Shown one piece after another: positions 1 to 64,000 of a stretch of 64,000 nt of DNA; positions within the stretch are counted from its first letter, which is position 1, and every line of letters begins with the position of its first letter. The notes under the pieces were generated by a model, which was not told where the DNA came from, searched no databases, and saw only the letters and a list, made by a program, of their open reading frames with translations. Origin of the DNA: Nitrospina sp. LS_NOB (GTDB lineage Bacteria > Nitrospinota > Nitrospinia > Nitrospinales > VA-1); contig LFLA01000018.1 of the NCBI GenBank assembly GCA_001542995.1, positions 99,501-163,500 of the forward strand, in the 5' to 3' direction. Made by a program: the position numbers and the translations under genes.

Positions 1-359
1 AATTTAGATTTTATCCTTTTTACTGTGTCCCACAAATCAGCATCAGCCCCCTTGTGTATATACCCATCGACACCAAGATTAATTAACTTTTTCATTACGG
101 GGGGATCTTCGTAGTTTGTATAAACAATCACTTCGGCGTAAGGATCAATTTTTCGTATCCCGGCCAGTACTTCATCCCCAGAAATTCCAGGCAATTTAAG
201 GTCTAAAACAATCAGATCATAACGACCTTTTTCCATCTTTTCTAAGGCCGATTTCCCATCCATGGCCCAAATTACATCAATTTCCTCCTTCTCAAGAGCC
301 TGCTTAAGCAACTCGCCTGTCTTTTTCTCATCCTCTACAAGTAAAATGGTATTCGTCAT
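1..359 (-). CDS. Response regulator receiver protein (partial, runs off the window)
   Basis: Reading leftward from an ATG at 357-359, the frame is open to the window edge (about 119 residues). It begins MTNTILLVEDEKK and continues through an LIVLDLKLPG segment, the acidic pocket and phospho-acceptor Asp of a CheY-type receiver. Near the edge comes a YIHKGAD stretch that occupies the place of the conserved Lys. The gene starts 11 bases after the stop of the histidine kinase at 371-2143, so the two form a kinase-regulator operon. Any output domain would lie beyond the edge. The receiver assignment is firm from the motifs; the regulated process is unknown. Confidence 0.88.
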   Translation of the reverse strand, partial: MTNTILLVEDEKKTGELLKQALEKEEIDVIWAMDGKSALEKMEKGRYDLIVLDLKLPGISGDEVLAGIRKIDPYAEVIVYTNYEDPPVMKKLINLGVDGYIHKGADADLWDTVKRIKSK

Positions 360-370
360 GATTAATTTTC

Positions 371-2143
371 CTAATCTTGTTTGCTGGTTTTAGGTAATGA
401 GACTAAAAAACGAGACCCCGTATTATATTCAGGATCTAATGTTATTTTTCCACCCTGCATTTTTAGAAGATTCCAAACAATAAAAAGGCCTAAGCCCTCT
501 CCTCGCCCCGGTGCTTTAGTTGAGAAAAATGGATCAAAAATTTTCCCTCTATTTTTCGAGGGTATTCCCACCCCATTATCAGTAAAAACAATTTCAATAT
601 TTTCTTCATTTTTCTTAACTTGGATATCAATCTTGCCAACTTGCCCTCCCTTTCTTTCTTTTATCGCATCAATTGAATTTAGAAGAAGGTTGCTGATAAG
701 TTGGTCGCAAACAACAGGATCACCAAAATAGTCCATAGAGAAATCAGGTGTAACGGTGACGGCAACCTTAACTCTCTTCAGCCGGATAACCTCCGCTTTT
801 ACTCTTTTTCTTATTTGACTGACAATATCAAATGTCTCTATTTCCTTCTTACTTGATGTCAGCGGGGAAAGTCTCTTTATAAGTTTCCCCATTCGTTCTG
901 TTTCTTCCAAAATAGAATCAAAAACGCCAAGCATGACTTCTTTTGTAAGATCTTTTTCTGCCAAACGACGATAAAATTGAGCTGTATACCGTATATTAGT
1001 AATTGGCTGACCAAGTTCATGCGATATTCCCGTTGTCAAATCACTTATAGCTGCTATCCGCTTAGAATGTTCTATTTCAGAAGATAACTCTGCAATTTTT
1101 GATACAACGCCTACCTCGCTCTCTTGAATTTCATTTGAAAACTTACTTGATCTATAATGACCAGCAGAAAGGGAAGAAATATTATTTTGAACCCTTTGCA
1201 CATCATCCAAAAGGCCAAACCTTAGGTAAAAATTCTTCACCGTTTTCTGAATCGGATTACTTTTCAAATGTAAACTTTCCATTCTTTCAAGAATAAATCG
1301 AACTTGATCAAGGTCATTTCGAGATTCAAAATAATAAACCAACTCAAACAAAATATTAAAATTATCACTTTTCAATAACTCCGGGTGCCCCTTAAGAAGA
1401 TTCTCTGCACTATCATAATTTTCCAGTTTTCTGCATATTCTGAAAATTGTCCGAGTAATGATAGAATTGCGAGAAAGAGGAAATACCTCTTCAGCAATTT
1501 TAATGGCCTCATCGTATTTTTCTAATCTTTCGCAAATAGAAACAAAGAAACTATCAATTTCTATAGTTTCCTTCGTTCTATCCCGATTAAGAATATAGTC
1601 ATCCAACAAATAACCCAACTCTTCAGGGTTGATTTTTTCAAGAATTTTTGTGGCGTTTACCAACTTGCCAAAGGAAGCATTCTGCTCAAGAAGTTCGGAA
1701 AATTTACGTCCTGTATCACTAATTCTGGGTTTTTCGGGAAAATCATTTTTTATAAGGTCTCTAGCAAGTTGGGCCACTTTAGGATTCAGGCTTTTATTTT
1801 CAATCATGACCAAAACCTGTCTTACAAAATTTTCCAACATTTCCTTTGGCAAAAATAACTTCAACTTGTAATAGCGTTTGGCAAAGTGCGCAAATGAACG
1901 CTGATTGGGAGGCATTTTTTTTAGGGACTCTAGGTACATCTTTTTTGCGGAGTCATAATTTTTTTGCTGTAAGTATAAATCACCTGCTATTTTGGGATAA
2001 AAATCGTTTTCGGGAAATTTATCGCAGGCTTCTTGACATAATTTTATGGCACTAGACAAATCTCCCGCATTTCTAAATTCAAGAATCCGTGAATTCACCT
2101 CTTGCCAAGGTGTAGAGTCTTCGATTTTATTTATTATTTCCAT
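371..2143 (-). CDS. TPR-containing cytoplasmic sensor histidine kinase
   Basis: The 590-residue protein has an N-terminal tetratricopeptide-like helical repeat region (about residues 15-330) instead of a periplasmic sensor. No membrane segment is visible, so it is probably soluble. The kinase core follows: an H-box GISHELGQPI with the phospho-accepting His at about residue 375, an N-box (SNLLLNSIDAI), the G1 box DNGVGIP, and FFSTKAPGRGEGLGL, the G2 and lid region. This is the HisKA/HATPase_c arrangement. It is followed directly by the receiver protein at 1-359. The TPRs suggest sensing through protein contacts, which is inference. The start ATG follows a short untranslated region, and no strong Shine-Dalgarno decides it. 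Confidence 0.9.
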   Translation of the reverse strand: MEIINKIEDSTPWQEVNSRILEFRNAGDLSSAIKLCQEACDKFPENDFYPKIAGDLYLQQKNYDSAKKMYLESLKKMPPNQRSFAHFAKRYYKLKLFLPKEMLENFVRQVLVMIENKSLNPKVAQLARDLIKNDFPEKPRISDTGRKFSELLEQNASFGKLVNATKILEKINPEELGYLLDDYILNRDRTKETIEIDSFFVSICERLEKYDEAIKIAEEVFPLSRNSIITRTIFRICRKLENYDSAENLLKGHPELLKSDNFNILFELVYYFESRNDLDQVRFILERMESLHLKSNPIQKTVKNFYLRFGLLDDVQRVQNNISSLSAGHYRSSKFSNEIQESEVGVVSKIAELSSEIEHSKRIAAISDLTTGISHELGQPITNIRYTAQFYRRLAEKDLTKEVMLGVFDSILEETERMGKLIKRLSPLTSSKKEIETFDIVSQIRKRVKAEVIRLKRVKVAVTVTPDFSMDYFGDPVVCDQLISNLLLNSIDAIKERKGGQVGKIDIQVKKNEENIEIVFTDNGVGIPSKNRGKIFDPFFSTKAPGRGEGLGLFIVWNLLKMQGGKITLDPEYNTGSRFLVSLPKTSKQD

Positions 2144-2304
2144 AACCTTAAATATTGGGGCGAATGGAACTTAGCGTTTACTTTACTTTCGAGCGATAAG
2201 GGCGTTATTTTAATTGCCGGGGTGTAGGATAATTGAGATGCCGACTCTTCTTTGTTCATTATTTTTTAAGAAGAAAGCAATGCAAATAAAGAAGGGTACC
2301 ACCA

Positions 2305-2665
2305 TTAAGAAGCATAATGTTATTCCTCTTTAAAATCCAGTAGGAGATGTGGATTTATTGGCCGGGCGGGCTGTTGAGGTCTTAATCCCAAGGATTGATT
2401 ACGCAAGCAGTTCAGGTAGAACTGACAGATTTCAGTACAAAGCATATGATGGATGACCAAGGAAGAAGTTGGTTGCTCGCATTTGTTATTTGCCCCGAGA
2501 GAGATTATTACTGGTATAGGCCCTGTTGACATCTAAGGCTCCCCAAACTCGTGACAAAAGTGGACAATGTATTTACTTCAGGTCAGATTTGCTGCCGCCG
2601 TATATCAAACTATGCGAAGAGTGTCGAAGCAGTGCCTTGGCTTTATCTCAAAGGAGCCTCGATGT
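2305..2665 (+). pseudogene. Decayed IS256/Mutator-family transposase, N-terminal part
   Basis: Three plus-strand frames, read in turn, give a degraded match to the start of a Mutator-type transposase. They read KKHNVIPL, then GLITQAVQVELTDF, then DDQGR, then YLPREIITGIGPVDI, then KAPQTRDKSG and SDLLPPYI, then KSVEAVPWLYLKG. These follow the order known in IS256-family proteins (a DDQGR-like motif, a GYLPERE-like motif, a VRVPRVRD-like motif, and LPPYVRR before the LYLKG(V/I)ST segment). At least two frameshifts and one in-frame stop are needed to join them. The catalytic DDE core is absent, so it cannot be active. The remnant runs into a palindromic repeat at 2678. The family assignment is from memory of the motif order. 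Confidence 0.7.
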
Positions 2666-2677
2666 GGCCCCACGCCT

Positions 2678-2716
2678 TACCCCTCCGGGGCATGAGGGCA
2701 AAGGTTAAACATCACA
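2678..2716. repeat. Dispersed palindromic repeat (ACCCCTCCGGGGCATG type)
   Basis: A TACCCCTCCGGGGCATGAG core is followed by AGGTTAAACATCACA. The same arrangement recurs at about 36524, 36653 and 63652, and cores in the opposite orientation (GCCCCGTAGGGGTAT) occur near 39070 and 63815. The core can fold into a small C/G hairpin. It abuts the end of the APS reductase gene, whose last codons overlap the neighbouring GCGTCACGCTGG motif. Confidence 0.6.
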
Positions 2717-2724
2717 AGTGGGCG

Positions 2725-3423
2725 TCACGCTGGGCGGTTATGTAAGCCACACTCCTTATGTTCCGGGTTTTCCCACCACCAGCGTCCGGCACGGATGTCT
2801 TCACCGGGTTCTACCGGGCGTGTGCAGGGTGCACAACCAATGCTGGGATAATTTCTTCTATGCAGGACGTTGATGGGCACGTTGTGCTCCGTAATATAGG
2901 TCATTACCTGTTCCTCGGTCCATTCCGCAAGAGGATTGATTTTTATTAAAGGAGGATGATCCGGATCTTCCATGACTTTTGGGATATCTGTCCGCGTGAC
3001 CCCTTGGGCTCGTCTTAATCCCGTCACCCAGGCTTTCAATTCTTCCAATGCTCTATTCAGCGGCTCCACTTTGCGGATGTAGCAACACTCCTTGCGGTTG
3101 TCCACGCTTTCACGGAACGAGAAAAATCCTTTTTCCCGAACCAGACGCTCGACTTCATTGTGGTCGGGAAAATAGGTTCTGATTTCGAGTCCATATTTGG
3201 ATCGCACCCGGTCCATGACTTCATAGGTTTCTTCATGAAGTCGGCCGGTATCGAGGGTGAAGATGGTGAGGGGACCATCGAGTTTGGCTATCATGTCGAT
3301 CAGCACCATGTCTTCCATGCCGAAACTGGAGGCCAGCCCAGCTTTAACGCCATATTGGTCCATACTCCAGCGCAACAGTTCTTCCGCAGATTTAGCTTCG
3401 AAATCAATAGATGATAATGTCAT
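2725..3423 (-). CDS. cysH: Assimilatory APS/PAPS reductase (CysH family, 4Fe-4S type)
   Basis: The enzyme reduces adenylyl sulfate to sulfite for cysteine synthesis. The 232-residue protein has the PP-loop region SSFGMEDMVL (about 33-42), TLDTGRLHEET, the GLRRAQ motif (about 135-140), and the catalytic KECGLH near the C terminus (Cys225). The Cys pair at 113-114 and the C-x2-C at 197-200 bind a 4Fe-4S cluster in APS-type reductases, so the preferred substrate is probably APS rather than PAPS (inference from the family rule). The C-terminal four residues read into a repeat sequence and may be non-native. It fits the sulfur theme with cysE and a cysteine desulfurase at 50-52 kb but is not adjacent to them. 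Confidence 0.93.
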   Translation of the reverse strand: MTLSSIDFEAKSAEELLRWSMDQYGVKAGLASSFGMEDMVLIDMIAKLDGPLTIFTLDTGRLHEETYEVMDRVRSKYGLEIRTYFPDHNEVERLVREKGFFSFRESVDNRKECCYIRKVEPLNRALEELKAWVTGLRRAQGVTRTDIPKVMEDPDHPPLIKINPLAEWTEEQVMTYITEHNVPINVLHRRNYPSIGCAPCTRPVEPGEDIRAGRWWWENPEHKECGLHNRPA

Positions 3424-3599
3424 AACGGGCTTCCACTTGACAGGAGAATGGATAGTTTATATAAATTGAAATTACATTAGATAGCGACCCTCTTACTTTT
3501 TCATGCCCGTGCCGAAAAATCAAGCTCTGGGAGCGAAAAAATATTAAAGCTCTTCCCATTCAAAACGTACCTTCTGTTGCTTTTCTTTGATACGGATCA

Positions 3600-4973
3600 A
3601 TGGTGAAACATTTTTTTTCTAAAATCGAGAATTTCTTTCAATACTTATTACAAAACCTGCAGGTGATGTTTGTTTTGTTTTTTGCCGCTCTGCTTTTTGC
3701 GATTCCTTTTTCTGGCGAAGCGGGAATTCTAGAGCAGATGGAAAATGAATTGGTAGAACTCGCGGATCAGGTGCGTCCTGCGGTCGTCAGCCTGTCACCT
3801 TATGTTGCTAAAGGCGCTATTGGCCAAGGGCTGCCCAGAAGGGGCAGACCCGCAAATGCCGGAGCAGGGGTTGTCTACAATGCTGAAAAGGGCCTTATTG
3901 TCACCAACAGTCATGTGGTGCGCAATGTTAACAAAATCAAGGTGACCTTTAAGGATGGCCGGGAAATCATCGGTGAAGTGCTGGGGACTGATGAAGACAC
4001 AGATCTCGCCGTGATTCATGTATCCTCTGACAAGCCGTTGACCGAAGTTAAGTTTGGAGACTCCAGTAAAGTCCGCGTCGGTCAACTGGTGGTCGCGGTG
4101 GGCAATCCGTATGGACTTAATGACACCACCACTTTTGGCATTATCAGCGGACTGAAGAGGGAAAACGTCAATCTCTCTCGTTATGAAGATTTCCTGCAGA
4201 CCGATGCTTCTATCAACCCGGGCAATAGCGGCGGGCCGCTCTTGAATATCAAAGGGGAAGTGATTGGCATCAACACGGCGATCATTAATTACGCCCAGAG
4301 CATCGGTTTTTCTATTCCATCCAATATGGTCAAGCATGTGGTGGAACAATTGGTGGCACATGGCGAGGTGCATCGCGGCTGGTTGGGGGTTGGCATCGAC
4401 CCGGTTACCGAGGAGGTTGCCAAACGAGTTAACGCGCAGGAGGGGGAAGGGGTCATCATCAATTCTATTTTTGAGGGCGACCCGGCTGATCGGGCGGGAC
4501 TCAAAATTGGCGATATCATCCTAAAGATTGGCGGATCGCACATTGATTCCCCGAGCAAGATGATCCGGGTGATTGGGGCGATCACGCCTGGGCAGACTAT
4601 CAATCTGGATATTCTGCGAGACGGGAAACCCCGAATGGTGCCGGTCAAACTGGAATCGAGGAAGAGAAACACTAGCCAATTGACTACTTTGCCGCCTTTA
4701 AGCCCCTCGGGACTGGGGTTCAGCGTGGAGGATCCGGCAAAGGGCACGAATCTGCCTGCCGGGGCTCTGGTGTCCAGCGTCAACCCGGAGAGTCCTGCTG
4801 GCTTGAAGGGATTGCTGTCTGGGGACCTGATCACGGCGGTTAATGGTGAGGTCGTTGAAAATCAGCCCGATTTTGACCGATTATTAGGCAAAATTGACAA
4901 AGGAAGTGCGATTTTTCTGCTGGTTTGGAGAAATGATAAAAAGTTTCATTTGGGGCTTGTCAGGGAAAATTAA
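3600..4973 (+). CDS. HtrA/Deg-family serine protease with two PDZ domains
   Basis: This is a periplasmic quality-control protease of 457 residues. A hydrophobic segment FVLFFAALLFAIPF (about 24-37) is a signal peptide or anchor. A second candidate start at 3666 would put it right at the N terminus, and no strong ribosome site distinguishes the two. The trypsin-like catalytic triad is intact: TNSHVV (His105), DTDLAV (Asp135) and NPGNSGGP (Ser210). Two PDZ domains follow (about 265-350 and 375-455), the first with GWLGVGI and the second with SGDLITAVNGE. This is the DegP/DegQ/DegS group; the two PDZ domains favour DegP/DegQ. It stands alone between divergent cysH and the multicopper oxidase. 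Confidence 0.93.
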   Translation: MVKHFFSKIENFFQYLLQNLQVMFVLFFAALLFAIPFSGEAGILEQMENELVELADQVRPAVVSLSPYVAKGAIGQGLPRRGRPANAGAGVVYNAEKGLIVTNSHVVRNVNKIKVTFKDGREIIGEVLGTDEDTDLAVIHVSSDKPLTEVKFGDSSKVRVGQLVVAVGNPYGLNDTTTFGIISGLKRENVNLSRYEDFLQTDASINPGNSGGPLLNIKGEVIGINTAIINYAQSIGFSIPSNMVKHVVEQLVAHGEVHRGWLGVGIDPVTEEVAKRVNAQEGEGVIINSIFEGDPADRAGLKIGDIILKIGGSHIDSPSKMIRVIGAITPGQTINLDILRDGKPRMVPVKLESRKRNTSQLTTLPPLSPSGLGFSVEDPAKGTNLPAGALVSSVNPESPAGLKGLLSGDLITAVNGEVVENQPDFDRLLGKIDKGSAIFLLVWRNDKKFHLGLVREN

Positions 4974-5187
4974 ATTTGTTAAATTGGCGCACCCAAAATG
5001 CAAAGTTTTTGTCTGCGGGGATAGTTTGCTTTAAACAAGAAATCTGATAAACCTTTTGAAATAAGGGGTTAAATTTTTCGGCCTGCCATTTAAGGGGTGG
5101 AACGGGCCGCTATATAGATTCAGGAAAAAACAACATTCAACGGTTTTTGTTTAGCCATTTTTAGACGCACTACTTAGGAGGTAGCAA

Positions 5188-8100
5188 ATGTTTGGTGTCA
5201 AAAAGGGGTGGAAAAACTGGCATGCGTGTGCGGTCGTTCTTATGACCTTGGGGCTTTCTGTCCCGGCAGGCGCTGTCTCGACGGACCATTCACATGGTGG
5301 TCAAAATCTCGGCAATGCTGCGGTAGACAAACCCGCATGGTTGGAAAAGCTTGAAAACCAACTTGAGCATGAAGACCTAATGTCCGGCATGGAAGGCAGT
5401 CAGGGCAAACTGGACAACACCATGATGAGAATCATGGACCAGTTAAAATCAAAGCTCAAGGAACACGCCAGCCCGGCTTCATCCGGTGGCGGTTTTCACG
5501 ACTCCTGGGCCGCCCATCAGTTGGGACAAAGCTATCTCCTTGGGCCAACGGAAGCGGCAGCCAAAGTATATAAAGGCGCCCACTGCCCCAGCAACATTCC
5601 CGTAAAACAATATAATATCTCGGCGATCAACGTGGAAGTCACCCTCAACCAATGGGGCGATTACTACCCGGGCTATATGTACGTTCTGGACAAGAACATT
5701 GAAAAAGTCCGCGCTGAAGAGGAAAAAAATGCAGCCGCTCGTGAAGACGGACTGGATCCCGGTGCAGTTTCTAACGGCCTTCAGGGTGATGCCATTCAAC
5801 CCTTGGTTATTAGAGGCAACCAGGGAGAATGTGTCCGCGTAAAATTTACGAATCAGTTGGAAGATGAGGACGCGGGTTTTCAGATAAATGGTTCTGCCAT
5901 GATCATCAGTTCCAGCGGCCAGCCTAACACGGCAGCCACATCTGGCTCCATTGTGGCGGCCGAAGAGACACAAGACTATGAGTGGTACATCCCTATCGAT
6001 GAGCAGGAAGGCGGTCACATGATCCAGAATCATGCGGGTCGTGATCCTTCTTCTCTGGGATTGATCGGAACGTTTATTGTTGAGCCGAGAGGTGCCCGTT
6101 ACCTGGATCCATGGACCGGCGGTCCGCTGGAAAGCGGCTGGATGGCCATGATTGTCAATGACAATGCCAAGGATTTTCGGGAATTTACTCTGATGTACCA
6201 CGAAGTGGGTGACGAATCTTTTCGCCCCCTCAACCGTCATGGTGAAATGATTCCGCAACGCGATCCGCAGACAGACGCATACCGTCCTTCTGCACGCGCC
6301 TTGAACTTCCGCTCCGAGCCGTTTGGTATCAATAACCTGGCTGTTCAGGAAAAGAAATTTCATTTTGAAGACGAGTCTCTGGCTTACAGCTCTTACACTT
6401 TTGGAGATGCTCCGACCACGATTCCCCGTTCCTATCTGGGTGATCCGGCAAAATTCCGCCTCGTGCATGGCGGTGGTGAAGTTTTCCATTCCCATCATCC
6501 GCATGGTGGAACCATCCGTTGGACCCGTTCTCCGCAACGTGAAGCTCAGCAGTTGCTGAACCTGACCACAGCGGCTTATGACGGTCCTGTTAAGTATCCT
6601 GTTGTAAGAACAACTTCAGCTCGTGTTGACGTTCAAGTCATTGGTCCTTCAGAAGTTATGGACTTGGAAACGGAATGTGGATCCGGACTTTGTCAACGTC
6701 TGGCAGGAGACTTCCTGTTCCATTGTCACGTTGCGCATCATTACGTAGCAGGTATGTGGGGCTATTGGAGGGTTTACAACATCCTGCAGACGGGCAACTA
6801 TCCGTTCGAAAGCACCGATATCATGCGTCCCTTGAAAGAACTTCCTGATCGTGCGGGAAGAATTCCCAAAGGACAAACTTCAGACAAGCTGGTCGGTAAA
6901 ACCATGGACTGGTTTGGCAAGAAGTTTAAAATTGTAGGAAAAGGAAAAAGTGACTGGTCGAAAGAAATCCCGGTCGTCAATATCAAGGACTGGGTGAAGT
7001 ACATGCTTCCGCCCAAGGGCCAGCCGGGTCACGTTGATGATCAGATCAAACAGGTCAAGGCGTACGACGGTTCTGTATTGGATTATGGCTGGAAAGGTAA
7101 TAAGGCCATGTCTGAGCGGGAAACGGTTACTAAATGGCCGAAATTTAAAACTCCGCATCCTGGTAAACGCCATCCGATTCAGTTTGACCAACATGGCAAA
7201 CTGGCGTGGCCTCATCTGACACCGCATTTTGGTAAGCGTGTTCCTTTTGCGCGAAACCATGGTGGCGCTCCCTGGCTGGAGCCATTCCATATGCAGACCG
7301 ATCCGGAGGTTATTACTAGGACGGAATCCGGTAGTGCGCGAAGTGGTCCCGATATGGAGAATACGGGTGGTGCCAAACCGGGTGAACAGGGCCGATGGAG
7401 CCTTTGTCCCCGAGGTGCTGGACGCAAACAGTACAACCTGCACTTCATCAACACTCCGATCGAGCTTACCGGACAGATTGGGAAAACCCCGCCGGTCATT
7501 GATAAATACGGTTTGATCTATGTGATTGATGAAGAAATGGCTGAGAAAAAAGCAGATCCTAAAAAAGCCATTCCATTGGTCATTCGCGCAAATGTTTATG
7601 ACTGCGTGGATGTCCTGCTTTCAAGTGAATGGGATGATGATGACTTTACTAATTTCCAGATGTCTAAAGTTAACATCCATCCACATTTCTTCCAGTTCGA
7701 CAATCAGGCCTCAGACGGCGTAATCACTGGGTTTTCTTATGACCAGTCGATGAGGTCTTACACGCAGTTCACCAAGAAGATGAAAGACGGACATCATATT
7801 GGCATGCCGGTTCCAATGAACGCCAAGTTGTTGAAGGCGACGAAACCGGGTGACAACACAGTCCAGATTCAGATGGCAAAGGGTTCGCCCACCTACCATG
7901 TTGGAGCTGATATCATTGTTGGTATCGAAGTTCCCAATGGCAAGGATGCACGCTGGATCACAAATATCACGCCTGATCCAAATAAAGGCCCAGCCAAAGA
8001 CGGCAAATACACCATCAAGTTTAGCGAAGGCATGACGCATGCGCATGCGGCAGGTCAAATCGTCACGACTGAATATGTGCGTTATCGCTGGTGGGTGGAT

Positions 8101-10140
8101 GTTGATATGGGTCTGGTGTTCTGGCATGATCATGCGTTCGGCGCGACCACTTGGCCGCACGGCGGAATCGGGTCTACCATTGCTGAGCCTTGGGGGTCTA
8201 CGTACCATGATCCCACAACTGGTAAGCTGATTCGCAGTGGACCGGTAGCTGATATTCATAGTACTGAAATTGTTGGCTACAACACTCAAGGAAGTTTCCG
8301 TGAATTGGTGGCCCAGGTGAGTGACACCGTTCCTCATACTGCTCAGTTGGTGACTGCAGGAAATCCACCGGGACTGACACGTGAAAACGCGATCGCCGCG
8401 GGACAATCGATTTCCTTCCAGATGCCTACTGACATGCTGGAAGTTGCCTTTCCTCTTTTGAATGGTGGAACCCATACAACAGGGGGTGCTTTCAATTTCA
8501 GGGCTGCTTCTTTGGCCGCAAGAATTGCAAGCAACAAAGACGCTTCCAAACTGTTCAGCAGTAAGGTGCATGGCGATCCTTCTACACCCATGTTGAGAGC
8601 TTATGTGGGAGATAATATTGTCTTCAGGCTTTTGGCGGGTATGCAGAATGAGACCCATACCTTTGTCGTGTCAGGGCATGGTTACCGGCCGGAGCGCTAT
8701 GACCGGGACTCCCGCGTGACAAACACCATTCATATTGGCATTGCTGAGCGTTATGACCTACCCACCAAAGCGGGTGGTTTTCAGCAAATGGCGGGTGATT
8801 ATTTATACTATAACGGACGAACCTCCAAGCTGTCTGAAGGGAGCTGGGGAATTATCCGTGTGCATGATGAAGTTCAGAAAGATCTGAAAATTCTTCCTGG
8901 CAACACAGACTTTAAGAAAAAAGTTAAGAAGACTGTTTGCCCGAAAGGCGCTCCGGTTAAAAACTTCAGTGTTGTCGCGATTGACAAAGCGTTGAAGTTT
9001 CATCCCAACACTGAAGATGAGATCGAAGTGGACTTTGAACGCAAACTGCTTCTTGCTAATGCCAGTGCGAAAATTTACGCTCTGGAAGGCGAAGTCAAAC
9101 AGGCTGCTGAAGATGGCCACATGCCGCATCCGTTGACCCTGCGTGTCAATATCGGTGATTGTGTCAAGATCAAGCTGACCAACCGCCTGAAAAAAGGCAA
9201 CGCATCGATTCATGCTAATAACATCGCGTTCGATCCCAAGGATTCTCAGGGAATCAACGTCGGGAACAATCCGGGCGACCAGACGGTGGCTCCGGGTAAA
9301 TCGAAAACCTATACGTTCTACGCGCACCCTGAGTTCAAAATCAATGGTTCGTTGTTATGGGATTTCGGTAACCTGCTGACAAATATTCGCGATGGTTTAT
9401 ATGGCGGTATCATCATCGGGCCGCGTGGTTCGGTGTACCGTGATCCTGAAACCGGGAAAGACATCTCTCTCGGTAATTCCTGGAAAGCGGATGTCATCAT
9501 CGATAAGTCCTACCCTGAAAACGCGAACATCGATAACTACCGCGACTTTGCGTTGTACTTCCAGGATGAAGACAACATCATCGGTACATCTTTCATGCCT
9601 TACCTGCAGAACGTAGCAGGGTTGACCGGCGTGAACTACCGCCTTGAGCCATGGACCTATCGTGAAGACGAGGGTTGTGAGCTGGGTAATATGTTCACGG
9701 CTTGTGTTGCGGCGGATTCTGATCCGGCAACACCGACTCTGAAAGCCCATGCTGGGGATCAGATAATGATCAACATTTTTGGGGCTCATAATGAGCAGAA
9801 CCAGGTGTTCAATTTGGATGGCCACCAGTGGCGGCGCCATATGGATCAGAATGGTTCTGACATGATTGATGCCGAGCAGTTTGGTGCGGGCGAGTACATT
9901 CAGGCCTACTTCAATGCTGGTGGAACCTACAATAACCCCGGCACCTACCTGTGGTTGAATGCCCGAACGCCATACCAACAGGCAGGCCAATGGGGTTATT
10001 TCAAGGTATTGCCTGTGGGTGATCGTTCCATCTTGCCGCTGGGTAAAGCGGCAGTGAAGGGCGTGAAAACCGCATCTCAGCCGGAGGAAGGGGAGAAATC
10101 CGCTTCCAAGGCTGGGGACGATAAGCTGTCCATGAGATAA
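5188..10140 (+). CDS. Giant secreted multicopper oxidase (MofA/MnxG-like), three-module
   Basis: The start is set by TTAGGAGG eight bases upstream and a clear signal peptide ending near VPAGAVS. The 1650-residue protein is about three times a laccase. Three modules each open with a related motif: CPSNIPVKQYN (Cys133), CPRGAGRKQYN (Cys740) and CPKGAPVKNFS (Cys1251). Copper motifs include HSHHPHG (434-440), the type 1/type 3 motif HCHVAHHYVAGM (512-523, axial Met523), HPHFFQF (831, 833) and WHDH (980-982). These provide four HxH pairs, enough for a trinuclear centre. The third module keeps few histidines (about 1534, 1546) and looks structural. Similar size and layout are known for the manganese oxidases MofA and MnxG, but the substrate here is not determined by sequence. 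It probably acts with the copper protein downstream. Confidence 0.9.
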   Translation: MFGVKKGWKNWHACAVVLMTLGLSVPAGAVSTDHSHGGQNLGNAAVDKPAWLEKLENQLEHEDLMSGMEGSQGKLDNTMMRIMDQLKSKLKEHASPASSGGGFHDSWAAHQLGQSYLLGPTEAAAKVYKGAHCPSNIPVKQYNISAINVEVTLNQWGDYYPGYMYVLDKNIEKVRAEEEKNAAAREDGLDPGAVSNGLQGDAIQPLVIRGNQGECVRVKFTNQLEDEDAGFQINGSAMIISSSGQPNTAATSGSIVAAEETQDYEWYIPIDEQEGGHMIQNHAGRDPSSLGLIGTFIVEPRGARYLDPWTGGPLESGWMAMIVNDNAKDFREFTLMYHEVGDESFRPLNRHGEMIPQRDPQTDAYRPSARALNFRSEPFGINNLAVQEKKFHFEDESLAYSSYTFGDAPTTIPRSYLGDPAKFRLVHGGGEVFHSHHPHGGTIRWTRSPQREAQQLLNLTTAAYDGPVKYPVVRTTSARVDVQVIGPSEVMDLETECGSGLCQRLAGDFLFHCHVAHHYVAGMWGYWRVYNILQTGNYPFESTDIMRPLKELPDRAGRIPKGQTSDKLVGKTMDWFGKKFKIVGKGKSDWSKEIPVVNIKDWVKYMLPPKGQPGHVDDQIKQVKAYDGSVLDYGWKGNKAMSERETVTKWPKFKTPHPGKRHPIQFDQHGKLAWPHLTPHFGKRVPFARNHGGAPWLEPFHMQTDPEVITRTESGSARSGPDMENTGGAKPGEQGRWSLCPRGAGRKQYNLHFINTPIELTGQIGKTPPVIDKYGLIYVIDEEMAEKKADPKKAIPLVIRANVYDCVDVLLSSEWDDDDFTNFQMSKVNIHPHFFQFDNQASDGVITGFSYDQSMRSYTQFTKKMKDGHHIGMPVPMNAKLLKATKPGDNTVQIQMAKGSPTYHVGADIIVGIEVPNGKDARWITNITPDPNKGPAKDGKYTIKFSEGMTHAHAAGQIVTTEYVRYRWWVDVDMGLVFWHDHAFGATTWPHGGIGSTIAEPWGSTYHDPTTGKLIRSGPVADIHSTEIVGYNTQGSFRELVAQVSDTVPHTAQLVTAGNPPGLTRENAIAAGQSISFQMPTDMLEVAFPLLNGGTHTTGGAFNFRAASLAARIASNKDASKLFSSKVHGDPSTPMLRAYVGDNIVFRLLAGMQNETHTFVVSGHGYRPERYDRDSRVTNTIHIGIAERYDLPTKAGGFQQMAGDYLYYNGRTSKLSEGSWGIIRVHDEVQKDLKILPGNTDFKKKVKKTVCPKGAPVKNFSVVAIDKALKFHPNTEDEIEVDFERKLLLANASAKIYALEGEVKQAAEDGHMPHPLTLRVNIGDCVKIKLTNRLKKGNASIHANNIAFDPKDSQGINVGNNPGDQTVAPGKSKTYTFYAHPEFKINGSLLWDFGNLLTNIRDGLYGGIIIGPRGSVYRDPETGKDISLGNSWKADVIIDKSYPENANIDNYRDFALYFQDEDNIIGTSFMPYLQNVAGLTGVNYRLEPWTYREDEGCELGNMFTACVAADSDPATPTLKAHAGDQIMINIFGAHNEQNQVFNLDGHQWRRHMDQNGSDMIDAEQFGAGEYIQAYFNAGGTYNNPGTYLWLNARTPYQQAGQWGYFKVLPVGDRSILPLGKAAVKGVKTASQPEEGEKSASKAGDDKLSMR

Positions 10141-10176
10141 TTGCCGGTTTTTTTGGCAGTTATTTTAAAAAAAGTG

Positions 10177-10205
10177 AAAGGGGCCTCTTGATGGGGCCCC
10201 TTTTT
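10177..10205 (+). terminator. Rho-independent terminator after the multicopper oxidase
   Basis: The stem AAAGGGGCC pairs perfectly with GGCCCCTTT around a 9-base loop and runs into a T tract. It lies 37 bases after the oxidase stop, so the downstream copper protein probably has its own promoter. Confidence 0.88.
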
Positions 10206-10344
10206 AACGTTATAACAGCGGATTCTTTATGCTACAATTCCGGCATTCTCAAAAGCTGGTGGTTTCGTGGATTTGTAGAGAGACACGTATCATTGTGTGC
10301 AGTGTATATTTTTTGATTTCCTAATTGAAGGAGGGACGAAAGAA

Positions 10345-11163
10345 ATGAAGAAGATTGTTTTAGGTGTAATGGTGGCTTCCCTGTCATTGGCATTGGGAGC
10401 GTCCACCAGTTTTGCGGCAAAGAAGCCTAAGTATGCAGAGGGTACAGCAGGCGCAGGCTCCATCACAGGCACGGTTTCGCTGAAAGGCACCCCCATGGCT
10501 CCAATCATGGAAGACTTGAATAAAGGTAAAAACGTTGAGTTCTGTGTCACGCATCCTGATACCAAAGAGGGTGGAATCCGACCTCGTATTAAAGTTACAG
10601 CTGCGGGTGGTAAATTGAAAGACGCGGTGGTATTTATCGAAAATATTAAAGCCGGCAAGCCCTGGGGTGATGGGGGCAAAATGGCTTTCGATTTTGAAAA
10701 ATGCGATATTATCCAGAAAATGGGTGTTGTTCGCAAGGCTACCAAAGCAGAGAAAAAAACAGGTGGCCTGGTGACAATCACGAATCGGGATGAGGATATT
10801 TTGCACAACCCGCATGGATACTCTGTAGCAGGCGCTAGCCGAAAAACGTTGTTCAACAAACCTCTTCCGAGTAAGGGTGATGTTGCGGATGTGACCAAGA
10901 ACCTGGCTCGCTTCAAGCAGAAAAAGGATAAACATTTCTTCCTGCAATGCGACCAGCATAACTTCATGGAAGCCGATGCACGAATCGTGTGGAACCCTTA
11001 TTACGCAATCACTGGTGCTGACGGGACTTTCAAAATTGAGGGAATTCCTGCGGGTACATACAAAGTGACGGCATGGCAACCTTATGTTGGCGAGTCTACT
11101 ATGGAAGTTACCGTAGCAGAGGGTGCAGCTAAAGCTGATTTTACGCTGACCGCCAAGAAGTAA
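10345..11163 (+). CDS. Secreted cupredoxin-like protein with C-terminal carboxypeptidase-regulatory-like domain
   Basis: The start is fixed by GGAGGGA ten bases upstream and a signal peptide ending at SFAA. An upstream in-frame start would bury it. The protein is 272 residues. A region with His154 (DILHNPHGY) and C-D-Q-H-N-F-M (Cys202, His205, Met208) resembles a type 1 copper site. A carboxypeptidase-regulatory-like fold follows (TGADGTFKIEGIPAGTYKVTAW, ending FTLTA). It is one of three paralogues in this window, with 20597-21454 and 37515-38894. Its place after the multicopper oxidase suggests a periplasmic electron carrier or copper-binding partner. Metal binding is inferred from motif spacing only. 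It ends in its own terminator at 11285. Confidence 0.82.
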   Translation: MKKIVLGVMVASLSLALGASTSFAAKKPKYAEGTAGAGSITGTVSLKGTPMAPIMEDLNKGKNVEFCVTHPDTKEGGIRPRIKVTAAGGKLKDAVVFIENIKAGKPWGDGGKMAFDFEKCDIIQKMGVVRKATKAEKKTGGLVTITNRDEDILHNPHGYSVAGASRKTLFNKPLPSKGDVADVTKNLARFKQKKDKHFFLQCDQHNFMEADARIVWNPYYAITGADGTFKIEGIPAGTYKVTAWQPYVGESTMEVTVAEGAAKADFTLTAKK

Positions 11164-11284
11164 GAAAAGTTTAAAAGGGAATTTCTGTAGATTGTTCGAG
11201 GCCATGAGTGCGACCTTTGAAAGAAAGGGCGCACGAATTGCCAAAACATAAAACAGTGAATTATTAGAGATACCCTTAAAAATT

Positions 11285-11320
11285 ACAGCATCGGAACTTT
11301 GGTTCCGATGCTGTTTTTTT
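11285..11320 (+). terminator. Strong rho-independent terminator
   Basis: ACAGCATCGGAAC pairs over 13 bases with GTTCCGATGCTGT across a 4-base loop and is followed by a run of T. It lies about 120 bases after the copper-protein stop. Confidence 0.92.
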
Positions 11321-11433
11321 CTGCTGGCCACGGGACCTGCTGGCAGTAGCTTTATTTGGCTGGCCCGCATATCGCATGAAGAAATAGCAAGGAAGGGGGT
11401 TTTAGCTCCCCCTTATCATGGCCCTCTCCCTCA

Positions 11434-11752
11434 GAGACCTTTGCATAAGTCGAAAAAACGTACAGGAGAGATTCTTCACTGCGTTCAGAATGACAAGAAA
11501 CGCCGGTTTGTCATCCTCAAGGAGCTGAAGGCGACGAAGGATCTCGCCTTGCACTAACCTGGGGATTCTTCACTGCGTTCAGAATGACAAGAAACGCCGG
11601 TTTGTCATCCTCAAGGAGCTGAAGGCGACGAAGGATCGCGCCTTGCACTAACCTGGGGATTCTTCACTGCGTTCAGAATGACAAGAAACGCCGGTTTGTC
11701 ATCCTCGAGGAGCCCCGAAGGGGTGACGAAGGATCTGGGGTTATGCAAAGTT
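11434..11752. repeat. MITE-like element with three 94-bp tandem repeats (copy A)
   Basis: The left end reads AGAGACCTTTGCATAAGTC and the right end TTATGCAAAG, an inverted pair. Between them a 94-bp unit beginning ATTCTTCACTGCGTTCAGAA starts at 11471, 11565 and 11659. Each unit holds an imperfect inverted repeat (GATTCTTC...GAAGGATC). Flanking sequences CCCTTATCATGGCC (11410) and CCCTTATCAGTGCC (11759) look like a target duplication. The rest of 11164-11847 holds no gene I can support. Confidence 0.75.
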
Positions 11753-11847
11753 CCCCCTCCCTTATCAGTGCCTCTTGGCAGCAGACAAGTTAAACTGTTA
11801 TCATTTCAACTCCGGCACCTCCGGTCACACCAAAGGAACAAACGCCC

Positions 11848-14382
11848 GTGTCAGCAAATGAAGCAACCGCCAGAATAAAAATCAACAGACTGCTTGAGCA
11901 AGCGGGCTGGCGGTTTTTTGATAATGAAGCGGGCAGGGCGAACACTCAGCTTGAGTCAACTATCAAAATCACCCAAAAAGAACTGGATGACTTTGGTCAG
12001 GATTTTGAAACCACTAAAAATGGTTTTGTCGATTTCCTGTTGCTGGATGATAAAGGCTACCCGCTTATCGTTCTGGAGGCCAAGTCCGAAGACAAAAATC
12101 CGCTGGTTGGCAAAGAACAGGCAAGGAAATATGCAAAGTCACAAAACTGCCGTTTTGTGATTCTGTCAAACGGCAACCTTCATTATTTTTGGGATTTATG
12201 CCGTGGCAATCCTTATCAAATAACCACGTTTCCTAACCCTTTATCCGTAAAAGGCTACAAGACCGCACAGCCCAATCCGGAAAAATTGATCAATGAGGTG
12301 GTCAATGATGACTATATTGCACTGACCCAACGCCCTCATTATCTTGATGAGGCAGGCTGGAAAAATGAATCAGAACGACCTGATTTTATCCAGAGCAACA
12401 AACTCAGGTTCTTGCGGGCATACCAAAAAAAGGCGGTTTTATCCATCCAACAGGCGGTGCAAGCCGGGCAGGATCGTTTTCTGCTTGAAATGGCGACCGG
12501 CACGGGTAAAACACTAATTGCGGCGGCTGTTATCAAACTCTTTTTAAGAACCGGCAACGTCCGCAGAGTGTTGTTTTTGGTTGACCGTCTGGAGCTGGAA
12601 GATCAGGCTAGAAAAGCTTTTGTTTCCTGTCTTGCCAATGACTACAAGACGGTCATTTTTAAAGAGAATAAGGATGATTGGCGCCACGCGGAAATTGTTG
12701 TTACCACCGTACAATCCCTGTTGCACAACAACAAATACCAAAAGCTCTTTGCACCTACCGATTTTGATCTGGTCATCTCGGATGAAGCGCATCGTTCCAT
12801 CGGCGGTAATGCAAGGGCGGTATTTGAATATTTTGTCGGTTATAAACTGGGCTTGACTGCCACCCCAAAAGATTACCTCAGAAAATTTAAGCAAAAGAAA
12901 CTGACCAGCCAGGACCCACGGGAACTCGAATGCCGCCTGTTGCTCGACACCTACCGCACCTTTGGCTGCGAAGACGCGCAACCGACCTTTCGTTACTCAT
13001 TGCTGGATGGCGTTAAAGAGGGTTATCTCATTAATCCCATCGTTATAGACGCTCGCACAGTTATCACCACGGAACTGCTTTCTCAGCAGGGGTTTGTTGT
13101 ATCTGTTTCAGACGACACCGGCGAAGACATTGAAGAATCTTATAAACAAAGGGAGTTTGAAAGACGTTTCTTTTCCGCAGTCACTAATCAGGTTTTATGC
13201 AAAACCTTTCTTGAAAACGCCCTGCGCGACCCGGTCAGTAAAGAGATTGGTAAAGGTATTATCTTTGCGGTCAGCCAGAACCATGCCGCCAAGCTGGTAC
13301 AGATTCTGAATGAAATGGCGGATCAAATGTACCCCGGTAAATACAACTCTGATTTTGCCGTGCAGGTAACCTCTCATATTGCCGATGCCCAGCAATATGC
13401 CATCAACTTCACCAATAACAACCTGCTGGGTTCAGCCAATTTTATTGATACCTACAAAACCAGCAAAGCCAGAATATGCGTTACCGTTGGCATGATGGCC
13501 ACCGGCTACGACTGCCCGGATATTCTCAATCTGGGCCTGTTCCGCCCCATCTTTTCACCGACTGATTTTATTCAAATCAAGGGACGCGGCACCCGCAAAC
13601 ATAATTTTTTAGAGCATCTGGTTGGTGACGGTCTGAAAGCGTCAGTAACAGAACCCGAAAAAGCGCACTACAAACTATTCGACTTCTTCGCCAACTGCGA
13701 ATATTTCGAGGAGGAGTTCAACTACGATGAAGTGTTGACGTTGCCTCGGCCTCAGGGCAAAGCTGGAGGAAGTGGCGATGGTCCGGTAGTTCCCGGCGGA
13801 ATCTACGAACATCTCGGCGAAGATATTATTTCCTCCGTCATGGAAGAAACAATAGGCTACGAGGGCATGAAGATCGACCGCATGTTTTTTGAACAATTTG
13901 AGGATACGGTCAAAGCTGATGCGATAATCAAAAAACATATAGAGCAGGAACAATGGGGTCGCGTGATTGACTATATCAATGAGGAAATTATGGACAAACC
14001 CGATGAGTTTTTTAACCTCGACAAACTCCGCAAGGCAGCAGGTGTGGATCGGCGTTTAAGTCTGCGGGAAATCCTCGAAAAAGCCTTTGGCATCATCGAC
14101 CGTTTCAAATCCAAAGATGAGTTGCTCGACGAAGAATTTAATAAATTCATCAACGACTGCAAACCCGAAAACTATCACGCCATTATGTCGATGAAATACT
14201 TCTTCAAAGCCTATGTTACCGATAACAAAGTGCGACATATTATTGAAAATGGAAACTATACCGATCTGAACACCAACCCGACATTTACCATGAGCGATTT
14301 CAAAGCCGTCCCTCATAACTGGCGCCAAGCCATCCCCGAATACGTCAAGGACTATGTGCCCTTGAATCAGTTTATGGCGTAA
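11848..14382 (+). CDS. hsdR: Type I restriction enzyme, R subunit (HsdR, EcoEI-type)
   Basis: This is the DNA-cleaving and translocating subunit of a type I restriction-modification system. The 844-residue protein opens with a PD-(D/E)XK nuclease: Asp62, Glu77-Ala-Lys79, and the type I Q-x3-Y motif at 91-95. Then comes a superfamily 2 helicase with ATGTGKT (216-222), DEAH (312-315), TATP and a motif VI-like QIKGRGTRK. The C-terminal part resembles the EcoEI R-subunit domain that docks on the methylase. The start is GTG with a weak AAGGAAC site. It is the first gene of a five-gene block with ORF6N, HsdM-S, ImmA/IrrE and a PIN protein. Confidence 0.93.
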   Translation: MSANEATARIKINRLLEQAGWRFFDNEAGRANTQLESTIKITQKELDDFGQDFETTKNGFVDFLLLDDKGYPLIVLEAKSEDKNPLVGKEQARKYAKSQNCRFVILSNGNLHYFWDLCRGNPYQITTFPNPLSVKGYKTAQPNPEKLINEVVNDDYIALTQRPHYLDEAGWKNESERPDFIQSNKLRFLRAYQKKAVLSIQQAVQAGQDRFLLEMATGTGKTLIAAAVIKLFLRTGNVRRVLFLVDRLELEDQARKAFVSCLANDYKTVIFKENKDDWRHAEIVVTTVQSLLHNNKYQKLFAPTDFDLVISDEAHRSIGGNARAVFEYFVGYKLGLTATPKDYLRKFKQKKLTSQDPRELECRLLLDTYRTFGCEDAQPTFRYSLLDGVKEGYLINPIVIDARTVITTELLSQQGFVVSVSDDTGEDIEESYKQREFERRFFSAVTNQVLCKTFLENALRDPVSKEIGKGIIFAVSQNHAAKLVQILNEMADQMYPGKYNSDFAVQVTSHIADAQQYAINFTNNNLLGSANFIDTYKTSKARICVTVGMMATGYDCPDILNLGLFRPIFSPTDFIQIKGRGTRKHNFLEHLVGDGLKASVTEPEKAHYKLFDFFANCEYFEEEFNYDEVLTLPRPQGKAGGSGDGPVVPGGIYEHLGEDIISSVMEETIGYEGMKIDRMFFEQFEDTVKADAIIKKHIEQEQWGRVIDYINEEIMDKPDEFFNLDKLRKAAGVDRRLSLREILEKAFGIIDRFKSKDELLDEEFNKFINDCKPENYHAIMSMKYFFKAYVTDNKVRHIIENGNYTDLNTNPTFTMSDFKAVPHNWRQAIPEYVKDYVPLNQFMA

Positions 14383-14428
14383 TTACAAAACGAATTACGA
14401 AGAAAAATTATTACGGATAATAGAAAAA

Positions 14429-15010
14429 ATGACAAACAAAACTCAAAAGAACTTAACCGCCATCCAGATTGAGCGTCACATTCTCCTTGTTAGGGGAGAA
14501 AAGGTCATGCTCGACACTGACCTTGCAACACTTTATGAAGTAGAAACCAGAATACTTACGCAAGCAGTGAAGCGCAATATGGACCACTTTCCCGCTGACT
14601 TCATGTTTCAACTCAATAAGGAAGAATTTGACCACTTGAGGTTGCAATCTGCAACCTCAAGCGAGGACTCGACAGTTTTAAGGTCACAATCTGTGATCTT
14701 AAAAAACGGCAGGGGAAAACATCGCAAGTATTTGCCATACGTTTTTACCGAGCAGGGTGTTGCCATGCTCTCAAGCGTGTTACGAAGCAAACGCGCCGTA
14801 CAGGTCAACATTGAAATTATGCGTGCTTTTGTGCGCCTACGACAAATACTGGCATCCAATAAAAATCTGGCGCAACAACTCCGCGATATGGAACAAAAAT
14901 ACGACAAACAATTCAAGGTTGTATTTGATGCGATACATCAGCTTATGATGCCCCCAGACAACACAAAAAAGCGACCTGTCGGCTTTATTTGGGAAGACGA
15001 GAAAAAATAA
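14429..15010 (+). CDS. ORF6N-domain protein inserted between hsdR and hsdM
   Basis: The 193-residue protein starts with the ORF6N-type segment IERHILLVRGEKVMLDTDLA, followed by LYEVETRILTQAVKRN, a FPADFMFQL segment, and FTEQGVAMLSSVL. This is the order seen in KilA-N/ORF6N proteins of phages and defence loci. The C-terminal 60 residues are predicted coiled coil (QILASNKNLAQQLRDMEQKYDKQF region). Such genes are often found inside type I restriction operons. A regulatory or anti-phage role is inferred; the biochemical function is unknown. It lies 46 bases after hsdR and ends 8 bases before hsdM. Confidence 0.85.
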   Translation: MTNKTQKNLTAIQIERHILLVRGEKVMLDTDLATLYEVETRILTQAVKRNMDHFPADFMFQLNKEEFDHLRLQSATSSEDSTVLRSQSVILKNGRGKHRKYLPYVFTEQGVAMLSSVLRSKRAVQVNIEIMRAFVRLRQILASNKNLAQQLRDMEQKYDKQFKVVFDAIHQLMMPPDNTKKRPVGFIWEDEKK

Positions 15011-15018
15011 CGAATATC

Positions 15019-16911
15019 ATGTTAGACAGCGAAACCAAAAGAAGAATAGACACTGCCCGTGACATCCTCGTGGGCGTAGTGCCAGACCCGAAATCACAGG
15101 TTGAGCAGATTACCATCGCCCTGATTTATAAGTTTATGGACGATATGGATGCCGAAGCCGAAGAACTGGGCGGTGCGCGCAAATTTTTTACCGGCGACTT
15201 CGCCCGCTACGGCTGGGCAAAACTGATGAGTCCGGCGGTGGGCGGCAATGAAATGCTAAACCTGTACAGCGAGGCCATCACCAGAATGACCGGCAATCAG
15301 GGCATTCCTCCCCTGTTTCGTGATATGTTCAAAAACGCCTATCTGCCGTACCGCAATCCGGAAACCCTGAGAAGTTTCCTTAAAATCATTAACGATTTTG
15401 AATACGACCATTCGGAACGTCTGGGCGATGCCTTTGAATATCTGCTCTCGGTATTGGGTGCCCAGGGTGATGCCGGGCAGTTCCGCACCCCGCGCCATAT
15501 CATTGATTTTATGGTGGCAGTGATCGACCCGAAAAAAGAGGAGTCCATCCTCGACCCGGCGTGTGGTACGGCGGGGTTTCTAATCTCCGCCTGGAAGCAT
15601 ATTTTACACGCCAACAGCAAAGCGGGGCGCAAGGGAGCCGATTTGATCCCGGATGAACGTAAACGACTGACTGAAAATATCAAAGGCTATGATATTTCCC
15701 CGGATATGGTCAGGCTGAGTCTGGTCAATCTCTATCTGCACGGTTTTACTGCTCCGCATATCAGCGAATACGACACCCTCACCAGTGAAGACAAGTGGAA
15801 TGAATACAGCGATATTATTCTCGCCAATCCGCCGTTTATGTCACCCAGAGGCGGCATCAAACCGCACAAGCGTTTTAGCATTCAGGCGAAACGCTCCGAA
15901 GTGTTATTTGTCGATTACATCGCCGAACATTTAACGCCCAATGGACGGGCGGCGGTGATTGTGCCGGAAGGCATTATCTTCCAAAGCCAGAATGCCTACA
16001 AACAACTGCGAAAAATGTTGCTGGAGAAATACCTCTATGCGGTGGTTTCTCTGCCCGCAGGGGTGTTCAAGCCATATTCCGGGGTGAAAACCTCCATTTT
16101 ACTGATGGACAAGACACTGGCGAAAAAATCCGATTCTATTTTGTTTGTCAAAGTGGAAAATGACGGTTTTGATCTGGGGGCGCAACGTCGGACTATCGAG
16201 AAAAATGATTTGCCGGAAGCACTGAGAACAATACAGGAATTTGTTTACATGGATAGACGGGATGGTCAGGATAAAAAAGAGAAATTCTGTTTATCCATGC
16301 CAGATGCTTTGATTGTTGAAAAAGAAAAGATTGCCGGGAATGGGGAGTGGAATCTGAGTGGAGAACGGTATCGGGAAAGTGATGGAATACAACATTCAAA
16401 TTATGAAATGGTGGAGTTGGGGGAAGTTATCTCATTAGAATATGGAAAGCCATTAAAGAAAGATGATAGAAGTGGGGACGGTTTTCCCGTTTTTGGTTCC
16501 AATGGAGAAATAGGACGGCATTTTGAATTTCTTGTAGAGGGGCCAACTGTTATTGTCGGAAGAAAAGGATCAGCAGGTGCGATTACATATTCAGAAGAAT
16601 CGGGATATCCGATTGATACAACATTTTTTGTTAAGATAAAAAACAATAATTTATTGGTTTTAAAATTTGTGTATTTTTTAATGCTTGATTTAGGTATGGA
16701 TAAAATTAATCAACAATCAGGCGTTCCAGGATTAAATAGAAATGACGCTTACAAAATAAAAATACCCCTGCCGCCCCTGAAAATACAGCAGGAGATTGTG
16801 GCGGAAATTGAAGGCTACCAAAAAATCATTGACGGCGCCCGTGCCATGATGGACAACTTTGAGCAAAAAATAAAAGACAAAATCGCCAGCGTCTGGGGCG
16901 AAGAGCAATGA
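15019..16911 (+). CDS. Fused HsdM-HsdS: N6-adenine methylase with a single target-recognition domain
   Basis: The likely start is MLDSETK at 15019; a longer frame from 14989 would overlap the preceding gene. The product is 630 residues. The methylase part has the HsdM N-terminal helical domain, SAM motif DPACGTAGF (179-187) and catalytic NPPF (270-273). From about residue 462 it changes to an S-subunit half: YEMVELGEVISL, GRKGSAG, SGVPGLNR and PLPPLKIQQEIV, with a C-terminal helix. Classical HsdS has two such domains, so this is an M-S fusion with one, expected to pair for a symmetric target (inference). It modifies host DNA against the HsdR at 11848. Confidence 0.9.
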   Translation: MLDSETKRRIDTARDILVGVVPDPKSQVEQITIALIYKFMDDMDAEAEELGGARKFFTGDFARYGWAKLMSPAVGGNEMLNLYSEAITRMTGNQGIPPLFRDMFKNAYLPYRNPETLRSFLKIINDFEYDHSERLGDAFEYLLSVLGAQGDAGQFRTPRHIIDFMVAVIDPKKEESILDPACGTAGFLISAWKHILHANSKAGRKGADLIPDERKRLTENIKGYDISPDMVRLSLVNLYLHGFTAPHISEYDTLTSEDKWNEYSDIILANPPFMSPRGGIKPHKRFSIQAKRSEVLFVDYIAEHLTPNGRAAVIVPEGIIFQSQNAYKQLRKMLLEKYLYAVVSLPAGVFKPYSGVKTSILLMDKTLAKKSDSILFVKVENDGFDLGAQRRTIEKNDLPEALRTIQEFVYMDRRDGQDKKEKFCLSMPDALIVEKEKIAGNGEWNLSGERYRESDGIQHSNYEMVELGEVISLEYGKPLKKDDRSGDGFPVFGSNGEIGRHFEFLVEGPTVIVGRKGSAGAITYSEESGYPIDTTFFVKIKNNNLLVLKFVYFLMLDLGMDKINQQSGVPGLNRNDAYKIKIPLPPLKIQQEIVAEIEGYQKIIDGARAMMDNFEQKIKDKIASVWGEEQ

Positions 16912-16954
16912 ACGAGAACTTGACCCGCCCTGCTACCCTGCTTACAATGAAAAT

Positions 16955-18121
16955 ATGAAAGGAATTAACCCGCAAATTTTACTTTGGGCAAGAGAGCAAA
17001 CAGGGCTTGCCATAGAAGAGGTTGCCAGCCATTTCAAGAAAGACCCTGAATTTATTGAAAACTGGGAAAAGGGTTTATCCAGCCCTTCGTTCCCACAACT
17101 GGAAAAATTAGCCAAAAAATACAAGCGGCCTACCGCTCTATTCTTTTTCCCTGAAGTTCCACAGGAAGAATCTCTCGAAGGTTCATTCAGAACCCTGCCA
17201 GAGCAAGAGATCAGATACATTGAGCCACATTTGCGTTTCTTGATTAGAAAAGCGAGAGCGATGCAAATAAACCTGTCGGAATTAAATAACGGCAGCAATC
17301 CTTCCAACCGTTTTCTATTGCATAATTTCAATGTAGAGAATAAACAGCTTGATGTGGTTGCCAGGGAGCTAAGGGATTATTTTGGTATCGATTTAAATAC
17401 TCAACAGCAATACGGAAATCCCGAAACGGCTTTCAAAGAGTGGCGTTTAGTTGTAGAAAAACACGGGGTGTTTGTTTTCAAGGATGCTTTTAAGGACGGA
17501 CGGTTTTCGGGGTTTTGTTTATACGATGATGTTTTTCCCGTAATTTATATTAACAATAGTCTGCCACATCCCAGGCAGATTTTTACTTTGTTTCATGAGC
17601 TGGCGCATTTGCTGTTTAAAACCAGTTATATTGAAGCACCATTGAGAGGTAGTGAATTTCTTAACCGTCTTTCAGAATATGATAAAAAGATAGAGGTGTT
17701 TTGCAATGCCTTCGCGGGTGAGTTTTTAGTGCCTGATGATGACTTTATTCGGCATTTGGATGCCGAAGTTGATGACAGAAATCTGCAACGCTTTGCCGAA
17801 CAATATAGTGTTAGCCGTGAAGTGATTTTGAGGAAGTTTTTAGATAATAGTATCATTGATTCGGAGTTTTATAATAAAAAAGTCAGACAATGGAACGAGG
17901 TGTGGGCGGCACCAAAACAACGCAATAAAACCAAAAAAAGTGGCGGTAACCCAAATTTCACAAAACGGGCTTATTTAGGCGAAAGCTACATGGAAATGGC
18001 GTTCAGCCAGTATTATAAAAACAATATATCTATAGAGCAGTTAGCTGATTATTTAGATGTAAAAGTTGGACGTATTCCAAAGATGGAATCTTTGATATTT
18101 GAAGAGCGGAGTCGATCATGA
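16955..18121 (+). CDS. XRE-type HTH plus ImmA/IrrE-family metallopeptidase
   Basis: The 388-residue protein has an N-terminal helix-turn-helix (AREQTGLAIEEVASHF, then ENWEKG, residues about 10-50). It continues into an ImmA/IrrE zinc peptidase with HELAH at His214-His218 and a downstream acidic FCNAFAGEFL segment (about 250-260) that carries the third-ligand region. ImmA-type peptidases cleave repressors or antitoxins. Its stop overlaps the start of the PIN-like gene (ATGA, 18118-18121). The same HTH-ImmA/DUF4411 pairing is known as a putative toxin-antitoxin arrangement. It probably regulates or restrains its partner, which is inference. Confidence 0.88.
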   Translation: MKGINPQILLWAREQTGLAIEEVASHFKKDPEFIENWEKGLSSPSFPQLEKLAKKYKRPTALFFFPEVPQEESLEGSFRTLPEQEIRYIEPHLRFLIRKARAMQINLSELNNGSNPSNRFLLHNFNVENKQLDVVARELRDYFGIDLNTQQQYGNPETAFKEWRLVVEKHGVFVFKDAFKDGRFSGFCLYDDVFPVIYINNSLPHPRQIFTLFHELAHLLFKTSYIEAPLRGSEFLNRLSEYDKKIEVFCNAFAGEFLVPDDDFIRHLDAEVDDRNLQRFAEQYSVSREVILRKFLDNSIIDSEFYNKKVRQWNEVWAAPKQRNKTKKSGGNPNFTKRAYLGESYMEMAFSQYYKNNISIEQLADYLDVKVGRIPKMESLIFEERSRS

Positions 18122-18582
18122 TTTATGTGTTTGACTCCAGCCCTTTTATCAATGCTTTTAATCATTATTACCCTGAAACTTTCCTTACTTTTTGGAAAAA
18201 TTTTTTTCAATATATTGAGGATGACCGCATTGTGTCAGTCAGATCGGTTAAAACAGAACTAAAAGACAGGGGGGACGCTTTGTCCGATTTTGTTAAAAAA
18301 TATGATATTTTCACTATGCCAACCGATGAAGAGACGGATTTTGTGGCAACGATTTTTTCCAATGGACACTTTAGGGAACTCATCAGTCAAAAAGCGAGAT
18401 TATCGGGTAAAGAAGTTGCCGATCCGTATGTGATAGCAAAAGCGAAAATTATTAACGCTTGTGTGGTAACTCAAGAAAAACATAAACCAAACGCGGCGAA
18501 AATACCTAACGTCTGTGAACACTTTTCTATTTCTTGCGTCAATTTAGAGGAATTTATGAAACAAGAAGGTTGGGTGTTTTAA
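18118..18582 (+). CDS. DUF4411 PIN-like protein, probable toxin of the ImmA/IrrE pair
   Basis: The 154-residue protein begins MIYVFDSSPFINAF, with the first Asp of a PIN-type ribonuclease. Conserved acidic residues follow around VSVRSVKTELKDR and KEVADPYVIAKA, ending near VVTQEKHKPN. This fits the DUF4411 branch of PIN-like proteins. PIN toxins cut RNA, but activity of this branch is not established from sequence. It is translationally coupled to the preceding metallopeptidase and closes the defence block. A converging cytochrome gene ends 108 bases beyond; that gap holds only a short GC-rich palindrome. Confidence 0.82.
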   Translation: MIYVFDSSPFINAFNHYYPETFLTFWKNFFQYIEDDRIVSVRSVKTELKDRGDALSDFVKKYDIFTMPTDEETDFVATIFSNGHFRELISQKARLSGKEVADPYVIAKAKIINACVVTQEKHKPNAAKIPNVCEHFSISCVNLEEFMKQEGWVF

Positions 18583-18690
18583 TCTTCAGCGCCTCTGCCA
18601 TGCGTGAGGTCCGCAGGTGATCGCTCCATCCTCTGGCAACGATGCTACCGGCTCAATGGGCTATTGCTATCGGCCTCCCCGGCTACGGGG

Positions 18691-20643
18691 CTATTCGTCG
18701 AGCCAGAGGGTGAACCAGGAGGAGATGGATTTTTTATTGCCGGTCTCGCCGTGGTATCCGTCCCAGACGTTGAAGGCGATGGGGATGGGTCTGCCGGTTT
18801 GGAACTGGATGTCATCGTCATCTTCTTTGAAGGCGCGTTTTAAAATTAATGAATACCTGCCATAGCTGAAACTCCCTTTAACTTTGACCGAAGACTTTTC
18901 CTCCTCAGACCAGTTTTCTATTCCGTTGGCGTGTATCTCTGTCGCTTTATTAGTGGAGGAGGTCCACTTCCATAAGTTGACAGTGTGATCGGCATCGCCA
19001 TTGAGAAAGTAGGGTTTGTGGGTATCCAGGTTGACGGGGAACTGCACCGCAATAGCATCCGGATAGTCGGGGATAGTTGGTTCCAGAGGTTCTTCTGGTT
19101 CCTTATGGCCTTTCATGCTTTCTGGCAGGGGAGGGGGTGGGGATTCTTCAACATCGGTGAACTTTTTAAGTGCCGGGTCGAGAGAGGGATCATCCCAATG
19201 GATATAAAGGGCAATTTCTTTTTTGTTATGCACCGCACGTATTATCAGGTTGCGCACTGTCGGGAAATAAGATTTGGGTTTTGCCTGAAGCTGGCCTCCT
19301 AAAGGAACAAAGCTGGCTTGCGCGTCTTGCCATACAGGAGCGTTGGGGTCGTCCGAAATTTCTCCTTTCACTTTTTTAGCGCGAATGGGACTTTGCATTT
19401 TGGGCTGAGTCGAAGGAGCCAGAGTGCTGACGTAGTTGACGATATCCCAAATCTGTTCATCTTTGAACACTCTTGATGAGAACTTGGGCATGGCGGTTGT
19501 GGAGAGTCCTGTGCGCAAGGTCTTGAAGACATCCCTGCGGGTACTGCCTCGGCGAAAGGTCCAGGGCTGGCTCAGGTTTCTCGGCCAGATGGCACTGGAT
19601 GAATAATCCACAATGCGTTGAGTGGTCACACCATCGCCTCGTCCTTTAACGCCGTGACACCCGGAGCACTGAGTCAGGAAGAGGGATTTGCCTCGTTCTA
19701 TGCTTTCCGGGGATAGGGCCGGTTCTTTGCCAACTTTTATCACCTTATGGTTTTTGCCTCCCTTCTTAAACTTTTCAAACTTTTTGGATAGAGATTTTAT
19801 AAAAATCAGCAGACTCTTGCGATCATTTTGAGGCAGGTGTTTCCAGCCGGGCATGGTGGTTGCGCGCAAGCCGTTGTTGATGACGTTTAGCAAGTCTTCA
19901 TCGGTTGGGATTTTGCCAAACGATGTCGAGCGGATTTTTATATGGCCTTTAGTCAGGTTTCTCGGTTGCGGCATGGAGTAACCTGCTGCAGGGCCATCAC
20001 CCTTGCCCTCGTCTCCGTGGCAATAGGCGCATTTTTCCAGATAAACCTGCTTGCCTCTCTCCAGAGAAGGCGGCTCCTGTTTGCCGGGCTTGGCGTGTCG
20101 TTGTCCAGCAACTTCATAGATATAGGTGATAATTTTCCAAACGTCTTTTACACTCAAGGTGTCTTCCCAGGCGGGCATGGCCGAGTTCCAGGGATCGTAT
20201 TTTTCCGGGAGCCCTTGGCCTCCTTTCATAATGCGCCAGAAGGTATAGGCCTGTGGCCGGGCGAGGATTGAGTCGAGGCGGGTAAAATCTGCCGGCGGCG
20301 GAAAAAAACTTTTTCCGAACAGTCCGTTGCCGTCCAGTAAGTCACCGTGGCAGAAAAAGCAATGTTTGGTGTATAAGGTTCCCCCTTTCTTGATAACTTT
20401 GGGGTCCTTTTTGAAAGGATTGCCCAGGCTTTTTAGAGCGATCAGTTTATCTTTAAGGGTAAGGGTTTTAGGGACATCTTCAGATGGAGGGGGGGTGAAC
20501 CCCCACGCGGGGGCAGATGTCGCGAGAAAACAGAAAAGGAGCAGGGGAATGACTCCATGCTCATGGAAAATACCGGGTTTTATGAATGGCTTCAAGCTAG
20601 CGCCCCAGCTCTTTTCCTTTTGCGGTTCCCGGATAGACCGCAT
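18691..20643 (-). CDS. Triheme cytochrome c with C-terminal ethylbenzene-dehydrogenase-type haem domain
   Basis: From the ATG at 20643 the protein has 650 residues with a signal or anchor at about 31-48. A TTG at 20595, just after the stop of the upstream gene, is an alternative start. Three c-type haem sites are present: CFFCH (95-99), CAYCH (205-209) and CSGCH (326-330), with Met candidates such as AMPAW and TMPGW. The last 220 residues (from about AQASFVPLGG to the end) match the EB_dh haem-b domain of DMSO-reductase-family gamma subunits: HWDDPSLD, AVQFPV, NLWKW, FNVWDGYHGETG. Such fusions are candidate gamma subunits of nitrite oxidoreductase (NxrC-like) in Nitrospina and Nitrospira; no alpha or beta subunit lies in the window. 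It is periplasmic. Confidence 0.85.
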   Translation of the reverse strand: MRSIREPQKEKSWGASLKPFIKPGIFHEHGVIPLLLFCFLATSAPAWGFTPPPSEDVPKTLTLKDKLIALKSLGNPFKKDPKVIKKGGTLYTKHCFFCHGDLLDGNGLFGKSFFPPPADFTRLDSILARPQAYTFWRIMKGGQGLPEKYDPWNSAMPAWEDTLSVKDVWKIITYIYEVAGQRHAKPGKQEPPSLERGKQVYLEKCAYCHGDEGKGDGPAAGYSMPQPRNLTKGHIKIRSTSFGKIPTDEDLLNVINNGLRATTMPGWKHLPQNDRKSLLIFIKSLSKKFEKFKKGGKNHKVIKVGKEPALSPESIERGKSLFLTQCSGCHGVKGRGDGVTTQRIVDYSSSAIWPRNLSQPWTFRRGSTRRDVFKTLRTGLSTTAMPKFSSRVFKDEQIWDIVNYVSTLAPSTQPKMQSPIRAKKVKGEISDDPNAPVWQDAQASFVPLGGQLQAKPKSYFPTVRNLIIRAVHNKKEIALYIHWDDPSLDPALKKFTDVEESPPPPLPESMKGHKEPEEPLEPTIPDYPDAIAVQFPVNLDTHKPYFLNGDADHTVNLWKWTSSTNKATEIHANGIENWSEEEKSSVKVKGSFSYGRYSLILKRAFKEDDDDIQFQTGRPIPIAFNVWDGYHGETGNKKSISSWFTLWLDE

Positions 20644-21454
20644 CTTTTTTGATTCTTCCAGATTTGATGGTTTCGTAGAAAGGCCGAGTAACCTTGTCGC
20701 CGTCAAACTCAAAATTCAGGTCGATTGTTTCGCCTGCGGCGATTTTGATTTTCCTTTTTTGCACTTTCATCAAATAGTGCCAGGCAGTGACCTCATATTC
20801 TCCTGGTGGAATATCTCCGATATTGAAGCTTCCATCAATTTCGGTTTGGAAGTAATAAGGATTTTGCACCCGAAAACCCCAAGTCTGCATGAACTCGTGC
20901 ATTCCACAAATCATTTGCATGATCTTGTAATGTTTTCTAAATTGGACTTTCCCATCAGAAACTTCTTCGGCGGGGATGGGGATGTTTAAGAGGATTTTCC
21001 CTCTCTCCTTTTGATAGACCTGGCTGTTGTGCATGACCGCATCGAGATTGTCTATCTTGAAAGCTTCGCCCTGGCGGATGACATTAACATCCGGAAAAAA
21101 TTTACAGTTTTCAGAAGTGATCACAATAGGTTCTTTGTTGAAGGGTTTTCCGGCTTCAACATGCTTCAGGGTGATGACCACATCTTTAAGCCCCCCATCC
21201 GGTGAAATTTTAAAGTCATCAAGAACCCGGTTCATTTCATCATCGGTATCCACTTCCGCACACATATCAATATTGGGGAACAATATCAGATGGTAATGGC
21301 GGGGAAAAGGCATACCGCCGATCATTTTAACATTTCCCTTGATGGTCCCCCCGTTCTGAACATTGATTTCCTGATAGGCAAAAGCTGGAAGGGAGAAGGT
21401 CAACAGCGTGGCCAGGGCGAACAACACTTTAGGGAGGAGCAATATTTTTTTCAT
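20597..21454 (-). CDS. Secreted cupredoxin-like/carboxypeptidase-regulatory protein, paired with the triheme cytochrome
   Basis: The start at 21454 (MKKILLLPKV) gives a clean signal peptide ending at PAFA; an earlier in-frame start would mask it. The protein is 285 residues. The N-terminal part has NGGTIKGNV and NIDMCAEV, mirrored in the paralogue at 37515. His142 (DAVMHNSQVY) and C-G-M-H-E-F-M (Cys183, His186, Met189) form a possible type 1 copper site. NPYYFQTEIDGSFNIGDIPP then leads into the regulatory-like beta domain. It overlaps the 5' end of the cytochrome gene, so the two are co-translated. A role in electron delivery to or from the cytochrome is inferred. Confidence 0.83.
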   Translation of the reverse strand: MKKILLLPKVLFALATLLTFSLPAFAYQEINVQNGGTIKGNVKMIGGMPFPRHYHLILFPNIDMCAEVDTDDEMNRVLDDFKISPDGGLKDVVITLKHVEAGKPFNKEPIVITSENCKFFPDVNVIRQGEAFKIDNLDAVMHNSQVYQKERGKILLNIPIPAEEVSDGKVQFRKHYKIMQMICGMHEFMQTWGFRVQNPYYFQTEIDGSFNIGDIPPGEYEVTAWHYLMKVQKRKIKIAAGETIDLNFEFDGDKVTRPFYETIKSGRIKKDAVYPGTAKGKELGR

Positions 21455-21819
21455 TCTTAAAACCCTCGTGTCAAAAGTTAGCAACTTGAAAGGGGGTGAT
21501 CGTTGCTTTCCGATTTTTTCTTTGAGAAATTTGCGAGGTCTAATAAAAACCAGCGTTCATAATTATACTTTCAATGGGTGCTCTCAACTTATTGTTTGAC
21601 GGCCTGCTGTTAAGTTAACCCATTGAAAAAGAAGATATTCCCAAGGATGTACCCCAAAGGACGAGGTCTCTTGAGACAAAAATCATTATCTTGTGAATCA
21701 GGCTCGAATCTCAGCGTAAAGCCTAAGAGAATTAAAGGATTACACTTGATTTTTAGTATAAAATTAGACCCAAGTCAAGGGAGAGTTTTGGCTTCCGAAA
21801 GCTAGTATTTTCGGTCTCT

Positions 21820-21848
21820 TTGAAATCTTTTCCAAATCAGTTTATCCT
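21820..21848 (+). promoter_or_regulatory. Possible sigma-70-type promoter for the thioredoxin-like gene
   Basis: TTGAAA (21820-21825) is followed after exactly 17 bases by TATCCT (21843-21848), about 84 bases upstream of the start at 21932. The -10 box is weak. Nothing else is recognised in the divergent region 21455-21931. Confidence 0.3.
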
Positions 21849-21931
21849 GATTTAAAATAGAACAAGAGGCAAAACTATCCATTCTTAAGAGTGGATTTCA
21901 TAATAAAATATTCCATGAAATGGAGCGTATC

Positions 21932-22417
21932 ATGCGAAAAATATTTCTCTCATTGATTATCATGATTTTAGCGGTGGCCCCCGCTTTTGCAGGGGCGCCT
22001 TCACCGGGGGAGCAGGCTCCTGAATTTTCTTTAAAATCCATGGGTGGTAAACAGGTGGCATTGTCGGATTTTAAAGGCAAGGTGGTTATAATAGGTATGT
22101 TCCATATTTGTGTTCCTTGCATGAACCAAGCAATGGAATTTAATAAAGTTAGAGACCAGCTTAATGAAGATCAGGTGGTGGTGTTGGGGATCAATACCAA
22201 TGGCGACTCCAGGGAAGCAGTGGCGAACTACCTCAGCAAGTTCCCGGAAAAAGTACAGTTCCCTTATTTGATCGATCCGGCGAAAGGGGTTTATCAGTCC
22301 TATTCGCAAAGGGATATGCCAACGGTGTTAATTATTGATCAAAAGGGTGTTTTAAATACCCGGACTCAGGGCGTTGGCGCTGACCAATTGGTGCCCTACA
22401 TAAAAAAAATGCTTTAA
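21932..22417 (+). CDS. Periplasmic thioredoxin-like (TlpA/ResA-type) protein
   Basis: The start at 21932 is preferred over 21920 because TGGAGC lies six bases upstream and a signal peptide follows directly (ending PAFAGA). The mature part begins with SPGEQAPEFSLKSMGG, typical of the TlpA/AhpC superfamily, and carries the redox motif CVPC within GMFHICVPCMNQ. A cis-Pro appears in QRDMPTVLIID. The protein has about 161 residues. It probably reduces or makes disulfides in periplasmic proteins, for example for cytochrome or copper-site maturation. That link is suggested by its place next to the cytochrome operon. It is monocistronic; a weak hairpin follows. Confidence 0.87.
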   Translation: MRKIFLSLIIMILAVAPAFAGAPSPGEQAPEFSLKSMGGKQVALSDFKGKVVIIGMFHICVPCMNQAMEFNKVRDQLNEDQVVVLGINTNGDSREAVANYLSKFPEKVQFPYLIDPAKGVYQSYSQRDMPTVLIIDQKGVLNTRTQGVGADQLVPYIKKML

Positions 22418-22459
22418 AAGGTTGTTAATCACTTCAACCGGGAACTGACAAACAACCTT
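22418..22459 (+). terminator. Weak hairpin after the thioredoxin-like gene
   Basis: AAGGTTGTT pairs with AACAACCTT over nine bases around a 24-base loop. Only a short pyrimidine tract follows, so termination is uncertain. Confidence 0.3.
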
Positions 22460-22474
22460 CCTTTCTCTGCCTGC

Positions 22475-23188
22475 ATGCATAATCGAACCACTAAAATGTC
22501 TTCCTTCTATAAATATAATTCAATGTTGGTAGTGGTTGTATTTGGGTTTTGGCTCTTTTCTTCGTTGGCAATGGCAGGGGATAATTCTGCTAAGGGCTGG
22601 ATGGTTCAATTGGGCTCTTTCCATGAGGAGAAGAATGCAAAGCGTTTTGTATCCCGTGTCAAAAAGAAGGGCTATACGCCTTTTGTGGTGAGGGCTGAAA
22701 ATTCCCAGTGGTATAAGGTTCGTGTCGGGCCTTATCCCTCTAAAGAAGAGGCCCGACAGATTGTCCGGGACCTGAAGAAGAGCCATAATATTTTCGCCAT
22801 GGTGATCTTCTCGAGTGAAGGGCCTCCTGATTTGGGAGACCCTGTGGACTCCATTGATGTTGTGGTCTCCCAGTTCCTGATCTGGATGAAAGCCTGGGAG
22901 GGGGGAGAGGTCAACGCCTACCTGTCTTTTTATTCCAAAAATTTTAAAGATCCCAAAAAAACCCGCAAAAAATGGGAACAGGAACGCCGCTTTATTTTGC
23001 GCCGAAACTCGGGAATTATCATCCAGGTCAGCGACATTGAGATGAAGCAAAACGATGAGACTATAGAAATGTCTTTTGTTCAGGACTTTAAATCAGACAG
23101 GATTTCCGATATAGGACGGAAGGAACTGATCTGGGAAAACGAAGGCAATAGCTGGAAAATTATTAAAGAGACTTGGAATCCCTCTTGA
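22475..23188 (+). CDS. Secreted SPOR-domain protein with NTF2-like C-terminal domain
   Basis: The 237-residue protein has a signal segment (VVVVFGFWLFSSLAMA). A SPOR domain follows (about 43-115: GWMVQLGSFHEEKNAKRF, YKVRVGPYPSKEEA), which binds denuded peptidoglycan glycan strands. The C-terminal half has the shape of a Cds6/SnoaL-like NTF2 fold (VVSQFLIWMKAWEGGEVNAY, FYSKNF, then RKELIWENEGNSWKIIKETW). It stands first in a row of envelope genes reaching to 28350, so it may link cell-wall sites to the ABC exporter downstream. That is inference. The start choice among three nearby ATGs is uncertain because no clear ribosome site is present. Confidence 0.82.
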   Translation: MHNRTTKMSSFYKYNSMLVVVVFGFWLFSSLAMAGDNSAKGWMVQLGSFHEEKNAKRFVSRVKKKGYTPFVVRAENSQWYKVRVGPYPSKEEARQIVRDLKKSHNIFAMVIFSSEGPPDLGDPVDSIDVVVSQFLIWMKAWEGGEVNAYLSFYSKNFKDPKKTRKKWEQERRFILRRNSGIIIQVSDIEMKQNDETIEMSFVQDFKSDRISDIGRKELIWENEGNSWKIIKETWNPS

Positions 23189-23276
23189 AGAGTTTTAGAT
23201 TTGAACCAGGAAAATTGATTGCACCTAATTCTGGTCGTAGCGCTTTATTTTCTTCCCATTTTTAAACCCGAGTAAA

Positions 23277-24425
23277 TTGAACAAAATTCTCTTACAGTTT
23301 TTTCTCCTGCTAGCATTTCCCCTGTTGTTTCATTCAGCTTCGTGGGCATTTGATACGAGTTTTGAAGGTAGGTTTAAAGTGGGCAGTCAGTTTGTGTTTG
23401 AAAGTCCTTCCTTTCATAAAGATTTTGACAGTGAATTGGAGTTGCGGCTGGGCTTGCTTGGCAACTTGATCGAAAAAGCAGGCTGGGTTCTAGATTATGA
23501 GTTGTCTGCCGATGCAAAACAGGCGGATGGCCCCAGTGTGCAGTCTAGACTTCGCCGGGAAACGGATGTGGATTTTTTCCGTGCCTGGCTTCGTTTGGAT
23601 AATGGGGATTTTAAAATTAGAGGAGGGCGGCAAAAAATTCTTTTTGGTTCCGGAGCCATATATCGTCCGCTGGGACTTTTTGATACCCGAGATGTGACCG
23701 GTGTTGTTCCTGAAACACGGGGAGTGGATGGAGTGCGTGTTACCCAGTTTCAGTCGGCGACAGGTCTTGTCGAAGGATGGCTGGTTCCCGCGAAAAAAGA
23801 CAGCGCCTTGATTGTTGGAATGCGCGGCGAGATGCTGTTGGGGGAAATTGAAACAGGGGCTATGTTTCAATACCATCCTGAGACTGATTTAGATGACTTG
23901 CCCGACTTCGACCGGGAAATGGTTCAGATGGGATATCATGTGAAAGGAGAAAATGAATTTGGTTTCTGGAATGAAAGCCGCTTGGACATTGAAATGAAGC
24001 CTTCCTCTCCGGTTCGGTTCGATACGGTTTTGGGGGTGGACTATACTTTCGATGTCGGTGAGGGTCTGCATGTATTGGTGGAATATTTTCTCACCACCCA
24101 GCAAAGGGACTTTACTTTGCGCGACCCGAAAGGTCAGCGAACCTTTCAGCAAATTGGTATTTCTTTCGACCAGCCAGTGGGAATAGATATTAAATGGCAG
24201 GTATTTGGATTATATGATTTGCGGGATGAAAGCTTTCAGTGGGTGCCACAAATTGAATACGCGCTGACCGATACTTTATTTCTCTACGCTCATGGGCGGG
24301 TGGGAGGCACCTTAAAGACGGGAAAAAAAGATGGACGCTTGTTTCGTAAAACTGAAGTGTTTAACGGAACGGAATCTTTTGTGGGGTTGACGCTGGTGAA
24401 TTATTTTTCAGGGATGCTTCTGTAA
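23277..24425 (+). CDS. Probable outer-membrane beta-barrel protein
   Basis: Translation probably starts at TTG 23277, giving a signal peptide (LLQFFLLLAFPLLFHSASWA). The 382-residue protein is then rich in alternating, aromatic beta strands with charged turns (FEGRFKVGSQFVFES, YELSADAKQ, FLYAHGRVGG), and ends with the aromatic-flanked strand NYFSGMLL. This suggests an outer-membrane barrel. No named family is recognised. Its stop overlaps the start of the ABC ATPase (TAATG), so it is translationally coupled to the transporter and probably is its outer-membrane partner or client. Confidence 0.65.
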   Translation: MNKILLQFFLLLAFPLLFHSASWAFDTSFEGRFKVGSQFVFESPSFHKDFDSELELRLGLLGNLIEKAGWVLDYELSADAKQADGPSVQSRLRRETDVDFFRAWLRLDNGDFKIRGGRQKILFGSGAIYRPLGLFDTRDVTGVVPETRGVDGVRVTQFQSATGLVEGWLVPAKKDSALIVGMRGEMLLGEIETGAMFQYHPETDLDDLPDFDREMVQMGYHVKGENEFGFWNESRLDIEMKPSSPVRFDTVLGVDYTFDVGEGLHVLVEYFLTTQQRDFTLRDPKGQRTFQQIGISFDQPVGIDIKWQVFGLYDLRDESFQWVPQIEYALTDTLFLYAHGRVGGTLKTGKKDGRLFRKTEVFNGTESFVGLTLVNYFSGMLL

Positions 24426-25135
24426 TGAGTGAAACTTTAATCACACTCGAACGGGTCTGCAAGGTGTATCAAGTCGGAGAGGAAAACTTCACCGCCTTGA
24501 ACGATGTCAGCCTGGAGGTGGGCAAGGGGGCCTTCATGTCATTTGTCGGGCCCTCCGGTTCCGGGAAAACCACCTTGTTGAATTTGATAGGAGGTCTGGA
24601 CCGCCCAACAACCGGGAACGTCCTTTTCCAGGGAGCCAACCTGGAAAACATGAGCCGGGATCAATTGGCGACATACCGCAGGGAAAATATTGGTTTCATT
24701 TTTCAAACTTATAACCTGCTCCCGGTTTACTCGGTTTATGAAAACATTCTTTTCCCGTTAATCCTGAATGGATTGAAGGAAAGCCATGTCCGGAAACGGG
24801 TTGAGGAAATGGTTGCCAAGGTAGGCCTCATGGATCAGATCAATAAAAAACCGGCGCAGTTGTCGGGGGGGCAATCCCAAAGAGTGGCGATAGCCCGGGC
24901 ATTGGTCAAAGACCCCTTGTTGATTCTCGCTGATGAACCGACCGCCAATCTGGACTCGGAAAATTCGCGGCAGATTCTAGAGTTGATGTGGGAACTCAAT
25001 CGTGAATATAAAGCGGCGGTGATTTTTTCCACTCACGACGAAAAGGTGACCCGTTATATCCGTCGGGAAGTCCGGCTGGAAGATGGCAGGGTGAGTTGGG
25101 ACAAGCGTAGAAACGGTACGGAGGCGGAACCTTGA
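24425..25135 (+). CDS. ABC transporter ATPase, LolD/MacB-like
   Basis: This 236-residue ATPase has Walker A GPSGSGKTT, the Q-loop FIFQTYNLLP, signature LSGGQSQRVAIARAL, Walker B LLILADEPTANLD and the H-loop STHDEKV. The sequence belongs to the LolD/MacB/FtsE branch that powers mechanotransmission rather than bulk transport. It is coupled to the barrel gene upstream and to two FtsX-type permeases downstream (TTG start of the next gene lies within its stop). With the LolA-like protein at 27595 it forms a complete Lol-like operon, probably for extracting a lipoprotein or lipid from the inner membrane. Confidence 0.93.
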   Translation: MSETLITLERVCKVYQVGEENFTALNDVSLEVGKGAFMSFVGPSGSGKTTLLNLIGGLDRPTTGNVLFQGANLENMSRDQLATYRRENIGFIFQTYNLLPVYSVYENILFPLILNGLKESHVRKRVEEMVAKVGLMDQINKKPAQLSGGQSQRVAIARALVKDPLLILADEPTANLDSENSRQILELMWELNREYKAAVIFSTHDEKVTRYIRREVRLEDGRVSWDKRRNGTEAEP

Positions 25136-26301
25136 ACTGGGAGATCGCCAATAAGAACTTCTACCGCCAGGGATTGCGGGCATTTTTGAATGTGCTGGTG
25201 ACGGCACTCTCCATCATCGCCCTTATCTTTATGTTGTCTTTGTTAAACGGATTCCAGGCGCAGGCGACGCGGAATCTGGTATCGACCGATGTTGGGGGTG
25301 GCCATTACCGGGTTCCGGGATTTGATATTCTCACACCTACAGAGTGGGAGGATTTTACAATGCCCGTGCCCGAAGTGTTGAGCGGTCTTGCAAAAAAAGA
25401 CAAGGCGGAAGTATTGGTCCAGCAGGGCCAGCTTTATCCCAATCGGCGATTGTTCCCGGTGCAGTTGCGAGGCATTGAAATGGATCAGTCCCTTCTTCAT
25501 TTACCGTTGGCGGGTTTGAAATTCTATGAAGACAAGCCAGGAGGTGAGATCCCTGCTGTGGTGGGTGTCAAAATGGCCCGCAAAGCGCATTTGAAAAAAG
25601 GCGATACAGTGGTTTTGAAATGGCGCGATAAAGGTGGCGCTGTGGATGCCCGCGATGTTTTGATCGTTGATGTGGGAGACATCAATAATCCTAGGATTGA
25701 TGATGGGGTGGTCTGGTTGCGGTTGGATCATTTACGACTCATGACTGATCGGGAAGGGGAAGTGAGCTGGGTCGCGGTGCGTGAATATTTGGGGCTGGTG
25801 AACGGATTCGAGTTTCATGGAATAGATTTGTTGATGTCCGACTTGCTGGCGCTTTTGCGTCAGGATCGAATCAACTCTAAAATCCTTTGGGGGATATTGA
25901 TGGTTCTGGTCTGCACCAGTGTGTTCAACACGCAGATCTTGAATATTTTTAAAAGGCAGAAAGAAATTGGCACCCTGATGGCTCTCGGCATGGAGCCTGG
26001 GCGGATTGTAAGAATATTCACCTTGGAGGGTGTGCTCGCGGCCTTGTGGGCTTTGGTGTTAGCGATATTTCTTGGAGTGCCTTTTTTTATCTGGTTTCAG
26101 GGAGTCGGCTTTGATGTGTCGCATTTAAGCGAAGCTTCATTCCCGATCCGGGAAACTATTTATCCGGATTACCAGCCGAGGGAAATTTTAGTTTCGGTTT
26201 TCATTGTTCTGGCTTTGATGATTGCTGCAGCCTGGGTACCGGTGAAAAAAATCATTCGGTTGGACCCGACTTTGGCTTTAAGAGGGAGGGCGATCACATG
26301 A
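25132..26301 (+). CDS. FtsX-type ABC permease, first subunit
   Basis: The 389-residue protein has one N-terminal membrane helix (VTALSIIALIFMLSLL), a large periplasmic domain (about 35-250) and three C-terminal helices (ILWGILMVLVCTSVF, ALWALVLAIFLGVPFFIW, VSVFIVLALMIAAAWVPV). The FtsX core motif is visible as KRQKEIGTLMALGM. It starts with TTG overlapping the ATPase stop. This is LolC/LolE-like topology. It is probably a heterodimer with the following permease. Confidence 0.9.
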   Translation: MNWEIANKNFYRQGLRAFLNVLVTALSIIALIFMLSLLNGFQAQATRNLVSTDVGGGHYRVPGFDILTPTEWEDFTMPVPEVLSGLAKKDKAEVLVQQGQLYPNRRLFPVQLRGIEMDQSLLHLPLAGLKFYEDKPGGEIPAVVGVKMARKAHLKKGDTVVLKWRDKGGAVDARDVLIVDVGDINNPRIDDGVVWLRLDHLRLMTDREGEVSWVAVREYLGLVNGFEFHGIDLLMSDLLALLRQDRINSKILWGILMVLVCTSVFNTQILNIFKRQKEIGTLMALGMEPGRIVRIFTLEGVLAALWALVLAIFLGVPFFIWFQGVGFDVSHLSEASFPIRETIYPDYQPREILVSVFIVLALMIAAAWVPVKKIIRLDPTLALRGRAIT

Positions 26302-27593
26302 TCCGCTTTTGGTTTCGTGGACTGATGCGTGATAAATCGCGATTCTTGTTCCCGTTTACGGTGGTGGCGGTCGGGGTGGCACTGGTGGTTGCTTTAGTCG
26401 GGTTCATGGAAGGGGTTTTTATGGGCATGATCGACATGACGTCCAATCTCGACTCCGGCCATTTGCGTCTAGTGAATAAGGCTTTCTACGATGAGGAACA
26501 TCTGCGCCCTTTGGACCGTGCCCTTGCCAACCAACGGGAAACGCATGACTGGCTAGTGAAACATTCTTCAATGGAAGTGGACTGGGCACCGCGAATTCGC
26601 TGGGGAGCGATTTTGGATGTTCCCGATGAGCAGGGCGAAACACGCTCGCAAACTCCGGTGGTGGGTATAGGGTTGGATTTAAAGTCACCGGACTCTAAAG
26701 AGATAGAGCGGCTCCGATTAAAATCCTCCCTGATCAAAGGAAACCTCCCTAAAGGATTCAATGAAATGTTGATGGGAATTCAACTGGCGGAAGTGCTGGA
26801 TGTCTCGGTAGGACAGTCCGTCACTTTACTCGGACAGTCTTTCGATGGCGGGATGGTGGCCGATAATTATCAGGTTGCCGGTCTGGTCCGGTTTGGAGTC
26901 TCCGCCAGGGATAAAAAAATGGTGCTGATTGATCTGGCCGATGCGCAAAACACTTTTTATATGGAGGATATGGTCACCGACTGGCTGGGTTATTTTCCAC
27001 CCAGTACCGACTTTGACCGTTATGAAGAAGTCAAACATAGCATGAGCGCAAGTCTGCCGGATTGGACCCCACCAAAAGATTGGGCGAAAGACGATTTCCC
27101 TATCGTGCTCAGTATTCGCGACCAGCAGAACATTGGCGCGATCATGGATAAATTTGTCGTCATAAAAGGATTTGTGGTGGGCATTTTCACCTTTTTGATG
27201 GTGCTCGTGCTTTGGAATGCCGGTATTCTAAGCGGCATTCACCGCTACGGAGAAATGGGACTGCGTCTGGCCTTTGGCGAACCGCATTGGAAGCTGATCA
27301 TGACTCTGGCACTAGAAGGGTTGTGGATCGGTATTCTGGGTTCGGTGGCGGGGTCGTTATTGGGCGGAGGTTTTGCCTGGTACCTTCAGGAAGTGGGATT
27401 AAATATGGGCGACAATTTCGCCCAATCCGGTTTGATGATCAACGATGTGGTGCGAGCGCGTGTGACGGTGGGCGGATTTGTTCAGGGAATTGTGCCCGGA
27501 ATTTTTGCAAGTGTCGCCGGTACATTAGTCGCCAGCCTGGCCATTTTTCAACGTTCGGAAGCCAACCTGTTCCGCGAACTGGAAGCAGGGTAA
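26298..27593 (+). CDS. FtsX-type ABC permease, second subunit
   Basis: The 431-residue protein overlaps the first permease by four bases (ATGA). It has the same plan: an N-terminal helix (FTVVAVGVALVVALVGFMEG), a periplasmic domain, and C-terminal helices including GFVVGIFTFLMVLVLW and GLWIGILGSVAGSLLGG. The FtsX motif is GEMGLRLAFGEPHWK. The two permeases are diverged enough to be distinct partners, as LolC and LolE are. It is followed one base later by the LolA-like gene. Confidence 0.9.
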   Translation: MIRFWFRGLMRDKSRFLFPFTVVAVGVALVVALVGFMEGVFMGMIDMTSNLDSGHLRLVNKAFYDEEHLRPLDRALANQRETHDWLVKHSSMEVDWAPRIRWGAILDVPDEQGETRSQTPVVGIGLDLKSPDSKEIERLRLKSSLIKGNLPKGFNEMLMGIQLAEVLDVSVGQSVTLLGQSFDGGMVADNYQVAGLVRFGVSARDKKMVLIDLADAQNTFYMEDMVTDWLGYFPPSTDFDRYEEVKHSMSASLPDWTPPKDWAKDDFPIVLSIRDQQNIGAIMDKFVVIKGFVVGIFTFLMVLVLWNAGILSGIHRYGEMGLRLAFGEPHWKLIMTLALEGLWIGILGSVAGSLLGGGFAWYLQEVGLNMGDNFAQSGLMINDVVRARVTVGGFVQGIVPGIFASVAGTLVASLAIFQRSEANLFRELEAG

Positions 27594-27594
27594 A

Positions 27595-28350
27595 ATGATT
27601 GCCATGAAGAATAAAATTGTGTTCGCTCTGCTCTGCTTCGTTATTTCTGGGACACCCGTCGTTGCAGAAGAAATAAACGCTCAGAAATTGCTGGAGCAGG
27701 TGGACGACAATTTATGGGCCAATACCAAATTTATTACCGGGCGTCTCATCATCGATAATGGACGTAAAGTGCGCACCCTGACTCAGGACTCGTGGATGCA
27801 GGGAGTGGACCGCTCTTACAGTCATTACAAATCCCCAGCCCGTGAAAAGGGAACTAAAATGCTCAAGATCGGCGGCAAGCTATGGATGTACACCCCGCGT
27901 ACAGACAGAAAGATATTAATCGCCGGTCATCTTCTCAGGCAGTCGATGATGGGGAGCGACCTCTCTTATGAAGACATGATGGAAGACCATAAGTTGAGCC
28001 ACTCCTATTCTGCTATCTTTGAAAACTTCGAAGATTTTGCCAGTACCCGCTGCGCTGTTTTACATCTGGTAGCGCGGGATAAGGAAACGACTTATCAGAC
28101 TCGGAAAGTTTGGATCAGCCCGGAGAATCAGAGGGTCCTGAAAGAGGAACGCTTTGCCAAAAGTGGAAAACTGTTAAAGAGAATTGTGTTCAAAGACTAC
28201 GAAAGAATTGGAAGCCGCCAGTTTCCCCGTACCATGATCTTTCGCGATATGCTTAAGGAAAATACAAAGACCACCTATAAGTTTGATGTCATCGAGTTTG
28301 ATGTCGAGATCCCAGCTAAATACTTTTCCCAAAGTATTTTGAAGCGGTAG
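27595..28350 (+). CDS. LolA-like outer-membrane lipoprotein-sorting protein
   Basis: The 251-residue protein has a signal peptide ending VVAEE. Its body matches the LolA/LolB-like COG2834 type: an unclosed barrel with DRSYSHYKSPAREKGTKMLKIGGKLWMYTP, SMMGSDLSYEDMM and RTMIFRDMLKENTKTTY. These proteins carry a hydrophobic client through the periplasm. It closes the ABC operon. Its last 16 codons (28302-28350) are duplicated at 30668-30716, with a ParA/toxin-antitoxin islet between, so its 3' end may have been used or rebuilt by an integration event. An internal start at 27604 is possible. Confidence 0.88.
   Translation: MIAMKNKIVFALLCFVISGTPVVAEEINAQKLLEQVDDNLWANTKFITGRLIIDNGRKVRTLTQDSWMQGVDRSYSHYKSPAREKGTKMLKIGGKLWMYTPRTDRKILIAGHLLRQSMMGSDLSYEDMMEDHKLSHSYSAIFENFEDFASTRCAVLHLVARDKETTYQTRKVWISPENQRVLKEERFAKSGKLLKRIVFKDYERIGSRQFPRTMIFRDMLKENTKTTYKFDVIEFDVEIPAKYFSQSILKR
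28302..28350 (+). repeat. Left direct repeat of the ParA islet (3' end of the LolA-like gene)
   Basis: This 49-bp stretch, from TGTCGAGATCCCAG to the TAG stop, matches 30668-30716 at 47 of 49 positions. It includes the functional stop codon of the LolA-like gene. Confidence 0.9.
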
Positions 28351-28399
28351 ATAAAGGCTCTCAGCTTGTGAAAAGGTTTTCTTTCTTTAATTACCACAG

Positions 28400-28774
28400 C
28401 TACATATTCCGAAAAGCATCTCCCTTTTGCGAACGGCTATTAACCAATGTAATAATATGCTCAATCAGGCGGTCTTTTGATTCCCATTTCATGGCCAACT
28501 TCTTTTGATCCATGCCTTGTTCTGCAATTATATCCTTGAGTTGATCGATCTCTAAGGCTTCCAATCTGTCTTTAAGTAATTCTGGATGATTGTGATAGAC
28601 CTCCATTGGATCAAAAGGCCCAGGTTTTCTCCGATGCGACCGCTTTGAGTCCTTGTCCTGTCCAATATTTTGCTTTTCGATTAGTTTAGTCATTCGGTCT
28701 CTAAATCCCGGGTTTGTTTTGAATTCTTTCAGGAATTCTCCAAAAATCGCTTTTAACAACGTATTCATATCCAT
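28400..28774 (-). CDS. Small protein coupled to ParA (possible ParB-like partner)
   Basis: The 124-residue, charged protein starts inside the stop of the parA-like gene (TAATG overlap), so the two are co-translated. The middle is basic and Pro-rich (KRSHRRKPGPFDP). The C-terminal part (LKDRLEALEIDQLKDIIAE, then LIEHIITLV) resembles a small helical SAP-like or Lsr2-like nucleic-acid-binding segment. It is not a recognised ParB. By position it could be the DNA-binding adaptor of a minimal partition system, which is inference. No homologue is recognised. Confidence 0.6.
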   Translation of the reverse strand: MDMNTLLKAIFGEFLKEFKTNPGFRDRMTKLIEKQNIGQDKDSKRSHRRKPGPFDPMEVYHNHPELLKDRLEALEIDQLKDIIAEQGMDQKKLAMKWESKDRLIEHIITLVNSRSQKGDAFRNM

Positions 28775-29817
28775 TAGTCCGCTACCTCCATGATCTCCTC
28801 AGTAAGGGAATGAAAAATGTCATAGCGTCCTTGGTAGCTATATTTCTGCCTCAAGGTGCTTGTCGGGTCATATTCTGCCGAGGCGGCTATAGCATCGGCC
28901 TGAGGGATTTGGTTTTTAAAAACCATAGGGTGTTTTGTTGAGTCTTTATCGGCATCAGCACAAAGTTGCTTTCTTATTCGTTGATGAACAGATGAATTCG
29001 CCTGAAACTTAGAAATTACGATTCCATAAGGATAAATTGTTTCCCCGATATTCCCCGCAAATTTACTGACCCGTTCAATTATTTGGGGAATGCCATAAGT
29101 GGATAATACGTCAGGAATAGTGGGTATGATGTAGCCATTAGATATTCGAAGGCCATTCAGCGTAATCAGCCCCAGGTTGGGAGGGCAATCAATGAGGACG
29201 TAATCATATTCTTCAATGATTGGCTTCATCGCTCTGTTCAAAACGTCAATGGGACTATTAGAATGGAATCGACCGCTTGGCATTGATGCCAAATTATCCT
29301 GTACATCGATAAGGTCAAGACTTGATGGGATGAGGTCAAGTGTCCTGACATCATCTACGGCTGAGACGCCCTTTTGTCGAGTCTGGTCTAAGTCGAAATT
29401 TTGAGTTTCTTTCAGAGCATCTTCAAATAAAGTTGCGAGAGTGTGTTTCTTATCATTCAGTTCACGCCATTTTTCTTCCCCAATGAGCATTATGGTTGCA
29501 TTTGTTTGCGGGTCCAGATCAATAATAAGGACGCGCTTGCGGAAGGCCTCTGAAAGAATCTCCCCGATAGCAACCATAGCAGTTGATTTCCCTACCCCAC
29601 CTTTAAGGTTGATTGTTGCAATTACTGTTGTCATGTTTTTTCTCCTTTTCTTAAGCCATTTTTTGACTGGACCGAGATAAAATACTGGTCCGGATTTCAA
29701 CTCCAATGCAGGGGGCGGGAAATCGGGGTGTCGAGAGCGCCAATTTGCGACAGCGGCAGGCGTCACGCCTGCAATTTCAGCGATTTCGTAGATACCAACA
29801 AGATCATCAATATTCAT
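28774..29817 (-). CDS. ParA-family partition ATPase with N-terminal helix-turn-helix
   Basis: The 347-residue protein starts with a helix-turn-helix of about 60 residues (IYEIAEIAGVTPAAVANWRSRH). It then has a ParA ATPase with deviant Walker A KGGVGKST (72-79), IIDLDPQTNAT and LIDCPPNLGLITLNG. N-terminal DNA-binding domains are known in plasmid ParA proteins that autoregulate. An internal ATG at 29634 (Met62) has the strong site AAAAGGAGAAAAAAC upstream and would give a shorter ATPase without the HTH, so two products are possible. It is followed by the 124-residue partner. Nothing in the islet looks like a replication protein or integrase. Confidence 0.88.
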   Translation of the reverse strand: MNIDDLVGIYEIAEIAGVTPAAVANWRSRHPDFPPPALELKSGPVFYLGPVKKWLKKRRKNMTTVIATINLKGGVGKSTAMVAIGEILSEAFRKRVLIIDLDPQTNATIMLIGEEKWRELNDKKHTLATLFEDALKETQNFDLDQTRQKGVSAVDDVRTLDLIPSSLDLIDVQDNLASMPSGRFHSNSPIDVLNRAMKPIIEEYDYVLIDCPPNLGLITLNGLRISNGYIIPTIPDVLSTYGIPQIIERVSKFAGNIGETIYPYGIVISKFQANSSVHQRIRKQLCADADKDSTKHPMVFKNQIPQADAIAASAEYDPTSTLRQKYSYQGRYDIFHSLTEEIMEVAD

Positions 29818-29841
29818 ATCAAATTCCGATTGTTAACGAGG

Positions 29842-29867
29842 TTCACACTGTGAATTATATTCACATA
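29842..29867. promoter_or_regulatory. Probable operator upstream of the ParA gene
   Basis: TTCACACTGTGAA (29842-29854) is a perfect 13-base palindrome. It is followed six bases later by another TTCACA (29860). It lies 25 bases upstream of the HTH-ParA start, a likely autoregulation site. Confidence 0.5.
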
Positions 29868-30028
29868 TTATTTGGTTCTTGGTCGATTGTCAAATTTTTT
29901 GTGAGCTTTGTTTTCAGGGCCGGTGGAAAAGATTGGCCATTTCTTTTCTTGGTAGGCCTATAGAGTATAGAAGGGGATCAACCTATATGATAATTGCATT
30001 TTCCTAGGTGTGTGTAAATGTTCATTAT

Positions 30029-30045
30029 TCACATTTGTGGTGAAA
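30029..30045. promoter_or_regulatory. TTCACA-type operator upstream of the toxin-antitoxin pair
   Basis: TTCACATTTGTGGTGAA carries the same TTCACA/TGTGAA half sites as the ParA operator at 29842. It sits about 45 bases upstream of the antitoxin start, overlapping the inverted AAATGT...ACATTT arms at 30017-30037. Confidence 0.42.
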
Positions 30046-30089
30046 TATGCTAGTGTGAGTAAGAAATGGTTATAAATAGGAGAAAATAA

Positions 30090-30353
30090 ATGGGCCGTCT
30101 ATCTATTGAAATCACCCCGGAGCAACATAAACGGCTGAAAGCCGTCGCCGCGCTCCAAGGCAAGAGCATTAAAGATTACGTTCTCGAACGTGCCTTACCG
30201 CCGCTCCCAGATATGGATTCCATGTCAGAGGAAGAAGCTCTCCATAAACTGGAAAACTTTCTGGAATCGCGTATTGAGTCTGCAAGAAAAGGAGAGTTTT
30301 CGTCCCGTTCGGTTGAACAGATTTTTGAGGATGTCCGGCAGGATCAAAAATAA
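30090..30353 (+). CDS. Ribbon-helix-helix antitoxin (ParD-like)
   Basis: The 87-residue protein has a ribbon-helix-helix N terminus (GRLSIEITPEQHKRLKAVAALQGKSIKDYVLERAL) and an acidic C-terminal tail. The start follows ATAGGAGAAAATAA. Its last base overlaps the toxin start. It would bind the toxin and repress the promoter through the operator at 30029. It lies on the opposite strand to the ParA gene, in the islet bounded by the 49-bp repeats. Confidence 0.85.
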   Translation: MGRLSIEITPEQHKRLKAVAALQGKSIKDYVLERALPPLPDMDSMSEEEALHKLENFLESRIESARKGEFSSRSVEQIFEDVRQDQK

Positions 30354-30661
30354 TGCAGGCTTATGAATTAACCCGCAACGCAGAAGCCGACTTGGAGGAA
30401 ATCGCCCGATATACAATTGAGCAATGGGGTGATGTTCAGGCCAAAAGCTATTTGGGGAAAATCAGCCAATGTTGCAAAAATATTGCGAAGAAAAAAGTTA
30501 TTCCCCGGACCTTTTTAGAAAAATTTCCCGATGCGTGTGTGGTTCGCTGTGAACATCATTTTATTTTCTACCTGGTTCGAGAAGGAGTGAAGCCAATCAT
30601 ATTCGCCATTCTTCATGAACGCATGGATATGTTGATCCGGCTCAAAGATCGTCTGGGATAA
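30353..30661 (+). CDS. RelE/ParE-family toxin
   Basis: The 102-residue protein has the ParE/RelE fold signature: LTRNAEADLEEIARYTIEQWG, then a basic middle, VVRCEHHFIFYLV and FAILHERMDMLIRLKDRL at the end. ParE branch members poison gyrase; RelE members cut mRNA. The C-terminal sequence favours ParE. It overlaps the antitoxin by one base. Its stop is only six bases before the right 49-bp repeat, so the gene reaches the edge of the islet. Confidence 0.86.
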   Translation: MQAYELTRNAEADLEEIARYTIEQWGDVQAKSYLGKISQCCKNIAKKKVIPRTFLEKFPDACVVRCEHHFIFYLVREGVKPIIFAILHERMDMLIRLKDRLG

Positions 30662-30667
30662 TAAGGT

Positions 30668-30716
30668 TGTCGAGATCCCAGCTAAATACTTTCCCCAAAG
30701 TATCTTGAAGCGGTAG
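30668..30716 (+). repeat. Right direct repeat of the ParA islet (copy of the LolA-like 3' end)
   Basis: This copy still encodes VEIPAKYFPQSILKR and a TAG stop but has no gene upstream. It matches 28302-28350 at 47 of 49 positions, so it is a relic of the end of the LolA-like gene, displaced by 2366 bp. Confidence 0.9.
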
Positions 30717-30758
30717 AAAAAGATTTTCAATACTATGAGTCCGGTGAATGGATTTTTG

Positions 30759-31157
30759 CTAAGCAAGTGAAAAGTCTTTTCCCTCCGCAACAATTCTATT
30801 AACCATTTTCATCATGGTCTCATTATCAACGGGCTTGACCAGATATTCCTTGATGCCTCTTGCTATTAGGTCACGCGCCATATCCGGATCCGGATACCCA
30901 GTCACAACGACCACCGGGATTCCCGGCGCCTCTTGTTTCAGGAAAGCGATGCATTCAATCCCGTTTACCTTTGGCATGCGAATGTCACACATGATAAGTC
31001 CGACATTTATCATATTGTCGCCAGAACGAAGGAGCGCAATAGCTTCTTCCCCGTTTTCTGCCACTATAGGGTTGTATCCACCTTTTTCTAATCGATCGGA
31101 AAAAATATCCCTTACATCCTGTTCGTCATCAACAATTAGAATTTTCCCTTTAGCCAT
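30759..31157 (-). CDS. Single-domain response regulator (CheY-like)
   Basis: The 132-residue protein is a complete receiver with no output domain: acidic pair in ILIVDDEQDV, phospho-acceptor in GLIMCDIRMPKVNG, Thr in VVVTGYPD and Lys in YLVKPVD. The start follows a GGGGG-rich site. The kinase partner is not adjacent; the nearest kinase is at 371-2143. It sits just outside the ParA islet. Confidence 0.9.
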   Translation of the reverse strand: MAKGKILIVDDEQDVRDIFSDRLEKGGYNPIVAENGEEAIALLRSGDNMINVGLIMCDIRMPKVNGIECIAFLKQEAPGIPVVVVTGYPDPDMARDLIARGIKEYLVKPVDNETMMKMVNRIVAEGKDFSLA

Positions 31158-31215
31158 GTTGAACCCCCTATTTTTTAATTAGAGTTCTAAATTTTAATAC
31201 AATAAAAGGTCTGAT

Positions 31216-31356
31216 TTATTCGATTTGCTTCATGGTAAAGGCAATTACGAGCAATCCCACGACAGCGATGATTAGCACCACCTGTATTCCAGTAATATCG
31301 CCGGCGACTTCGACCCACTTGATTGAGAAGAAATTCCAAGAGTCCAATTCATTCAT
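31216..31356 (-). CDS. Small single-pass membrane protein (46 residues)
   Basis: An ATG at 31354-31356, with GGGAG nine bases upstream, opens a 46-codon frame. The N terminus is soluble and aromatic (MNELDSWNFFSIKWVEVAG). A membrane helix follows (VVLIIAVVGLLVIAFTM) and a short MKQIE tail. Size, ribosome site and hydrophobic profile support translation. No family is recognised. It is upstream of the single-domain response regulator on the same strand (gap about 60 bases), so the two may be co-transcribed. Confidence 0.55.
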   Translation of the reverse strand: MNELDSWNFFSIKWVEVAGDITGIQVVLIIAVVGLLVIAFTMKQIE

Positions 31357-31569
31357 CTTTCACACTCCCATTAAAATTTCCGTTCGGCCATTTCTTTGGG
31401 GTCTCTGGTTTTTCGGCCTTTCGCCCTTGCTATGGATCAAGAGGTGAGGTCATGAGAAAAATAAATGATCGGAACCGCCCCTGTGAAACAACCGTTCCTA
31501 GTGCATACAGGAACTATAAGTAAATATTCTGCCTGGAAGGGAATTTGTCAATACCAAAACCAATTTTTA

Positions 31570-32526
31570 TCATGGCGAACCTTCACTTTCAAGTCCGATA
31601 AAGGCCAGCGTGCGCATGAGGTCGAGCAAATGAGCTTCGGAACTTCCAAATGGGCTTTGACTCTCCTCCATTTTTAAGCTCACTTCATGGCCTTTTTGTA
31701 TGAGGTGGTAGATCAGTGACGCGGCTTCGCTGACACGTTCTTCGAGGACCTCCGCTTGAATGGGAAGGTTTGTAGCGGGATCGGTCAGAGTTAGAAAAAC
31801 GGTGTAACTTTGCAGGTTTTGGCTCTGAAATTCTTTCACTCTCAGGTTCCCTGTTTTGGCGGAAGACTTCCAGTGCACGGAGCTCAATGGATCGCCGAGC
31901 TGAAATTCCCGGACTGCATGGAGTTCTTCTCCTCTTGGTTGTACTGTGCCTTCGCCTTCCAGCCCGACTTCGGATTGTTCGGGAAGTTTGACCAAGTGAA
32001 TAGCGGGGAAAACCACGGTCTCCAGTTGCAAGGGTATGGTTTTGGTTTTATAAAAAAATCCGAAAGGGAAGCGGGTTGCCAGCCGACATGTGGATATTTT
32101 TAAATGCCCGCGTTTTTGGGCTGTCAGCATAACCGGTTTCTCGATGGTTTGGCCGGAGGGAATGAAAAAGAAATAAGGCTCGGGTTCCAGAGAGAAGGGT
32201 TGACGGGCTTGAGCCGCTCTGACGCGAATGGAATAGGAGGGTTCCCATTTTTTGTGATTGCGGAGCTTCAGCTTTAGAGAGCCGGGTTCCTGTGCATAAA
32301 GATAAGCGGATGCCTCGCATTCAACGCTAAGTTTTTTCAAGCTCATTTCGGACAAAATCCCGGAGACGACGATGAAACTGCAACACATGGCTAGGATCAA
32401 ATATAAAAGATTGTTGCCGGTGTTGATCGCCCCGAGTCCCACCCCAATCAAAATCACGATGAAGCCCAATCCCTCCCGGGTCAGTTGCAGGGTGCGGTTG
32501 TGCAGAGCTATGGTGAAACGTGTCAT
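31570..32526 (-). CDS. DUF58-family protein
   Basis: The start MTRFTIAL at 32526 is preferred over longer frames because it lies 11 bases after the MoxR stop. The product is about 318 residues. Two membrane helices lie near the N terminus (LGFIVILIGVGLGAIN and LLYLILAMCCSFIVVSGIL). The DUF58 signature is EFQLGDPLSSVHWKSSAKTGNLRVKEFQ. DUF58 proteins act with MoxR ATPases and vWA proteins, probably in metal or cofactor insertion; here the MoxR gene is damaged. Confidence 0.85.
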   Translation of the reverse strand: MTRFTIALHNRTLQLTREGLGFIVILIGVGLGAINTGNNLLYLILAMCCSFIVVSGILSEMSLKKLSVECEASAYLYAQEPGSLKLKLRNHKKWEPSYSIRVRAAQARQPFSLEPEPYFFFIPSGQTIEKPVMLTAQKRGHLKISTCRLATRFPFGFFYKTKTIPLQLETVVFPAIHLVKLPEQSEVGLEGEGTVQPRGEELHAVREFQLGDPLSSVHWKSSAKTGNLRVKEFQSQNLQSYTVFLTLTDPATNLPIQAEVLEERVSEAASLIYHLIQKGHEVSLKMEESQSPFGSSEAHLLDLMRTLAFIGLESEGSP

Positions 32527-32537
32527 TTCAACAACTT

Positions 32538-33476
32538 TTAAACGGGCACGGAGACTTGTTCTAAAATTTGATGGATGATGGTAGCGGTATCGGCGAAGCG
32601 TCTCTTGTGCGACAGGTTGTGAGACTGGGGAATGATTCGGTGGCACAAAACCGGGACGGCCAGATGTTTCACGTCATCAGGAGTGCAATAGTCTCGTCCA
32701 GAGACCAGCGCCCAGGCTCGAAGTGCCTGTTGAAAGATCAGCCCTCCACGTGGGCTCACGCCGAGAGCAAGGTCGGCGCACTCTCTGGTGGCGGTGATAA
32801 TGTTGAGAATATAGTCGGCCAGGACTGGTTCTAATTTTATTGTGTCGACCAAGGCCTGAAGTTTTAAAAGTTCCTCTTTTTCCAGAACGGTCTTTACGCT
32901 TGCCAGGCTGAGTCGAGGTTCCTGTAACAGGCGCCGTTCATCATCTGGGGAAGGATAACCCATGGACATATAGAACATGAAGCGGTCTAACTGCGATTCC
33001 GGCAGGGGATAAGTTCCCTGGCTTTCTATCAGGTTCTGGGTTGCGATCACCATAAAAGGTTCTTCAAGGATATAGGTGTTGTTGTCGGCAGAAATCTGTT
33101 TTTCGTTCATCGCTTCCAGCAAAGCGCTTTAGGTGCGCGGTGTCGAACGATTGATTTCGTCGGCCAGCACAATATTCGCGAACAGCGGGCCCTTTTGAAA
33201 ATGGAAACGTTTGTCCTCTTGATCGTAAATGGAAACACCGGTGATATCTGCCGGTAAAAGATCGTTGGTGAATTAGATACGTTTGAAATCGAGTTGTAGC
33301 GAGTTGGCCAGACAATGGGCCAGAGAGGTTTTACCGACACCGGGAACATCTTCAATGAGCAGGTGGCCTTTGGCAAGAAGGCAGGTGATGGCAAGGTCAA
33401 TGGTCTCGCTTTTTCCAAAAATGACCTGCTCAATATTTTTTTTGAGCCGACTCAGGTTTTCCTGTGCCGACTTCAT
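32538..33476 (-). pseudogene. MoxR-family AAA+ ATPase with two in-frame TAA codons
   Basis: Read through, the frame gives a full-length MoxR protein of about 312 residues: EDVPGVGKTSLA (Walker A), [13 protein letters not shown] (Walker B), ATQNLIESQGTYPLPESQLDRF and SPRGGLIFQQALRAW. Two TAA codons interrupt it, at 33273-33275 (after DFKRI) and 33129-33131 (between STPRT and SALLEAM). Family members have Gln (CAA/CAG) at both sites, so each is one C-to-T change. The rest of the frame is intact, which suggests recent loss or sequence error. The start overlaps the UDG stop (ATGA). TAA ends other genes here normally, so recoding is unlikely. Confidence 0.85.
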
Positions 33477-34195
33477 TTCTTCAACTCCTTCAACACTTTT
33501 TTCATATCCTCATGGACGGCCCTGCGGTTTTCCAGAGTATAAAACCGAATCAGATAGGAAGGGTGGAGAGTGAGCATTAACTTGATGCCTGCATATTCAT
33601 GCCAGGTGCCGCGCTCCTTGGTGATGTACACGGTCCTTCCCAAAAGTGTTGAGGATGCAGGTTTGCCCAGCGCGACAATGACTTTGGGTTTGATGGCTTT
33701 TAATTGCTGGATCAGGAAGGGATTGCAGGCGGCAATTTCCTCCGCTTCAGGATCCCGGTTGCCCGGTGGTCGGCATTTGACGATATTGCAGATATAGGTG
33801 TCTTTTTCACGATCCAGCCCCATACCCTTTTCAATAATTTCTGTCAGCTTTTTTCCTGCCCGGCCTACGAAAGGGAGTCCTTGTTCGTCCTCATCGGCAC
33901 CCGGTCCTTCTCCGACGAAAACAAGATCGGCTTTGGGATTTCCCGAGCCGAAGACGATATTCTTTCTTCCTTCTGAAAGTTTGCACCGGGTGCAGTCGCC
34001 CAGCTCTTTTTGCACTGCGGTAAGAGATTTATTATTGGCCATTTCATCGAGTGATAGAGAGGGTTGGGCTGCCTGTTGTTGGACATTTGCAAATAATTCT
34101 GCCTCGCATGGGATTTCTGTATAGCCCACGTCTTTCAAATGGGTGAGATAATTTTTTAATTCCCTTAAAAGAGGTTCTCGTTTTGGTGTTTCCAT
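33473..34195 (-). CDS. Family 4 uracil-DNA glycosylase
   Basis: It removes uracil from DNA. The likely start METPKRE at 34195 gives 240 residues. The core is GEGPGADEDEQGLPFVGRAG (catalytic motif A), the 4Fe-4S cysteines in DCTRCKLSEGR and VKCRPPGNRDP, and motif B LHPSYLIR. The N-terminal 70 residues are a variable helical extension. It is first in an operon with MoxR and DUF58, overlapping MoxR by four bases. Confidence 0.92.
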   Translation of the reverse strand: METPKREPLLRELKNYLTHLKDVGYTEIPCEAELFANVQQQAAQPSLSLDEMANNKSLTAVQKELGDCTRCKLSEGRKNIVFGSGNPKADLVFVGEGPGADEDEQGLPFVGRAGKKLTEIIEKGMGLDREKDTYICNIVKCRPPGNRDPEAEEIAACNPFLIQQLKAIKPKVIVALGKPASSTLLGRTVYITKERGTWHEYAGIKLMLTLHPSYLIRFYTLENRRAVHEDMKKVLKELKK

Positions 34196-34339
34196 ATCAA
34201 GCCTCAGGATAGCAAACAGGTGTAAATAAAACAAACCATTACCCAAAATAATTTCCGATCACACAGTCGCGATATGCCTATTGAGTATGTTTTATAAATC
34301 CTTTATAATTAAGCAGTTAAACTTTTTTTGAGGATAGGT

Positions 34340-34654
34340 ATGTCGGGATTAAAAAGCGCTTGGGAATTGAGCCTGGAACGCTCTGACAAGCTGGCTCCAG
34401 AGTTGAAAAATCAGAAAAAGCTGACCAAAAAACAAAAACAGGATATTGCCGAGATCAGAAAAGAATATACCGCGAGGATTGCCGACCGGGATGTGACCTC
34501 CATTGATAAAATCCGCAAATTGCCGGATCGGGTTCCCCCTGAAGAAATTGGAGCCAGAAAAGCAGAACTGGAGGAACAATTTCGAACGGATAAGAAAACT
34601 CTGGAGGAAGAAATGGAAAAAGAAGTGGAAGCTGTCCGTAGCCGGAAAAAATGA
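34340..34654 (+). CDS. Small charged coiled-coil protein, unknown function
   Basis: The 104-residue protein starts at MSGLKSAWELSLERS with AGGATAGGT upstream. It is dominated by Lys and Glu heptads (KLTKKQKQDIAEIRKEY, RKAELEEQFRTDKKTLEEE), so it is a long helix or coiled coil. The family is not recognised. It lies 77 bases upstream of argS, on the same strand, and may be co-transcribed. Confidence 0.7.
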   Translation: MSGLKSAWELSLERSDKLAPELKNQKKLTKKQKQDIAEIRKEYTARIADRDVTSIDKIRKLPDRVPPEEIGARKAELEEQFRTDKKTLEEEMEKEVEAVRSRKK

Positions 34655-34731
34655 CCCTGTTGCCTGCCTGGTATCTGACCCCTGTTTTCCCTGTCACTAT
34701 TGTTCGTCACATTTTTTAAGATAAAGCCTGA

Positions 34732-36390
34732 ATGAAAACCGCAATTAAAAAAATTATTCAAGATGCCTTGGAAAAAGCCCGAGAGGCCGGAGAGCTGGAG
34801 CTCTCTCCGTTCCCTGAAATTGTGGTGGAAAAGCCCAAGGACGAAACACTGGGAGATTTTTCAACCAATGTTGCCATGATACTGGCGCGGAGTGAGCGCA
34901 AGAATCCGAAAGTGATTGCCGAGAGCGTTACCCGTTACCTTAAAAATGGTGAATTGAGCCAGGCAGAAATCGCCGGGCCGGGATTCATCAATATTAAAAT
35001 GTCTCAGGAGTTTTTCCTGGAACGGCTCAGAAATGCTGTGTCGCAGGGAGAAGACTTTGGCAGGTCTGATTTAGGGCAGGGCACCAAAGTTTTGATCGAG
35101 TTTGTCAGCGCGAATCCCACGGGTCCTTTACATGTTGGGCATGGGAGGGGAGCGGCCGTTGGTGATGCACTGGCAAGGATTTTGAAAAAAGCCGGATACG
35201 ATTTGAGTGCCGAATACTACATCAATGATGTGGGCAACCAGATGAATTTTCTCGGCCGGTCCACCTGGCTCCGGTACCGGGAACTGCTGGGTGAAGCGAT
35301 TGAGTTTCCTGAAGACCATTACCGAGGGGAATATATTAAAGACATCGCTGGCGAAATCGTTGACCAGAAGGGGAAGGAGTTTTTAAACAAGCCTGAGGAA
35401 GAGTGCATTCCTTTTTTCAGAAAATTCGCGAAGGATAATATTCTTAAAGGTATTGAAAAAGACCTTTCCGAATTCCGTGTGACTTTTGACAACTGGTTCA
35501 GTGAGCAATCGCTTTATGAAGATAAATCGATAGAGAAGGCCGTTGACTGGTTGGATGGCGAGGGCCATATTTATGAAAAAGATGGGGCTGTCTGGCTGAA
35601 GTCTTCAGCATTCGATGATGATAAGGATCGGGTCATTGTCAAACAAACCGGAGAGCGAACCTATTTCTGCTCAGACATCGCCTATCATCAGAACAAGATC
35701 AACCGAGGTTTTAAAAAACTCATCAACCTGATGGGCGCCGATCATCACGGTTATGTGCCGCGCATGGCGGCGGTTTTGGAAGCGATGGGTTATGACAAAA
35801 ATATCTTCAAGATTCTTCTGGTTCAGTTTGTCAGTCTATTGCGGGCGGGCGAAAAAGTGCCCATGTCCACCCGGTCCGGTGAATTTGAAACACTGGCGGA
35901 TGTAGTGAAGGAGGTTGGGGTCGATGCGGCACGTTATTATTTTCTGATGCGTAGTTCCGACACGCATCTGGATTTTGATCTGGAGTTGGCTAAAAAAGAA
36001 ACCCCGGATAATCCTGTTTTTTATATTCAATACGCACATGCCCGAATATGCAGTATCTTCCGCACCGCCGAAGAAAAAGGCGTGGCATGGAACAGGTCTG
36101 TCGATGTGGACCTTTCCCCTCTGGTAGAAGAGGAGGAGTTCGCGATTATTCGGGCGATTCTGGCTTTCCCTGAAGTGGTGGAAAAAAGCGCCCGGGCTTT
36201 GGAGGTGCATCGGATTTCTCATTATCTGCTTGATCTGGTTTCCCGGTTTCATGGTTATTACAGCAGGCATCGGGTCATCTCTGGTGATAAGTCGCTCACA
36301 CTGGCGCGATTATTTTTGCTGGACGCTTTGAAAACCACTATTCGTAATGGTTTCGAGTTGATGGGTATCTCGTCTCCTGAAAAAATGTGA
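34732..36390 (+). CDS. argS: Arginyl-tRNA synthetase
   Basis: It charges tRNA-Arg. The 552-residue protein has the ArgS additional N-terminal domain (EKPKDETLGDFSTNVAM), the HIGH-type PTGPLHVGHGRG, the Rossmann core (GADHHGYVPRM), a degenerate KMSKS as VPMSTRSGEF, and a DALR anticodon-binding domain (YAHARICSIFR near the start of it). Length and order match the family. The region after its stop is a repeat mosaic. Confidence 0.97.
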   Translation: MKTAIKKIIQDALEKAREAGELELSPFPEIVVEKPKDETLGDFSTNVAMILARSERKNPKVIAESVTRYLKNGELSQAEIAGPGFINIKMSQEFFLERLRNAVSQGEDFGRSDLGQGTKVLIEFVSANPTGPLHVGHGRGAAVGDALARILKKAGYDLSAEYYINDVGNQMNFLGRSTWLRYRELLGEAIEFPEDHYRGEYIKDIAGEIVDQKGKEFLNKPEEECIPFFRKFAKDNILKGIEKDLSEFRVTFDNWFSEQSLYEDKSIEKAVDWLDGEGHIYEKDGAVWLKSSAFDDDKDRVIVKQTGERTYFCSDIAYHQNKINRGFKKLINLMGADHHGYVPRMAAVLEAMGYDKNIFKILLVQFVSLLRAGEKVPMSTRSGEFETLADVVKEVGVDAARYYFLMRSSDTHLDFDLELAKKETPDNPVFYIQYAHARICSIFRTAEEKGVAWNRSVDVDLSPLVEEEEFAIIRAILAFPEVVEKSARALEVHRISHYLLDLVSRFHGYYSRHRVISGDKSLTLARLFLLDALKTTIRNGFELMGISSPEKM

Positions 36391-36700
36391 CCACTAGGCG
36401 TGGGGCCAATGAGCAAGAACTCGTTAAGCTAGGGGAGTCGTTGCTAGCGGTGAAAAGCCATCACTCATTACCAGCGGAGGTACTCCGCCACTAGGCGTGG
36501 GGCCAATGAGCAAGAACTCGTTATACCCCTCCGGGGCATGAGAGCTGAGGAAGGTCATCACAAGCCGATGCAACTCTTTGCTCGCCAGCAAAAACTATTG
36601 CATTCTGAGTCCAGCGTCACGCTGGCCAGCGGAGGTACTCCGCCACTAGGCGTACCCCTTTCGGGGCATGAAGCAAATGAAGGGGATATCACATGCTGGC
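36391..36700. repeat. Mosaic of dispersed repeats after argS
   Basis: CCACTAGGCGTGGGGCCAAT plus AGCAAGAACTCGTTA occurs at 36391 and again at 36489. GGAGGTACTCCGCCACTAGG occurs at about 36475 and 36631. TACCCC...GGGGCATG palindromes lie at 36524 and 36653, and CCAGCGTCACGCTGG at 36611. No coding potential is seen up to the SPOR gene at 36837. A related GGCGGAGGCACTCCGC lies at about 42690. Confidence 0.7.
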
Positions 36701-36836
36701 AACTGCAATGGCTATAAATGGCAGGCAAAATTTAGCTCGGCTTAAAGAGGTTTAACTCCCTCTTTCTCAAAGAGGGTTGGGGTGATTAACCTTCAGGGAT
36801 TTTGTTTTTTCTGTCACTTTACTAAGTAACTTGTTT

Positions 36837-37481
36837 ATGAGACTTCTCTTTGTATTAATTCTTGGGATGGCTTCTGCGGCGGGATTGCATTTTTCGGGGA
36901 TCATCAGTGAATTCCAGGAAAATGCGGTATCTCCTAAAAAACTAAGGGCCGTTAAGCCTGAGTTCATTCGTAAAAAGGTTGAAGAGCCTGTATCTTCTAA
37001 ACTGGATTATACGTTTTTCAAGACCTTGAATGATCCGACAATGACCCAGTATGTGGACCTCAATGGTAGGCTGATGCCGACCGTGCTTTCACCTGAGAAA
37101 AGTGCAGTGGTTTCTGCCAAAATAAAAGCGTCCACGCCTCCTGCAGAAAAAACGGCGAAATTCGAACCTGTCGCAAAACCTGAAATTAAACAGAACCCGA
37201 AAAGCACAACAAGCGTCATCCCTGAAATTAAAGAGCCACTTCGCTATGCCGTTCAAGTGAGTTCGTTCCGGGATGAAGCGCGCGCGGGAGCTTTGAAAAT
37301 GCACCTGCAGGAAAACGGATTCGACGCGTTTTTAATGCAAACAGAACTTGTCGATCATGGCGGAACCTGGCACCGGGTTTTTCTGGGCATGTATGTGGAT
37401 GAGCAGAAAGCGCAGGAAGCGGCCCACCTGGCGCGAAGTGAGTATCAACTGGATGCGGTTGTGGTGCGTAAGACTAACTAG
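36837..37481 (+). CDS. Membrane-anchored SPOR-domain protein
   Basis: The 214-residue protein has an N-terminal membrane segment (LLFVLILGMASAAGLHF), a Lys/Pro-rich linker (about 30-130) and a C-terminal SPOR domain (RYAVQVSSFRDEARAGALKM, WHRVFLGMYVDEQKAQ). This is the FtsN/DamX-like layout: peptidoglycan-binding domain held by one helix at the division site. The ATG at 36837 is preferred to the TTG six bases upstream. Confidence 0.85.
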   Translation: MRLLFVLILGMASAAGLHFSGIISEFQENAVSPKKLRAVKPEFIRKKVEEPVSSKLDYTFFKTLNDPTMTQYVDLNGRLMPTVLSPEKSAVVSAKIKASTPPAEKTAKFEPVAKPEIKQNPKSTTSVIPEIKEPLRYAVQVSSFRDEARAGALKMHLQENGFDAFLMQTELVDHGGTWHRVFLGMYVDEQKAQEAAHLARSEYQLDAVVVRKTN

Positions 37482-37514
37482 CGGGTTATTGTGATTGTCT
37501 GATTTTATAAATGG

Positions 37515-38894
37515 TCAGCAAAGATGGTCGTCATCACAGAAGGCCTGTAACTCTTCTACCGGGTCATCAACTCTTTTTCCGCCATAAAATTTTTCTTTGC
37601 TGTCGAACCAGGTGTTGAAGCGATAGCCTTCAATATCGTCTTGATACAGCTTTCTTTTTTCGTCTTCCCCTCTAAAATCAAAATCCAGATTGGCTTCGCC
37701 CTTTTCGGGGATGGTGATGGTCCCTCTTTGTGCTGCAATAAAAGGATGCCAGGCGACCACCTCATAGGTGCCAGGTGGAATGTTCTCGATGCTGAATTTG
37801 CCTTCTGAATCGGACACGGTGTAATAGGGGTTTTGTACCAGATACGCATGCGTCTGAAGGAACGGATGGAGATTGCATTTTATGATGAAGTTTTCCGCGT
37901 CTTTGCGTACGAAGATACTGCGAACCTGGCTGGATTTAGGTGGTACTGGCCGATTGCTGGTCTGGTCTGAATAAATATTGCGGATTTCATAGGTGGCGAT
38001 CTCATGCTGGATAGGGTCTGTGTTTTCCACCATTATGTTTTCACCATTTTTCGCGCCGATGACATACTTGTTAGCTCGACAACGGTCGATGTGAAAGGTT
38101 TGCATCTTGGGCGAAAACGGTTTTCCTTTTTTCACCTTTGCCAGATGGATGATGGTGTCTTTCAGTCCTCGGCTTTTTGAAACGGTGAAGTCGAACAACA
38201 GGCGGTGACCTTTCCCATCCGATATCCTTGCGCAGAACTCGATGTTCGGGGCGTGGATCAAGTGGAAGGAGCGGACTCTTGGAACCTGGCCGGAAAGTGT
38301 AACCCGGCCTTTTAATGTTCCTCCATTGTCTACAGTAACGATGGTGTAAGAGGAGCCAATCTGGTCGAACAGTTTTTTTGCAAGCTTGTTGTTTCGTTTG
38401 AATAAAGTGTCAACTTTTTTCAGGGCTTTCTCACGTTTTCCCTGCAAATTGTATAAAACCCCCAGGTCATATTCGGCTTTCACCATTCTGCGATCCATGC
38501 TCAGGGCTTTTTCCAGTTCTTCGATGGCTTCATCGAGCAATTTAACGCGGGCAAAGGAAACACCTCGGTTGTAGCGCAGGCCGGGAGAGTCGTACCCCAG
38601 TCGCAATGCTTTTTCAAAAGAGAGCAGGGCTTCCTTGTGCATTCCCGTCTGACTGAAGGCAACGCCCAGGTTTGCGTGAATCAGACTATCCTGCGGGGCG
38701 AGTTCGGAAGCTTTCCCGAATTCGGCTACGGCTTGATCCCATTTTTTTTGTTGGCTCAGTTTCAGTGCTTTTTGATAGAGGGCATCTGCTTCCTTATTGG
38801 GAGCTGCAAAAACCGCCGGACAGGCCAGTAAAAGGATCAGGCCGACAACCATGAAACTCAGTTTGAATTTTTTAGGGGATTTAATAGTTTTCAC
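37515..38894 (-). CDS. TPR protein fused to a cupredoxin-like/carboxypeptidase-regulatory module
   Basis: The preferred start is GTG 38894, with AGGAG six bases upstream; an ATG 12 codons earlier is possible. The product is 459 residues. After a signal peptide (ending AVFAAP), three to four TPRs span about 35-170. Then the module seen at 10345 and 20597 follows: NGGTLKGRV, NIEFCARI, His297 (DPIQHEIATY), C-N-L-H-P-F-L (Cys340, His343, Leu346) and NPYYTVSDSEGKFSIENIPPG leading into the beta domain. The axial-ligand position is Leu here rather than Met, which in type 1 copper sites raises potential (known rule, applied by inference). TPRs suggest a periplasmic scaffold. It is monocistronic. Confidence 0.83.
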   Translation of the reverse strand: MKTIKSPKKFKLSFMVVGLILLLACPAVFAAPNKEADALYQKALKLSQQKKWDQAVAEFGKASELAPQDSLIHANLGVAFSQTGMHKEALLSFEKALRLGYDSPGLRYNRGVSFARVKLLDEAIEELEKALSMDRRMVKAEYDLGVLYNLQGKREKALKKVDTLFKRNNKLAKKLFDQIGSSYTIVTVDNGGTLKGRVTLSGQVPRVRSFHLIHAPNIEFCARISDGKGHRLLFDFTVSKSRGLKDTIIHLAKVKKGKPFSPKMQTFHIDRCRANKYVIGAKNGENIMVENTDPIQHEIATYEIRNIYSDQTSNRPVPPKSSQVRSIFVRKDAENFIIKCNLHPFLQTHAYLVQNPYYTVSDSEGKFSIENIPPGTYEVVAWHPFIAAQRGTITIPEKGEANLDFDFRGEDEKRKLYQDDIEGYRFNTWFDSKEKFYGGKRVDDPVEELQAFCDDDHLC

Positions 38895-39123
38895 TGCGGT
38901 CTCCTGTTTGGCGGCGAGGTTTTCATCCACCGCAGCGCGGTCAGAGCCTCAACCTGGGATTCAGCTTGCTTCTCGCTGAACCGAATTTTTTAAGCTTGTT
39001 GGCGCAGGCTAATGTGTCAAATATTTTAAATTAAAGGCGGAACGTTCTTTCTAAACTTTTACATCTTCATGCCCCGTAGGGGTATGGCCCGGCGAACCAT
39101 CGCCCGCCCTGTAGAAGTTTTCA

Positions 39124-39197
39124 TAAAGTAAAATAATGGTTTTGTTATTTTACCTTAAGGCTATAAAGTAAAACAAGACTTTTGCTATTTTACTTTA
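39124..39197. repeat. Two tandem A+T-rich hairpins downstream of the solitary hsdM
   Basis: TAAAGTAAAATAA pairs with TTATTTTACCTTA (39124-39157), and TAAAGTAAAA with TTTTACTTTA (39164-39197). The two copies are offset by 40 bases. The rest of 38895-39286 shows nothing else except a GCCCCGTAGGGGTAT palindrome at about 39070. Confidence 0.7.
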
Positions 39198-39286
39198 GCC
39201 GCCAACCTCCAGCCTTTTCACGCTTCTATCCTCAACCAATATCATCAGCCGCCCAATAGCATTTGGAATTTTTGCCCTGCTCAAAA

Positions 39287-40831
39287 TCAACCATCAACCC
39301 TCACCTTTGCCAAATTCGTTTTAATCCGCTTATTCAAAGCAGTTTCTTCTTTTAGCTGTGCTTCAAACTCGGCTTTTAATTGGGTGAATCGCTCACCAAA
39401 ATCAAAATCATCTTCCACTTCAGCCAACCCGACATATCGTCCGGGACTCAGCACATAATCCAATGCTTTAATTTTCTCAATCGGCGTCGAATTGCAAAAC
39501 CCCGGCTCATCTTTATATCCGCCATCTTTCTTGCGCCACTGGTGATAGGTATCCGCCACTTTGGCAATATCCTCATCCGAGAACTCGCGCGTGCGACGAT
39601 TGATTAAATGCCCTAATTCGTTTGCATCAATAAAAAGAATCTCACCCGCTCGGTTTCTATCGTCATTAAAGCCGTGGTGTTTATTGGACACAAACCACAA
39701 GCAAGCGGGAATTTGTGTATTCAAGAAAAGTTTTGCGGGTAGATTAACAATACAGTCCACAAGGCCTTCATCAATGATATTTTTACGAATAACATCTTCG
39801 TTGGACGACTTGGAAGTGAGTGAGCCTTTGGAAAGCACAAAACCGGCAACGCCTTTGGGTGACAGGTGATACAAAAAATGCTGAACCCAGGCAAAGTTCG
39901 CATTGCCTGCGGGTGGTACGCCATATTTCCAGCGCGCGTCGTTTTGCAGTAGCTTGCCACTCCAGTCGCTATCGTTAAAAGGCGGGTTGGCGATAACAAA
40001 ATCGGCTTTCAGATCGGGATGTGCATTGTGCAAGAACGAGCCTTCGTTATTCCATTTCACTTGCGAGCCGTCAATGCCCCGAATGGCAAGATTCATGCGA
40101 GCGAGGCGGTAGGTTGTTTGATTGCTCTCCTGCCCGTAAATAGAAATATCATCAAGCCGTCCTTGATGTTTTTCAATAAATTTTTCACTCATGACAAACA
40201 TGCCGCCACTGCCGCAGCAGGGATCAAAAATTCTGCCGTGATATGGCTCTATCATTTCGACCAGAAGTTTTACGATGGACGTGGGGGTGTAAAACTGACC
40301 GCCCCTTTGCCCCTCTGCCAAAGCGAACTGACCGAGAAAATATTCATAGACTTTGCCGAGAATGTCTTTTGATTTTGCCGCTTCGCTGCCCAGTGCGATA
40401 TCGCCGATTAAGTCAATCAACCCACCTAAAGTGGCGTGAGCAAGGTTTGGTCTCTCATAGACTTTCGGTAAAATACCCTTGAGGGTCGGATTCTCTTTCT
40501 CGATTTTTTCCATCGCCTGGTCCAGGTCTTTGCCGATAGTGGGCAGCCTGGTGTGAGCATGGAGGTAAGACCAGCGTGCTTTTTGTGGAACCCAAAAGAC
40601 ATTCTTCGCTTTGTATTCGTCTGGGTCTTCCGGGTCGGAATATTTATAATCTCCTGTGTTTTTTGATAGCTTGGTGTGAAGCGTCTCAAAAGAATCAGAA
40701 ATATATTTAAGAAACACCAAACCCAGCACGATGTGCTTGTACTCGGCTGCGTCAATATTATTGCGTAACATGTCCGCAGTTTTGAAAAGCCGGGTTTCCA
40801 ATTTGACTTCGTTTTCTTCAGGGTTTGCCAT
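39287..40831 (-). CDS. hsdM: Solitary type I methylase subunit HsdM
   Basis: The 514-residue protein is an N6-adenine methylase: the HsdM N-terminal domain (LRNNIDAAEYKHIVLGLVFLKY), motif I FDPCCGSGGMF, catalytic ANPPFNDSDW, and a helical C terminus. It differs from the fused HsdM-S at 15019 (CCGSGG against ACGTAG), so the two are separate lineages. No hsdS or hsdR lies on either side; only hairpins follow. Without a specificity subunit it is a remnant or works with one elsewhere. Confidence 0.93.
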   Translation of the reverse strand: MANPEENEVKLETRLFKTADMLRNNIDAAEYKHIVLGLVFLKYISDSFETLHTKLSKNTGDYKYSDPEDPDEYKAKNVFWVPQKARWSYLHAHTRLPTIGKDLDQAMEKIEKENPTLKGILPKVYERPNLAHATLGGLIDLIGDIALGSEAAKSKDILGKVYEYFLGQFALAEGQRGGQFYTPTSIVKLLVEMIEPYHGRIFDPCCGSGGMFVMSEKFIEKHQGRLDDISIYGQESNQTTYRLARMNLAIRGIDGSQVKWNNEGSFLHNAHPDLKADFVIANPPFNDSDWSGKLLQNDARWKYGVPPAGNANFAWVQHFLYHLSPKGVAGFVLSKGSLTSKSSNEDVIRKNIIDEGLVDCIVNLPAKLFLNTQIPACLWFVSNKHHGFNDDRNRAGEILFIDANELGHLINRRTREFSDEDIAKVADTYHQWRKKDGGYKDEPGFCNSTPIEKIKALDYVLSPGRYVGLAEVEDDFDFGERFTQLKAEFEAQLKEETALNKRIKTNLAKVRVDG

Positions 40832-40965
40832 AATTTTGTTGCGTTACGTTACATTAGCGGAATGGGAGGGTATCAGGAAGTATAAAGCACCGGTTAGATG
40901 ATTAGCGGACTCAACTCTGAAGCGCGACAGTTGGTAAAGGGTGGTCTTTGAAGAATAACTCATAG

Positions 40966-41352
40966 GATGTTTTTAATCCAGGTGATTTTTCGGGTCGGAG
41001 GGCCAGATTATTCCCAGAAAGGTCTTCTTTTAAAGTACCGGTTGAGACCCTTGCCAACGGTTTCAAGGCACTCGTTACCCTGTACCCAAAATTTGACCAT
41101 GAAAATATTTCGGAAATTTCTTCCAGCACCGGTGGTGTGCTGTTTATGATTTTGGCATTGAGTTATATTGGATTAGTGTTAGTGTTGGGAGTCCGTCCGT
41201 TTTATGTCCATTTGAACAAGAAGTTTCTTTTTAGATCCATTGGCGGACTGGAGGTTCCTGTTTGTTATGCGCTGATTTTTTTTCTCACCCGGGCCATTGC
41301 CCACATCCCGTTGCGGTTGAGAATCCGTTCCCTGAACGCCAGGGATTTTTAA
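40966..41352 (+). other. Open frame with two membrane segments and no convincing start
   Basis: After an in-frame TAG (40963) the frame runs 128 codons with protein-like sequence: NPGDFSGRRARLFPERSSFK, then LANGFKALVTLYPKFDHEN, then two hydrophobic stretches (LFMILALSYIGLVLVLGV and VPVCYALIFFLTRAI). The first ATG or GTG is at 41137. Ahead of the TAG the frame reads GKGWSLKNNS, which also looks coding, so this is probably the tail of a decayed membrane-protein gene. It ends 13 bases before rarA. The family is unknown. Confidence 0.4.
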
Positions 41353-41365
41353 TTAAAGAGTGATC

Positions 41366-42637
41366 ATGGAATTGTTCCCGGATTATGAAATGCCAGCCCC
41401 GCCTCTGGCGGACCGCCTTCGTCCTGAAAGCTGGGAAAGGTTTGCCGGGCAGGAACATTTGGTCGGGAAAGGTCTGCCATTGAGAGATTTGGTGGAGTCC
41501 GGTTCAAAGTTGTCCTTCATCTTATGGGGGCCACCGGGTACGGGTAAAACAACCCTGGCACGGATTGCGGCGCGGTTGACCGAGAGCGAGTTTCATGAGA
41601 TCAGCGCAGTGAATGCCGGGGTGGCCGATATCCGCAAGATCATTGAAAGTGCCCGTCATACCTGGAAGTCCAGGCAAATGGGAACGGTATTGTTCATCGA
41701 TGAGATTCACCGGTTCAACAAGGCCCAGCAGGATGCCGTGCTGCCTCATATCGAGAATGGAACGGTTCGCCTGATTGGAAGTACCACGGAAAACCCTTCC
41801 TTTGAGGTGATCCCGGCACTTCGTTCGCGATGCCAGACTTTTCGCCTGGAACCTTTAGAGCGCGAACAGATCAGAGATATTCTGGAGCAAGCTTTGAAGG
41901 ACAAAGAAAAAGGATTGGGAGAATCCGGACTTAAAATTTCAGCAGAGGCGATGGATATGATGGTCAGCCATGCCAATGGTGACGCCCGCCGTGCCCTCAA
42001 TGTGCTGGAGGCGGCGCATGATGTGGTCGCCCAGCGAGAAAAAAAGCAGGTCGATTTAAAAATTATTGAAGGGATCATTCAACAGGTCGCCACCCTCTAC
42101 GATAAAAAAGGCACTGAACATTTTGACCATGCATCCGCATTCCAGAAAAGTCTGCGTGGTTCTGATGCCGATGCGGCGATATATTGGTTGGCAAAAATGA
42201 TTGCCGGCGGGGAAGACCCGCGTTTCATTGTACGGCGACTGCTGGTCACGGCGGCTGAAGATGTGGGCAATGCCGACCCGCAGGCCTTTATACTGGTGCA
42301 AGCTGTAGTGGCGGCGGTGGAAAAACTGGGGTTTCCTGAAGCCCGCATTCCCCTCGCCCAGGCGGTGATCTATGTGGCTCGGGCACCCAAGGATAACTCG
42401 GCGATTGTGGCCATCGATCTGGCTTTGGATGATATCCAGAAAAAGGGATTGTCCTATCCCGTTCCGGACCATTTGAAAGACACGCATTATAAAGATGCCA
42501 AATCCAAATATGGATATGGCGTGGACTATAAATATCCACATGATTTTCCGGACGCCATTGTAGAGCAGGAATACCTGCCAAAACCTTTAAAGGATCGAAA
42601 ATATATTCCTACCAGGCGTAAGGCCGGTGATGAATAG
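41366..42637 (+). CDS. rarA: Replication-associated recombination protein A (MgsA/RarA)
   Basis: This AAA+ ATPase acts at stalled replication forks. The 423-residue protein has RPESWERFAGQEHLVG, Walker A GPPGTGKTT, Walker B LFIDEIHRFNK, sensor 1 STTENPSFEV and the C-terminal tetramerisation region (ARAPKDNSAIVAID, VPDHLKD). The ATG at 41366 is preferred; a GTG two codons earlier is possible. Confidence 0.95.
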   Translation: MELFPDYEMPAPPLADRLRPESWERFAGQEHLVGKGLPLRDLVESGSKLSFILWGPPGTGKTTLARIAARLTESEFHEISAVNAGVADIRKIIESARHTWKSRQMGTVLFIDEIHRFNKAQQDAVLPHIENGTVRLIGSTTENPSFEVIPALRSRCQTFRLEPLEREQIRDILEQALKDKEKGLGESGLKISAEAMDMMVSHANGDARRALNVLEAAHDVVAQREKKQVDLKIIEGIIQQVATLYDKKGTEHFDHASAFQKSLRGSDADAAIYWLAKMIAGGEDPRFIVRRLLVTAAEDVGNADPQAFILVQAVVAAVEKLGFPEARIPLAQAVIYVARAPKDNSAIVAIDLALDDIQKKGLSYPVPDHLKDTHYKDAKSKYGYGVDYKYPHDFPDAIVEQEYLPKPLKDRKYIPTRRKAGDE

Positions 42638-42772
42638 CTCTTTGAGCTAAAAGGACGTTTGCCGGCAAAATAAAGACATTGCAATTTGCAGGCGGAGGCA
42701 CTCCGCAAAAAATGATTGGCGGGCTGGGGCCTTCATGATATAGAAAGCAGCCATAGTTTTAATTAAGGAAGA

Positions 42773-43231
42773 ATGATGAACGAGAATTGTAGATTTAAGA
42801 GTGTTGATGAGATTTTCGAGGGTCGCTTGCGCGGCAATCAGCTGATGCTGAGCGGTAAGGGGCTGAGTGCCGAAGAGGCGCGGTTATTGTGGCAGACGCC
42901 GAAAATGCAGGATATCAGTTGGCTGGACTTAGATGATAACAACCTGGGAGATAATGGAGTTCAGGCTCTGGCCGAATGCGCTTTTTTGGAAAATGTCCAA
43001 TATTTGAATCTCAATCAGAACAGCGTCAGCGATGAAGGGTTGAAATTCCTCGCCAACGCAAAGCATCTGGGTAAGCTCAAGCGCTTGCATTTAAAAGGGA
43101 ACCCTATTGATGGAGAGGGGATTATTTATTTGTTCAACTCTGAAACGCTGGTGAATCTGGCTACCTTTCAAGTTCATGAAGGCTGGACCTGCAAAAAAAG
43201 GGAAGGGTGGCGTTACAAGCCGCAAGTCTGA
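42773..43231 (+). CDS. Small leucine-rich-repeat protein
   Basis: The 152-residue protein has three to four ribonuclease-inhibitor-type leucine-rich repeats (SWLDLDDNNLGDNGVQALAE, YLNLNQNSVSDEGLKFLA, RLHLKGNPIDGEGIIYL). There is no signal peptide, so it is cytoplasmic and probably binds a protein. AAGGAAG precedes the tandem ATG start. It lies three bases upstream of the damaged serB and may have shared its operon. Confidence 0.8.
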   Translation: MMNENCRFKSVDEIFEGRLRGNQLMLSGKGLSAEEARLLWQTPKMQDISWLDLDDNNLGDNGVQALAECAFLENVQYLNLNQNSVSDEGLKFLANAKHLGKLKRLHLKGNPIDGEGIIYLFNSETLVNLATFQVHEGWTCKKREGWRYKPQV

Positions 43232-43234
43232 CTC

Positions 43235-44175
43235 ATGCCTCCTTCTTTTTCTTCCTCCAGCCAATTATACATTCATATTTCAGCGCAGGACCGTCCTGGA
43301 ATTCTGGCTGAATCCCTGGAGTTCATTGTTCAGGCCAGTTGGAATGTGGTGGATATCAAGCAATTTGTCTTCAATGGATTGCTCAATCTTTCCATTCTAC
43401 TTGATGGTTGTGATGAGAGCCGCGTTTTACCTCTTCGTGAGGCATTATCCGCCTATGCGGAGAAAATGAATTTCAAAGCTACCGTCTATCCCTGGGAAAC
43501 GGCGACCCGGCCGGATGCTCCCTATGGTCACCGTTCGGTGGTGACCCTGCTCTGTGACTCCATGCCTTGGAGTTCGTTATCGGAACCCGTGAGGCCCACT
43601 CATCGGAGGAAGTGTTGGACGCGCTGGTGAAGTTCAAGGAAAGCTATAAAGTCGACATCGCTGTTCAGGAGGAAACTTATTTTCGACGCAATAAAAGATT
43701 GATTGTGCTGGATGCCGATATGACCTTCCTGCAATGTGAAGTCATTGATGAACTGGGAAAGCTTGCGGGGGTAGGGAAGGAAATAGCGGCAATCACCGTT
43801 CAGGCAGTGAATGGAGAAATCGATTTCAAATCGGCTTAATTGAAAAGGGTGAAACTTTTAAAAGGTCTTCCGGTAGAAAGCCTGCACCAATTGTCCAATT
43901 CTTTACCCCTGACACCGGGGGCGGAATCCTTGGTCAATATCTTGAAGCACCTGGGTTATAAAATCGCTTTGGTCAGTGGTGGATCCCAGTTTTTTATCGA
44001 CAAGATTTGCAAGAGCTACAACTTGGATTATGGCATTGCCAACCAGTTGAAGATAGAAAATAGCAAAGTTTCGGGTGAGTTGGAGGGGCAAATCATCGAC
44101 GCCGAGGCCAAAGAAAATGCCCTGGTTTCTCTGGCAGAAAAAGAAGAATTCTCCTTACTTGTAAATCAAAGATAG
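43235..44175 (+). pseudogene. serB: Phosphoserine phosphatase (SerB), broken
   Basis: The parts of an ACT-HAD SerB are present but not joined. The N-terminal ACT domain (HISAQDRPGILAESLEF) is intact to about 43555. There a frame change and apparent loss of about 20 residues lead into ALEFVIGT. The HAD motif I follows (IVLDADMTFLQCEVIDELG), then a TAA (43837) after EIDFKSA, then RVKLLKGLP and VSGGSQFF (motif II). The frame ends at SLLVNQR, before the GDGANDL motif that carries the Mg-binding Asp. It cannot make an active enzyme. Confidence 0.88.
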
Positions 44176-44206
44176 TGGTTTGGACAATTTTTTTTTATTA
44201 GCCTGT

Positions 44207-45373
44207 TTATGCTTCCTGTAGAGTGTTATTTTTTATGGCCCAGTCTCTTTTTTTGGCCTCTTCTATCAATAACTTAGCAGATAAGGCTGTTTCGATGGGA
44301 ACCGCTCCTTGTGGCAGTTTTTTTTGTGCAGAAAGAATGGCGACCATGCTGGCGTGCCAGCCGGTAAATTTTTCCATAGCGGTGAAATTGGCATCGTAGG
44401 TCTCACAAAGATCCAGGGTGCAGATGGCTCTTTTCCCATCAGTTTCTCCCTCGCATCGCGCCCGGATGACGCAAATATCTCGGATAAGGTCGCTGGAGAT
44501 TTTGGGTTGTAGCAGAGCGTGAAAAATTTCTCTGGGAATAAAGTTTTCTCCTTTGAGTGTGGCAGGCTTTTGCTCAAATAAACCCAGTTGCTGGAAGGCC
44601 TGAAATGTTTGCCAGTGCCCTGGATAGCGCAGGGTTTTGTTTTCCAGGCGTTGAAGTTTGCCCGCAAACGTCCAGGGAGCAGTGGAAAGCCCACCTGCAG
44701 TGACCGCCGCTTCCAAACGTCCTAACGGGTCAGGAAAGTCCAACTCCTCCACTTCGCTGAGGCAGGGGACTTGTGTCGGCTTGCCATCCCGAATGAACCA
44801 GGCTGGCCCCTCATATTCGTTGGTCAAACCATTCATGTTGAATGTGGAAATATAGTTCCAGGGAGGAGTCGGATTGCGCGGCAGGCCGCCATCCCAGATA
44901 AACAGGTTGACGGGTTTTTCCACGAAGCTCATGGCCAGAACCCCAAGGGAGATATTGAGTCCCGGTCCCATGCCGCAGTCTGGAACAACAGTGATGCCAG
45001 AAGATTTTACGGTTTCATTAAGAGCCAATTGTTTGAGAACAGTCTCGGTGTGCCCGCCCAGATCGCACAAGTTGGTTTTACTGTCGATAGCTGCCTGGGT
45101 AATACCCAGGTTGAATATGAATGGGACCGCGCTGATGGCCGAGTCGATTTCTTTTAATGTTTGACGGAGTTGGTTCGGGTTTCCTGCATCCAGCGCAACT
45201 GGTTTGAACAGATCCTGTGAAAGCAGGGCGCATAGTTTTTTGGCTCCCTTCTCTGCGATTTCAAAATTGAGATCGCAGAGAAGGATTTCCTCGGCAGAGC
45301 CAAACCGGGCCAGATCATATGCGGCAGAGAGACCTTGGCGGCCTGTTCCAATGATTGCGTAACGATAACCCAC
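44207..45373 (-). CDS. Saccharopine-dehydrogenase-family oxidoreductase
   Basis: The 388-residue protein opens with a Rossmann motif, YAIIGTGRQGLSAAYDLARFG, and continues with LCDLGGHTETVL and VVPDCGMGPGLN, hallmarks of the saccharopine dehydrogenase/LysDH group (NAD(P)-dependent amino-acid oxidoreductases). The substrate is not clear; lysine-6- or carboxynorspermidine-type reactions are both known in the family. It stands alone, converging with the broken serB. Confidence 0.85.
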   Translation of the reverse strand: MGYRYAIIGTGRQGLSAAYDLARFGSAEEILLCDLNFEIAEKGAKKLCALLSQDLFKPVALDAGNPNQLRQTLKEIDSAISAVPFIFNLGITQAAIDSKTNLCDLGGHTETVLKQLALNETVKSSGITVVPDCGMGPGLNISLGVLAMSFVEKPVNLFIWDGGLPRNPTPPWNYISTFNMNGLTNEYEGPAWFIRDGKPTQVPCLSEVEELDFPDPLGRLEAAVTAGGLSTAPWTFAGKLQRLENKTLRYPGHWQTFQAFQQLGLFEQKPATLKGENFIPREIFHALLQPKISSDLIRDICVIRARCEGETDGKRAICTLDLCETYDANFTAMEKFTGWHASMVAILSAQKKLPQGAVPIETALSAKLLIEEAKKRDWAIKNNTLQEA

Positions 45374-45422
45374 GGGGAATTTAAAAATAAGATGATTGAG
45401 TGGGGGGTATTATAGACGGTTC

Positions 45423-45962
45423 TTAATCTATAAGCACCATGCCAATGGCATGGGTCGGAGCGCAGGGGGTCTGCGGGCCTAGGTCATCCCATCCGTTATT
45501 ATGGATGGTTTCATTCACATCAATACCACAGGCTTGTAAAGTGGGTCGGGCTTTATCGGGGTACTGGCAATGCGTGGCAATCGTGCAGGGTTCACACAGG
45601 TCGCAGGGCTGAGCACTTAATGCAAAAGCTTTGTTAAACCCTTTTTCTTTTAAAACTTCTTCCAAATGGACAACAATTTCTCTTACATTTGTTTCCGGGC
45701 TGGCATTGATGAGCAGGGCCTTGTCATATTCGACAAGGACTTCCGACATTTCTTCTGCCTGGGGCGTATAGGGAGGACAGGTAAGCACCGATCCATAATG
45801 AGAACAACCATATTGGCACTGCAGTTTCACCCAATTGGCCATGGATATGGTTTTCGTCAAGATTACTTTTGCCTTGGTACAGCCTAAGCGGATCGCTTCC
45901 TGAATCAATTCCTGGTTCGAAAGAATATTTCCAGGCAGGGTTTTTATGTTTTCAGGGGTCAT
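45423..45962 (-). CDS. DUF2284 metal-binding protein
   Basis: The 179-residue protein is cysteine-rich: LQCQYGCSHYGSVLTCPPYTP and CDLCEPCTIATHCQYPDKARP. This matches DUF2284, thought to bind an Fe-S cluster or other metal. It ends 49 bases before the saccharopine-like gene start on the same strand and may be co-transcribed with it. Function unknown. Confidence 0.85.
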   Translation of the reverse strand: MTPENIKTLPGNILSNQELIQEAIRLGCTKAKVILTKTISMANWVKLQCQYGCSHYGSVLTCPPYTPQAEEMSEVLVEYDKALLINASPETNVREIVVHLEEVLKEKGFNKAFALSAQPCDLCEPCTIATHCQYPDKARPTLQACGIDVNETIHNNGWDDLGPQTPCAPTHAIGMVLID

Positions 45963-46188
45963 GGGTTTTTCCGCAGTTCCTTTCTTCTCTTTGTACTGGT
46001 ATTATTTAGTGGATAAAGCTGAGGGTCAAGAACATACTCGGTGGAGTGGTCACGGCAAATTTTTGGGAATCAACTTACCTCGAAAATTATCAATTTAAAT
46101 ATTGATTAATAAGGGATTATCGTTTTTAATTTATTAATGTTGATCTCTCATATTTTACGGACTGGAATACAGCAACAACGGGTGAGAA

Positions 46189-46911
46189 ATGGAATTCCCC
46201 TTTAAAGCAATTGGTTTTGACTGGGCGCATACTCTGGTGGACTTGGGAGAAGAAGATGACCGGCGTCCCCTTGAAAAAGTTTTTGCCTGTCTTCAGGCAA
46301 AACAAATTGCCTTGCCTGACATTGAAATATGTCTGGGAAAATCGCGGGAATTGTTTAGATCGATGATCGAGTTATCCCGGACGACCCACCGGGAGGCTCG
46401 TTATGAGGAAGTTTTACAATATCTACTTTTTTATTTCAAAGTTCCCTGGGAAGGAAAGGTCTCGCTTCAGGAGCTTCTGCGAGTTTATTATCAAGAGGTC
46501 TATCAGGAAAGAGTGATCTTCCCCGAGGTGGTCGCTGTCCTCGAACAATTGAACCAGTGGGGCGTTTCCATGGGAATCGTTTCCAATACCACCAATCCGG
46601 TTTTTATGAAGGAATTAGAACTGGAGGACTCAGGTTTGAAGAAATTTTTTGACTTCACCATTTATTCCTCAGAAGTTCCATTTCGTAAGCCGCACCCCTC
46701 CATTTTTCAACTTGCGATAAGCCGTTTTCAGTTTCAACCTTCTGAGATTCTTTTTGTCGGCGACAGCCTTTCCGTAGATATTTTTGGAGCTCATAGGGTT
46801 GGAATGAAGACGGCCTGGCTGAACCGCAGGAAAGAACAGGCTGATATCTGCCCCGATTTTGAGTTAGCTTCTCTGGAAGATTTGTTGCGAATTCATTGGG
46901 CTCAAGTATGA
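46189..46911 (+). CDS. HAD-superfamily hydrolase
   Basis: The 240-residue protein has motif I FDWAHTLVD, motif II GIVSNTT, a motif III Lys in FRKPHPSIF, and motif IV FVGDSLSVDIFGA. The usual second Asp of motif I (DxDxT) is replaced (D-W-A-H-T), so general acid/base catalysis may be altered or the enzyme may belong to the HAD branch with DWxHT. The next gene, rsmE, overlaps its stop by four bases. Confidence 0.88.
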   Translation: MEFPFKAIGFDWAHTLVDLGEEDDRRPLEKVFACLQAKQIALPDIEICLGKSRELFRSMIELSRTTHREARYEEVLQYLLFYFKVPWEGKVSLQELLRVYYQEVYQERVIFPEVVAVLEQLNQWGVSMGIVSNTTNPVFMKELELEDSGLKKFFDFTIYSSEVPFRKPHPSIFQLAISRFQFQPSEILFVGDSLSVDIFGAHRVGMKTAWLNRRKEQADICPDFELASLEDLLRIHWAQV

Positions 46912-47642
46912 GCCACAAATTTTTTGTTCCTGGAGAACAAATTGTCGACGATAAGGTGACTCTCATCGGATCGGATGTCTCGCATATCAGAACTGTATTA
47001 AGGTTGAAGGCGGGAGAATCCATTCAGGTCATCAGCGATTCGGATAAATTGCTCACGGTTCGGTTGGTTGAGGTTAAGGCGAAAGAGATTCGGGGAGAAG
47101 TGATTGCTTCTGAAAAGCTCGATGTGGAATCTCCCCTGGCGGTTCATTTGGGGCAAGCTTTGACCAAAGGTAACAAATTTGATGTGATTTTAAGAAAGTC
47201 CGTGGAACTGGGAGCGCGTTCCATCACCGCTTTAACCACTGAGCGATGCGTGATAAAAACACATCAGGCGGAAAAGAAAATCGAGCGCTGGAAGAAGATC
47301 GCATTGGAGAGTTCCAAACAATGCGGTCGCACTCGAGTCCTTCAAGTGGCAGAAAATATTGAAACCCTGGAAATTTTTTGCCACAAAAATAACGATCAGG
47401 ATCTTAAACTGGTCTTTTGGGAAATGGAGGAAAAAAGTTTTCTTAAAGATTTGAAGCTGGATCGAGAACCGCGCTCCATCGCTGTCTTAATTGGACCCGA
47501 AGGGGGGTTCAGTCTGCTGGAGGTTGAGAAGGCCCGGGAATACGGATTTCAGACTGTGAGTCTGGGGCCTCGGATTCTGCGGGCGGAAACGGCCCCTGTT
47601 GTGGCATTGGCTCTTTTGCAGTCACTTTGGGGCGATCTATAA
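46908..47642 (+). CDS. rsmE: 16S rRNA (uracil-1498-N3)-methyltransferase
   Basis: It methylates 16S rRNA in the decoding region. The start MSHKFFVPG at 46908 overlaps the HAD gene stop. The 244-residue protein has the PUA-like N-terminal part (HIRTVLRLKAGESIQV) and a SPOUT methylase core with KGNKFDVILRKSVELGA, SSKQCGRTR and the trefoil-knot motifs LIGPEGGFSLLE and LGPRILRAETAP. Confidence 0.95.
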   Translation: MSHKFFVPGEQIVDDKVTLIGSDVSHIRTVLRLKAGESIQVISDSDKLLTVRLVEVKAKEIRGEVIASEKLDVESPLAVHLGQALTKGNKFDVILRKSVELGARSITALTTERCVIKTHQAEKKIERWKKIALESSKQCGRTRVLQVAENIETLEIFCHKNNDQDLKLVFWEMEEKSFLKDLKLDREPRSIAVLIGPEGGFSLLEVEKAREYGFQTVSLGPRILRAETAPVVALALLQSLWGDL

Positions 47643-47715
47643 AAAATCATACTCAATAGTAAAAACTTGGTTATTATTGAGTCCGTATTGGAAACCTTGA
47701 ATCCATGATCCGACC

Positions 47716-48504
47716 ATGACCTATCAATGCAAGCTGGATATTTTTGAAGGCCCTTTAGACCTACTTCTCCATCTTATTAAAGAACAAAAGATGGATATCT
47801 GTGATATCCCCATCGCTCAAATTACTCGTCAGTATATGGAGTATCTGGAAATGCTGCAGGAGTTGAACCTTGAATTGGTCGGGGAGTATTTAGTCATGGC
47901 TGCTGAGTTGACGCGGATCAAGTCAAAAATTTTGCTACCTGCTCCTGAAACCGATGAGGAATTTGATGCGGGAGCCGGGGAAGACCCGCGCGCGGAACTG
48001 ATGCGCAGGCTGCGGGAGTACCAGCGCTATCGGGATGCGGCGTTTGAACTGAGATTGAAGGAGCACGACCGGCAACAGGTTTTTGCGCGGGGTGGACAGA
48101 TTGAAATTGAGGAAAGCTCTGAAGGGAAGGAATTGGTGGATGCATCGGTTTTCGATTTACTCAAGGCCTACCAGAAAATCCTGGATACCAAATCGTTTGA
48201 AAAGGATTACGAAATTGAAATCACCGAAATGTCGGTCACCGATCGGATTCAGCACATTATGGAAATTCTTAATGCTTCAGAAAGCGTTACGTTTGAATCT
48301 CTGTTTACAGTTTTAAACAGCAAGCAGGAGGTCGTCGTGACGTTTCTTGCTATTCTGGAATTAATGCGCCTTAAATTATTGCGCGTTCAACAGACCCGCC
48401 ACTTTGAAACCATTCGAATTTACAAGTCCGCAGACCAGCAGACTCAAGATGCCATTCTGGAAGAATACCAGCAATCTATGGATTCCGAATCCTCCGAATC
48501 CTGA
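47716..48504 (+). CDS. scpA: Segregation and condensation protein A
   Basis: ScpA is the kleisin of the SMC-ScpAB condensin. The 262-residue protein has FEGPLDLLLHLIKEQKMDI at the N terminus (SMC-binding), a central acidic linker, and a C-terminal winged helix (VTFLAILELMRLKLLRVQQ). The usual partner scpB does not follow; instead the region decays into gene fragments and an integron cassette, so scpB has been moved or lost from here. Confidence 0.95.
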   Translation: MTYQCKLDIFEGPLDLLLHLIKEQKMDICDIPIAQITRQYMEYLEMLQELNLELVGEYLVMAAELTRIKSKILLPAPETDEEFDAGAGEDPRAELMRRLREYQRYRDAAFELRLKEHDRQQVFARGGQIEIEESSEGKELVDASVFDLLKAYQKILDTKSFEKDYEIEITEMSVTDRIQHIMEILNASESVTFESLFTVLNSKQEVVVTFLAILELMRLKLLRVQQTRHFETIRIYKSADQQTQDAILEEYQQSMDSESSES

Positions 48505-48529
48505 GCCCTGTTGTTATCTTAGAAAAGGC

Positions 48530-48775
48530 TTATTTTGTGCTGAGATTAAAAACACCATCCCAATCTTCCGGAGGGGCTGCTCGGATAAATTTTTCGCATC
48601 GCTCCAAATAGACTTTTGAGGGACCATCTTCTGGTTGGGATTTTAATGCGTTTTCAAAATAGCTTTTGGCTTCAGCCCACTCCCGATTCTGATAACTTGT
48701 AAACCCTGGTTATAAAAAGGTAACACCTTTTTAATAGATTCTTTGATGTCTCCCTTGATTTTTAGTTTTAGTAAA
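48530..48775 (-). pseudogene. C-terminal remnant of a TPR/adenylate-cyclase-type protein
   Basis: Read on the minus strand, the region gives KIKGDIKESIKKVLPFYNQG, then after a one-base frameshift FTSYQNREWAEAKSYFENAL, then GPSKVYLERCEKF and PPEDWDGVFNLSTK before a stop at 48530. The ending YLERCxxF...PPxDWDGV is characteristic of the C-terminal TPR of class III adenylate cyclases. Only about 80 codons remain. The frameshift and the absence of the upstream gene make it a remnant. Confidence 0.72.
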
Positions 48776-48891
48776 AATCTCTATGGGCGTTAGCCCTGCT
48801 TTTAGCAATGGAGCTTTTGCCATTTATTATTTATGACAGTTTTTGTATGCGTAGCATTGATTACAAGAGTGCTGACTTTTGTGCTAATACC

Positions 48892-48948
48892 ACCTAACAA
48901 ATCATTCCAGCAGACTGCTTACGCGTCGGCTGAATTCAAGCGTTAGGC
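48892..48948 (+). other. Integron attC recombination site (complete)
   Basis: The 57-base site has R'' ACCTAAC (48892-48898) and R' GTTAGGC (48942-48948), fitting RYYYAAC and GTTRRRY. Between them TTCCAGC and GGCTGAA are imperfectly complementary with an unpaired base, as expected of the L boxes, so it folds as an attC hairpin. A cassette gene starts 13 bases after R'. Confidence 0.78.
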
Positions 48949-48961
48949 AAAGAAGAAAACA

Positions 48962-49729
48962 ATGGCAGTTACAAATTTTTTATTCCCTGACTTGTCTAAA
49001 AGCGTTGAGAGGGAACTGGCAATAATTCTGGGGGAAATAACACATCATATTCATCCAGATATTGTCAGTTTTATAACAAAGGAAAATTTAAGTTATCAAG
49101 AGCGGTTTAAATCTATATGTCATAAATCCTGTGATATAAAATCATTCTTTTATTCTGGCTCCGATTGCGTGTTTCCAGGATTTAGGAGGCCAATTAATAA
49201 AGAAAAATCAAAAGGATGGAAAAATAATGTCTATGAAAAAGATGGAACAATATTAAATGACAATACTTTTCCAAGGCATATTTGGGCGTATCTATCAATG
49301 AATAAAGCTTATTCAGGTGGCGCTACAGGAATGTGGTCACCTAGTGGCCTCGATAGATTTGAATTAGCCCATATTTTTAGTCACAAACAAGATGAAAGAG
49401 GGCTTGAAAAAACAGCTTTTACTGAGTTTAATAACAACCAAGAGCCGTATGGTTTATTTACCTCTGCATCTAATGTTGTCCTGATCCCCAAAGGCTTTAC
49501 AAAACCAACAGATCATATGGATTCAATAAAACTCTGTTTTTATAAAAGGCATTTAGAATTATATGGCAATAATTTAATTGGTCTCAGTGGATTCAAGGGC
49601 AATGTTCCTTCATGGTATGCGGATATAAAATGGCTTGACCCAGTGCTACGAAGCGATTGGAAAACAAAAGTACAAAGCCTTCTACAATATAGAGAGAAGT
49701 ATTTAAAAAATAAATATGCAAATAGTTAA
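48962..49729 (+). CDS. Integron-cassette gene, A+T-rich, possible HNH-type nuclease
   Basis: The 255-residue protein is A+T-rich in codon use compared with its neighbours, which suggests recent acquisition. FELAHIFSHKQDERG (about 138-152) and, 25 residues later, ASNVVLIPKGFTKPTDH have the H...N spacing of HNH-like endonucleases of defence systems, but this is a tentative reading. No signal peptide or membrane segment is seen. It begins 13 bases after a complete attC and its stop lies five bases before the start of a second, truncated attC, which is the classical gene-cassette arrangement. No integrase is in the window. Confidence 0.7.
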   Translation: MAVTNFLFPDLSKSVERELAIILGEITHHIHPDIVSFITKENLSYQERFKSICHKSCDIKSFFYSGSDCVFPGFRRPINKEKSKGWKNNVYEKDGTILNDNTFPRHIWAYLSMNKAYSGGATGMWSPSGLDRFELAHIFSHKQDERGLEKTAFTEFNNNQEPYGLFTSASNVVLIPKGFTKPTDHMDSIKLCFYKRHLELYGNNLIGLSGFKGNVPSWYADIKWLDPVLRSDWKTKVQSLLQYREKYLKNKYANS

Positions 49730-49734
49730 TAATC

Positions 49735-49755
49735 GCCTAACAAATAGCTCCAGTA
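49735..49755 (+). other. Truncated attC at the 3' end of the cassette
   Basis: R'' GCCTAAC (49735-49741) is followed by AAATAGCTCCAG, closely matching AAATCATTCCAG at the same place in the complete site. The R' half is missing; the sequence passes into a cyclic-nucleotide-binding-domain fragment. The site cannot be recombined in the normal way. Confidence 0.65.
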
Positions 49756-50070
49756 TTTACCGAGAAAGATCACTTATTCAAAGATGGGGGGAGGGCAGTT
49801 CCATGTACGTCATACTTTCCGGAGAACTGATCGTCTCTAAAAATAGGGTAGAGATTATACGCAGAAAAGAAGGTGATTATCTGGGAGAGATGTCACTGAT
49901 TGGCTCCAAACCCCGTTCTGCTGCCGTCATGTCCGCATTGCCCACTCAGTTGCTCTGGAAATAACACAGGAACAATTTCATGCCCAATTGGTTTCCCTCA
50001 TGTTTGAATAGGCCCAGACATACTATCTGCAACTATTTAGGGCTTTTCGTCTGGCCTTGGGTGGGATATA
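49756..50070 (+). pseudogene. Cyclic-nucleotide-binding-domain gene fragment
   Basis: Starting right after the truncated attC, the frame encodes IYRERSLIQRWGEGSSMYVILSGELIVSK and GDYLGEMSLIGSKPRSAAVMS, the phosphate-binding cassette of a CRP-type domain. After ALPTQLL a one-base shift is needed to continue with EITQEQFHAQLVSLMFE, followed by a stop (50008). The N terminus is cut off by the cassette. It is thus truncated and frameshifted. It may once have preceded cysE. Confidence 0.75.
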
Positions 50071-50103
50071 ATATAAAAATAAACAATAGCTTACATCCTA
50101 ACT

Positions 50104-50817
50104 ATGTTCCGTCAAATTACAGAAGATGTCCGGGTGGCTATGGAAAAAGATCCTGCCGCGAGGAACTTTATCGAAGTATTGCTTTTGTATCCCGGTGTGC
50201 ATGCCCTGATCACCTACCGCCTGACTCATGCATTATGGGGTATGGGGTTCAATTTTATGGCCAGAGCCTTGTCCCAGTTTTCCCGGTGGATTACCGGTAT
50301 AGAAATTCATCCGGCCGCGAAAATTGGCCATCGATTTTTTATCGATCATGGCATGGGCGTGGTGATTGGGGAAACGTCGGAGGTGGGGGATAACGTATTC
50401 ATTTACCACGGGGTGACATTGGGAGGCCTTGCGACCAAGAAGGCCAAACGCCATCCCACTATCGCTGAAAATGTTGTCATTGGTGCCGGGGCCCAGGTTT
50501 TAGGCCCGGTCCACGTTGGGCGCAACACAAAAATTGGTTCCGGATCGGTGGTTCTTCAGGATGTCCCCGAGTATTCCACTGTTATCGGAGTTCCTGGAAG
50601 GGTGGTTTTTTCTGGCATCTCTTCGGATATGGAAGATGATGATGGTCTGGAATCTTTCCCGGATCCTGTGGCGCGGGCCATCGAATGCATGCTCGACAGG
50701 TTGCCGCAAATGGAAAAAGAAATCCGCCACCTAAAAGAAATTCTGAAGAAAGAAGGGATAGACCCTCAGGTTGCCACAGATTCTGCCACTATAAAACGGC
50801 GCCAGTCCGAATCCTGA
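50104..50817 (+). CDS. cysE: Serine O-acetyltransferase
   Basis: It acetylates serine for cysteine synthesis. The 237-residue protein has the N-terminal helices (ARNFIEVLLLYPGVHALITYRL), and a left-handed beta-helix with the catalytic region IEIHPAAKIGHRFFIDHGMGVVIGETSEVGD and GVTLGG, followed by GAGAQVLGP. The C-terminal Ile used for CysK binding is not obvious. It lies 91 bases upstream of a cysteine desulfurase, on the same strand. Confidence 0.95.
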   Translation: MFRQITEDVRVAMEKDPAARNFIEVLLLYPGVHALITYRLTHALWGMGFNFMARALSQFSRWITGIEIHPAAKIGHRFFIDHGMGVVIGETSEVGDNVFIYHGVTLGGLATKKAKRHPTIAENVVIGAGAQVLGPVHVGRNTKIGSGSVVLQDVPEYSTVIGVPGRVVFSGISSDMEDDDGLESFPDPVARAIECMLDRLPQMEKEIRHLKEILKKEGIDPQVATDSATIKRRQSES

Positions 50818-50908
50818 TTGCAGGGGATTTGCATGGCAAAGAGCTTGCCGTTTCCTGTTAAAATCCGCGCATTTTGTTTAATCTGATTTTTGTATTTTGG
50901 GTAAGTTG

Positions 50909-52078
50909 ATGGATAAAATTTATCTTGATCATAATGCCACCACGCCGTTGGCTCCGGAAGTGCTGGATGCCGTCACCTCTGTTTTGCGAGACCAGATGGG
51001 CAATCCTTCCAGTGTGCACTCTGTCGGCAGGTCGGCCCGGGTTCTTATTGATGAAGCCCGGGAACAGGTGGCTTCTCTCCTTGGTGTTTCTCCTTCGGAA
51101 ATCGTTTTCACAAGTGGAGGAACCGAGGCGAATAACTTTGCCCTCTTGGGAGTGGCTCTAGGATTGGGTAAAACCGGTGGTCATATTGTTACCAGCCAGG
51201 TGGAACATCCTTCGGTTTTAAACCCCTGCCGACAACTGGAAAACCTGGGTTTCAGGGTAGACCGATTGAAGGTCGATGAGTTGGGTCGTATTGACTTTAA
51301 AGAATTAGAAAATTGCCTGACAGAATCGACTCTGTTGGTTTCCCTGCAACACGCCAACAGTGAGACAGGTGTTTTGCAGGACATTGAAAGGGCTGGGGAA
51401 ATAGCCAGGAAAAAGGGGGTCTTGTTTCACACTGATGCGGTACAAAGTGCGGGCAAAATTCCACTTCGGGTGCAAGATTTGCCTGTAGACATGTTATCCA
51501 TTTCAGCACATAAGTTGAATGGCCCGAAGGGTGTCGGTGCCCTCTATTTGAGGAAGGGGAGCCCGGATTTGTTTTCACCTGTGTGCGGGGGAAGTCAGGA
51601 GAAAAAAAGAAGAGGGGGGACGGAGAACGTGGCGGGAATAGCAGGTTTTGGTAAGGCTTGTGAGCTGGCAAGTTTGTCTTCCCAGAAATACTCCAACCTT
51701 TCCTCCCTGTGCGATCAATTTCTGCAAATGGCATCCAATCTGATTGCAGGGATTGAAGTTTTTGGTGATTTAGAGAACAGGCTTCCTAACACTTTAAACC
51801 TTGGGTTTGAAGGGGTCGAAGGCGATACCTTGCTGATCAGCCTGGATATGGCAGGAGTTGCTGTTTCTACGGGATCGGCTTGCAGTTCGGGGTCTGGGCT
51901 TCCTTCCCCCGTGCTGACAGCAATGGGTATTCCCATTGATAAAATCAACTCATCCATTCGTTTCAGCTTGGGCTGGAGCAATACCATGGCAGAAATTGAA
52001 AAAGCTGCAAAGATTTTAGCTGAAGCTGTGTCAGTGAACAGGACTGGAACACATGCTGAAAGAGCAATAAAAACTTAA
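50909..52078 (+). CDS. Cysteine desulfurase (NifS/IscS family)
   Basis: This PLP enzyme supplies sulfur for Fe-S clusters. The 389-residue protein has IYLDHNATTPL at the start, TSGGTEANNFALLG, HTDAVQSAGK, the PLP-lysine SAHKLNGPKGVGALY, RGGTENV and the active-site loop STGSACSSGS. The start MDKIYLDH at 50909 fits the family; a GTG-type start 12 bases upstream is unlikely. It follows cysE, which supplies cysteine precursor. The cysteine loop and length are nearest NifS/IscS rather than SufS. Confidence 0.94.
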   Translation: MDKIYLDHNATTPLAPEVLDAVTSVLRDQMGNPSSVHSVGRSARVLIDEAREQVASLLGVSPSEIVFTSGGTEANNFALLGVALGLGKTGGHIVTSQVEHPSVLNPCRQLENLGFRVDRLKVDELGRIDFKELENCLTESTLLVSLQHANSETGVLQDIERAGEIARKKGVLFHTDAVQSAGKIPLRVQDLPVDMLSISAHKLNGPKGVGALYLRKGSPDLFSPVCGGSQEKKRRGGTENVAGIAGFGKACELASLSSQKYSNLSSLCDQFLQMASNLIAGIEVFGDLENRLPNTLNLGFEGVEGDTLLISLDMAGVAVSTGSACSSGSGLPSPVLTAMGIPIDKINSSIRFSLGWSNTMAEIEKAAKILAEAVSVNRTGTHAERAIKT

Positions 52079-52136
52079 TGAAACCCTTTAAAATTTGATA
52101 AATATTAAATATATTTAGCAGAGCAAACCATTTATA

Positions 52137-52166
52137 ATGAGGTTGACATTATCGAGTCAACCTCAT
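52137..52166. promoter_or_regulatory. Perfect 11-base inverted repeat before the lipoprotein gene
   Basis: ATGAGGTTGAC (52137-52147) and GTCAACCTCAT (52156-52166) are separated by eight bases, with A+T-rich arms outside. No T run follows, so an operator or RNA hairpin is as likely as a terminator. It lies 57 bases before the lipoprotein start. Confidence 0.55.
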
Positions 52167-52222
52167 ATAATTCATTGATTATTAAGGAGTATTATCCTTT
52201 TTGGAATTTGATGGAGTCCGTT

Positions 52223-53191
52223 ATGTCGCCCGCCAGCATTTTTACCCGCCTTACCTTAATTTTAGTGCTTTTCTTTTCGTTCACTTCTGCCGGTTGCAGT
52301 TATCTTCCCTGGATGGGTGAAGATGATGAAGATGACTTGGCTTTTGAGGAAGATTTTCCTTTTGAAGATGAAAGAACAGTGGATCGTGGGAGAAGGGGTG
52401 AAGGAGCGGGTTCCGATGAGGATGATTTTTTTGCTGAGGATAGCGGATTCTCGGATATGGATGCAGGCGAGGACGGTTTTATTGAAGGCGACCCGGAAGG
52501 TTTTGCCAGTGCCGGCCAGCGCACAGACAGAAATGAGTTGAAAGGCGATGTGGAAAGCTTGCAAAGCCAGCAGGAGGCCTTGATCAGCAAGGTTCGAGAA
52601 CTGGAAGAGATTTTGAGTACGTTGGAACCCAAGATCAATGCCGTCAGCGAAAGGCTGGAGGGTAGCGTCTCTTCGGTTACAGATTCTTCCGATTTTCTGG
52701 TACCGGAAGTTGAGGATTTGAAGGCGCAGATGGCCCGTCTCAATGAGGAGATTACTCAAATTAAAATGCAAAGAGCTCAGGCATCCGTCCGCAAAAAGCG
52801 CATGCGCAGGGTACCGGCCAAGACTCCCCCAGAATATAATGAAGCTTTGAACGCTTATCGAAGCAGAGATTATGACGAGTCCATTTTGCTGTTCCAGAAC
52901 CTGGCTCTGAGCAACCCGCCAAATAAACTCAGGGATAATATTGACTTCTGGATTGGTGCCAATTACGTGGCTCTAGAGATGTATGATGACGCGATCCTCC
53001 AGTTTGAGACAGTTTTAAACAAATACCCCAGAGGAAACAAGGCGCATGACTCCCGTTATATGTTGGGTCTGACCTATTCTAAAAAGGGTGAAACCAGTCG
53101 TGCGGTTGAAGTTCTGGAGGGTGCCTTGAAGAAGAATCCTCCCTCCGAAGTGCGTGGAAAAATTCTTGCCCAATTGAACCAGATCCAGTAA
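52223..53191 (+). CDS. Outer-membrane lipoprotein with coiled coil and TPRs (CpoB/YbgF-like)
   Basis: The start at 52223 is favoured by GGAG six bases upstream. The lipobox SFTSAGC places the lipidated Cys at residue 25. The protein then has a very acidic linker (about 30-100), a coiled coil (about 105-195: DVESLQSQQEALISKVRELEE region), and C-terminal TPR repeats (EYNEALNAYRSRDYDESI, DAILQFETVLNKYPRGNKAHDSRYML). This is the plan of CpoB (YbgF), the partner of Tol-Pal, although no tol genes are near. Confidence 0.82.
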   Translation: MSPASIFTRLTLILVLFFSFTSAGCSYLPWMGEDDEDDLAFEEDFPFEDERTVDRGRRGEGAGSDEDDFFAEDSGFSDMDAGEDGFIEGDPEGFASAGQRTDRNELKGDVESLQSQQEALISKVRELEEILSTLEPKINAVSERLEGSVSSVTDSSDFLVPEVEDLKAQMARLNEEITQIKMQRAQASVRKKRMRRVPAKTPPEYNEALNAYRSRDYDESILLFQNLALSNPPNKLRDNIDFWIGANYVALEMYDDAILQFETVLNKYPRGNKAHDSRYMLGLTYSKKGETSRAVEVLEGALKKNPPSEVRGKILAQLNQIQ

Positions 53192-53467
53192 CCAGTTGTC
53201 TTACAAACCTATTAGTTCTTCCTCCCTACTTTAGCGGTTGAAGCCGGTTGAGTTTTGGGTTATTCTCCTTCCATAAAGGCTAGGCGGTTTTTTCCTGTTA
53301 TCAATAACCTGACTGCCTGACTTAAAGCCTTCCCGGTCATTTGAGTTCCCGTTTCTTCTAGTCAGAGCCCTGTTTTTTTTCACGTTTTGTATATTCCTGG
53401 GATGATAAAAATTCCAAATTGTGTGATTTGAAAGTTCTTGTGATGAGCTTAAGGAGAGGGTTGGTTC

Positions 53468-55904
<2,437 letters not shown>

Positions 55905-55911
55905 GAAGGAG

Positions 55912-56036
55912 AGCTTTGCGTAAGTCTATCAAGCGGAGAAGCGAGATGCTTCGAGGGCCTCAGCATGACGACTGCGGGGGTTTTTGGGGTGTCATCCTGA
56001 GCCTGTCGAAGGATCTCGGGGTTATGCAAAGGTCTC
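55912..56036. repeat. MITE-like element, copy B, between pyrG and a hydrolase
   Basis: The left end GAGAGCTTTGCGTAAGTC and right end TTATGCAAAGGTCTC are inverted. CTTAAGAAGGAG (55900) and CTTAAGAAGCAG (56037) flank it, an apparent 12-base target duplication that includes the stop codons of both converging genes. The interior has GAAGCGAGATGCTTCGAGG and GTCATCCTGAGCCTGTCGAA stretches. It holds no open frame of note. Confidence 0.72.
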
Positions 56037-56037
56037 C

Positions 56038-56955
56038 TTAAGAAGCAGGCATATCGTAACGTTCCTTATGTTTCTTAAGTCGTGCGAGAGTCTTTTCTTT
56101 TTTGTCCCACTTGTTGACCCTGAGCCAGTCAATGGCAAGTTTCTCCGCGATTATTTTTCCGACCTCTTCGTCTTCCCAGTAACCCGTATGGCTTGCCGGA
56201 TTCCAGCCTGTAAGCATGGAGCCGACAGAAACATTTAAATCAGCCGCCACAACTTTTTTGCAGTGTGAGTTTACCGGGCGGATGGGATAGCCAACAATAT
56301 CCTCCTCATCAAACATGTTGATCCAGACCCCATTTTCGTCCTTAACCTTCTGGGGTTTGAAATTCGCGAAAGGATTGCTTTCGGACTCATGGTTATAGAA
56401 CCGGTTGGCATACAAGGCGATCGGACTGCCCAGAGTGAAAAAGTTGGAGAAGATGAGTTGGTAATCGGGTTCTAAAACATTTCGCTTATCATATAAATAA
56501 TCCGACAGAACAACTGTCCCAAGGCTGTGCGAAACAACAGTCAGCAGGGTATTTTGATTTGGATTGGTTTCGTTTGACAGGTTTTGCATCAGACCATCGA
56601 TTCTGCTTTGGATGGCATTGTATTGGGAATAAACGTCTGAAGTCGATCCTTTAAAATAGGAGATGGCGTCACCGAGATAATCCACAAAGAATTTTCGCGC
56701 TTTAATCCAATCGATATCCGTATCCGGGTCGTTGAACATTCTATTCTTGAGAGTGTCTTGACCTTCCTGGGTGATGTCTGCCCAGAGTCCTTCTCGAAAT
56801 ATCAGGGCATCGTCCTGACCTTCTCGGTCCCCTTGCCCCATATGCTGGAGGGCTCTTTTGAAGTTGGCTCTCAGGTTCTCCTGCATGTCATGGCTGAATC
56901 CCTTTTTCAGGTCTCCTATACCGTGAACGATGAAAACTGCTAACCGTGTATCCAT
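56038..56955 (-). CDS. Alpha/beta-hydrolase fold lipase-like protein
   Basis: The 305-residue protein begins VFIVHGIGDLKKGF (oxyanion loop) and has VSHSLGTVVLSDYL with the nucleophile Ser144 (the first Gly of GxSxG is Ser). A likely acid is in the FDEEDIVGYPIRP segment and the His in LTGWNPASHTGYW, a plausible catalytic triad. No signal peptide is visible, so it is cytoplasmic. The substrate is unknown. It stands alone; 56956-57214 upstream shows nothing else. Confidence 0.8.
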   Translation of the reverse strand: MDTRLAVFIVHGIGDLKKGFSHDMQENLRANFKRALQHMGQGDREGQDDALIFREGLWADITQEGQDTLKNRMFNDPDTDIDWIKARKFFVDYLGDAISYFKGSTSDVYSQYNAIQSRIDGLMQNLSNETNPNQNTLLTVVSHSLGTVVLSDYLYDKRNVLEPDYQLIFSNFFTLGSPIALYANRFYNHESESNPFANFKPQKVKDENGVWINMFDEEDIVGYPIRPVNSHCKKVVAADLNVSVGSMLTGWNPASHTGYWEDEEVGKIIAEKLAIDWLRVNKWDKKEKTLARLKKHKERYDMPAS

Positions 56956-57214
56956 TTAAGGCCTCCAAAAACTAAATTTATTTCTAATATGTTTGCATTT
57001 GTTCGCAGCGTAAATTGTTTTCTATTGAAATAGATTTCGGTGCGTCGCTTACCCCCAGTGCTCAATCAAATGAATGCTATTTTGGCCTACCAAATAAATC
57101 AAGTGTAAAAATCGGACTTACAATATCTTTTGGGGTAATTCGTGTTTGAAGAATTTAGCAATCAAAGAGTTGAAAACGAAGATGGATTGTACTTTTTTGT
57201 GAAATAAGGAAGGT

Positions 57215-57661
57215 TCAAGCCATGGCGCGGATGACATCCTTCTTGCCTATGATGCCAACTAGCTTATCGGCTTCAAGAACGGGGAGGGTGTGGACATCTT
57301 TCTCAGCCATCAATGTGGTGATCTCGCTGAGCTCGGTGTCAGGGGATACGGTGACAGGATTTTTGCGATAAATGTCTTCAATTTTAGAGCCGGTCAGTTT
57401 TTTCACATCGGACTCAAACTTTTTTTCACTCTCCAGAAACAGGACGGCATCAAACAGCGCTATGACGGTGGGGATGTGCAGGTTTTTATTCTGCTCAATC
57501 AAATCTCCCTGGGTGACTACACCGATCACTTTCCCGGCATCATCGAGAACGGGCACACCATTAAAATGGTTTTCGATAAATAGTTTGGAAAGGTCGCTGA
57601 TGGGCTGGTCTTTTGTCACTGTCACCACATCCCGGGTCATGATATCGCGTGCCGTTTTCAT
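57215..57661 (-). CDS. Two-CBS-domain protein
   Basis: The 148-residue protein is a Bateman module: TARDIMTRDVVTVTKDQPISDLSKLF with NGVPVLDDAGKVIGVVTQGDL, then a second repeat YRKNPVTVSPDTELSEITTLM and HTLPVLEADKLVGIIGKKDVI. Such modules bind adenine nucleotides as regulators. It is 23 bases after lptF on the same strand. Confidence 0.93.
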   Translation of the reverse strand: MKTARDIMTRDVVTVTKDQPISDLSKLFIENHFNGVPVLDDAGKVIGVVTQGDLIEQNKNLHIPTVIALFDAVLFLESEKKFESDVKKLTGSKIEDIYRKNPVTVSPDTELSEITTLMAEKDVHTLPVLEADKLVGIIGKKDVIRAMA

Positions 57662-57684
57662 TTGATTCTCCGTTTCAGTAGAAT

Positions 57685-58968
57685 TTAGTCCTGCTTCTTT
57701 GGATTAGATACTTTGCGTAGCCGGTCTATTCCCTCCAGAGATGGTCGGATGGGTTTCCGGGTGCCCTTAATTTTCCGGATGGGTCGGGTTTTGCCAAACA
57801 AGTTTTTGCAGAACTCAATAATTGTTATCAGGAAATCGATGGAGCTCTCTATGAATTTAAATGGCAAATCCTTTTGCATTTTGTAGAGCACATAAATAAC
57901 CACACCAGTCAGGATTATATTGGGTATCCATACAGAGGTGTAGGCGTGGATTTCGCCAACTCTTCCCAGGTTCTGGGTCACAATGAGTCCTACATAGTAA
58001 ACCATGATAACAGCCACGGTGACGCCAAAACTACCTGATTTACCTGAGCGGCTTGATTTGATACCGAGCGGAGCCCCAAGAAAAGCAAAAAGCAGACAGG
58101 TGAAGGGAATGGAGAATTTTTTACTCAGTTCCACCTTTGGGCCCGAGGTCGGGAGTCCCTTTTTTTCCATATCCTCAATTTTTTCTTTAATTTTTGAGAG
58201 CGATAGTTCCCTGTTCCCGACAAGGGCCTCTTTCTCCAGCCCTTCTGTATCCGGGAGGCTGAGGTTGATATCATAACGGTCGAAATTTAAAATCTGGTAG
58301 TCGCCTCTTTCATTGCTCAATTCATGAATGGTTCCATTATTGAGTTTGAGTTGAATCTTCAGGGTTTTCGGATTAGAGAATATAACCCCCCGTTCAGAGG
58401 TGATAATTTGCGGAGCTTCAGCATTGCTGGTATCGGCGATGAACACACCTTTGAGTTGTGAATTTTGATGGCGCTCTTTAACCAGAAGAATTAGATTTTT
58501 AAAGTCCCGGTTAAAGACGTTAGGTTGGATGTCTATATTAGCCCGGTTCCTAATGATGTCATACATCAGGACTTTGTAGGACTGGTTGCCCCAGGGGAGA
58601 GCCCAAAACATCACGATATTGGCCAGAAAATATGCGAACAATGAAAAAAATAGAACGGGTCTCATCAATTCCATAAAACTCCAGTTGCAGGACTTCATAG
58701 CCACCCATTCATTATGGGCTGAAAATTGGTTGAATGTGACTACAGATGCCATGAGGACTGCCATGGGAATAGTGATGGCAAGAAAAGCAGGAGATATATA
58801 GACCATCATCATCATCATTTCCATGAAAGAAACGCCGCGATTGACGATCATTTCCGCCAAGAACAGAAATTTATCCAGATAGAGGATCATTGTTATGGCG
58901 AAGATACTGATCAGAAATATCTTTAATAACTCTCTGAATATATATCTGTCAATGGTCTTGAAAAACAT
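57685..58968 (-). CDS. lptF: LptF/LptG-family LPS export permease
   Basis: This inner-membrane component pulls LPS into the Lpt bridge. The 427-residue protein has DRYIFRELLKIFLISIFAITMILYL at the N terminus, a periplasmic jellyroll (about 120-270) and C-terminal helices (FSIPFTCLLFAFLGAPLGIKS). It has the LptF-type coupling region (FNQFSAHNEWVAMKS). A second permease (LptG) does not follow; a CBS protein does. LptF rather than LptG is a guess from the N terminus. Confidence 0.88.
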   Translation of the reverse strand: MFFKTIDRYIFRELLKIFLISIFAITMILYLDKFLFLAEMIVNRGVSFMEMMMMMVYISPAFLAITIPMAVLMASVVTFNQFSAHNEWVAMKSCNWSFMELMRPVLFFSLFAYFLANIVMFWALPWGNQSYKVLMYDIIRNRANIDIQPNVFNRDFKNLILLVKERHQNSQLKGVFIADTSNAEAPQIITSERGVIFSNPKTLKIQLKLNNGTIHELSNERGDYQILNFDRYDINLSLPDTEGLEKEALVGNRELSLSKIKEKIEDMEKKGLPTSGPKVELSKKFSIPFTCLLFAFLGAPLGIKSSRSGKSGSFGVTVAVIMVYYVGLIVTQNLGRVGEIHAYTSVWIPNIILTGVVIYVLYKMQKDLPFKFIESSIDFLITIIEFCKNLFGKTRPIRKIKGTRKPIRPSLEGIDRLRKVSNPKKQD

Positions 58969-59096
58969 GGAGTTGCTTTTGAATGATTTGAAAACTGGCT
59001 GGAGTTATGGATAAAGAAACGAAGGGTTTCTTTTTATAAGCCCTCACATTATACTACATCCCGGCTTCTGGATTATCCCTCACCCTTTTAATTTTA

Positions 59097-59981
59097 ATGA
59101 GCAACCCAGCCACAAAATATCAGCATAAAAGGTTGCCTCACTGGTTGAAGACCCGGCTTCCTGGAACGCGAAAATTTTTTCAGTTAAAAGCCCTCTTAAA
59201 AAAAAGTGGATTGAACACGGTTTGCGAATCGGCATCGTGTCCTAATATTGGCACCTGCTGGGATGCGGGCACTCTGACCTTCATGATTCTGGGAGATACC
59301 TGTACCCGGGCCTGTCGCTTTTGCGATGTCCCAACAGGGCACCTGAACCGGCCTGACCCTGCTGAGCCTGATAAGGTTGCTCTGTCGCTCTCACAATTGA
59401 ATTTGAAATTTGCTGTCATAACTTCGGTCGATCGCGATGATTTGCCGGACGGTGGGGCAGGGCAGTGGGTTAAAACCATCGTGGCGATTAGAGGTCGGTG
59501 CCCGGGGATAAAAATTGAGGCGTTGATTCCAGATTTTCAGGGAAACACGAAACTCATCCGCCAGGTATGCGAAGCCCGTCCTGATGTGCTGGCCCACAAT
59601 CTTGAAACGGTCGAATCTTTGCAAAGGCATGCGCGTCCCCAATGTCGCTACGAATGGTCCCTGAAAACCTTGAAAATAGCAGCAGAAACCAAAGGGGTTA
59701 TCGTAAAGAGCGGACTTATGCTGGGTCTGGGAGAAAAAAGAGAAGAGGTGGTTCAAGCAATGCGGGATCTTGTAGAGGCAGGCTGCCAAATTCTTTCGAT
59801 CGGACAATATCTTCGGCCTTCCCTGGCTCACATAGAAGTCGTCGAGTTCATTCACCCCGACCGTTTTGCAGAATATAAGGAGATTGGCGAATCATTAGGC
59901 CTGAATCATGTGGAAGCAGGGCCTCTTGTGCGGAGTTCCTACCTGGCAGACCAGCAGGCCCGGGCGGCGGGATTAGATTGA
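59097..59981 (+). CDS. lipA: Lipoyl synthase
   Basis: This radical SAM enzyme inserts sulfur into octanoyl-protein. The 294-residue protein has the auxiliary-cluster motif CESASCPNIGTCW and the radical SAM motif CTRACRFC. GLMLGLGEKREEV and SIGQYLRPS follow, and the C-terminal RSSYLADQQ carries the conserved Ser. No lipB is adjacent. Confidence 0.96.
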   Translation: MSNPATKYQHKRLPHWLKTRLPGTRKFFQLKALLKKSGLNTVCESASCPNIGTCWDAGTLTFMILGDTCTRACRFCDVPTGHLNRPDPAEPDKVALSLSQLNLKFAVITSVDRDDLPDGGAGQWVKTIVAIRGRCPGIKIEALIPDFQGNTKLIRQVCEARPDVLAHNLETVESLQRHARPQCRYEWSLKTLKIAAETKGVIVKSGLMLGLGEKREEVVQAMRDLVEAGCQILSIGQYLRPSLAHIEVVEFIHPDRFAEYKEIGESLGLNHVEAGPLVRSSYLADQQARAAGLD

Positions 59982-59989
59982 ATCCAATT

Positions 59990-60325
59990 GCTATCAAGTT
60001 TCCTGAAGATATAGATTGACTATTTCGTAGGCTTTTTGGATTTTTTTCCTAAATCAAGAGAGCTTTATTCGTTCAGGAAGTTGAATTCTGTCCCATGCTT
60101 CCTCGTCTAAAACGGACGGCATGTTAGTCTCCCCCACTACACCCCTGAGCCGGTCAAAACCTGGGACCAAGTGGCGCAGGTGCTTCCACAAGTCACCGGA
60201 AAATATTCTCAGGAAACTATTCGCTATGCGGACCGCTTGCGGGCTTGACCCTTTGAATCAATTCTTCCGCCAGTCCGGAAGTTTGCGACATGGCTTAGTG
60301 CAGTTTTCTCAGGCCAAAAGTTTCT
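59990..60325 (-). other. Decayed coding-like sequence
   Basis: Two minus-strand frames carry protein-like pieces. One reads MSQTSGLAEELIQRVKPASG; the other, shifted, reads FLRIFSGDLWKHLRHLVPGF and then MPSVLDEEAWDRIQLPERIK. They are close enough to be one frameshifted gene, downstream of the truncated proline dehydrogenase. No family is recognised. It holds no other feature. Confidence 0.35.
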
Positions 60326-60919
60326 CTAAACAGACGAGTGATTACAAACTGCCAACAGTTGGCAGGCGAGTTTGAAAAAGTTTGCCCTGATTTTATCCAT
60401 GGCTTGCAAAGCAACATCCAGAGGTTCTTTATATGCACCTTTGCAAAGCCTTATGGAGATTCTATTTTCAATGCAATGGCGAACATCATTTTCAGGGCGG
60501 AACAGGTAAGCCTGAATGGCCTGGCCAAGATGAGGATAAGTTCTGTGCACTTCTTCACAAATTTCCAGGGTGCTCTGGGTGCGGGTGGAATCTTCCATAT
60601 CTAACCGGATTGTGTGATTGCCCATTGCCTGTGCCAATTGTCCTAGATTTTCTGTACAGAACTCTTTGTCAATATCCAAGCCTAACTGTGGGAGCTTGAC
60701 AGAAAAGTCGAAGGAATGGTTAATACTGTCGAGCGACTCAAATAGTTTTAGATATTCATATTTTGCGGCTTCTGCCTGAGGCCGGGTGGCAACACTTTCT
60801 CCCAGAACATCAATGGATGAAAAATAACCGGATTCTTTAACACGGCGGATGGCGGGTAAAGCTGTTTTGAGGTCGGGCCTTGCAATGAAACGCTTGGCAA
60901 ACGGGTATAGTAGTTTCAT
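60326..60919 (-). pseudogene. Truncated proline dehydrogenase
   Basis: The frame has FIARPDLKTALPAIRRVKES, SSIDVLGESV, IRLDMEDSTRTQSTLEI, QAIQAYLFRPENDVRHCI and RISIRLCKGAYKEP, all proline dehydrogenase (TIM barrel) motifs. It breaks off at about residue 197 with CNHSSV and a stop. Full-length enzymes have about 300 residues and continue with substrate- and FAD-binding strands, so this is a C-terminally truncated form and probably inactive. Confidence 0.82.
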
Positions 60920-61086
60920 AACAACCGGATATAAGGCATTTGCTCACTAGAAATGTAGGCCCTCTCAACATAGTTATCCAGTTTTCTAATAAAATACTTC
61001 AGCCGTTATGAGCAAAATTTTCATTTTTGGTATAGAATTTAATAAAATATAAACATCGTCAACAGGTTTTCTGAGAGGGGACTATC

Positions 61087-61179
61087 ATGAATTTGAGTTG
61101 TATTGTAACTGTTGGTTTGGCAGGCGTTATTGCGATCACACTGGTTTATTATTTCTTGACCGAGTGGAACGCCGAGTAA
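61087..61179 (+). CDS. Small membrane protein of 30 residues
   Basis: An ATG with GAGAGGGGAC about eight bases upstream opens a 30-codon frame. It has a single hydrophobic helix (TVGLAGVIAITLVYYFL) and an acidic tail (TEWNAE). The size and ribosome site suggest expression, but no family is recognised. It is too short to appear in usual gene calls. Confidence 0.45.
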   Translation: MNLSCIVTVGLAGVIAITLVYYFLTEWNAE

Positions 61180-61331
61180 ATTAAAATTCCCATCTATAGA
61201 ACCAAAAGAGCTTCGAGAATTGCTGGATTTAATCCCTATGGGGCAGATAATTTTTGCAAAGACCACCTTGAAAAATAATGCGCAAATCACTAACTACGCA
61301 TTCAAAAATAAACTTATCCAGTAAGTCTTAT

Positions 61332-61649
61332 TTATTTTCCCTGGATGGATTTCAGATTATCAAGAATCAACCTGCCTGAGTTTTCTGCCAGGCTTTCTTT
61401 TTGCGGCTTGGGAAGTTTTTTGAGCGCGGTTTCTGCTTTTAATGCAGAAGACCGGCTTCCTATTTCTTGCTGAAACACCAGTTTAAGCGGACCTTTTCCC
61501 CGGAGATACTTCGCCGTTTTTTTGCCGTCTTCCTGATGTTCCAGGAAACGCCGAGTGACATCCTGGGTGATTCCAGTATAAAGCTGGCCATGGTTGGTTC
61601 TCACCATATACAGGTGCCAGAGCAAAGCTTTGCAATCCATTACGGTCAT
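61332..61649 (-). CDS. GIY-YIG domain protein
   Basis: The 105-residue protein has HLYMVRTNHGQLYTGITQDV and the following RRFLEHQ, the GIY-YIG fold of UvrC-type/UPF0213 small nucleases. The active-site Tyr and Arg are present, and FQQEIGSRSSALKAETALK carries the conserved Glu. Its start codon follows directly after the left copy of a 26-base duplication, so its original upstream neighbour was msrAB. Confidence 0.88.
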   Translation of the reverse strand: MTVMDCKALLWHLYMVRTNHGQLYTGITQDVTRRFLEHQEDGKKTAKYLRGKGPLKLVFQQEIGSRSSALKAETALKKLPKPQKESLAENSGRLILDNLKSIQGK

Positions 61650-61993
61650 TTAAATACTCCTGCTGAATAGAGACCTTTGCGCAAGTCAAAAAAGGGGGAA
61701 GACCAGATTCTTCACTGCGTTCAGAATGACAGCGCAAAGTCGGTTTGTCATTCTGAGGAACAACGTGACGAAGAATCTCGCCTTGCACGGGCCTGGGGAT
61801 TCTTCACTGCGTTCAGAATAACAGCGCAAAGTCGGTTTGTCATTCTGAGGAACAACGTGACGAAGAATCTCGCCTTGCACGGGCCTGGGGATTCTTCACT
61901 GCGTTCAGAATAACAGCGCAAAGTCGGTTTGTCATCCTTGAGGAGCCGAAGGCGACGAAGGATCCGGGGTCATTTAAATACCCCTGCTGAATA
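61644..61993. repeat. Repeat array (copy C) with 26-base flanking duplication
   Basis: GAGACCTTTGCGCAAGTC (from 61669) is followed by three units with 92-bp period beginning ATTCTTCACTGCGTTC at 61707, 61799 and 61891. The flanks, GGTCATTTAAATACTCCTGC plus TGAATA (61644-61669) and its copy with one mismatch (61968-61993), form a 26-base direct repeat. The right copy is the end of msrAB; the left copy encodes FSRSI, a stop and the ATG of the GIY-YIG gene. Confidence 0.82.
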
Positions 61994-63122
61994 AGGGCAA
62001 AAATTCTTCATAACCTTCTTCTTTTAGTTTCTCAACCGCAATAAACCTCATGGACGCCGAGTTGATGCAATACCGTAATCCTGCCGGTTTGGGACCATCA
62101 TGAAATAAATGTCCCAAATGCGAGTCCGCAGATTTTGAACGTAACTCGATTCGAACCATGCCAAAGGAGATGTCCTTTTCTTGAACTATGTTTTCCTGCA
62201 CCAGTGGCCGGGTGAAAGAAGGCCAGCCCGTGCCGGATTTGAATTTGTCTTTAGAACTGAACAGGGGTTCTCCAGAAACGATATCCACATAAATTCCGGC
62301 TCGCTTATTGTCCCAGTACTCGTTTTTGTAGGCAGGCTCCGTGCCGTTTTTCTGGGTGACATTATATTGCATTTTAGTCAAGGCAGCTTTGGACCTTGCT
62401 TTGCTGCCAATCAAGGTATATCGGGGAGCTTTTTTTTCATCAAATCCCATTTTGGAAATTTTGTATTCTTTGTCTTCCCCCCAGACACGGGTTATAAACT
62501 CATCTCTTCCTGAGCCGGCCCGGTATACTTTGTAACGGATATAATTTTTCTTGAAAAAATCCTGATGGTATTCTTCTGCGGGGTAAAACTGGCCTGCCTG
62601 AACAATTTTTGTGACGATTTTTTTACTGAACCGTTTTCCATCCGCCAGTCTTTTTTTTGATTGTTCCGCAGTTTGTTTTTGCTGTTCGCTTGTATAAAAA
62701 ATCCCTGTTGTGTATTGTTTTCCTCGGTCCACAAATTGTCCACCTGCATCCGTTGGGTTGATATTTCTCCAGAAAATCTCTAAAAGATCATTGTAGGAAA
62801 TTCTTTCTGGATCGTAATGGATCTCCACGGCTTCAACATGGGAAGTGGAACCTGAGGCGACTTGTTTATAGGTGGGATTTTTCTTTTTCCCGCCGGTATA
62901 CCCGGAAATGACCTTTGAAATTCCCGGCAGGTCTTCATAAGGATGCTCCATGCACCAGAAACAACCTCCTGCAAAAATAGCCATCTCGGTTTTCCCGGAA
63001 TTTTCAGATACCTTTGTCGGAACTGTAGATTGGTTTGAAGCACTATTAACATTTTCTGGTGAAAAAGTTACGAGAAGAAAATAACTTAAAAATATTAAAA
63101 AGACCGCATAGAGTTTATTCAT
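61974..63122 (-). CDS. msrAB: Secreted peptide-methionine sulfoxide reductase MsrA-MsrB fusion
   Basis: It repairs both methionine-S- and R-sulfoxides. The 382-residue protein has a signal peptide ([15 protein letters not shown]), an MsrA domain with catalytic [16 protein letters not shown], and an MsrB domain ending [13 protein letters not shown] with the catalytic Cys. The MsrB zinc-binding C-x2-C pairs are absent. A periplasmic location fits protection of an oxidising envelope. The downstream array was inserted at its 3' end. Confidence 0.94.
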
Positions 63123-63389
63123 GATAAGTATCCTCGCAATGTGTGCTCATTCAATGTTGGTTTAATATGATAACAAATTTATACTAGTTAGATAACTGTA
63201 AATGAGTCGCGGGTATTTCAAAAAGCTTACAGAAAAAGCTTACAGAAGGTTGTCTGCGGAGGGTGTTTAGTTCAGGAAAAGGTTGATAAACGCTGGATTC
63301 CGGCGCAATGAGTTTTGAGGTTTATTTTGTGCTGAATCAGGATGGATGTTCATTGTAGTTCTTTTTGACCGTTTAGACGGTTTTTTTTC

Positions 63390-63867
63390 AATGATCAGAA
63401 TGACAATACAATTGTTCAGCATGGCAATACCGGGCTATTTTGTCATTCCGAGGAATAAGGCTTTTTGTCATTCTGAGGAATAACGTGACGAAGAACCGAG
63501 ATTCTTCACTTCGTTCAGAATGACAATACAATTGTCCAGCATGGCAATACCGGGTTATTTTGTCATTCTGGGGAATAAGGCTATTTTGTCATTCTGAGGA
63601 ACAATGTGACGAAGAATCCCCAGTCTAAAGTTATGGATTCAAAACAGGGATTACCCCTTCGGGGCACGAAAGCTTAGGTGAAACATCACGTCTTCACTTC
63701 GTTCAGAATGACAATATAATTGTTCAGCATGGCAATACAAGGCTATTTTGTCATTCTGGGGAACAAGGCTTTTTGTCATGCTGAGCTAAGTGATATTTGA
63801 CCTTTGAATTCTTGCCCCGTAGGGGTATCTCGAAGCATCTCGATTCTTCGACTTATGCAAAGGTCTC
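63390..63867. repeat. Right-end repeat cluster (copy D)
   Basis: AGAATGACAATACAATTGT plus CAGCATGGCAATAC recurs at about 63397, 63516 and 63703. GTCATTCTGAGGAA stretches with CGTGACGAAGAATC lie between, and a palindrome ACCCCTTCGGGGCACG lies at 63652. The right end ACTTATGCAAAGGTCTC (63851-63867) is the same terminal repeat as in copies A and B. A minus-strand frame from beyond this end (63776-63967) reads into the repeat and may be a chimeric tail of a gene whose start is just past 63967. From 63123 to 63389 nothing is seen. Confidence 0.65.
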
Positions 63868-64000
63868 GTTGGGGGGGCTGTTGCCATTTTCCGCCATGTT
63901 CTCCACTATGCCTTCTGACAACACCTTTCAGTTTTTCGATATTACCGAAAAGCTCAATATCCCTCATCCGCTCACAAGCTCTCCTTCTGCGGATTCTTCT

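What the first reader, a model, noticed from the sequence alone, without database searches (positions are those of the whole stretch)
28302..30716. ParA/toxin-antitoxin islet bounded by a 49-bp duplicate of a gene's 3' end
A 2366-bp block (HTH-ParA, its coupled 124-residue partner, a ParD-like antitoxin and a ParE-like toxin) lies exactly between two copies of the last 49 bp of a LolA-like gene. The outer copy still encodes VEIPAKYFPQSILKR plus the stop but has no gene ahead of it. Integrative elements that insert in a gene's 3' end and restore it leave this signature, yet no integrase or replication gene is present. It could be a minimal element moved by enzymes acting in trans, a plasmid-derived stabilisation cassette, or a remnant.
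Basis: partly seen in the sequence, partly recalled or inferred. Interest (0 to 1): 0.82.

Follow-up and report, generated by a model that had tools for sequence, protein, structure and literature searches.

The report
Toxin-antitoxin islet bracketed by gene end
A four-gene islet carrying a toxin-antitoxin pair sits between two copies of the last 49 bases of a neighbouring gene; the same layout turns up around other toxin-antitoxin pairs at other genes in related bacteria, and the two copies look like versions of one gene from different strains, which points to DNA picked up by recombination at the gene's end rather than to a classical integrase-driven element.

Summary
The repeat is real: 28302-28350 (3' end of a LolA-like gene) and 30668-30716, 47/49 identical, bracket p124, HTH-ParA and an RK2-type parD-parE. 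The signature recurs: an RK2-type parDE in G037 lies between two copies of the last 45 bp of yidC, and a different ParDE-type pair in G042 between two copies of the last 38 bp of another gene. In all three the toxin-antitoxin (TA) pair is co-directional with the host gene, the repeat ends at the stop codon, and the orphan copy starts 6-24 bp after the toxin stop. Of 10 differences between copies, 9 are synonymous (expected 2.7, p about 5e-5), so the copies diverged as coding alleles in separate lineages; local tandem duplication is disfavoured. No integrase lies in the islet, no third core copy is in the genome, and the repeats at different genes are unrelated. Best reading: horizontal acquisition by recombination anchored in the host gene's 3' end with an illegitimate joint on the far side, resembling the 'insertion with long target duplication' of restriction-modification systems. 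A clean empty site was not found: relatives lack both islet and outer flank. p124/HTH-ParA is a separate conserved pair of unknown function.

The parts
27595..28350 (+). LolA-like host gene, intact
   Evidence: PF17131 E 3e-48; syntenic in relatives
28302..28350 (+). inner copy of the repeat: last 49 bp of the lolA-like gene including the stop codon
28400..28774 (-). p124: 124-aa partner of HTH-ParA, no known family, predicted helical
28774..29817 (-). HTH-ParA: N-terminal helix-turn-helix and ParA-type ATPase (KGGVGKS)
   Evidence: PF13614 E 1e-38; alignment
29842..29865 (.). possible operator upstream of HTH-ParA (TTCACACTGTGAATTATATTCACA); function not tested
   Evidence: located
30016..30036 (.). 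probable parDE operator; related AAATGTTCATTRTTTACA motif precedes parD in several relatives
30090..30353 (+). parD antitoxin, RK2 type
   Evidence: PF09386 E 9e-34; RK2 ParD 2an7 E 3e-13
30353..30661 (+). parE toxin
   Evidence: PF05016 E 2e-15
30668..30716 (+). outer (orphan) copy of the lolA 3' end, 6 bp after the parE stop, 47/49 identical
30717..31569 (.). outer flank with a response regulator (30759-31157, -); absent from this locus in relatives

Best explanation
The islet was acquired by recombination with DNA of a related lineage, anchored in the 3' end of the lolA-like gene, without a recombinase of its own. Shown: two copies of the gene end flank the cargo; other TA pairs at other genes have the same layout; the copies differ mostly at synonymous sites. 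Addiction by parDE helps retention. p124/HTH-ParA is a second module that travels in this islet only.
For: Same architecture at lolA, yidC (G037) and a G042 gene with two TA families. 9 of 10 differences between copies synonymous, expected 2.7, p about 5e-5; 38 of 62 over seven cases, expected 18.6. Repeat ends at the stop codon in all three. Rare in controls: 1 of 99 loci of other genes, 2 unrelated hits in 739 random placements. No integrase in the islet and no third core copy. ParDE is 86% identical between G040 and G010 of different families, where yidC is about 58%, so parDE moves horizontally. Junctions show only a few bases of possible microhomology. Cargo is varied: TA, a DUF4437 gene, a multi-gene block.
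Against: The breakpoints are more regular than illegitimate joints need be: orphan copies start 6, 8 and 24 bp after the toxin stop and are 38-49 bp long. Only three clean TA cases. The window pair alone has 1 synonymous and 1 non-synonymous change and is uninformative. No strain without the islet but with the same outer flank is known. Donor origin of the inner copy is inferred.
Confidence: 0.55

Rival explanations
1. Site-specific integrative element that targets gene 3' ends: a tyrosine recombinase, lost from the islet or acting in trans, inserted it; the repeats are attL and attR and the element restores the gene end.
For: The architecture is that of islands in gene 3' ends: the identity block ends at the stop codon and the gene is restored. 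The HTH-ParA/p124 pair lies within 6 kb of an integrase in 6 of 24 loci elsewhere. The lolA core has a 9-bp inverted repeat, AAATACTTT-TCCC-AAAGTATTT.
Against: No integrase in the islet; four tyrosine recombinases in the genome, none shown to be near a core copy, since the core occurs only at this locus. The duplicated ends of lolA, yidC and the G042 gene are unrelated in sequence. The palindrome follows from a conserved coding motif.
Confidence: 0.22
2. Local tandem duplication of the gene end together with parDE, followed by partial deletion, leaving a spare gene end that decays.
For: parDE or a parE remnant sits downstream of the same genes without an orphan copy in G006 (lolA) and G040 (yidC), so the copy could be later than the arrival of parDE.
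Against: The copies diverged under coding constraint; in G037 the outer copy, not the gene, keeps the codons of its relatives. Orphan 5'-end or upstream copies, expected from random duplication, were not found.
Confidence: 0.12
3. Assembly chimera: strain variants with and without the islet were joined wrongly, so that the gene end of one strain appears after the islet of another.
For: The copies look like two strain alleles, and the window genome is in 26 contigs.
Against: No N at the junction. The same layout occurs in G037, a single contig of 3.9 Mb, and at unrelated loci.
Confidence: 0.07

Closest known systems
Insertion with long target duplication of restriction-modification systems (Nobusato et al. 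2000, as cited in PMC3874152 and PMC1643837)
   Same: An addiction-type module inserts in a chromosome without a mobile element and leaves long direct repeats of the target
   Different: Here the cargo is a type II TA pair with HTH-ParA/p124; the duplicated target is the 3' end of a gene up to its stop codon, 38-49 bp, and the copies differ like alleles. The original paper was not held; known here only through citing papers
Homology-facilitated illegitimate recombination (PMC3240628)
   Same: One side joined by homology, the other illegitimately; no recombinase carried
   Different: Described there as a laboratory process; the orphan gene end as a regular scar and TA cargo are not part of that description as read
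Integrative elements and islands in gene 3' ends
   Same: Direct repeats of a gene 3' end flank the insert and the gene is restored
   Different: No integrase, no shared att core among cases, insert of 0.8-2.4 kb
RK2 parDE
   Same: ParD and ParE families, antitoxin-toxin order, overlapping genes
   Different: Chromosomal; nine plasmid-borne relatives show no flanking repeat
Stand-alone TA islets such as ccdO157 of E. coli (PMC2654758)
   Same: A TA pair forms a genomic islet by itself downstream of a core gene
   Different: ccdO157 has no duplicated folA end

Membership tests
RK2-type parDE toxin-antitoxin module | ParD of PF09386 followed by ParE of PF05016 in one operon | tested here: met
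RK2-type parDE toxin-antitoxin module | toxin acts on DNA gyrase and is neutralised by ParD | not testable with these tools
   needs an experiment
Integrative element inserted in a gene 3' end | direct repeats of the gene end flank the insert and restore the gene | tested here: met
Integrative element inserted in a gene 3' end | site-specific recombinase in the element | tested here: not met
   no such gene among the four
Integrative element inserted in a gene 3' end | matching att core at another element or recombinase gene (trans action) | tested here: not met
   only two core copies in the genome, both here
Integrative element inserted in a gene 3' end | precise empty site in a relative | tested here: inconclusive
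   single gene end in relatives, but outer flank not shared
Insertion with long target duplication | long direct repeat of the target around an addiction-type module, no mobile element | tested here: met
Insertion with long target duplication | unduplicated target in an otherwise identical strain | tested here: inconclusive
   no close strain available
ParABS partition system | ParA-type ATPase | tested here: met
   PF13614
ParABS partition system | ParB-type partner | tested here: not met
   p124 matches no ParB or other family
ParABS partition system | parS centromere | not tested
   no search made

The most novel reading that the evidence does not exclude
These bacteria have a recurrent gene-capture route, by a recombinase not yet recognised or by stereotyped one-sided recombination, in which cargo arrives with its own copy of the last 25-84 bp of a host gene, restores that gene at its stop codon and displaces the resident gene end to the far side; TA pairs are frequent cargo.
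Probability: 0.25. Interest if true: 0.8.

Novelty: new variant of a known kind. Interest (0 to 1): 0.55.

Why it matters
How stand-alone chromosomal toxin-antitoxin pairs move without mobile-element enzymes is an open question. A readable scar (orphan gene end, breakpoints at stop codons, allele-like divergence) would let insertions, donors and recipients be traced from sequence alone, and would extend the long-target-duplication pattern from restriction-modification systems to TA modules.

Tried and rejected
Integrase in trans: no third core copy in the genome. lolA end as a general insertion hot spot: the lolA-DUF58 interval is variable, but no other genome has an orphan end. parDE plus duplication as one ancestral event: G006 and G040 have a parE remnant or parDE without an orphan copy. 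Plasmid parDE with flanking repeats: 0 of 9; ccdO157 none. L176 (viral contig), with repeats around a ParDE pair, is a cassette-like array and not the same thing. G040 repeats are dispersed repeats, and the G028 repeats (L119) are non-coding; neither is counted. G032 (L222) has a 72-bp, 92% repeat around parD and a truncated parE, too rearranged to count. The parDE tree is unresolved. A fold match for p124 gave nothing.

Full report
Observation. The 49-bp direct repeat exists as stated: 28302-28350 and 30668-30716, 47/49 identical, score 95 against a shuffled maximum of 31. The inner copy is the end of an intact LolA-like gene. The outer copy follows the parE stop by 6 bp and has no gene ahead of it. 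Between them lie p124 and HTH-ParA (minus strand), parD and parE (plus strand). The core occurs nowhere else in the genome.

Locus in relatives. In the genus the order is ABC permease - lolA > < DUF58 - MoxR - UDG - argS. The lolA-DUF58 interval is about 40-750 bp, often holds a 55-aa ORF (absent from the window), and never holds the islet. The window's outer flank with a response regulator is also missing there; its nearest relatives are in other genera. So a clean empty site cannot be shown. G006 keeps a parE remnant 43 bp after lolA, nearest in sequence to the window's parE, without an orphan gene end.

The pattern is not unique. Nine genomes of the order hold RK2-type ParD. In G037 parDE lies between the end of yidC and a second copy of its last 45 bp. 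A different ParDE type in G042 lies between two copies of the last 38 bp of a small gene. In the three cases the TA genes run in the direction of the host gene, the repeat ends at the stop codon, and the orphan copy begins 6 (window), 24 (G037) or 8 bp (G042) after the toxin stop. Controls: random placements gave 4 hits in 739, two of them at parDE loci, and loci of other genes 1 in 99. A survey of 1.58 Mb of G037, G000 and G017 gave two clear orphan gene-end copies, both 3' ends downstream of the gene and with other cargo (a DUF4437 gene; a multi-gene block), plus one 25-bp case; no orphan 5'-end or upstream copies were found. The signature is thus rare and directional, and not confined to TA cargo. 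Because the TA cases were partly found by looking at TA loci, the enrichment for TA is suggestive only.

Which history. Nine of ten differences between the copies in the three TA cases are synonymous (expected 2.7, p about 5e-5), and 38 of 62 over seven cases (expected 18.6). In G037 the outer copy, not the gene, carries the codons seen in same-genus relatives at the sites that could be read. The copies therefore diverged while both were parts of working genes. That fits a donor end joined to the cargo and a resident end pushed outward, and does not fit a spare copy decaying in place. The window pair alone (1 of 2 synonymous) is uninformative. parDE moves between families of the order: ParDE is 86% identical between G040 and G010, where yidC is about 58%.

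Mechanism. The preferred reading is one-sided homologous recombination in the gene with an illegitimate joint on the other side, kept by addiction. Shown: architecture, recurrence, allele-like divergence, absence of a recombinase. Inferred: order of events, donor origin of the inner copy, nature of the joint. The regular breakpoints are the main point for a site-specific rival; unrelated repeat sequences at each gene and the missing integrase and att site are the main points against it. Local duplication is disfavoured; chimeric assembly is unlikely but untested.

Known relatives. Restriction-modification systems can insert with long, variable target duplications of the order of 100 bp without a mobile element (PMC3874152; PMC1643837), and one-sided homologous, one-sided illegitimate integration is described in competent bacteria and E. 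coli (PMC3240628). The searches made here found no report of the pattern for TA pairs, in a library that lacks most subscription papers.

HTH-ParA and p124. In all 24 loci with this HTH-ParA type, p124 follows directly or overlaps; an integrase lies within the fetched flanks in six, and restriction or AbiE genes in others. The pair also sits on two Methylocystis plasmids that have their own repC. p124 is absent from the other genomes of the order that were searched, and no close HTH-ParA was found there. p124 is a predicted helical protein of no known family. A maintenance or partition-like role is inference only.

Noticed in passing
window 28437-28463 and 30796-30822: The 3' ends of p124 and of the response regulator share 20/27 bp nearly in register with the main repeat; probably chance, as the p124 end is conserved in its own family.
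   Followed up: partly
window 11470-11713, 61706-61944, 63395-63616: Tandem arrays of a dispersed repeat containing GATTCTTCACTGCGTTCAGAATGACA; a similar repeat flanks parDE in G040. No Rfam match in the window.
   Followed up: no
L278 9542-9615 and 16326-16399 (G000:C24, about 49.5-56.4 kb): Another orphan copy of a gene 3' end in the window's own genome, 6.7 kb downstream of a 368-aa gene, with a multi-gene block between.
   Followed up: partly
L269 11634-11713 and 12979-13058 (G037): Orphan gene 3' end after a DUF4437 cupin gene; the copies differ mainly at synonymous sites and by conservative changes.
   Followed up: partly
L294 13030-13054 and 13744-13768 (G000:C24): A 25-bp copy of the end of a 463-aa gene overlaps the end of the next gene, a dioxygenase (PF00775); possible further case.
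   Followed up: no
L176 (IMG/VR contig): Cassette-like array: repeated units of about 90-210 bp separate small genes, among them a ParDE pair.
   Followed up: no
L062-L064, L145-L148, L236-L249: HTH-ParA plus p124 is a conserved two-gene unit without a family name, found near integrases, restriction-modification, AbiE and ubiquitin-like genes and on conjugative plasmids.
   Followed up: partly
L171/L224 (G036): Two parE copies beside duplicated Sel1-repeat genes on one contig, and a further duplicated gene end at 7684-7763 / 9195-9274.
   Followed up: no

Follow-up and report, generated by a model that had tools for sequence, protein, structure and literature searches.

A probable integron cassette-array remnant in the chromosome of Nitrospina sp. 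LS_NOB

Layout of the locus and the attC site

The draft genome of Nitrospina sp. LS_NOB comprises 2.65 Mb in 26 contigs and is 98.8% complete. We analysed a window of 64,000 nt (G000:C1:99501-163500; "the window" refers to this whole stretch, and positions are counted from its first letter unless a contig is named). The site of interest lies mid-way along a 228-kb contig, where the following features were recognized between intact scpA and cysE-type genes:

47716..48504, plus strand: scpA, intact, the left neighbour (PF02616, E 5e-38; last 300 nt with 92.7% DNA identity to genome G043)
48510..48797, minus strand: what is left of a CHASE2 adenylate cyclase gene, its decayed 3' end (indel-bearing homology to G043, G035, G040, and G041; 82.9% to G043)
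48798..48891, plus strand: putative 3' remnant of an upstream cassette, 94 nt, with a frame (...LAMELLPFIIYDSFCMRSIDYKSADFCANTT) that stops at the TAA in the R'' box
48892..48948, plus strand: attC1, a complete attC of 57 nt (46.2 bits with covariance model R2; predicted fold; 80-85% identity to plasmid attCs)
48949..48961, plus strand: cassette leader AAAGAAGAAAACA, 13 nt, resembling the leader of the pHRM2a cassette
48962..49729, plus strand: cassette gene, 255 aa, of an undescribed family with relatives in cassettes L087 and L089
49735..49753, plus strand: 5' part of a second attC (R'' and the start of L''), truncated, with a 15/18 match to attC1 and no hairpin
49773..49990, plus strand: stub of a cNMP-binding/LuxR regulator gene (PF00027; 81.0% to G043)
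50104..50817, plus strand: cysE-type serine acetyltransferase gene, intact, the right neighbour (hexapeptide and SATase_N matches; in 16/16 genus genomes)

The R'' (ACCTAAC) and R' (GTTAGGC) boxes of attC1, as well as its L'' and L' boxes, are predicted to pair as an imperfect hairpin, which was better than 195/200 shuffles on the bottom strand and 197/200 on the top strand. The original prediction had called a complete 57-base attC here, and an independent covariance model (R2) bore this out with 46.2 bits (E = 1.8e-9, whole-genome search), far above noise; with strict filters, attC1 was the sole R2 match in the genome at E ≤ 0.05. R2 was trained on five attCs, one each from the relatives G073 and G002 and from a Methylophaga MAG and two from plasmid R46, with the LS_NOB genome excluded. 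Because MAFFT misaligned the loops of full-length attCs, the attC arms were joined for the models. Heuristic attC scans were too permissive outside strong sites, and Rfam gave no match anywhere in the window.

At the DNA level, attC1 was 80-85% identical (81-85.5% over most of the attC) to attC regions by plasmid genes, including blaDIM-1 and aacA34, and in pHRM2a the attC is followed by a near-identical leader (CAAAGAGGAAAACAATGGCA against CAAAGAAGAAAACAATGGCA). An attC of the congener G030 (L131, G030:C21:9939-9995) matched attC1 at 51/57 positions, loop included. Judged from its sequence and predicted fold, attC1 is a genuine attC and a candidate site for recombination.

The attC of G030 belongs to a lone cassette in a different place, with a 240-aa endonuclease/exonuclease/phosphatase-type gene 5' of the attC. 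The exact 16-base attC core AACAAATCATTCCAGC also occurred in 34 contigs of a viral collection (L162-L195), in a good part of which the model detected attCs, some as arrays; these cassettes may be carried by phages, or the contigs may be bacterial ones misplaced among viral sequences.

The cassette gene and its relatives

The 255-aa gene starts with an ATG at 48962, 13 nt past attC1, and its stop codon ends at 49729. It has a G+C content of 33.9% vs 45.9% for the window, with only 0.16% of 768-bp windows as low, and is absent from 15/15 other genus genomes. Among 77 genomes of the phylum, one distant relative was detected (43%), in a genome of the same family (G027), with no attC at that homologue. 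A scan of ∼85,000 species genomes yielded 13 relatives, the nearest being L087 from a Methylophaga MAG (73% identity), followed by L089 from Pokkaliibacter plantistimulans (60%). The L087 gene starts shortly 3' of an R' box (CCGTTAGGC), its stop codon falls within the R'' box of the next attC, GCCTAAC, and the L089 gene likewise terminates in GCCTAAC of an attC; relatives of the gene are thus found between attC sites elsewhere. No attC was seen directly at the gene in the ∼40% relatives (Bacteroidales, Planctomycetes, and an archaeal MAG), and the cassette protein was not found in the viral contigs or plasmids searched. The relatives in L090 (3992-5077, Bacteroidetes) and L093 (3971-5080, alphaproteobacterial) have extra C-terminal stretches of ∼100 residues.

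Given its low G+C content, its absence from congeners, and the position of its closest relatives in attC-bounded cassettes, the 255-aa gene is a foreign cassette gene, in agreement with the original prediction of a foreign A+T-rich gene 13 bases after an attC; it was not inherited together with its flanks in relatives. The gene is not followed by a complete attC of its own, as that site is truncated after 19 nt, and the complete attC1 belongs to the preceding cassette rather than to this gene. As it stands, the 255-aa gene is a cassette remnant.

The cassette protein had no family in Pfam, NCBIfam, PADLOC, or PHROGs, and no member of its family had a Pfam match. An alignment of 14 sequences contained 37 invariant columns, AHxFxHK, NxxLxPK, and D184 among them, and the structure model built from these sequences had a pLDDT of 80.5. 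Fold searches with this model returned nothing significant; ranks 2-4 of the PDB search were BrxU and SspE, which we take to be HNH nucleases, at non-significant E values of 1.5-2.4. Given the invariant AHxFxHK ... NxxLxPK ... D pattern together with these non-significant fold matches, the modelled protein could be an HNH-like nuclease, a tentative assignment that we hold with somewhat less than even confidence. Our best guess, and a weak one, is that the product is an HNH-like nuclease that depends on metal and serves an accessory or defence-type function.

The intact frame and conserved residues suggest that the gene may have been functional recently. A promoter search gave one weak match (48802-48830), with matches rarer than in shuffles, and no terminator-like site was found between scpA and the cassette gene. 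The gene would be readable only via scpA read-through transcripts or a fortuitous promoter.

Integrase search and attC loci elsewhere in the genome

In the whole 98.8%-complete genome, no protein scored over the TIGR02249 cut-off for integron integrases, which extends the integrase absence originally predicted for the window. The best matches were only Xer-type recombinases, below the cut-off, and were rejected as candidates. Integron integrases were likewise found in 0/16 genus genomes. Within Nitrospinota, they exceeded the curated cut-off in 7/77 genomes (G024, G063, G002, G003, G069, G070, and G073), two of which belong to the same family as LS_NOB (G024, at G024:C2:768082-768936, and G063, at G063:C139). 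Since the integrase is missing, the cassette would now be immobile.

The original prediction had also treated the cassette as alone, a claim that did not hold: G030 carries another lone cassette, and a second covariance model (R1) identified three further attC loci scattered over the LS_NOB genome:

C17:27581-27666: attC, 37 bits with R1 (sequence in the R1 training set)
C7:49985-50060 (L119 1501-1576): attC, 33.6 bits with R1, E 2e-5
C4:134-215: attC, 24.3 bits with R1, E 0.01

The C7 and C4 sites, which are outside the training sets of both models, reached ∼20 bits with R2 too. The four attCs of the genome are dissimilar to one another. A further R1 match on C24 (E = 4) was dismissed as chance.

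On C17 (∼25.6-28.6 kb; L009 1400-2900, minus strand), an integrase-free cassette cluster opens with a stretch resembling a degenerate attC, followed by three small ORFs and an attC; it continues with a HicA/HicB-like pair, the stop of which falls in the next R'' box, and then an apparently truncated attC. On C4 (L120 220-1110, minus strand), a 296-aa HNH-endonuclease-like cassette gene lies directly before the contig-end attC, and the end of the preceding attC (GTTAGGTG) lies just 5' of the start codon of this gene. C7 has a lone attC after the end of a cassette-like ORF (...GRWGVEQSASDVMKERFSDQNV, with the stop in R''); at this place, the sister genomes instead carry a pentapeptide-repeat-like gene, which was lost from LS_NOB.

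Truncated ends, origin, and comparison with known elements

Sister genomes have a normal gene block and no attC at this site. In G040, the interval between scpA and cysE holds four intact genes, encoding a cyclase (759 aa), a FecR-domain-like protein (803 aa), a TPR/porin-like protein (511 aa), and a cNMP/LuxR regulator (225 aa), with names that were read off the sequences except for the cNMP domain; in G043, the cyclase and cNMP frames are intact as far as the contigs reach. About 6.9 kb found in G040 is missing from LS_NOB, where a ∼960-bp fragment occupies the gap between two decayed stubs. These comparisons confirmed the predicted flanks, a minus-strand cyclase tail and a truncated cNMP gene. 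On the other hand, scpB had been expected after scpA, whereas the genus has either cysE or the cyclase block there.

On the left, the cyclase stub can be matched to G043, the closest relative, up to somewhere in 48788-48797, with an uncertain right edge. The 94 nt that follow (48798-48891) had no homology to sister genomes and no identified relative, and the C-terminal peptide of this remnant had no plasmid match. Given that its frame stops in the TAA of R'', like those of L087 and L089, this A+T-rich piece is probably the 3' end of another cassette. On the right, the half attC starts within 6 nt of the cassette-gene stop codon and breaks off after CCTAACAAATAGCTCCAG; positions 49736-49753 fit the first 18 nt of the attC1 core at 15/18, a type of match expected 0.04 times by chance in the whole window, so the front half of a second attC stands as predicted. 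No hairpin was found when it was folded. Homology of the cNMP gene to six sister genomes starts at 49773-49783; this stub lost its 5' part at the junction and lacks a further ∼300 bp downstream.

From left to right, the fragment consists of the final 94 nt of the upstream cassette, the complete attC1, the cassette with the 255-aa gene, and 19 nt of the next attC. It is ∼960 bp of an array that had two or more cassettes and is cut short on either side, rather than a single cassette with a clean insertion. The original reading of cassette DNA outside any integron, with a foreign gene, was retained, while its single cassette inserted between two genes was replaced by this fragment, with ∼6.9 kb of ancestral genes lost.

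We consider it highly probable that the site is the remnant of an integron gene-cassette array, classified as a SALIN, in which a neighbouring cassette ends on the left and a truncated attC lies on the right; this reading draws on a single draft genome, and the site has just one complete attC. The fragment would have come from an externally acquired array, and illegitimate recombination or deletion would have given it its present form, either through array DNA joined into a gap or through later erosion of an inserted array from both sides. It is conceivable, although we lean against it, that integron-free Nitrospinaceae repeatedly take up foreign array fragments via such illegitimate, integrase-independent recombination, leaving scattered orphan cassettes and keeping intact genes, such as the new nuclease-like family.

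An alternative is an insertion outside an integron platform, at an attG-like site: an integron integrase would have placed a two-cassette unit at G^TT within the cyclase gene, and the right half of the second attC would have been deleted afterwards along with most of the block from cyclase to cNMP. Cyclase homology starts failing precisely at GGGCG^TTAGCC, TTAGCC is a typical cassette start, integrases are present in same-family genomes, and cassette insertion at attG has been reported (Loot et al., 2024, as cited in PMC12901181 and PMC12690207). However, allowing a one-base gap, G043 matches 8/9 bases past the supposed cut, which suggests that this is still cyclase DNA. GTTAGCC at 48788 was not established as a clean attG insertion. 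The first cassette would also be nearly geneless, and at the C7 attC locus a neighbouring gene was lost too. An attG insertion should show clean G^TT junctions and, on the right, a complete attC; here the right junction is truncated and not clean and the left is ambiguous, although a later deletion could hide such an insertion. We regard insertion at attG as unlikely.

We find it still less probable that a former resident integron of the lineage stood here and was lost save for one piece. While the several attC loci in the genome, the G030 attC identical at 51/57 positions, and the integrases in two same-family genomes would fit such a history, no genus genome (0/16) has an integrase, sister genomes have the ordinary gene block without attC at the site, and the four attCs of LS_NOB are dissimilar, whereas those of a resident array resemble one another. 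An assembly chimera or contamination could come to mind in a draft genome of 26 contigs with a gene not found in congeners, but the site lies mid-way along its 228-kb contig and both stubs bear indels. Relative to G043, the stubs (82.9% for the cyclase and 81.0% for the cNMP gene) are more diverged than the intact neighbours (92.7% for the end of scpA and 88.5% for cysE), indicating an old event and making an assembly chimera unlikely; the further ∼300 bp missing from the cNMP stub likewise points to an old truncation. We give this explanation hardly any credence.

SALIN and CALIN, a single attC and an attC cluster lacking an integron integrase, respectively, are IntegronFinder classes (PMC12690207) and established types of element (PMC12690207, PMC7923331). 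As the site has a single complete attC and lacks an integrase in its vicinity, it corresponds to a SALIN. One complete and one partial site fall short of the at least two attC sites of an integrase-free CALIN, and a genome with no integrase over the cut-off does not provide a complete integron, that is, intI and attI with an array. A search of the available literature for Nitrospina in connection with integrons and their cassettes returned passing mentions only, which is weak evidence of an unsampled group. Our results indicate that gene cassettes reach the chromosomes of a Nitrospinaceae lineage where no integrase was found. Moreover, sister genomes reveal the seat of this orphan cassette, with both sides truncated and ∼6.9 kb replaced and no clean insertion, and an uncharacterised protein family with members in several phyla joins the cassette repertoire. 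The general picture of CALIN and SALIN elements is unchanged.

Like known SALIN and CALIN elements, the site has an attC-bounded chromosomal gene without an adjacent integrase; it differs in that the fragment is truncated on both sides, replaces a lost gene block, lies in a genome with no integrase found anywhere, and belongs to the phylum Nitrospinota. The attCs of blaDIM-1 and aacA34 share 81-85.5% DNA identity with attC1 over most of the attC, but they accompany resistance-gene cassettes on plasmids, and the gene here is unrelated. The L087 and L089 cassettes have a homologous gene (73% and 60%) directly before an attC, with the stop codon in the R'' box, whereas their attCs are of other types with long loops and their hosts are Gammaproteobacteria. 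The lone cassette of G030, finally, resembles the site in its attC (51/57), but differs in both its gene, of the endonuclease/exonuclease/phosphatase type, and its place.
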